Below are positions 1 through 20,829 of a stretch of DNA of 20,829 nucleotides, one piece after another. Source of the DNA: a virus; the IMG/VR virus record IMGVR_UViG_3300010370_000302, positions 1-20,829 of that record. One strand, given 5' to 3'. Every line of letters starts with the position of its first letter. Position 1 is the first letter of the stretch. The notes under the pieces were generated by a model. The model ran no database searches and was not told the DNA's origin. It saw nothing but the letters and a program-made list of their open reading frames with translations. The translations under genes were made by a program, and so were the position numbers.

Positions 1-107
1 ACATAGCCATCTACTTTGGCTGTGTGGAAGAGCCTCTTGTATCTGGTGAATCGGTGAGGAGGTAGCTGATACTTCCGGCAGAAGTCTGATACTTTCAATA
101 AGTCCAT
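1..107 (-). CDS. Partial leftward gene, N-terminal 35 codons of an unknown protein
   Basis: The reverse strand is open from an ATG at 107 to the window edge. The product begins MDLLKVSDFCRKYQLPPHRF and is rich in basic and aromatic residues. The start is like the first helices of a small helix-turn-helix protein, but too little is visible to assign a family. A TAnnTTTG box (TACTTTTG, read 133 to 126 on the minus strand) lies 18 nt upstream, which supports a real transcription unit divergent from the nuclease gene at 148. The gene continues beyond the left end. Being alone on this strand next to the early-type genes, it could be a regulator, but that is only inference. Confidence 0.55.
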   Translation of the reverse strand, partial: MDLLKVSDFCRKYQLPPHRFTRYKRLFHTAKVDGY

Positions 108-117
108 AGAATTGGTT

Positions 118-125
118 TAGGTTTG
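118..125 (+). promoter_or_regulatory. Candidate -7 promoter element for the rightward left block
   Basis: TAGGTTTG matches the Bacteroidota -7 consensus TAnnTTTG and lies 22 nt before the ATG of the VRR-NUC gene. No convincing TTTG -33 box is found 19-21 nt further upstream. It directly abuts the leftward -7 element at 126-133. Confidence 0.45.
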
Positions 126-133
126 CAAAAGTA
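126..133 (-). promoter_or_regulatory. Candidate -7 promoter element for the leftward gene at 1-107
   Basis: Read on the minus strand this is TACTTTTG, a match to TAnnTTTG, located 18 nt upstream of the leftward ATG at 107. The extended 12-mer CACTTACTTTTG (minus strand, 137-126) recurs exactly upstream of the other leftward gene (20602-20591), which strengthens the promoter call. Confidence 0.5.
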
Positions 134-147
134 AGTGCAAAAAAATA

Positions 148-558
148 ATGCCGGGCATATTTTTCGACATGGTAATCCAAGAGCCAATCAGACCTAACCC
201 AGACTTCAAGAAGTATGTTGGTACTGAGGACAATTTCCAGAAGGCAGTAGCCAGATACCTAGACACTATAGGAGCTTTCTGGTTTCACTGCCCTAATGGT
301 GGCTCAAGGAATGCTATAGAGGCAAGCAAGCTCAAGGGCATGGGAGTAAAGGCTGGCATACCCGATTGCTTGGTGCTAGATCAGCGCAGAGGCTACTCAG
401 GTCTGGCAATTGAATTGAAGGTAGGCTACAACAAGCCATCAGAGAGCCAGATGGATGTCCTTGATAAATTAGTACATAAGAATTGGCTAGTCATTGTCTG
501 CTGGTCTTTGGATGAAGTAATCACTATGATAGATTGGTATTATGAAGATAAACAGTAA
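148..558 (+). CDS. VRR-NUC domain nuclease
   Basis: The 136-residue product is a single-domain VRR-NUC (PD-(D/E)XK superfamily) nuclease. Visible signatures are PNGGSRN around residues 49-55, GIPD with the metal-binding Asp at 73, the E-x-K core at E89/K91, and Gln101 in the following helix. In this family small phage proteins of about this length act as structure-specific nucleases on branched DNA or as replication and recombination accessories. The specific substrate here is inferred, not shown. An alternative start at 169 (MVIQEP) is possible; 148 is kept because an A-rich stretch precedes it and a promoter-like element lies at 118. The 3' end overlaps the next gene by 17 bp, so the two are probably co-transcribed. 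Confidence 0.85.
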   Translation: MPGIFFDMVIQEPIRPNPDFKKYVGTEDNFQKAVARYLDTIGAFWFHCPNGGSRNAIEASKLKGMGVKAGIPDCLVLDQRRGYSGLAIELKVGYNKPSESQMDVLDKLVHKNWLVIVCWSLDEVITMIDWYYEDKQ

Positions 559-1099
559 TGGCTTTTGGGAGAACCAGACCGGAGTAGGCCATGCCTATGA
601 TGCAAAGCTTGCACATGCAATCCTGATGCTCATCAGGAGAGAAGGTGTAGCTACTCTTGTTGACTTTGGCTGTGGCAAGGCTGACTATGTTAAGTTATTC
701 AAGAGGCATGGCATTTATTGTGAAGCTTACGATGGCAACCCTCACACCTATGAGCTTTCTAATGGCCTAGGTTCGGTGCTTGACTTGTCTCAGTATGTAG
801 ACCTAGATGAAGGCTTTGACTGCGTAATGAGTCTTGAAGTAGGCGAACACATCCCGGCAGAGTTTGAGCAGATATTCATAGGCAACCTATGCAGGCACTC
901 ATTTAGACCAGGAATAATCATCCTCAGCTGGGCAATCCCTGGGCAGGATGGAGATGGGCATGTCAATTGCCAGCCTAATGAGTACATCATTGAGCAGATG
1001 CTATCCAGAGGCTATGAGCTGGATGATGTAGCCACTGCCAAGCTCCGAAAGGCAGCTTCTTTACCTTGGTTCAAAAACACTATAATGATATTCAGATGA
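542..1099 (+). CDS. Class I SAM-dependent methyltransferase
   Basis: The 185-residue protein has a Rossmann-fold methyltransferase layout. Motif I is VDFGCGK at residues 40-46, an acidic end of strand 2 is at Asp64 (EAYDGNP), and motif IV is FDCVMSLEVGEHIP at about 92-105. A further strand (IIILSW, 125-130) leads into PGQDGDGHVN. This resembles small-molecule or type-11-like methyltransferases; no DPPY or NPPY motif of N6-adenine DNA methylases is seen. The substrate is therefore unknown. It might be a modified nucleotide, a glycan or a small metabolite. The start overlaps the nuclease gene and the stop overlaps the next start (ATGA at 1096-1099), indicating translational coupling in one operon. 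Confidence 0.8.
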   Translation: MKINSNGFWENQTGVGHAYDAKLAHAILMLIRREGVATLVDFGCGKADYVKLFKRHGIYCEAYDGNPHTYELSNGLGSVLDLSQYVDLDEGFDCVMSLEVGEHIPAEFEQIFIGNLCRHSFRPGIIILSWAIPGQDGDGHVNCQPNEYIIEQMLSRGYELDDVATAKLRKAASLPWFKNTIMIFR

Positions 1100-1248
1100 G
1101 TAAGTATCAGGACTTTCTAATCTTCTGGCTGTGGGTACATGGAATTTTTTTTCTTGTCCTCTTGTCATTGTCATTATTTGGCAAAATATTTGCAAAAAAA
1201 AATCTAACCAATGACAGAACTACAGACATTACAGACCCAGCTGGCTGA
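1096..1248 (+). CDS. Small single-pass membrane protein
   Basis: This is a 50-residue protein. The ATG at 1096 overlaps the methyltransferase stop in an ATGA junction and is preferred to an upstream in-frame ATG at 1066, which would run 34 bp into the methyltransferase gene. Residues about 7-28 form one strongly hydrophobic, aromatic-rich membrane segment, followed by a basic stretch and a polar acidic tail. No family is recognised. A role in lysis or host takeover is possible from its size and membrane location but is not supported by a specific motif. It overlaps the next gene by 38 bp. Confidence 0.6.
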   Translation: MSKYQDFLIFWLWVHGIFFLVLLSLSLFGKIFAKKNLTNDRTTDITDPAG

Positions 1249-1495
1249 TTGCCGGAGGCACTCTGACAATCACAGGCGGTCAAGAGACTACCATAAGGAG
1301 ACTAATGCTGCTCTTCGGAAAGAGATTGAAAAGCTCAATGAGGACATTGAGTATTGGCACACTGAGCATGATCTTTTAGCCGATGACTTAGTAGAGTCTA
1401 AGAGGCATCACAATGCCTGGGCAACCATTGGAATAGTGCTGATGTGCTATGGATTAGCCATTACAGTACTTTTTGTTTGGGCAATTAGAATGTAG
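1211..1495 (+). CDS. Coiled-coil protein with C-terminal membrane anchor
   Basis: The 94-residue product begins MTELQTLQTQLADCRRHSDN. Residues about 1-65 are charged and heptad-like, predicting a coiled coil, and residues about 70-91 are one hydrophobic membrane segment ending in WAIRM. The topology, cytoplasmic coil with C-terminal anchor, differs from an i-spanin, which has an N-terminal anchor. No family is recognised. It overlaps the preceding small membrane protein gene in another frame, and its 3' end carries the -33 box of the promoter at 1476-1506, so the next transcription unit starts from inside this gene. Confidence 0.65.
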   Translation: MTELQTLQTQLADCRRHSDNHRRSRDYHKETNAALRKEIEKLNEDIEYWHTEHDLLADDLVESKRHHNAWATIGIVLMCYGLAITVLFVWAIRM

Positions 1496-1506
1496 TTATA
1501 TATTTG
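1476..1506 (+). promoter_or_regulatory. Bacteroidota-type promoter before the replication genes
   Basis: TTTG at 1476-1479 is separated by exactly 19 nt from TATATTTG at 1499-1506. This fits the known Bacteroidota sigma-ABfr consensus (TTTG about -33, TAnnTTTG about -7). Transcription would start near 1511-1514, at the structured leader. It is the best two-part promoter match in the window. Confidence 0.7.
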
Positions 1507-1510
1507 TGCA

Positions 1511-1520
1511 GGCGAAAGCC
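1511..1520 (+). other. GNRA-type mini-hairpin at the predicted 5' end of the leader
   Basis: GGCGAAAGCC can fold as a 3-bp stem closed by a GAAA tetraloop. It sits at or within a few bases of the transcription start predicted from the 1499-1506 -7 element. It is followed by CCCCCGATTGAGACCCGGG, which offers further GC pairing. A role in stabilising the RNA 5' end or in leader folding is inference. Confidence 0.35.
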
Positions 1521-1550
1521 CCCGATTGAGACCCGGGTAAAATAAAGGAT

Positions 1551-1646
1551 ATGAAAAATATTAAAGCCCCATTCGGTCAGTACATGTCAGCCTACTCCTT
1601 GGCTGGTCTCAACATGGAAAGCCGGATGGGGTTTTTTTTATTATGA
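1551..1646 (+). CDS. Possible 31-residue leader peptide upstream of the replication gene
   Basis: An ATG at 1551 opens a 31-codon frame (starting MKNIKAPFGQYMSAYSLAGL) whose TGA at 1644-1646 overlaps the ATG of the replication gene at 1643 (ATGA). The A-rich segment AATAAAGGAT lies just upstream, as for other genes here. The frame runs through the entire hairpin at 1563-1635, so ribosome passage would disrupt that fold. It may be a real small protein, a leader peptide used for coupling or attenuation, or a chance frame within a structured RNA. No family is recognised. Confidence 0.35.
   Translation: MKNIKAPFGQYMSAYSLAGLNMESRMGFFLL
1563..1639 (+). terminator. Long hairpin followed by T8, terminator- or attenuator-like
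   Basis: The arms AAAGCCCCATTCGG (1563-1576) and CCGGATGGGGTTTT (1622-1635) pair over 14 bp including two G-U wobbles. Inside are CATGT/ACATG (1583-1587 with 1612-1616) and CAGCC/GGCTG (1588-1592 with 1601-1605) around an 8-nt loop. Eight T residues (1632-1639) follow. The hairpin lies between the promoter at 1476-1506 and the start codon at 1643, so it would end a transcript of about 125 nt or attenuate the replication operon. Confidence 0.55.
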
Positions 1647-2290
1647 AAAGCAGAGATTCAATGGTGCTTTACAGGAGCTTTTATGATGCCATAAAGTTGC
1701 TCCCAGATGACACACAATTAGAGATTTTTCGGGCAATTTTTGAGTTCGGGCTTGATGGAATTGAGCCTGAACTATCAAACAGTGCCAAACCATTCTGGCT
1801 ACTTATTAAGCCTAATCTTCAGGCCAATAGAACCAAGTGGGAAAGCGGAAGCAAAGCAAAACGGAAGCAAAACATAAGCAAGACCGAAGCAAGACCGAAG
1901 CAGAAGGCAAGCAAGAGTGAAGCTAATGTAGATGTAGATGTAGATGTAGATGTAGATGAAAATGTAGATGTCAATGTAAATGCTAAAGGTAAGTATGACT
2001 TATCAGGCTATGGTCAGATGGCATACCTAGTCCAGAGATGGCTTGACTATAAGAAGTCAATTAAGGACAGTTATAAATCTCAGGAGTCACTTGATATGTT
2101 TGTCAAGAAACTTATTAACTACTCAAGTGGTAATGCTCAATTGGCTGAAGAAATAATTGAGACCTCTATGGCTAATCAATGGAAAGGAATCTTCGAACCT
2201 AAAAACAAAAAAAACGAGCAAACCCAAGAAGTTCCGGCCGGCCGGTCGCATCGTTTGCACGAATCATTTACATTTACCCCAAACCAATAG
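1643..2290 (+). CDS. Replication protein, DUF6291-like, probable helicase loader or replisome organizer
   Basis: The N-terminal part (about residues 5-75) has the pattern YRSFYDAIKLLPDDTQLEIF followed by a conserved-looking PFWLLIKPNLQANRTKWESG, resembling DUF6291 domains of phage replication initiators. A Lys-rich linker then runs into a VDVDVDVDVD repeat at about residues 95-112. The C-terminal part (about 118-185) resembles DnaD/replication-protein C-terminal modules, with a WLDYKK motif, repeated basic helices and NQWKGIF. Such proteins bind origin DNA and bring the helicase; this is inferred from architecture and from the adjacent dnaB gene only 2 bp downstream. The start overlaps the small leader frame and lies 3 nt after a T8 hairpin, so its expression is probably controlled by that leader. 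Confidence 0.65.
   Translation: MKSRDSMVLYRSFYDAIKLLPDDTQLEIFRAIFEFGLDGIEPELSNSAKPFWLLIKPNLQANRTKWESGSKAKRKQNISKTEARPKQKASKSEANVDVDVDVDVDENVDVNVNAKGKYDLSGYGQMAYLVQRWLDYKKSIKDSYKSQESLDMFVKKLINYSSGNAQLAEEIIETSMANQWKGIFEPKNKKNEQTQEVPAGRSHRLHESFTFTPNQ
1925..1984 (+). repeat. Hexanucleotide tandem repeat (GATGTA) inside the replication gene
   Basis: Four perfect GATGTA units at 1931-1954 are flanked by degenerate units of the same 6-bp period (AATGTA, GATGAA, GATGTC). They encode alternating Val-Asp/Asn residues. Because the unit is 6 bp, slippage would change linker length without breaking the frame. Confidence 0.85.
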
Positions 2291-2292
2291 AA

Positions 2293-3633
2293 ATGAAATT
2301 CGAAGAAGATGAACTAGAGAGGCAAGTCCTCTCAGCTATGATGCTCTCTCCGGAGGATAGGCTCACAGCTTTCCAAGTATTACCAACCATTGACTGCTTC
2401 CAAGTAGACAAGCATCGCATAATAGCACAGGCAGTGCAGGCTCAGCAAGATGCCGGCGAGCCTGTTGACCTAGAGACAACAGTAGCCACTATCAAGAAGT
2501 CTGGCTTAATAAAGGAGGCCGGAGGCATCAAGTACATTGCTCAAGTATTCTCAAGCCTCAAGTCTCCTGGTCATATAGAGGTTCACTGTCGGTACTTAGT
2601 TGAGCAGTACATCAGAGCCAAGCTCTATGGCATCAGTATGCAGCTGCTGCAGGAGTCTCAGGCTGACTCTGGTGATGTCTTTGAGATATACTCCAAGTAT
2701 CAGACTAAGCTTGATGCACTTTTTGCATCTTCCATTACCAAAAATGATGATGACTTCAAACAGCAGCTCATTGAGTCATCTAACCAATGGCTGACAAGTA
2801 AGCCAGGAGAGATAGCCGGACACCGGACAGGCATAGCTGCACTTGACAAGCTATGCGGTGGCCTGACTAACGGAGAGCTTACTGTTGTAGGTGCTAGACC
2901 AGGGCAAGGCAAGACTGCCCTAGTGGTTAGCCTTATCCGCAATCTAGCCAAGGCCGGAGTAGGCTGTGGTATGTTTAGCCTAGAGATGACAAAGCATGAG
3001 CTTGTCCAGAGGCTGGCCTCTCAGGAGTCTAATGTCTGGGCTTACAAGATTAAGCAAGGTGAGCTGAACCAGTATGACAAGAGCGCAATCCATGAGGCAG
3101 TGGGCAGAATGAAAGACTGGCCTATCAAGATAACCGATGAAGGCTATCTCAATATCAGCAAGATTAGAACTAAGGCCACGATGTGGAAGAACAAGTACGG
3201 CATTAAGGTCATATTCGTTGACTACATCGGTCTTGTTAATTCGGTCAACCCAAAGGAGACAAACAGAGTCAATATCATTGGCGAGATAAGCAGAGGTCTC
3301 AAGTTGCTTGCTAAAGAGCTACAGATTCCGGTAGTGGCACTCAGCCAGCTTAGCCGGAGAGTAGATGAGCGAGGAGATAAGATGCCTCTGATGTCTGACA
3401 TTCGTGAATCCGGTTCAGTAGAGCAGGATGCTGATGTCATCTGGATGATGCTCCGGCCTGAGTACTACTTTGAGCCATCAGCCACCACCAAAGTAGGAAG
3501 CACCGAATTACCTAATGCTGGCCTTTGCCTTATAGATCAAGTCAAGATGAGATCAGGCAGCACAGGAATTATACCTTTGCGATTCGATGCCCCATTGATG
3601 CAGTTAAAAGACTATGACCAACATTCACATTAG
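2293..3633 (+). CDS. dnaB: Replicative DNA helicase, DnaB family
   Basis: The 446-residue protein has the full DnaB layout: an N-terminal helical domain (about residues 5-110), a linker, and a RecA-like C-terminal domain. Walker A is GARPGQGKT at 200-208. Walker B is VIFVDY at 306-311. The H3-like SQLSR is at 351-355, followed by MSDIRESGSVEQDADVIW at about 367-384, a hallmark of DnaB proteins. It unwinds DNA ahead of the phage fork as a hexamer with 5'-3' polarity (family knowledge). It starts 2 bp after the putative loader gene and overlaps the following small gene by 20 bp. The length is typical of the family and no key motif is missing. Confidence 0.95.
   Translation: MKFEEDELERQVLSAMMLSPEDRLTAFQVLPTIDCFQVDKHRIIAQAVQAQQDAGEPVDLETTVATIKKSGLIKEAGGIKYIAQVFSSLKSPGHIEVHCRYLVEQYIRAKLYGISMQLLQESQADSGDVFEIYSKYQTKLDALFASSITKNDDDFKQQLIESSNQWLTSKPGEIAGHRTGIAALDKLCGGLTNGELTVVGARPGQGKTALVVSLIRNLAKAGVGCGMFSLEMTKHELVQRLASQESNVWAYKIKQGELNQYDKSAIHEAVGRMKDWPIKITDEGYLNISKIRTKATMWKNKYGIKVIFVDYIGLVNSVNPKETNRVNIIGEISRGLKLLAKELQIPVVALSQLSRRVDERGDKMPLMSDIRESGSVEQDADVIWMMLRPEYYFEPSATTKVGSTELPNAGLCLIDQVKMRSGSTGIIPLRFDAPLMQLKDYDQHSH
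3572..3579 (+). promoter_or_regulatory. Weak candidate -7 element upstream of the small gene at 3614
   Basis: TACCTTTG fits TAnnTTTG and lies 34 nt before the ATG at 3614, inside the 3' end of dnaB. No -33 box is seen, and similar TACCTTTG strings occur by chance within other coding regions (for example near 5240 and 17133), so support is weak. Confidence 0.2.
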
Positions 3634-3895
3634 CATGATACCAGAAGTTTACCAAGGAACAAGCACTTACATCAATGACATGAGATACCACTACATTAAC
3701 ACAGAGATAGGCTACCAAGACTGCATGGATTATCTGACCCGAAAGATTAGCCAGCTAAACAAAAAGATTGTTGACCATCAAGGCCATGACAACAAGAATA
3801 AGTACCTCATGCGCTGGCACAATCAGAAGGCCATCTACGAGGCAATGCTCAATTACTTATCTTTGCGAAAATTACCGTTATCACAATGCCACTAA
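3614..3895 (+). CDS. Hypothetical protein, 93 residues
   Basis: The protein is soluble, with no signal peptide or membrane segment. The central part (about residues 33-80) is helical and charged, rich in Lys, Asn and His, with a possible short coiled coil around QLNKKIVDHQ. No family is recognised. It overlaps dnaB by 20 bp and the following lysine-rich small gene by 10 bp, and it sits between the replication and packaging genes, so it is probably a small phage accessory protein. Confidence 0.6.
   Translation: MTNIHISMIPEVYQGTSTYINDMRYHYINTEIGYQDCMDYLTRKISQLNKKIVDHQGHDNKNKYLMRWHNQKAIYEAMLNYLSLRKLPLSQCH
3858..3865 (+). promoter_or_regulatory. Candidate -7 element upstream of the small basic gene and terminase genes
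   Basis: TATCTTTG matches TAnnTTTG and ends 20 nt before the ATG at 3886. No clear -33 TTTG is found at the expected distance. If active, it would start a packaging and morphogenesis transcript. Confidence 0.35.
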
Positions 3896-4029
3896 AAAAA
3901 GGTTATTCAGCTAAGACAGTTAGCAGCAACATCAAGACAGAGATGAAGTCAGGCAAGCCTCAGAAGCAGGCTGTAGCTATTGCTCTGTCTGTGGCTAAGA
4001 AGGCTAAGAAGGCAGTGAAAAAGAAGTAA
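3886..4029 (+). CDS. Small lysine-rich protein, 47 residues
   Basis: The frame begins MPLKKGYSAKTVSSNIKTEM and ends in a run of Ala/Lys repeats (KKAKKAVKKK). The middle carries KSGKPQKQAVAIALSVA, a pattern I associate with small basic proteins common in tailed phages (DUF6496-like), whose function is unknown. The tail is histone-like, so DNA association is plausible but unproven. The start overlaps the end of the previous gene by 10 bp and follows a -7-like element at 3858. The stop lies 39 bp before the terminase small-subunit gene. Confidence 0.7.
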   Translation: MPLKKGYSAKTVSSNIKTEMKSGKPQKQAVAIALSVAKKAKKAVKKK

Positions 4030-4044
4030 TCAATAAAAAACAAG

Positions 4045-4056
4045 GGGAGCAATCCC
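4045..4056 (+). other. GNRA-capped hairpin in the terminase small-subunit leader
   Basis: GGGAGCAATCCC folds as four base pairs closed by a GCAA tetraloop in the 39-nt gap before the ATG at 4069. It is followed by CCGGTACTAAAATT, not a T tract, so it is not a terminator. It may influence RNA processing or translation of TerS. Confidence 0.3.
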
Positions 4057-4068
4057 GGTACTAAAATT

Positions 4069-4527
4069 ATGGCAGCACCGAAAGGTAATCAATGTTGGAT
4101 GCTCAGGCTGAAGCATGGGCTAGATGGCAAGTTCAAGACACCAGAGGAAATCCTTGAAAACTTTGAGCAGTATGTTCAGTGGGCTGAAGAAAACCCATTG
4201 ATTGAAGTAGACTTCAGGGGCAAGGATGCAACTGAGGTCAGGCTACCAAAAAAAAGGCTGCTGACCAAAGAAGGTTTTGCCCTTGCTTGTGGCTTCTCCT
4301 GCTGGACTAAGCTATCAGAGTACAAGACCAAATCAAAAGATTTCGGTAGTGTCTTTACACGCATAGAGCAAGCAATCTACACCAGCAAGCTAGAAGGGGC
4401 TGCAAGTGGGCTATTCAACCACAACATAATAGCCAGAGACCTTGGCCTGATGAACCAGGAGCAGGTCAACATGCAGGTCAATGAAGTAATCCTGCCTAAA
4501 GTCTTACGCAAGCCTGAGGCTGAGTAA
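4069..4527 (+). CDS. terS: Terminase small subunit, gp3-like
   Basis: The 152-residue protein has a helical N-terminal region and the motif LTKEGFALACGF around residues 65-76. A C-terminal stretch follows: EGAASGLFNHNIIARDLGL at about 115-133. This pattern is typical of the DNA-packaging protein gp3 family, including the P22-type small terminase. The subunit recognises the phage DNA to start packaging and regulates TerL. The stop overlaps the first base of the TerL start (TAATG), which fits the usual TerS-TerL pair. A packaging initiation site may lie in or near this gene but none can be identified by eye. Confidence 0.85.
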   Translation: MAAPKGNQCWMLRLKHGLDGKFKTPEEILENFEQYVQWAEENPLIEVDFRGKDATEVRLPKKRLLTKEGFALACGFSCWTKLSEYKTKSKDFGSVFTRIEQAIYTSKLEGAASGLFNHNIIARDLGLMNQEQVNMQVNEVILPKVLRKPEAE

Positions 4528-5861
4528 TGGCTCTCTATGACCTGTCCAGCGGTGAGCTGTGGAGTCAGAAGTATCTGCCTGCTCTTGTTGAGCCTAAGAC
4601 CTACAACATCCTATGGGGTGGGGCAGGAAGTGGCAAGAGTCAGACAATGATTCAGATATTTCTGAGCGAAATTATTGACAACAAGGCCAACCAATACCAG
4701 ACTTACTTTGTCATTCGAAAAGTTGCTGCTACCCTGAGAAACTCAGTCTTTGCTGACTTTCGCAATAAGATTAGCCAATGGGGCTTTGAGAAGCTAGTCA
4801 AGGCCAAGACAGGCTACCTTGAGCTGCAGTCAGGCACTAACCGGATAGTGTTCTTAGGCTGTGATGACCCTGAGAAGCTCAAGTCACTCTCTCAGGCTAA
4901 GTACATCTGGATAGAGGAAGCTACTGAGCTAAGCCTAGAGGACTTCACCCAGATAACCCTGCGTCTCAGGGGTAAGTCAGAGCAGCCAAAAAGATTCTTT
5001 TTGACCTTCAACCCGGTCTCCGATAGCCACTGGATTAAGAAGAGGTTCTTTGATGATGTGCCTGCCAAGGAGCAGAACCAGATACTTAGACTGCATGGCA
5101 CTTACCGGGATGCTCTGAACTTCCTTGATGATGAGTATGTCACAAGGATGGAGGCACTCAAGACAGTCAATCAGACCTATTATGAAGTCTATGCCCTTGG
5201 GCAGTGGGGAGTCTGGGATAGGGAGTCACTCTTTGCCTATACCTTTGACTACAGTAAGCATGTCTTTGGTGGCTACATCAAGGCCAATCCTGCCTACCCA
5301 CTCTATCTAGCCTTTGACTTCAATGTAACCAACACATGCGTAGTGTGCCAGTACATCAAGTATGGCAGTGAGGCAGCCAATTATGCCACCATTAATGTCC
5401 TCAAGACCTACCGGATAGGTGACCTTTCAACCCTGTGCCAGACCATTAAGCAGGAGTACCCAGACATGATGTATGTCATCAATGGGGATGCATCTGGAGC
5501 TGCAAGGAATGCCTTCACTCAAGGCAACATTAGTGCCTACCTAATCATCAAGAACTACCTACAGTTGGTGGACATGCAGCTGCAGATACCCAAGGTCAAC
5601 CCTAGCCACATTGCCAGCAGACTCATCACCATCCTGATCTTCCAGAAAGCAAAGATCACGATAAGTGAGAAGGCATGTGCTGCCCTGGTCACCGACCTTA
5701 AGGAGGCCAAGGTAGACAGGCAGGGTAGCCTTGATGCATGGAAGAACAAGAACCCAGACAAGTCACATGCACTAGATGCATTTAGGTATTTCATTTTTTC
5801 TAACTTTGCCGAAATCACCAGCAACTTCAATTTAGAAAAGTATGGCACTATGCTGCAATAA
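4527..5861 (+). CDS. terL: Terminase large subunit (PBSX-type ATPase-nuclease)
   Basis: The 444-residue product contains both motor and nuclease domains. Walker A is GGAGSGKS at about 31-38. Walker B is YIWIEEATEL at about 126-135, and the coupling motif TFNP is at 160-163. The RNase H-like nuclease domain shows its acidic residues at FDFN (D264), GDAS (D321) and HALDAFRY (D417). This is the Terminase_3/Terminase_3C (PBSX XtmB-like) layout. It cuts concatemeric DNA and pumps it through the portal. No residue of the active sites appears lost. The gene overlaps terS by 1 bp and the next gene by 20 bp. Confidence 0.95.
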   Translation: MALYDLSSGELWSQKYLPALVEPKTYNILWGGAGSGKSQTMIQIFLSEIIDNKANQYQTYFVIRKVAATLRNSVFADFRNKISQWGFEKLVKAKTGYLELQSGTNRIVFLGCDDPEKLKSLSQAKYIWIEEATELSLEDFTQITLRLRGKSEQPKRFFLTFNPVSDSHWIKKRFFDDVPAKEQNQILRLHGTYRDALNFLDDEYVTRMEALKTVNQTYYEVYALGQWGVWDRESLFAYTFDYSKHVFGGYIKANPAYPLYLAFDFNVTNTCVVCQYIKYGSEAANYATINVLKTYRIGDLSTLCQTIKQEYPDMMYVINGDASGAARNAFTQGNISAYLIIKNYLQLVDMQLQIPKVNPSHIASRLITILIFQKAKITISEKACAALVTDLKEAKVDRQGSLDAWKNKNPDKSHALDAFRYFIFSNFAEITSNFNLEKYGTMLQ

Positions 5862-6237
5862 CTGCTACCCTATCTGCCAGCCATTCAACAGCTGCCCTAC
5901 TGCTGTCTATATCTATCCACCAACAGGCTACTCTTCGGTGCTTGTTGACATCATTAAGCCCGGTGTTAATGTAGCCATTCAGCAGTTGCTCAGTGTTGGC
6001 ATTGATGGCTTTGTTGAGCTTGACATGGAGGGCTTACCAGAAGGATTCTTTAATGCCTATGCAGGCCAGTACAGCATAGGATTCATTGATCCAGATACTC
6101 ACCAGGTAATTGACTTCATGGGATTAGATGGCAAGATACATGACAGCATCTGCCTTACCTTTCAGGTAGCCTACACCAACCTAGAGACTAACATCATTGA
6201 AATAAACGCAATTAATAATGACACCCTTGAATTATGA
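5842..6237 (+). CDS. Cys-rich N-terminus protein of unknown function
   Basis: The 131-residue protein begins MALCCNNCYPICQPFNSCP, with five cysteines at residues 4, 5, 8, 12 and 18, suggesting a small metal site or disulfide knot. The rest is beta-rich (VYIYPPTGY, FVELDMEGLPEGFF, YSIGFIDPDT) and looks like a small structural domain. No family is recognised. Its place between terL and the tail-assembly genes suggests a virion or tail-related protein. It overlaps terL by 20 bp and the next gene by 4 bp (ATGA), so it is expressed with the structural genes. Confidence 0.6.
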   Translation: MALCCNNCYPICQPFNSCPTAVYIYPPTGYSSVLVDIIKPGVNVAIQQLLSVGIDGFVELDMEGLPEGFFNAYAGQYSIGFIDPDTHQVIDFMGLDGKIHDSICLTFQVAYTNLETNIIEINAINNDTLEL

Positions 6238-6629
6238 CATTGAATCTAGCTGCGGTGGCAAGCGTAGAGGCTGCTGCATTATCGAATTACCACACGATGC
6301 AGAGCCTACTGATGTTGCTGCTCATAGCTGCACTCAGCGCATCCTTCTCGTTGTTTCTGGATTACCTTCTGGAAGATCATCCATTGGGGCAGTGGTATCT
6401 CTCCCAAATCCAGAGGCTACCCATGAACTGGGCAAAGCCGCTGGGTGAATGTCCATTCTGCTCAGGTGCTTGGCAGTACCTGGTCATCAGCTATCTTATC
6501 TTTAATTACCCTTTCTACTTATGTTTAATTTTCTTAGGCGCAAACCATCTGTGCCTCCTCCTGCTCAACAAGTGGCAGAAGAAGCTACTCTACAAACAGA
6601 AGGTGGCAGAATTCTTTACAGGGGAGTAG
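6234..6629 (+). CDS. Membrane protein with CPFCSGAW motif
   Basis: The 131-residue product has hydrophobic segments at about residues 22-46 and 82-113, with the motif CPFCSGAW at 73-80 between them. The Cys-x-x-Cys before a membrane helix recalls small DUF1360-like membrane proteins, but I cannot assign the family firmly. An internal start at 6297 (MQSLLMLLL) would still keep both membrane segments; 6234 is chosen for its ATGA coupling to the preceding gene. The 3' 109 bp overlap the tail chaperone gene in another frame, which is unusually long for this compact genome. Confidence 0.6.
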   Translation: MTLNLAAVASVEAAALSNYHTMQSLLMLLLIAALSASFSLFLDYLLEDHPLGQWYLSQIQRLPMNWAKPLGECPFCSGAWQYLVISYLIFNYPFYLCLIFLGANHLCLLLLNKWQKKLLYKQKVAEFFTGE

Positions 6630-7273
6630 CCCCTAAGGACAGATGGGATCAGATTGAGTATGCCTTTACCTCTGGTGGAGTCAACTACTTTAGATTCTCA
6701 GCAGAAGTCAATGTGCCATTCCAGAGGGCAGTAGCTGCCAAGGACATCTTCACGGAGGAGCTTTGGCAAGTCAACCCTGACTATCTCCGGGCATGGAACA
6801 TTGGCCTTATCAACTTACTGACCGACCGGAAGAAGAAGGATGAAAAGAAGCTCTATGAGATAGGCATTCTGGCCTCCAGACTCAAGGAGCAGCTAGAGTT
6901 ATCCATGAGCATGACCAGGCAACTCAAGCTGGCAACAGTCCTCTACTTTGATGAGCATGAGAATCCACTAGACTATCAGTACCCATACAATAAGCAGAAG
7001 ATGGAGCATTGGATGAAGCACAATGATGTTGAGGGTTTTTTTTTGAAACTGCCAGAGTACGCCTATCTGCCCTCTTTGAAAGAATTCAGCACGAATTTCC
7101 CGACCTTTTTGCAGGCAGAAACTCAGGCAAGCCTAAACAACCTGAAACACATTACTTTACTGCTGTCACTAGACAACACCGAGAGCGATTTAACGAGCAG
7201 TTTACAATTACAAATGGAAGAGCTGGAGAGATTAAATACCTGGTCGAAAGGCCAATCTATGAGTACTACTTGA
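6521..7273 (+). CDS. Probable tail assembly chaperone, short (zero-frame) product
   Basis: The 250-residue zero-frame product begins MFNFLRRKPSVPPP and has a conserved-looking core LKLATVLYFDEHENPLDY at about residues 136-153. Position directly before the tape measure gene is where tailed phages encode the tail assembly chaperone (lambda gpG/gpGT analogues). At residues 172-174 the gene contains T9 (7036-7044), forming the heptamer T_TTT_TTT in the reading frame. A second, -1 frame opens there and runs to 7329. The short form would correspond to gpG. The family call comes from position and architecture, not from a recognised domain. The start overlaps the previous gene by 109 bp. Confidence 0.6.
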   Translation: MFNFLRRKPSVPPPAQQVAEEATLQTEGGRILYRGVAPKDRWDQIEYAFTSGGVNYFRFSAEVNVPFQRAVAAKDIFTEELWQVNPDYLRAWNIGLINLLTDRKKKDEKKLYEIGILASRLKEQLELSMSMTRQLKLATVLYFDEHENPLDYQYPYNKQKMEHWMKHNDVEGFFLKLPEYAYLPSLKEFSTNFPTFLQAETQASLNNLKHITLLLSLDNTESDLTSSLQLQMEELERLNTWSKGQSMSTT

Positions 7274-7329
7274 TATATAATGCCTATCTTGCGGACTTGA
7301 AAAAGAAGAGAAACAGAGTTAAGGGTTAG
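7033..7329 (+). CDS. -1 frame extension of the tail chaperone (gpGT-like product by frameshift)
   Basis: The -1 frame is closed by TGA at 7030-7032 and then open without an ATG from 7033 to a TAG at 7327-7329. After the slippery T9 it reads ETARVRLSALFERIQHEF and ends RPIYEYYLIYNAYLADLKKK plus a basic tail, a protein-like composition. It lacks a usable start, so translation would need slippage at 7036-7042, giving a fused product of about 269 residues. The stop lies 25 nt before a strong terminator, consistent with this being the true gene end. An alternative is a one-base homopolymer error in the assembly. Confidence 0.6.
   Translation, partial: GFFFETARVRLSALFERIQHEFPDLFAGRNSGKPKQPETHYFTAVTRQHRERFNEQFTITNGRAGEIKYLVERPIYEYYLIYNAYLADLKKKRNRVKG
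7036..7044 (+). promoter_or_regulatory. T9 slippery sequence (predicted programmed -1 frameshift site)
   Basis: In the chaperone frame the bases are GGT TTT TTT TTG, giving the canonical X_XXY_YYZ heptamer T_TTT_TTT at 7036-7042. A -1 slip joins the zero frame to the open -1 frame. No strong downstream stem-loop is obvious within 50 nt. Confidence 0.6.
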
Positions 7330-7354
7330 ATTAATGTTTGCTTCATGAGGAAAG

Positions 7355-7382
7355 AGCCATCCAATAGGGTGGCTTTTTTTTT
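7355..7382 (+). terminator. Intrinsic terminator after the tail chaperone gene
   Basis: AGCCATCC (7355-7362) pairs with GGGTGGCT (7367-7374) over 8 bp with one G-U pair around an AATA loop. Nine T residues (7374-7382) follow. It is 25 nt after the -1 frame stop and just before a -7-like element. Confidence 0.85.
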
Positions 7383-7385
7383 GGC

Positions 7386-7393
7386 TATCTTTG
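7386..7393 (+). promoter_or_regulatory. Candidate -7 element for the tape measure gene
   Basis: TATCTTTG matches TAnnTTTG, lies 3 nt after the terminator T tract and 17 nt before the tape measure ATG. No TTTG at the -33 distance is visible, so strength is uncertain. Confidence 0.45.
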
Positions 7394-7410
7394 GCGCAAA
7401 TAGTTAGCAC

Positions 7411-9900
7411 ATGGCAACTTCGACTAATGACATTAAGATTAGGTATGTTCTTGATACCAGCGACCTGAAGGAGGCAACACAGCAATTCGATAGACTATCG
7501 GCAGAGGAGAAGCAAGTTGCTCAACAGGCTGATAAACTTAAGACCAAATTTAAGGAGGTAGGTGATGAGGCGAAGAAGGGAGCTGATAAAGCGACCAAGG
7601 AGATGTCTGGCCTAGAGGAGCAGTTAGCTTCTATAGGTGGGATGGTGGCTGGAGTGTTTGCTGTTGAAGGGTTAATGGAGTTCGGTAAAGCTGTCTTTGG
7701 TGTGACTGCTACCTTTGAATCACTGCAGACAGTACTTAGCACAACTCTGGGAGGTAATGCTCCTGCTCTTAAGACCATGAAAATGATTAAGGAGGTGGCA
7801 GCAGCTACTCCTTTCTCGGTTGAAGAGCTTACTGCATCATTTGTTAAGTTAGCCAACCAAGGATTCAGACCAACATCTGAACAAATAGTAAAACTTGGTG
7901 ACCTTGCCTCATCAACTGGTAAGTCATTTGACATGCTAGCAGAGGCTGTTATTGATGCTCAGGTAGGCGAGTTTGAGCGACTAAAAGAGTTTGGCATAAG
8001 ATCAGCCAAGCAGGGTGACATGATTCAATTCACCTTTAAAGGTGTAACTACTGAAGTTAAGAACCAGTCAGAGGCCATTCAGCAATACCTGATTGGTCTT
8101 GGAGAAGTAGGTGGTGTAATGGGGTCAATGGAGGCTCAATCTAAGACACTTAATGGAGCTATAAGTAACCTTGGAGACACTTGGGATGGATTTCTCAATA
8201 ATGTGGGTACTAAACTTTATCCAGTATTTAGTAACACATTAATGTTAACTGCATCTTTTGTCAATGACTTTAACAAACTCTTTGGAATGATCAAGACTGA
8301 CAAAGAGAAGTTGAATGAGGCTGAGCTAGAAAGCTATGATAAAACTACAAAAGACTTGCAAAAGGCAAGTCTGAAGGCTATTGAGAATGCTCAAGCCAAC
8401 AATGCGAAAGCCTTAAAAGCAGCAGAGGAACAATTGAAAGAAGTAGAAACAAGGGTTAATGAGAGATATGTAGGCATGGTTAAGAAATCATTAGCCATAC
8501 CTGGAATAGGAATAGCAATAGCTCCTACTGTTGCAGCACTTGGCAAGTCAACAATGTTAGCTGGAGAAAAGGCAGAGGAAACTTTAGCCAATCAAGTAGC
8601 ATTACTGAGAGGGCAGTCATCTGCTCTTAATGATTTATATGTGGCAAAACTAAAGGATCAAAAAACCACAGAACAAACAACACAAGCTGATGCAAAGGCA
8701 AAAAAAGATGCAGCCGATAAGGCAAAAGCAGCTATTAGAGAAGCCTATCAGGATGAATTAAAGCTGGCTCAACTTGAGAAGGAAAGGCAACAGCTGCAGG
8801 CTAAGATTAATAATGACAAAGTAGAAGAGGTCGGGGCAGAGGCAGAGTACCAAGAGCGAGTGTTTCAGATTAAAACTAAGTACCTAAACAAAGGTGTTGG
8901 TCTTAAAAAGGAGGAGGTAGACAATGCAAAAATATCTGCCGAGCTATCAGCCAAAGCCTATGAGGAGGCATTTCAAAAGTCACTCATTAAGCCAAAGGAT
9001 GCTATATCAAAGTTCCAGAAAGACCTGACAAAGTCAGATGAGGAGGAGGAGAAGAAGAGGTATGACAACCGACTCAAGCAAATGAAGGCATGGCAGAAGG
9101 AGTATGAGAAAGGTTTGGAAGAAGAAAAGAAAGCCAGAGAAGCAGCAGAAGCTGACAAGCAAGCCAAGGTAGATGCAACATTTAGCCTGACTCAGAACCT
9201 TCTGGGCAACTTCAGCAGCCTTTACCAGACAAGCATCAACAATGAGATTGCTGCTATGAACAAGAGATATGACAATGAGATAGTTCTTGCTGAAGGCAAT
9301 GAGCAGAAGATTCAGGAGCTTAATAATCGAAGGGCAGAGGAGGAGAAGATGTTAAAGCAAAAGGCATTCAAAGCAGAGCAGGCTGCTGCTGTGGCTAAGG
9401 TTATATTTGAGACTGCAGCCATAGTTGCTAAGTGGGCAAGTAACCCGGTCACTGCTGGACTTGCTGCTTTGACACTAGCTAACCAGGCAGCACAGATAGG
9501 CTTTATTATGGCTCAGCCTGTACCAGAGTTTGCCGAGGGTACTAAGGGCAAGCCATTCAAAGGAGGTAGAGCAATGGTAGGTGAGCGAGGTGTTGAGAAG
9601 GTAGTGACTGCATCCGGCAAGGTCTACTTTACTCCACCGACTGCTACCCTGGTTGATCTCCCATCAGGCTCTCAGGTTATTCCTAACCATGCACTCAGCA
9701 AACAGGAACTATTCTGGGCAAGCCGGATGTCTGGAGGTAGTCAGGCCAGCAATCCAATGTATGGCAAGTTGGATGAGTTAGGTAGCATTCTCAAATCTCT
9801 ACCCATTACTCAGCTCAATATGGATGAGCGTGGATTTGAAAAGTATATTCGCACCGAAAGGAGGACTACTAAAATCCTCAACAATCGGTTCAGAAGCTGA
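7411..9900 (+). CDS. Tail tape measure protein
   Basis: The 829-residue protein is the tail-length ruler and a scaffold around which tube subunits assemble. Residues about 100-270 form a TMP_2-type domain with hallmark phrases: ATPFSVEELTASFVKLANQG, LGDLASSTGKSFDMLAEAV, GEFERLKEFGIRSAKQGD and GSMEAQSKTLNGAISNLGD. Long charged coiled coils fill about 420-625. Hydrophobic segments lie near 75-100, 360-385 and 655-700, and a Gly-rich segment (FAEGTKGKPFKGG) marks the C-terminal part, as in many tape measure proteins. The start is the first ATG after a terminator and a -7 element. The central part (about 8230-8760) is visibly more A-rich than the flanks, which may reflect lysine-rich coil coding or recombination. 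Confidence 0.92.
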   Translation: MATSTNDIKIRYVLDTSDLKEATQQFDRLSAEEKQVAQQADKLKTKFKEVGDEAKKGADKATKEMSGLEEQLASIGGMVAGVFAVEGLMEFGKAVFGVTATFESLQTVLSTTLGGNAPALKTMKMIKEVAAATPFSVEELTASFVKLANQGFRPTSEQIVKLGDLASSTGKSFDMLAEAVIDAQVGEFERLKEFGIRSAKQGDMIQFTFKGVTTEVKNQSEAIQQYLIGLGEVGGVMGSMEAQSKTLNGAISNLGDTWDGFLNNVGTKLYPVFSNTLMLTASFVNDFNKLFGMIKTDKEKLNEAELESYDKTTKDLQKASLKAIENAQANNAKALKAAEEQLKEVETRVNERYVGMVKKSLAIPGIGIAIAPTVAALGKSTMLAGEKAEETLANQVALLRGQSSALNDLYVAKLKDQKTTEQTTQADAKAKKDAADKAKAAIREAYQDELKLAQLEKERQQLQAKINNDKVEEVGAEAEYQERVFQIKTKYLNKGVGLKKEEVDNAKISAELSAKAYEEAFQKSLIKPKDAISKFQKDLTKSDEEEEKKRYDNRLKQMKAWQKEYEKGLEEEKKAREAAEADKQAKVDATFSLTQNLLGNFSSLYQTSINNEIAAMNKRYDNEIVLAEGNEQKIQELNNRRAEEEKMLKQKAFKAEQAAAVAKVIFETAAIVAKWASNPVTAGLAALTLANQAAQIGFIMAQPVPEFAEGTKGKPFKGGRAMVGERGVEKVVTASGKVYFTPPTATLVDLPSGSQVIPNHALSKQELFWASRMSGGSQASNPMYGKLDELGSILKSLPITQLNMDERGFEKYIRTERRTTKILNNRFRS

Positions 9901-9932
9901 TGTCATTTCTTATTGGTTTAGATTCCGAAAGT

Positions 9933-9961
9933 GCCTCTGTTCTACAGGGGCTTTTTCTTTT
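9933..9961 (+). terminator. Intrinsic terminator between tape measure and tail genes
   Basis: GCCTCTGT (9933-9940) and ACAGGGGC (9944-9951) pair over 8 bp with one G-U around a TCT loop. A T5-C-T5 tract (9952-9962) follows. It lies 33 nt after the tape measure stop and overlaps the start of the next -7-like element. Confidence 0.75.
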
Positions 9962-9969
9962 TACCTTTG
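9962..9969 (+). promoter_or_regulatory. Candidate -7 element for the tail gene at 9974
   Basis: TACCTTTG matches TAnnTTTG and ends only 4 nt before the ATG at 9974. With the usual spacing transcription would start at or near the start codon, implying a leaderless or almost leaderless message. No -33 box is visible. Confidence 0.35.
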
Positions 9970-9973
9970 CGAC

Positions 9974-12241
9974 ATGGCAGGCTGGAAGTTCTACTTAGAT
10001 GGCATAGAGGTCGAAGAGCCTATAGGCTGGGATGCAATTGAGTTCACTGCTCTCAGGATGGAAAGTCATGGCATTGACCAGCCATTCAGCACAGAGGTTA
10101 AGTTCTATGACAAAGGAGCTAGATACATTAAGAGCATCTTTGACCAGTATTACATCAATGAGCCTATTCTAATTAGAATTATTTCAGATGTTGGCTATAA
10201 TGGTCAGGACTATGAGTTTGTAGGATATCTTAATCTAGCCATCTATCAGGAGCATAATGTCTGCGATACCGACAGCTTTGAGGTCACTGTAGGTATCATT
10301 GATGACAACTTCCGGGAAGACTTCAAGGCCAGGCAGGATGTAGAGATAGACCTGACTGCCACTACTGATCTTAATGGTAATCCTATCAGTGCGATAACCT
10401 TCAAGAACATCAGGCTGCACAGGCAAGACCTTTACTTATCAGCCTTTGGCAAGAGTTATGCCGATAGGACTGCAGCTATCTATTGGTATGAAGCTTTAAT
10501 CATACCTACCTTCTGGCAGAATACTGACTTTACTGAGGAATATGGCAACACAGCTAACACTACCCAGACAACAATTAACTGGAATGCGGGGCAGTATGGT
10601 GACAGCGTAATATTCCAGAACAACACAAGCCTAACAAGGACATTTAGTGCCACCCATGACCTAACGGTCACAGTAGTCAATAATAATACCTTTAATACCA
10701 TTGATGTTTTTGTCTATCTGGCTACAATCAATGGCAATGTATTCGACACAGGCTACTACTTACTGAACACAACTCTTGCTGCCGGAGCTACCCAGACATG
10801 GACATTAGCTGGCACTATCAATAACATCAGCATACCTTCAGGTTATAAGCTACAGTATGCAGTTCAGGCTGGCTACACAGGTAACCCAAACACTGCAGAT
10901 GTCACTGTGCTTGAAAATGCAACCATAAAGTTTGAGGAAGTTAACTCAGGTGAGTATGCCAGCACTTGCAATGTCCTGACCATTGAGCAGTGGCTACGCA
11001 GGGCAATCTATGTGATGACTGGGAACAACAACATGCTGCTCTCTGATGTGTTCAGTGAGGCTGATGGTGGCTGCTATTGGAATAATGCCCTGACAACCGG
11101 AGCAAGGATAAGAGCGGTAGACCCTTTCTTTGGCTTCCAGACTTTGAAAACCACATGGAAGCAGGTCTTTGAAGGACTTGACCGAATCTTTTGCCTTGGT
11201 TGGGCATTTGAGTGGACAGGCTCACAGTGGAAAGTCAGAGTAGAACCTAGGGAGTACTTCTACCAGAACACCATCAGCCAGACCTTTACCAATGTTGGTG
11301 AGGTTAATCAGATGGCTAAGAGTCAAGACCTGGTTAATAATATTACCCTTGGCTTTTCTGATAAGTGGAAAAACATCCAGATTTCTGGAGCTTATGCCAT
11401 CCATACTGACCGGAATTACTTCATTGACAATCGGGCAATGACCGAGAATAGCACTGCTGCCCTTGATATTCGGAGCGACATAATAGCTGAAGGTTATTGC
11501 ATAGAGTTCAATCGTAGAGCATCAGCCATCACCAATGGAGGTGCTACATCTGACCGACCTAATGATTATGACACCTTCATTATCTGGCTCAACAGGCAGG
11601 AGATTGCTCTTGAAAATGTACAAGGCACTTGCTTTAACTTACCAGAGGAAACCGGATCAATAACCTTTGCCCCAGGAGAGGTGAGCATGCCCAGCAGTCT
11701 GATAGCCTTCAGCTCTGGGGTCATGCAGAACCTTTACAATATCTTCCACACTCCTGCCAGAGTAGGCATGAGGTGGTGGAAAGTGCTAGGCATGAACACT
11801 TACGGACTTGTGCCTACCAGCACAGGCAATCCAGTGCTGCAGTATCAGATAGGCGAGTATCAGACAAGCTACTATAGCCAGATAGATGACTCACAAGAGC
11901 CATGTCAGCAGTACCTTATTGATACCCCACTCTATGAGAATGTCAGCATAAGCCCAACAGTGCTGAGAGATGGGGCAAAGGAATACTTGTTCAAGCCTAT
12001 AGAGGTGCAGTTTAGCTATCCACAAAGTCTCTGTGATTTTTTAACTTTGTCGCAAGATGAGCAATACCGGCAAATCAGGCTCACTTCTGGAAGCTTAGAC
12101 ATCCAAGGCTTCATTACTGAGGCCAAGAATAAGCCAGAAGACTCTGCCGGAGGTACTACTACATTCACCTTGCTTGTTTCAGCACAGGATGCCTTGGCTG
12201 GCGGTGCATTCGATTCAGGCTATGACACAGGCTATGATTAA
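9974..12241 (+). CDS. Large tail or baseplate protein, 755 residues
   Basis: The chosen start (MAGWKFYLDGIEVEEPIGWD) is the ATG after the terminator and -7 element. An in-frame upstream ATG at 9824 would add 50 residues overlapping the tape measure gene and read through the terminator, so it is rejected. The N-terminal 120 residues form a compact beta-rich domain with FEVTVGIID. Residues about 195-322 are a Thr/Asn-rich beta-sandwich-like insertion, possibly carbohydrate binding. The C-terminal half is Trp- and Tyr-rich and ends with a GYDTGYD repeat. No family is recognised; position after the tape measure protein suggests a distal-tail or baseplate hub role. It overlaps the next gene by 1 bp (TAATG). 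Confidence 0.75.
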   Translation: MAGWKFYLDGIEVEEPIGWDAIEFTALRMESHGIDQPFSTEVKFYDKGARYIKSIFDQYYINEPILIRIISDVGYNGQDYEFVGYLNLAIYQEHNVCDTDSFEVTVGIIDDNFREDFKARQDVEIDLTATTDLNGNPISAITFKNIRLHRQDLYLSAFGKSYADRTAAIYWYEALIIPTFWQNTDFTEEYGNTANTTQTTINWNAGQYGDSVIFQNNTSLTRTFSATHDLTVTVVNNNTFNTIDVFVYLATINGNVFDTGYYLLNTTLAAGATQTWTLAGTINNISIPSGYKLQYAVQAGYTGNPNTADVTVLENATIKFEEVNSGEYASTCNVLTIEQWLRRAIYVMTGNNNMLLSDVFSEADGGCYWNNALTTGARIRAVDPFFGFQTLKTTWKQVFEGLDRIFCLGWAFEWTGSQWKVRVEPREYFYQNTISQTFTNVGEVNQMAKSQDLVNNITLGFSDKWKNIQISGAYAIHTDRNYFIDNRAMTENSTAALDIRSDIIAEGYCIEFNRRASAITNGGATSDRPNDYDTFIIWLNRQEIALENVQGTCFNLPEETGSITFAPGEVSMPSSLIAFSSGVMQNLYNIFHTPARVGMRWWKVLGMNTYGLVPTSTGNPVLQYQIGEYQTSYYSQIDDSQEPCQQYLIDTPLYENVSISPTVLRDGAKEYLFKPIEVQFSYPQSLCDFLTLSQDEQYRQIRLTSGSLDIQGFITEAKNKPEDSAGGTTTFTLLVSAQDALAGGAFDSGYDTGYD

Positions 12242-13950
12242 TGGCTAATGTAACCAGAGCGCAACTCAGCACCACTAGTGCAACTAACTTTCCAGACAAC
12301 ACATCACAGCTTATCTCTCCCTTTGACCTGAGAGACTGGATCACTGATGGCATTGATAGCTTTGTCACTCAGAAGGATGTCAGCACCTTCCAGAATGCAT
12401 TCTATGAGTGCAAGGGAAGCACACTGACAGCAGCAGCAACAGTTAACCTTGCGCTAGCTACAGGCAACTTTGTGCATGTCTCAGGCACTACTTCAATCAC
12501 AAGCTTTGGCACATTGCCAGCCGGAGCTAGGTTTATTCTATACTTTGAGGATGCAGTAGTAGTGACCTACAATGCCACTACACTCATCATCCCGGGAGCA
12601 GCCAACATCACCACGACAGCAGGAGACTGCATGATGGTCATTAGTGAAGGCTCTGGAAGCTGGAGGGTAGTAGGCTACTTTCCTGGCACTGGTTTGCCTG
12701 TAGGCACAATTACTGCTGTAACTGCATCTACTCCACTCAGCTCAACCGGAGGCAATGCTCCAGACATTAGCCTTGATACAGTAAGTCCAGACCCATCTGG
12801 AAGCTTCACAAATGCAAATATAACAGTAGATGCCTATGGAAGGGTGACTGCTGCTGCCAATGGCACAAATGGAGGCACTCCGGGAGGAGCTGACACTCAA
12901 ATTCAATACAACAATGGTGGTGCATTCGGTGGGGTAAGTGACCTGACTTGGGATGATGTAAACAATGTCCTGACAATTAACACTCCAAGAATCGGACAAA
13001 GCACTGGTAATGGTCACATGCACATGCATAGCATCAACACTAGTCCACCTTCAGGAGTCACTGACTATGTTACTCTATGGGCAGACAAGTCACCAAAGCA
13101 ATTTGGAGCAAGGTTTGAGACCGATGCATACACAAGTGCATTTCAATTCGGTGCTACTGCTGACAGGACTTACACTCTGCCTGATGAGTCTGGCAATGTA
13201 GTGCTTGACACAGCTACCCAGACTCTGACCAACAAGACACTTACAACTCCAGCCATAACTACCCCATCCATCACAGGCATTGCCACTCTGAACAATGGAG
13301 CAAGTGCAGGAGAGATAAGGCTCAGGGAAGGTTTAGGAGGTGGCACTAACTACACTGCAGTAAAGGCTGCAGCAACATTAGCAAGTGACTACTCACTAAC
13401 CTTACCAACAACTCAGGGAGGATCAGGTCAGGTGATTGTTAATGATGGCACAGGGCAATTAAGCTGGGCAAATAATGGAGGTGCAACAACAGGTAAGTTC
13501 TTATCTACTGTAGCCCCTGCAACTGTAACAGGCACAACTGCTGAGACCTTGCTTTCTGAATTGCTTATTCCTGCCAATACATTCACTTCAGGAGACTGTT
13601 TTACTATCCTATTCAGAGCCAGAAGGCTTAGTCAATTAGCTACCGATAGATGGAACTTTTACATCAGTAATCAATCAGGTGTGTTTAGTGGTAAACCTTT
13701 AATGGGTTTTCAGACCATTGGTAATATTAGTCAGTTTGGCATAACCTGTGAAAGAAATGTGACTATATATAATGCTACTACTACATATTATGTCAATAGT
13801 ACTGCGGCAAGATATGATGACTTTAACAATGACAACCTATCAAGCAGCAACATTGACTGGACAGTAGCTCAGTATATAATTATGACTTGTATTCCTGCTA
13901 CTGTAGGCCAGCAGATTTTCAATGTTTCCACCCATGTTTCTCCAAGATAA
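12241..13950 (+). CDS. Tail fiber or receptor-binding protein
   Basis: The 569-residue protein is built from Gly/Ala/Thr/Asn-rich beta segments typical of trimeric fibers. Motifs include GGADTQIQYNNGGAFGG near residue 220, with the phrase DLTWDDVNNVLTI after it. At about 320-345 lies TQTLTNKTLTTPAITTPSIT, widely seen in phage fiber shafts. A collar-like N-terminus (residues 1-45) could anchor it to the tail. The C-terminal third, from about residue 415, differs in base composition (AT-richer) and probably contains the host-binding tip. No S74-type chaperone domain is visible at the end, unlike many fibers. Host specificity is inferred only from the architecture. Confidence 0.8.
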   Translation: MANVTRAQLSTTSATNFPDNTSQLISPFDLRDWITDGIDSFVTQKDVSTFQNAFYECKGSTLTAAATVNLALATGNFVHVSGTTSITSFGTLPAGARFILYFEDAVVVTYNATTLIIPGAANITTTAGDCMMVISEGSGSWRVVGYFPGTGLPVGTITAVTASTPLSSTGGNAPDISLDTVSPDPSGSFTNANITVDAYGRVTAAANGTNGGTPGGADTQIQYNNGGAFGGVSDLTWDDVNNVLTINTPRIGQSTGNGHMHMHSINTSPPSGVTDYVTLWADKSPKQFGARFETDAYTSAFQFGATADRTYTLPDESGNVVLDTATQTLTNKTLTTPAITTPSITGIATLNNGASAGEIRLREGLGGGTNYTAVKAAATLASDYSLTLPTTQGGSGQVIVNDGTGQLSWANNGGATTGKFLSTVAPATVTGTTAETLLSELLIPANTFTSGDCFTILFRARRLSQLATDRWNFYISNQSGVFSGKPLMGFQTIGNISQFGITCERNVTIYNATTTYYVNSTAARYDDFNNDNLSSSNIDWTVAQYIIMTCIPATVGQQIFNVSTHVSPR

Positions 13951-14165
13951 TGTTTGAGTTTGACTATATAAAACCAATTGCTACCATTGAAGGAGTAAAG
14001 TATGAGGTTTATTACTTTGACAGATGTGCATCTAATTCAGTAACTATGTACATGAAAAATGATGATTATTTCTGGGGTACTAATGCGGTAGTTGAAGCAA
14101 CCATGATCAATGGGGTACTTCAGACATCGGTAGACATGATACTTGAGACTTTAGCCAATGGGTAA
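13950..14165 (+). CDS. Small hypothetical protein, 71 residues, next to the fiber gene
   Basis: The ATG at 13950 overlaps the fiber stop (TAATG) and is preferred to a frame extension back to 13887, which would overlap the fiber gene. The product begins MFEFDYIKPIATIEGVKYEV and is soluble, acidic and aromatic-rich. It is AT-richer than neighbouring genes, like the 3' end of the fiber gene. No family is recognised. By position it might be a fiber accessory or assembly factor, or part of an exchanged receptor-binding cassette. Confidence 0.6.
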   Translation: MFEFDYIKPIATIEGVKYEVYYFDRCASNSVTMYMKNDDYFWGTNAVVEATMINGVLQTSVDMILETLANG

Positions 14166-16329
14166 CGCACATCCTTTCTATAGATTTGAAAAGGCATGGA
14201 ATGCCGGATTTTACCCAGATAATCAGATAGTATCTGACATTCTGAATGAATTAAATCTGTCACTGACCTCATCACTGCCAACCATAGCAGTGGTAGGCAC
14301 TACAACAATCTATCAGCTGCGTAATTCGGTGCAGCAGGCTGTTGATGTTTACAATGCCTCTCCAATATTCGGAGAGCTTGTGGTTGACATGACTACTGCA
14401 CCTGATCCTCCGCTATGGGAGTATCACATCTATATACGCAATACTTCACTTTATCAAGTTGACAATAGCCAGATTCTTGAAGTCTATGGCAACTTCAATA
14501 ACACCACCAAGGTCATCACTTCAGCTAACATAGCAGCCTTCACTCCCGGCAGTTACTCAGGCACATTTGCTGCCCCATTAATTGCGGAAGAGCTAAAGGT
14601 AAAGGAGGCACTTAATGTGGTTAGCCTTAATGGCTCTGCTATCTTCCCGATTACCTACTCATTTGACCCATTGACTAACATAGCAACTTCTGGCCTAGCC
14701 AGGGGAAGCAATTGGCAGCTGCTCAATGATGAGATTAGCAGACTCCCTGCACCAACTGCACCTTACGAAAATCAAAGGCTATTCAGTCTGCCTCAGCTAA
14801 ACGGTGATGACAGCTATGTCCTGACCATCATGGACAGAATTATTGAGGCTAGTCTTAGTGATACTGACTGGACTAATTCGGTGCTAGCTACTTACTACAC
14901 ATTTGCAGCCAATGAGCCTGATGGCTGGATATTCAGCGTAAGCTCACCAGCATTTACTACCTATAGAAGAGCGCAGTTTACTTTCACCGATACTGGCAGA
15001 AGGAAGTTCATTCTGGTAGGCAGGCTGGATGGTCAATGGCTCTGGCAAAGGTTTGTTAGTGATCTAGCCGGAGGTGGTGCTGACTTCCTTACACTATACT
15101 CAGAGACTACTCCTTTGCCTTATGAACCTTATCAGGCTGGCAGATGGCTCTATGAATACTCCACCTATGACCTTGAGCAAGTAGAGTTCACATCAGGCTG
15201 TTATGTATCTCCTGAGTTCTATGCCATGCCGGCAAAGCCGGGAGACCAATGGCAGTTCAATGTAGTAGATGGCAACACGGAAGGCATAGTAAATGCCTTG
15301 GTTGGATTATTTACTGAGGAAGGTCAATTAGTCCAGCAGATAGGCACAGCTACCCTTCCAGATGATTGCAATAACACTCAGATGCAGGCATCAGTGACTA
15401 TTCCAAGTAAGACAGGCTGCTACCGGATGGGTCTGTATAACATAGGCACAGATGGTGGAGCAACTACATGCGAACTTGTGTTTAATTATCTCCTTGATGG
15501 TGGGGTTAATAATTATGTTGACCAGATAAATGAGAACTATGAGCTGCAATACTATTCATTTGCCCTGTTTGATGGCACTAACTATAGCCAAGTATACTCA
15601 ATACAAGTGCCTCCTGTAATTACTGGAGGCTTCACTCCGCAAGACATTGCAGACTGGAGCAACACAATTCCGGGCATGGTATGTGTCTATGATGAGGAGG
15701 GAGACACAATGGAGTGGACATGGACAGTGACAGTGGCCTGCAACACTAACTTCACCATGCGTAACTACATTATGGATGGTGATGGCAATGTGATTGATGG
15801 GCAATTCAGCACCGAATACCAGATGTGCATCTGTGAAGAGCCAGATGCAAGCCTATATGAACTTTATTCACTAAGCAACATAATTAACATTGATGCCTCT
15901 GACTGCTTCAGCACTATGCTGGAGTATTGGTCAGACAGCATCAGCATAGCAGAGGGATTTGAGTACACCGGAGGATGGAAGCAGAAGGTAAGGCTAGGCA
16001 TCAATGGTGGAGGGGCAAAGCCTCAGATAGAAGAGAGCCTATATAGGCAAAGCAATGGAGTCCATAGAAGGCCACAATCAAAGCAGGATTTATCCTTAGA
16101 TTTGCATACTGATTTTCTCGATGAGGCCACTCAGCTTGCTCTTGTCGATGCCACCCGGCATAGCTATCTGATATGGGAGGGAAAGTCAATCTTTGTGAAC
16201 GGTGACATTGAGGTAGCCACCACCCAAGACTTCACTACACAAAGTTCATTTGAGACTTTATCTCAAGTAAAGTTTCAGGCACTACTTCAGGGCTTTCAGC
16301 CCAAAAATTCAAGTTGTTTGAATTGCTAA
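14158..16329 (+). CDS. Large virion protein, probable baseplate or tail-tip component
   Basis: The 723-residue product has no signal peptide and is rich in Thr, Ser, Asn, Trp and Tyr, consistent with beta-structured virion proteins. Sub-regions include a region with NSAVLATYYTF-like segments (about 230-330), an Ig/jelly-roll-like part (about 400-470), and a C-terminal domain (about 595-723) with a TDFLDEATQLALVDATRHSY motif ending NSSCLNC. No named family is recognised. Its place between the fiber gene and the tail-tube candidate suggests a baseplate or tail-tip role. It overlaps the preceding small gene by 8 bp, so the start at 14158 is the first ATG available. Confidence 0.7.
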   Translation: MGNAHPFYRFEKAWNAGFYPDNQIVSDILNELNLSLTSSLPTIAVVGTTTIYQLRNSVQQAVDVYNASPIFGELVVDMTTAPDPPLWEYHIYIRNTSLYQVDNSQILEVYGNFNNTTKVITSANIAAFTPGSYSGTFAAPLIAEELKVKEALNVVSLNGSAIFPITYSFDPLTNIATSGLARGSNWQLLNDEISRLPAPTAPYENQRLFSLPQLNGDDSYVLTIMDRIIEASLSDTDWTNSVLATYYTFAANEPDGWIFSVSSPAFTTYRRAQFTFTDTGRRKFILVGRLDGQWLWQRFVSDLAGGGADFLTLYSETTPLPYEPYQAGRWLYEYSTYDLEQVEFTSGCYVSPEFYAMPAKPGDQWQFNVVDGNTEGIVNALVGLFTEEGQLVQQIGTATLPDDCNNTQMQASVTIPSKTGCYRMGLYNIGTDGGATTCELVFNYLLDGGVNNYVDQINENYELQYYSFALFDGTNYSQVYSIQVPPVITGGFTPQDIADWSNTIPGMVCVYDEEGDTMEWTWTVTVACNTNFTMRNYIMDGDGNVIDGQFSTEYQMCICEEPDASLYELYSLSNIINIDASDCFSTMLEYWSDSISIAEGFEYTGGWKQKVRLGINGGGAKPQIEESLYRQSNGVHRRPQSKQDLSLDLHTDFLDEATQLALVDATRHSYLIWEGKSIFVNGDIEVATTQDFTTQSSFETLSQVKFQALLQGFQPKNSSCLNC

Positions 16330-16333
16330 AACT

Positions 16334-17215
16334 ATGTCAATTTTCTCATTAACATGCCCCGATGTAGGGTGCTATCAGAACTTCCTCTGTGACCCAGAGT
16401 TTCAGAATAAGATTGTGGCGGTGGCTTATGTTCGTAAGTCTGCTGCCCTCACTGCTCAAGAGAAGTCTACTGCTGACCTTTGGATAGCAGCTCTCTATGA
16501 CCGTTACCTGAATGGCGAGGCTTACCTTGTATTCAATACCAGCGGTGAAAAGCCAAAACCTGAGACAGCTACTGTAGCTGGTAGGGGTATGCAGAACACT
16601 AAAGCTCTTGCAAAAACTCACACGCTGACCTATCAGGACATGCAGGGAGTTGTGCAGAACAATGTTCAGTTCTACAATGACATACTTGCTACTGCTCAGA
16701 ACTTCGACTTCTACTATTTCACTCCTGGTCGCATCTGGGATGCCTCTGGTTACTATGTGACTGTTATCGGTGATCCTATCATCACTGCTGACCTGAACAC
16801 TTATCAGATGGCTGAAGTGTCAGTAAACTGGGTTAGCAAGGTGAATCCATTGCCTTATGAGTTCGACACCGACACCTTCCTAGAAGGTCTGTATTACATC
16901 ATCTCTACCAATTACAATGGTAATAATGGATTTACTTGGACATCCGACTGCAGTAACCCACAAACTGCTGAGTTCTCAGCTGTGCTGAATGTAGGTGCTA
17001 TCTCTGGTGCGCCAGCTTTGGTGTGGTCAATTGATGCAGTAGCCGGAAGTGATGACATTACTCAGATTAATCTGGCAATTGATTCAGCAACTGGTGACCT
17101 GACTTGGAATCCTAATGGTTACATTGGAACTTATACCTTTGTGGTAACGGTTACCAATGGTTTTGGCTGTGTATTCGGTCAGCAGGAAGTTACTATCACT
17201 GTACTTTGCGACTAA
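16334..17215 (+). CDS. Putative major tail (tube) protein with C-terminal Ig-like domain
   Basis: The 293-residue protein has a compact N-terminal domain (about 1-180) and a C-terminal Ig-like or cadherin-like domain (about 210-293) with LVWSIDAVAG, DSATGDLTWNPNGYIGTYTF and a VTVTNGFGC strand. Tail-tube proteins in siphophages often carry such decorative Ig-like domains. Codon use in this gene looks somewhat different from neighbours, with more ACC, GGT and CTG, as expected for an abundant protein. Assignment as tube protein is therefore inference from size, domain layout and position. A decoration or capsid protein cannot be excluded. It lies 4 bp after the previous stop and 5 bp before the portal gene. 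Confidence 0.55.
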   Translation: MSIFSLTCPDVGCYQNFLCDPEFQNKIVAVAYVRKSAALTAQEKSTADLWIAALYDRYLNGEAYLVFNTSGEKPKPETATVAGRGMQNTKALAKTHTLTYQDMQGVVQNNVQFYNDILATAQNFDFYYFTPGRIWDASGYYVTVIGDPIITADLNTYQMAEVSVNWVSKVNPLPYEFDTDTFLEGLYYIISTNYNGNNGFTWTSDCSNPQTAEFSAVLNVGAISGAPALVWSIDAVAGSDDITQINLAIDSATGDLTWNPNGYIGTYTFVVTVTNGFGCVFGQQEVTITVLCD

Positions 17216-17220
17216 AATAA

Positions 17221-19203
17221 ATGGAAGAGATAATCGGGGTACTACTATCTAAGTTGCTTGACCGTGAGATTCGGGAAGGCAGGCACGATTACATTGAAGA
17301 GGCTAGAGAAAAGGCAGAAGAGCTGGAGTATCACTTCGAGAATGAGTACCCCGAGAAGCTCTTAATAACTCAGCATCCGAGTGAAGAGCCTTGGATGAGG
17401 GAGTACAGGAGGAAGAGATGGCAAGCTCCTACCACTACTGCCACCGGAAGAGTTTATACCTTCCTGCAAAAGATTCAGCAGGCTGATGACTTTAAGATCA
17501 AGTTTGAATCTGACTTCCAAAAGACAGGCATAGCAGAGCGCATAGGTCTCAATGACAACACTCTAGAGTACTATGTGGAGGAAGAGTTGCCAAAAACTGG
17601 TAGCCTGGAGAAGTGGCTATTTAATGTCTTCCTGAAGACCTATCTGATGGATGCAAATGCCATAGTAGTAACATTGCCAGACTATGATGACTTCATTGAA
17701 GACCCTAACAGTACCACTACCCTTGACTGGTCAAGACCTTACCCTCACATTATTGAGTCAGAAGACCTGATTTGGGAAGGTGAGGATTATGTCATCATAG
17801 AGGCTGAGGAGTATGTAGACATGAACCGTAAGAAGTGGGATCAATTCTTCTGCGTGACCACCCAAGGTCTGGTGTTGTTCAGGCAAGTCAATAGCTATAC
17901 CTATGACCAGCCATTTCAGGTCTTCATTCTGCCTTATGAGTTTGGCTATCTGCCTGTCTGTAAAGTAGGCAACATCATCTATGAGGAGGAGGATGGTCAA
18001 TTAGTTTATGATTCGGTACTTGCTCCTTGCCTTCCGGCATGGAATGAGGTACTATTTAGGACTGATGACCTGAACATACTTTGGGCAATGCATGCCCTGC
18101 CTCAGAAGTGGGCATTGAAGATGTCCCCTTGTAAGACCTGCAATGGCACAGGCATTAGGACTAACCGAAAGGAGGAGAAGGTAAGCTGTAATGATTGCTC
18201 TGGCTCTGGTAGAGCAAGCAGCTCACCATTCGGATTGATGGAGATTAACATTGACCGGGTCAGTGCAATTAATCCTAACCCACAGATACCACCAGTGCCT
18301 CCAGCTGGTTACATTGAGAGACCTACTGATACAGTCAGGCTATTCCAGGAAGACATCATACAAAAGGAGTTTCAAGGCTTTAAGGCTATAGGACTAGAGA
18401 TACTTAGCCAGATACCCATAGCTCAGTCAGGAATTGCTAAGGAGTATGACCGAAAGGAGCTGAACACCTTCTGCTTCTCTGTTTCGGTACATCTTGCTAG
18501 CATTTATCGCAAGATAAGCTACTATATCATGTATCAGAGGTACAACACTCTGTTCATGTCTGGCTTAATGGATGCGGACAAAGTCAAGGCAGCACTGCCA
18601 TCCATCACAGTGCCTACTGACTTTGACATCATGACCACCGAAATGGTCGGTGAGCAGCTTAATAAGGCTATTTCTGGCAAGTTCAATCCACTAATTATAG
18701 CCGGAATTGAGATGGATTATGTTGAGAAGTTGTATGGTGAGAATTCGATGAAGAAGACCTACCTAAAGCTACTAAGCAGCCTTGATCCATTGCCATTCAA
18801 GACCACCGATGAGAAGACAGTGTTGCTATCCAGCAATGGATGTACTCAATTAGACTACATTCTAAGTGCTAATCTTGCAGCATTTGTCATGCAAAAGGTC
18901 GAAGAAGACCCCTATTGGTATGATAAACCATTCAGCGAGCAGCAGGCTGATGTCTATGCTATGGCAGAGGAGAAGCAGGCACAGATAAAGTCAGGCATTG
19001 TTCCGTTAATGCCTGATGTGCCAACCGATATGCCAGCTGATAATCCAGATGAAGCAGAAGCAATGCCTCAAGATCAACTTGGCAAGCTCCCTTTAGCTAT
19101 ACAACAGCTGTCCAATGCTGCTGATAAGGCATCAAAGCTGGGCAATACCAAGCTTTTTGACAAGCTAAATGCTAAGATTGACTCTCTGATTAAGCAGATT
19201 TAA
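17221..19203 (+). CDS. Portal protein with DnaJ-like zinc-knuckle insertion
   Basis: The 660-residue protein has the length and layout of a phage portal: N-terminal charged helices, a beta-rich wing (about 140-300), the long stem/clip helices with DTVRLFQEDIIQKEFQGFKA and SGIAKEYDRKELNTF (about 368-432), and a Pro/Asp-rich C-terminal linker before a short helical end. An unusual insertion at about residues 304-330 contains CKTCNGTG and CNDCSGSG, two CxxCxGxG modules. The portal forms the dodecameric DNA channel at one capsid vertex and pairs with TerL. Identification rests on architecture and on the adjacent MuF-like gene with a TAATG overlap. The portal normally follows terL directly; here tail genes intervene. 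Confidence 0.75.
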   Translation: MEEIIGVLLSKLLDREIREGRHDYIEEAREKAEELEYHFENEYPEKLLITQHPSEEPWMREYRRKRWQAPTTTATGRVYTFLQKIQQADDFKIKFESDFQKTGIAERIGLNDNTLEYYVEEELPKTGSLEKWLFNVFLKTYLMDANAIVVTLPDYDDFIEDPNSTTTLDWSRPYPHIIESEDLIWEGEDYVIIEAEEYVDMNRKKWDQFFCVTTQGLVLFRQVNSYTYDQPFQVFILPYEFGYLPVCKVGNIIYEEEDGQLVYDSVLAPCLPAWNEVLFRTDDLNILWAMHALPQKWALKMSPCKTCNGTGIRTNRKEEKVSCNDCSGSGRASSSPFGLMEINIDRVSAINPNPQIPPVPPAGYIERPTDTVRLFQEDIIQKEFQGFKAIGLEILSQIPIAQSGIAKEYDRKELNTFCFSVSVHLASIYRKISYYIMYQRYNTLFMSGLMDADKVKAALPSITVPTDFDIMTTEMVGEQLNKAISGKFNPLIIAGIEMDYVEKLYGENSMKKTYLKLLSSLDPLPFKTTDEKTVLLSSNGCTQLDYILSANLAAFVMQKVEEDPYWYDKPFSEQQADVYAMAEEKQAQIKSGIVPLMPDVPTDMPADNPDEAEAMPQDQLGKLPLAIQQLSNAADKASKLGNTKLFDKLNAKIDSLIKQI

Positions 19204-20066
19204 TGGCTGCACAGCAGGACATTATTGAGAAAATACAGAAGCTACAGCTGGCAATTGAAAGCCGGATGGGCAATGCCCTTCCAAAGGTCTTTGAAAAGCT
19301 ATCTCAGCAAGTAATTGACCTGGCAAGTGAGCTTTCTCTTGACTCAAAAGACCGGGCAAAGACAATTAAGCAGCTAATAAAGCTCAAGCAGGACATTGCT
19401 GACACCATAATTAATAACCCTACCTACCAGACACAGGTAGCTGAGGTGCTGGCTGGATTCAATCTGCTGGCTACCTACAGCAATGAGTTTATAACCGAGT
19501 CAATAGGCGCATTTAAGCCTAAAACAGAACTATACAAGGCCATTCTGGAGGCTAACATAGCCACTACCAAGGATGCCCTGCTAGGTGCTGGCATCAGGGA
19601 GAACTTTGGCACAGCCATTCAGGAGGTGCTGAAGGATAACATAGCCGGAGTAGGCACACGCACCGAACTTAATAAGACCTTACGAAAGTTTATCGAAGGC
19701 ACTCCAGAGGAAGCTCCATTTCTAAACCGATACATCAAGCAGACTACCAATGATGCTGTGATGACATTCAATTCAGAGTACATTCAGACCATTAGTGATG
19801 ATCTTGGTGTAGAATACTACCTTTATGCAGGCACATTGATAGCTGATTCAAGGCCATTCTGCGAGGCCAGAGCTGGCAGATACTTCACCAAGGAAGAGGT
19901 GCAGAAGTGGGCAGACCTTAAGAACTGGGATGGTCGAATGAAAGGCACTAACAGCACCACCATCTTTACCTACCGAGGTGGCTATAATTGCCGGCATCAG
20001 CTATGGCCTGTAAGCCAGGAGCAGTATGAGGCTGCAAAGGAGAAGGGCAGAGCTGGCCTGAAGTAA
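19203..20066 (+). CDS. MuF-like minor head protein
   Basis: The N-terminal two-thirds (about residues 1-200) are helical. The C-terminal part has the SPP1 gp7/Mu F signature: ADSRPFCEARAGRYFTKEEV at about 214-233, WDG near 242-244, and the terminal RGGYNCRHQLWPV at 258-270. Such proteins bind the portal or enter the capsid during head assembly and infection. The start overlaps the portal stop by 1 bp (TAATGG), the common portal-MuF coupling. The gene ends 7 bp before the stop of a gene on the opposite strand. No toxin-like C-terminal extension is present, so this is a bare MuF domain protein of typical size. Confidence 0.85.
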   Translation: MAAQQDIIEKIQKLQLAIESRMGNALPKVFEKLSQQVIDLASELSLDSKDRAKTIKQLIKLKQDIADTIINNPTYQTQVAEVLAGFNLLATYSNEFITESIGAFKPKTELYKAILEANIATTKDALLGAGIRENFGTAIQEVLKDNIAGVGTRTELNKTLRKFIEGTPEEAPFLNRYIKQTTNDAVMTFNSEYIQTISDDLGVEYYLYAGTLIADSRPFCEARAGRYFTKEEVQKWADLKNWDGRMKGTNSTTIFTYRGGYNCRHQLWPVSQEQYEAAKEKGRAGLK

Positions 20067-20071
20067 CTTCA

Positions 20072-20105
20072 CCCTACTTTTTCTCCCGATAAGCAATAAG
20101 TAGGG
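20072..20105. repeat. Inverted repeat at the convergent gene junction
   Basis: CCCTACTT (20072-20079) and AAGTAGGG (20098-20105) are perfect 8-bp arms around an 18-nt loop, covering the stop codon of the leftward nuclease gene. It could form a hairpin in transcripts of either direction but lacks a T tract, so it is not a clear terminator. Confidence 0.4.
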
Positions 20106-20574
20106 AGATGGGTTTTAGATGCCTTTGCTCAATGACATTTCGGAGGCCATAGCCTAAGTTCTGCTGAACCATTACAGCAGCCATGCTAGCCTTCCTTATG
20201 TAGCCTTTCAGGATGACCTCTGACTGATCCTCAATTGCCCAGCATAGGATGTAGACATCAGCCTTTAGCTCATCATTCAGATTGAATACCAGCCTTCCTG
20301 TCTTGTACTTTGTAGTCTTTACATCTAGGTTATACTCATCCATCATCAGGTCTGTGCCTCCATCACCATCCAAACCACAGCTCATATCCATTGGAATTCT
20401 AAGAGCCTTAGATACTGCATATTCACCCATGACACCTAGCATGTCAGCAGTCTGCTGGTCATTGCCCCAGTGCTGCTTGTATCTGTTGGGATTAGCCTGA
20501 TCTTTGAGAAAGTGCCTGCCTTTGGCAAGCACTCGGAGCAGCTCCATTTCTCTGGCAGTAAAGGTTATCTTCAA
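20074..20574 (-). CDS. PD-(D/E)XK-like nuclease, leftward
   Basis: The 166-residue protein has a restriction-endonuclease-like layout. A helix carries GVMGEYAVSKAL with Glu51, then GGTDL with Asp75, then a strand with LDVKTT giving the D-x-K pair Asp84/Lys86, and further strands VFNL and DVYILCWAI. These match the E...D...DxK active-site pattern of PD-(D/E)XK nucleases. The substrate is unknown; roles in recombination, host DNA breakdown or modification defence are all possible. The start is a TTG at 20574, as no in-frame ATG or GTG exists upstream before the promoter-like element. The gene is on the strand opposite to its virion-gene neighbours and has its own promoter core (TACTTTTG). Confidence 0.7.
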   Translation of the reverse strand: MKITFTAREMELLRVLAKGRHFLKDQANPNRYKQHWGNDQQTADMLGVMGEYAVSKALRIPMDMSCGLDGDGGTDLMMDEYNLDVKTTKYKTGRLVFNLNDELKADVYILCWAIEDQSEVILKGYIRKASMAAVMVQQNLGYGLRNVIEQRHLKPISLLIAYREKK

Positions 20575-20590
20575 GGCGCATAGAGGATTA

Positions 20591-20598
20591 CAAAAGTA
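20591..20598 (-). promoter_or_regulatory. Candidate -7 element for the leftward nuclease gene
   Basis: On the minus strand it reads TACTTTTG, matching TAnnTTTG, 16 nt upstream of the TTG start. The extended 12-mer CACTTACTTTTG is identical to the one before the other leftward gene (137-126). Confidence 0.5.
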
Positions 20599-20622
20599 AG
20601 TGATAATAAACGATATTTGAGC

Positions 20623-20745
20623 ATGAAAAAAGCAAAGGAGTCACAAGTAAAGGTCAGCTTCGGCAAGCGCAGAGAGGGCAAGCACCGAAAGTCAAGGAGG
20701 CCAAAGGAGGGCAGGCAGAAGAAGTATAGAGGTCAGGGTAGATAA
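20623..20745 (+). CDS. Small basic protein, 40 residues
   Basis: The frame begins MKKAKESQVKVSFGKRREGK and ends KKYRGQGR. About half of the residues are Lys, Arg or His and there are no acidic clusters, so it probably binds nucleic acid. No family is recognised. A GATATTTG, one base from TAnnTTTG, precedes the ATG by 4 nt. It is divergent from the leftward nuclease gene. Confidence 0.55.
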   Translation: MKKAKESQVKVSFGKRREGKHRKSRRPKEGRQKKYRGQGR

Positions 20746-20774
20746 TGTAAAGTAATTACCTAACTATTTGTAAA

Positions 20775-20829
20775 ATGGCAGAACCTAAGTTCAAAACTAA
20801 GGTCAATGGCAAGACCGTCAAGTTCGGTG
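20775..20829 (+). CDS. Partial gene, N-terminal 18 codons
   Basis: An ATG at 20775 opens a frame starting MAEPKFKTKVNGKTVKFG that runs off the window. The residues are basic and the A-rich segment TTTGTAAAA precedes the start, like other starts here. Too short to assign. Confidence 0.45.
   Translation, partial: MAEPKFKTKVNGKTVKFG

Follow-up and report, generated by a model that had tools for sequence, protein, structure and literature searches.

A pseudoknotted leader RNA with a predicted terminator in its fold marks a joint between changing genes in uncultivated phages

A conserved leader RNA with two pseudoknots lies just ahead of the replication genes in a 20.8-kb phage record from IMG/VR (the window, which is the whole stretch of 20,829 nucleotides analysed here), and dozens of other phages carry the same fold 5′ of a wide range of genes. 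Because the fold recurs in this way and no catalogued RNA family matches it, the RNA is probably a new, exchangeable control element. On balance we favour the reading that it represents a new family of phage leader RNAs, in which the terminator is built into the fold and controls entry to the following operon. This reading draws on the fold, its covariation, its genomic position and its exchange between phages. Little is known of gene control in the phages of Bacteroidota, and a tangible RNA family whose fold is defined can now be offered; many uncultivated phages carry it where their early or replication genes begin, and it marks a joint where phage gene modules are exchanged.

The main genes of the window lie on the + strand, in the order VRR-NUC-like nuclease, methyltransferase, a 94-aa gene, the RNA element, DUF6291, DnaB, gp3-like packaging protein and terminase; the nuclease and methyltransferase assignments are both slightly below the Pfam cut-off. 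Between 1499 and 1642 are found a Bacteroidota-type promoter box, a predicted RNA about 125-130 nt long and a terminator stem of 15 bp with a U8 tract. The promoter (1476-1506, + strand) consists of TTTG at 1476-1479, a 19-nt spacer and the TAnnTTTG box TATATTTG at 1499-1506, and its type suggests a Bacteroidota host. The transcript would be expected to start at about 1511, the first nucleotide of P1, a GNRA hairpin GGC-GAAA-GCC (1511-1520, +). The long hairpin occupies 1563-1635, with U8 at 1632-1639, then ATT, then the ATG of the DUF6291 gene at 1643, and 3 nt separate the end of the U-run from that gene. The hairpin folds at -36.4 kcal/mol (z -5.27) and is stabler than 200 of 200 dinucleotide shuffles; for the whole leader, folding compared with shuffles gives a z of -3.18. 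A GC-rich stem followed by U5-U8 is the classic intrinsic terminator, and the 3′ arm of P3 with the U8 tract (1621-1639, +) has this form, the GC-rich stem being directly 5′ of the U-run, so it is predicted to act as one. The first gene past the terminator, to be reached by read-through, is the DUF6291 gene (PF19808, Pfam 1.2e-20; 1643-2290, +), and the DnaB helicase gene follows at 2293-3633.

Five nested helices and two pseudoknots were derived from an alignment of 32 distinct copies. The middle pair of P1 is GC, CG or UA in 36, 12 and 10 of 58 sequences, respectively. In the P2 hairpin (1521-1537, +), CCCG at 1521-1524 pairs with CGGG at 1534-1537, and two-sided changes are seen in three of the four pairs. 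The P2 loop provides the 5′ strand of the first pseudoknot, PK1: UUGAGAC (1526-1532, +) pairs with GUCUCAA (1606-1612, +), a bulge between P5 and P4 inside the terminator hairpin, with two-sided changes in 4/7 pairs and 93.8% of cells paired. In the second, PK2, the linker AAGGA (1545-1549, +) pairs with UCCUU (1596-1600, +) in the apical loop of the terminator hairpin; all six column pairs show two-sided changes and 91.9% of cells are paired. Both 3′ strands were followed in the covariation alignment of 58 sequences. Neither pseudoknot was part of the first-pass annotation of this DNA, which had been made from the sequence alone, and both rank among the best-supported helices of the RNA.

The terminator stem itself, P3, pairs its 5′ arm (1563-1577, +) with 1621-1635; here 99.3% of cells are paired and three pairs show two-sided changes. 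Above it, the internal loop J3/4 sets CAGUA (1578-1582, +) opposite GAAA (1617-1620), a putative sarcin-ricin-like AGUA/GAA motif. P4 (CAUG, 1583-1586, +) pairs with 1613-1616 and P5 (CAGCC, 1588-1592, +) with 1601-1605; both are paired in 100% of cells, with two-sided changes in three of four and two of five pairs.

Across 58 distinct IMG/VR relatives, 97.7% of 2538 cells are paired, a percentage that leans upward because the structure was read from the same sequences. The two-sided changes, which affect 22 of 44 pairs (309 cells), are free of that bias, but they tally sequences rather than independent events and are unweighted by phylogeny. The covariation score is 0.368 versus 0.129 in shuffles, none of 500 reaching the real value, and sliding gives no more than 0.066. 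In PK1, the GAGAC/GUCUC of the window becomes GCGAA/UUCGC, ACGAC/GUCGU or GACAC/GUGUC in relatives, and in PK2 AAGGA/UCCUU becomes GAAACA/UGUUUC, AAGAG/CUCUU or CAGAGA/UCUCUG. A covariance model (R1) scores the relatives at 117-168 bits. Conservation of the leader RNA is well beyond chance. The first-pass annotation had listed the promoter, GNRA hairpin, T8 hairpin, a small ORF and a repeat, all of which are present at the positions given here. Its view that the replication genes are preceded by a structured, promoter-driven RNA, about 125 nt long and bearing an intrinsic-terminator hairpin, is supported: conservation and covariation of the stems among relatives, on which it had in part been staked, are both found, the covariation being strong.

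Relatives were collected from IMG/VR along several routes. A search with the DUF6291 protein returned 20 loci, several with the same leader 5′ of that gene and others without it; a DNA pattern derived from the hairpin returned 41 stretches, and another 117 loci came from anchoring on the two upstream genes seen most often. The TAnn box stands 5′ of P1 in nearly all relatives and distinguishes family members from chance matches. Thus, when only the promoter and P1 were searched for, P2 and a loop-to-terminator pairing of 6-9 nt were present in 44 of 47 matches with the full TAnn box (some of these 47 being already-known members) versus 1 of 28 without it, after one known member with a shifted box, L052, had been set aside; shuffles gave 1-9%. 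The TTTG of the promoter lies 2-15 nt 3′ of the upstream stop codon, and nearly all copies have a Bacteroidota -7 box. A simple descriptor finds 211 places in 2.35 Mb of redundant loci versus two in the reversed sequence. Fourteen of 16 phage records have one match each, on the strand of the element, and most records of 32-41 kb carry one copy.

The RNA comes in more than one structural type. Type II retains P1, P2, PK1, P4, the AGUA/GAA internal loop and the terminator but is without P5 and PK2, and all 310 of its 310 cells are paired, five pairs showing two-sided changes. The AGUA/GAA sequence is also retained in most type I copies and in L223, a 69-kb phage whose RNA keeps both pseudoknots in a much-changed sequence and is followed by an HNH-endonuclease-like gene (named by eye). 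In a 68-kb phage, L225, type II and then type I stand in tandem. Such pairs, at 182 and 774 in L225, 7392 and 7757 in L264, 4311 and 4678 in L269 and 8743 and 9082 in L288, have type II first and type I second, about 340-600 nt apart, each with its own gene behind it. In a third architecture, seen in L019 (1344-1564) and L020 (3772-3992), pairing between the 5′ hairpin loop and the terminator hairpin (GGUCUCAC/GUGAGACC and GCUCUCAC/GUGAGAGC) is all that is kept, and the ATG is farther off. The promoter and P1 search brought out further types that share the loop-to-terminator pairing, and these were sorted by script and by eye. L293 (from 181, -) and L296 (from 4531, +) share the promoter and P1 and then show a longer, different hairpin system, unmatched by the script, which is possibly a further type.

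A pattern scan of GTDB genomes gave 45 matches, none with covariance-model support, and a promoter and P1 scan of two overlapping draws matched none of 395 genomes in one and a single genome of 295 in the other, the sole match lying inside a coding sequence; no copy was found in the 646 distinct Bacteroidota genomes sampled. Likewise, blastn with the type I, IV and V RNAs gave no match among isolated phages.

Which genes does the RNA accompany? It joins seven upstream to 15 downstream gene families in 26 combinations, and it is a constant joint between changing genes. The unit is swapped between phages as a cassette, and type II replaces type I at the same site in related phages, as in L010 and L011, which have related neighbours. 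In six phages of 34.5-36.6 kb a strand switch is followed by a rightward operon, and the element lies about 1.3-1.7 kb into it, immediately 5′ of the replication genes.

These features suggest a mechanism, each step of which is predicted from the sequence. Transcription from about 1511 would first yield two small hairpins and then a compact double pseudoknot, in which the terminator hairpin pairs through its bulge with the P2 loop and through its apical loop with the linker, with the terminator stem P3 as the closing helix of the folded domain. Closure of P3 over the U-run would release a short RNA of about 125-130 nt, while polymerases that read through would express the operon that starts 3 nt later (in the window, DUF6291 and then DnaB). 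Since no promoter fits between the U-run and the ATG, the operon would depend on this read-through, which may be regulated. In relatives, the U-run ends at the next ATG or a few nucleotides before it, and in 81 of 86 non-redundant copies the distance from the end of the stem to an ATG is at most 25 nt. The RNA probably gates the expression of early or replication genes, most likely via something bound to the conserved core, with termination probably set by the fold through that bound factor. There is no built-in antiterminator, because fold and terminator are compatible, and no helix outside the fold model covaries in the alignment of relatives. As the pseudoknots can coexist with the terminator stem and no other helix covaries, the RNA is not a classic RNA-only two-state attenuator; the conserved alternative antiterminator helix of such attenuators and riboswitch platforms was not found. 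Points against gating are this lack of a built-in antiterminator, the chance that read-through is invariable or that the RNA works in trans, and, in some phages, an ATG 20-35 nt downstream. A wider proposal is made tentatively, as one that stands a little below an even chance: the RNAs would form an undescribed superfamily of cis-acting elements of Bacteroidota phages, with a terminator bound up with the 5′ end in one tertiary fold, a domain that senses a factor and sets read-through into any operon behind it, and several structural types that take each other's place at one site and travel as cassettes.

In the main rival reading the product is the terminated RNA itself, about 125 nt long, which would act in trans, for example as a decoy that draws off a host or defence factor, with the downstream genes living on leaky read-through. 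A free RNA of this kind would have its own promoter, a 5′ hairpin at the expected start, a strong terminator hairpin and a compact fold, all of which are present, and the element is indifferent to the identity of the following gene. However, it would not need an ATG directly past the U-run, which is the arrangement in nearly all copies. Moreover, the pseudoknot strands vary freely while remaining mutually complementary, so their role is not that of antisense strands against a fixed target. We regard a trans-acting product as unlikely, though deserving of serious consideration.

Comparison with known systems helps to place the proposed cis-acting leader. None of the 4227 families of Rfam 15 matched at the gathering threshold in the window or in L001, L010, L016, L019 and L020; the best sub-threshold match was the PyrG leader, at 19.7 bits versus 65 (E 2.2). 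No description of this RNA was found in the literature searched, the coverage of which is incomplete. Riboswitches and protein-binding leaders with a terminator likewise have a conserved core, pseudoknots and a terminator 5′ of a gene, but here there is no Rfam match, no common downstream pathway and no alternative antiterminator pairing. In T4-like genomes, PeSLs are dense and carry a simple terminator stem-loop. According to PMC4503421, which cites Arbiol 2010 and Comeau 2014, the PeSL cassettes of T4-type phages are portable units of promoter and stem-loop between genes, associated with gene shuffling. The leader RNA is also a portable promoter and stem-loop unit common to different gene neighbours. 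It differs in occurring once or twice per genome, in having its promoter 5′ of the terminator, in being pseudoknotted and in its strong structural selection; because order and fold differ, the resemblance is one of behaviour and not of membership. The put RNA of phage HK022 is a cis-acting early-leader RNA of about 70 nt, present in two copies, which forms two stem-loops in a V shape and binds RNA polymerase; it suppresses termination and contains no terminator (PMC9378689). Both are structured RNAs right after an early phage promoter and act in cis on any following genes (for the leader RNA, probably so), whereas the leader RNA has two pseudoknots and a terminator within its fold. Type III toxin-antitoxin loci share the order of promoter, pseudoknot RNA (ToxI-like), terminator and gene (PMC5086642). 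In contrast to them, the leader RNA is without tandem repeats; neither pseudoknot RNA repeats nor a ToxN-like nuclease were found, the gene in the window being DUF6291, and there is no toxin partner, since the genes behind the RNA fall in 15 unrelated families.

Might translation of a leader peptide or a switch between folds decide termination, as the first-pass annotation had suggested? The leader ORF (31 codons, MKNIKAPFGQYMSAYSLAGLNMESRMGFFLL; 1551-1646, +) overlaps the DUF6291 ATG. Each of the 48 distinct type I bodies keeps this frame open and out of register with the main ATG, and it is open in L225 too. In the indel variants L141/L197 and L189/L221 of type I compensating changes preserve the frame, which hints weakly at translation. 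However, its substitutions number 105 non-synonymous versus 22 synonymous, and codon position 3 is the least variable. In type II, four of ten distinct sequences (L123, L133, L158, L160) were seen by eye to start an open frame with an ATG at the base of the stem; the other six have TTG or a stop there and no ATG-started frame through the hairpin, some being open from the TTG. In L223 an early in-frame stop ends the frame before the terminator. The ORF is probably not selected for its peptide, and the conserved translated peptide of a leader-peptide attenuator was not found; translation itself may still occur because the open frame is kept. The frame shows no coding signature, and the suggested coupling to translation is weak. 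The other half of that suggestion, mutually exclusive folds through AAAGCCCC, present twice in the window (1515-1522 and 1563-1570), was rejected: of 58 distinct relatives, only 31 have a repeat that can pair along its full length with the terminator arm, the complementarity being incomplete in the other 27, and hence it is not a conserved feature, and no alternative helix covaries. Taken together, a decision by either route is improbable.

Of similarly low probability is a leader for mRNA stability or translation, in which the knot would shield the 5′ end, the U-rich tract before the AUG would aid ribosome entry in hosts that seldom rely on Shine-Dalgarno pairing, and the U-run would be no terminator. 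The U-rich tract does reach the AUG in most copies, and the knot sits at the 5′ end. By contrast, the U-run directly abuts the stem in L225/L262, L264, L269 and L288 even though the AUG is about 20-35 nt away, and the stem with its U5-U8 has the terminator form noted above. A replication origin or primer RNA, for which the position 5′ of replication genes and the single copy in most 32-41 kb records might speak, is very improbable, and the origin was rejected, since the minimum of the detrended GC skew is found not at the RNA but close to the coding-strand switch, about 2-3.5 kb upstream, and some phages have two RNAs.

Other promoter-type TTTGC boxes stand 5′ of genes in the window at 115-130 (TAGGTTTGCA) and 3855-3889 (TTATCTTTGCG), without the knotted RNA. 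The DUF6291 relatives in isolated phages all have less than 50% identity. Among the DUF6291 proteins of the window (1643-2290) and of L001, L011, L012 and L016, the first ~95 residues are common and at least three unrelated C-terminal parts follow. The switch between these parts adjoins a GATGTA simple repeat encoding a VDVDVD stretch, which is likely to be a recombination point.

What the first reader, a model, noticed from the sequence alone, without database searches (positions are those of the whole stretch)
7033..7329. Probable programmed -1 frameshift at T9 in a tail-chaperone gene upstream of the tape measure protein
The zero frame from 6521 continues to 7273, but a -1 frame is open from 7033 to 7329 with no ATG, bounded 5' by TGA at 7030. 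The junction contains the canonical heptamer T_TTT_TTT in frame. The position directly before the tape measure gene is where lambda-like phages encode gpG/gpGT through such a shift. Both frames read like protein over about 229 nt, so this is a dual-coding segment giving products of about 250 and 269 residues. The extended frame ends 25 nt before a strong terminator, as a true gene end would. A one-T undercall is the main alternative, because 10 Ts would fuse the frames outright.
Basis: partly seen in the sequence, partly recalled or inferred. Interest (0 to 1): 0.85.

Follow-up and report, generated by a model that had tools for sequence, protein, structure and literature searches.

The report
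Phage chaperone gene with two tails
A phage gene just in front of the tail ruler gene carries a run of nine Ts, the same in every relative that could be checked, at which reading can slip back by one base, so the same stretch of DNA encodes two different protein endings, a more extreme version of a trick many phages use to build tails of the right length.

Summary
The run is T9 at 7036-7044 (GGT TTT TTT TTG GA). About 85 distinct relatives covering the site all have exactly nine Ts, whereas the terminator T run just downstream varies from 6 to 9, so a one-T undercall is excluded for practical purposes. In 76 of 77 full genes (L013 is the exception) both frames stay open: the 0 frame for 76 (rarely 78) codons after the run, the -1 frame for 89-94. 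Simulation shows that neither single-frame model explains this; both frames are under purifying selection over about 228 nt. A tape measure gene follows in 73 of 75 relatives.

Best reading: a programmed -1 slip gives two tail-assembly-chaperone-like proteins that share 174 residues and differ in the tail (76 or 95 residues). A ribosomal slip is favoured: phage P2 uses GGT TTT TTG, the same site one TTT shorter, also without RNA structure. RNA polymerase slippage on T9 is not excluded.

In lambda and P2 the 0 frame ends 15-20 nt after the site; here 228 nt are dual-coding, so neither product is a truncation of the other. The protein matches no known family. New variant of a known kind.

The parts
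6521..7270 (+). 0-frame product, 250 aa: shared 174-aa N-domain plus a 76-aa 0-frame tail (stop 7271-7273)
   Evidence: in relatives 76 (78 in four) codons after the run in 76 of 77 genes; purifying selection on the tail
7036..7044 (+). Slip site T9 (GGT TTT TTT TTG); holds in-phase T_TTT_TTT (7036-7042) and T_TTT_TTG (7039-7045)
   Evidence: invariant in 79 of 79 loci that cover it in the N-domain search and in all 85 covering the site in the pooled set; codons GGT (23% of Gly) and TTG (3.5% of Leu) used without exception
7033..7329 (+). -1 frame: 94-aa tail after the slip, ending in TAG 7327-7329; no usable start codon
   Evidence: conserved as protein (mean pairwise identity 0.80 over the overlap)
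7045..7273 (+). Dual-coding segment, both frames conserved
   Evidence: Position-specific variability, stop-free in both frames in 76 relatives, simulation of single-frame models
7356..7382 (+). Intrinsic terminator between this gene and the tape measure gene
   Evidence: hairpin followed by a T run of 6-9 seen in relatives
7411..9900 (+). Tape measure protein, 829 aa
   Evidence: PHROG tail length tape measure families 5062 and 1716 (E 4e-38, 5e-36); lies downstream in 73 of 75 relatives
6521..6629 (+). 109-nt overlap of the 5' end of this gene with the preceding ORF 6234-6629
   Evidence: Overlap of exactly 109 nt in 76 of 77 relatives, with variability shifted away from codon position 3

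Best explanation
The gene at 6521-7329 makes two proteins that share 174 residues. Most translations continue in the 0 frame (250 aa). A fraction slip back one base on GGT TTT TTT TTG and finish in the -1 frame (269 aa). The slip is most likely ribosomal, with the tRNAs re-pairing on T_TTT_TTT and/or T_TTT_TTG as in P2 E/E+E'. By position and architecture the products most likely act as tail assembly chaperones: the common domain would bind the tape measure protein encoded next, and the two alternative tails would divide the roles that gpG and gpGT play in lambda. Shown here: the run, both frames, their joint conservation, the synteny. Inferred: that the slip occurs, its level (ribosome rather than polymerase, about 60:35) and the chaperone role.
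For: T9 invariant in every relative covering the site, although Gly and Phe wobble positions elsewhere in the gene vary freely (1 of 19 four-fold and 3 of 48 two-fold invariant-residue codons are wobble-invariant). The site uses TTG, 3.5% of Leu codons in this gene. Both tails are under purifying selection: observed identity 0.82 (0 frame) and 0.80 (-1 frame) with no stops in 76 genes, while matched single-frame simulations give about 0.65-0.72 for the silent frame and stops in tens of genes. The -1 frame has no start. A tape measure gene follows in 73 of 75. P2 uses GGT TTT TTG in the equivalent gene directly before its tape measure gene, with no RNA structure (PMC3091744); none is found here either.
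Against: No sequence match to any chaperone family. No recognisable major tail protein gene upstream. The structure models are too poor to use (pLDDT 42 and 57). U_UUU_UUU is a weak ribosomal shift site in E. coli tests (PMC5009743), and no stimulator was found. The 0-frame tail is far longer than in known G/GT pairs.
Confidence: 0.75

Rival explanations
1. Transcriptional slippage: RNA polymerase adds a U on T9, so some mRNAs carry U10 and are read into the -1 frame in the ordinary way. mRNAs with U8 would meet TGA at once and give a 174-aa core protein as a third product.
For: T9 is the length at which slippage avoidance shows in many bacterial genomes, and 9A/9T runs are used in IS elements (PMC1088944); Tn with n > 8 is cited for slippage (PMC3711429). 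Insertion at a run of Us joins the two frames of mxiE. No RNA structure here. The +1 frame stop directly after the run is present in all relatives. The length is exactly nine everywhere.
Against: Ts 8-9 are also held by the two coding frames, so invariance of all nine does not separate the mechanisms. All G/GT shifts described in the papers read here are treated as ribosomal, and P2 uses GGT TTT TTG.
Confidence: 0.33
2. The shift and both products are real but the gene is not a tail assembly chaperone; it has another role in tail assembly or in the host.
For: No family match; no tail tube gene upstream; the neighbours upstream are unknown ORFs.
Against: Sits immediately before the tape measure gene in 73 of 75 relatives, and a -1 shift at that place is the hallmark of G/GT pairs, whose sequences are known to be dissimilar between phages (PMC5009743).
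Confidence: 0.2
3. Sequencing or assembly error: the true run is T10 and there is one continuous frame.
For: Homopolymers are error-prone; one relative, L013, has a fused frame.
Against: T9 in every other assembly while neighbouring T runs vary in length. A single frame would not keep the 0-frame tail of 76 codons conserved. L013 is fused by a different insertion about 20 nt downstream and still has T9.
Confidence: 0.01
4. Replication slippage makes the run a phase-variable switch between T9 and T10 genomes.
For: Homopolymers are used this way in bacteria (PMC3711429).
Against: No T8 or T10 member among about 85.
Confidence: 0.02

Closest known systems
Phage P2 gpE / gpE+E' (FETUD operon)
   Same: -1 shift on GGT TTT TTG (here GGT TTT TTT TTG) in the gene directly before the tape measure gene; no RNA structure downstream
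   Different: In P2 the 0 frame stops about 20 nt after the site, so E is nearly a prefix of E+E'; here 76 more 0-frame codons follow. No sequence similarity was detected.
Phage lambda gpG / gpGT
   Same: -1 shift giving two products with a common N-terminus, gene directly before the tape measure gene (PMC5009743)
   Different: Slip site G_GGA_AAG; the 0 frame ends about 15 nt after it; lambda has the tail tube gene V upstream, not seen here.
Shigella mxiE (transcriptional slippage at a run of Us)
   Same: A run of Us joins two overlapping frames into a longer product (PMC1088944)
   Different: Unrelated protein; there slippage is shown at the RNA level, here it is not tested.

Membership tests
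G/GT-type tail assembly chaperone with -1 frameshift | Lies immediately before the tape measure gene | tested here: met
   Tape measure PHROGs; 73 of 75 relatives
G/GT-type tail assembly chaperone with -1 frameshift | Second ORF in the -1 frame, without its own start, overlapping the first | tested here: met
G/GT-type tail assembly chaperone with -1 frameshift | Conserved slippery sequence at the junction | tested here: met
   T9 invariant
[quoted passage not shown] PRFect training mean 26 nt) | tested here: not met
   228 nt here; 26 nt mean in PMC10885494; about 15-20 nt in lambda and P2
G/GT-type tail assembly chaperone with -1 frameshift | Preceded by the major tail protein gene | tested here: inconclusive
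   The upstream ORFs 5842-6237 and 6234-6629 match no family
G/GT-type tail assembly chaperone with -1 frameshift | Sequence or fold match to known chaperone families (not strictly defining: these proteins are known to be dissimilar between phages) | tested here: not met
   models of low confidence
G/GT-type tail assembly chaperone with -1 frameshift | Both products made in a set ratio, bind the tape measure protein, absent from virions | not testable with these tools
   Needs expression data
Programmed transcriptional slippage | Run of nine or more A or T in the overlap, conserved | tested here: met
   length criterion from PMC1088944
Programmed transcriptional slippage | mRNA heterogeneous in run length | not testable with these tools
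   No RNA data

The most novel reading that the evidence does not exclude
A tail chaperone that bifurcates rather than extends: two full, separately conserved tails of similar size from one dual-coded stretch, produced by RNA polymerase slippage at T9 rather than by the ribosome, with a possible third, tail-less product from U8 transcripts.
Probability: 0.25. Interest if true: 0.75.

Novelty: new variant of a known kind. Interest (0 to 1): 0.5.

Why it matters
Lambda's short product is in effect a prefix of the long one, and the ratio of the two sets tail assembly. Here selection keeps two different tails, so the short form cannot be a mere truncation; that lets one ask what the 0-frame tail does. 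It also gives an unusually clean natural case, over 80 homologues with a 228-nt dual-coding stretch, for telling ribosomal from transcriptional slippage on T9, and it adds an unnamed protein family to the pre-tape-measure position.

Tried and rejected
Sequencing error, phase variation and a chance ORF were rejected. A downstream stem-loop or pseudoknot as stimulator: none found, consensus -3.5 kcal/mol and window z-scores near zero; Rfam gave nothing above threshold. Family identity by Pfam, PHROGs and PDB, tblastn in phages, blastn in plasmids: nothing. Host search in genome contigs with this protein and with the portal protein: nothing. AlphaFold of the 0-frame product and of the -1 tail: low confidence; Foldseek with the latter gave no hit. 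The Flavobacterium phage whose tape measure is most similar (pippi8-1) was inspected through its annotation only; tblastn of the fusion finds no relative in it.

Full report
Observation. The window holds a 250-codon 0-frame ORF (6521-7273). T9 lies at 7036-7044 inside it, read GGT TTT TTT TTG. From 7033 the -1 frame is open to TAG 7327-7329. The -1 frame starts after TGA 7030-7032 and has no ATG or GTG; TTG occurs only near its end. A slip at the run gives 269 aa. The window is a virus record of 20,829 bases.

Homologues. A search with the shared N-domain only (so not selected for anything downstream) returned 80 loci in viral contigs, 79-95% identical in that domain. Each was read at the equivalent position without assuming the site: 79 of 79 that cover it have GG-T9-GA; one contig ends before it. 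Pooling three searches gave 86 distinct contexts, of which the 85 that cover the site have the same T9. Among 77 distinct full genes (collected by that site and therefore not independent proof of it), 72 have the 0-frame stop 76 codons after the run, four have it at 78, and the -1 frame is open for 89-94 codons; one gene is an exception. The search keeps the nearest 80 per query, so more distant members may differ.

The exception, L013, has an extra base about 20 nt after T9, which puts the -1 tail into the main frame (274 aa). Its T9 is kept, and a recognisable remnant of the old 0-frame tail persists without its usual stop. It is one contig; it may be a true variant or an assembly error.

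The T count. In 75 relatives the longest T run within 90 nt after the -1 stop, mostly that of the terminator, is 6 in 43, 7 in 15, 8 in 3 and 9 in 14, so these assemblies do report other lengths. Constancy at nine in the gene is therefore selection and not a sequencing habit.

Dual coding. In the gene upstream of the run, variability is 0.105, 0.041, 0.359 at codon positions 1-3; in the overlap it is 0.080, 0.132, 0.207, the pattern of two constrained frames. Mean pairwise amino-acid identity in the overlap is 0.82 (0 frame), 0.80 (-1) and 0.71 (+1), and the +1 frame is full of stops, 7-12 per gene. I simulated evolution along a tree built from the upstream region with only one frame constrained. 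Settings that match the nucleotide identity (about 0.86) and the identity of the constrained frame leave the other frame at about 0.65-0.72 and put stops into tens of the 76 genes; none is observed. The model is simple (consensus root, kappa 3), but the gap is large.

The site. Codon usage in this gene would put GGT at 23% of Gly and TTG at 3.5% of Leu, yet GGT and TTG are used without exception. Of 19 four-fold codons with an invariant residue only one has an invariant wobble base, and 3 of 48 two-fold codons. The first T, the free wobble of Gly, is thus selected for. Positions 8 and 9 of the run are also held by the two coding frames, so 'nine' rather than 'seven' cannot be used to tell ribosome from polymerase.

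Mechanism. For the ribosome: P2 shifts at TTTTTTG with no hairpin (PMC3091744), and reading the P2 record shows GGT TTT TTG in frame, directly before its tape measure gene. The window has the same site with one more TTT. No structure is predicted here either. Against: U_UUU_UUU is a weak site in E. coli (PMC5009743). For the polymerase: T9 is the length at which selection against slippage shows in many bacterial genomes (PMC1088944). A U8 transcript would end at TGA at once, since the +1 frame stops directly after the run in all relatives. I put the ribosome at about 60%, the polymerase at about 35%.

Function. The next gene is a tape measure protein by PHROG match, and this order holds in 73 of 75 relatives, with terminase upstream in 61. 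In lambda the gpG part binds the tape measure protein and the T part recruits the tail tube protein (PMC5009743). The protein itself has no match in Pfam, PHROGs, PDB or cultured phages, and structure prediction failed to reach useful confidence. 'Tail assembly chaperone' is therefore an inference from place and architecture.

What differs from known cases. In lambda the 0 frame ends about 15 nt after the site and in P2 about 20 nt; the mean in the PRFect training set is 26 nt (PMC10885494). Here it is 228 nt. The two products therefore have two different, separately conserved tails of 76 and 95 residues. I know of no described chaperone with so long a dual-coded tail, but a full literature check was not possible (subscription papers, including the P2 original, are not held).

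Noticed in passing
window 6234-6629 and 6521-6629: The ORF before the chaperone-like gene (hydrophobic, CPFC motif, weak DUF1360 resemblance) overlaps its 5' end by exactly 109 nt in 76 of 77 relatives, and variability there is shifted away from codon position 3; so the gene is dual-coded at both ends.
   Followed up: partly
window 7356-7382: An intrinsic terminator separates the chaperone-like gene from the tape measure gene; a hairpin with a T run of 6-9 recurs in relatives, which suggests that the tape measure gene has its own promoter or depends on read-through.
   Followed up: partly
L013:426-1247: A natural variant (or assembly error) in which the -1 tail lies in one continuous frame with the N-domain; its tail is only about 44-47% identical to the window's, against 64-80% for the others.
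   Followed up: partly
window 17221-19203: The portal-like protein carries a DnaJ-type CxxCxGxG zinc-finger-like stretch at about residues 300-333, unusual for a portal.
   Followed up: no
window 4527-20066: Unusual gene order: large terminase, then chaperone-like gene and tape measure, further tail genes, and only then the portal-like gene. 16334-17215 ends in an Ig-like domain and may be the tail tube protein.
   Followed up: no
L016, L018, L026, L027, L039, L061, L074, L075, L136, about 290 nt after the slip site: Nine relatives share a second T9 (TTTTTTTTTGTGT) just after the -1 stop and upstream of the terminator hairpin; role unknown.
   Followed up: no
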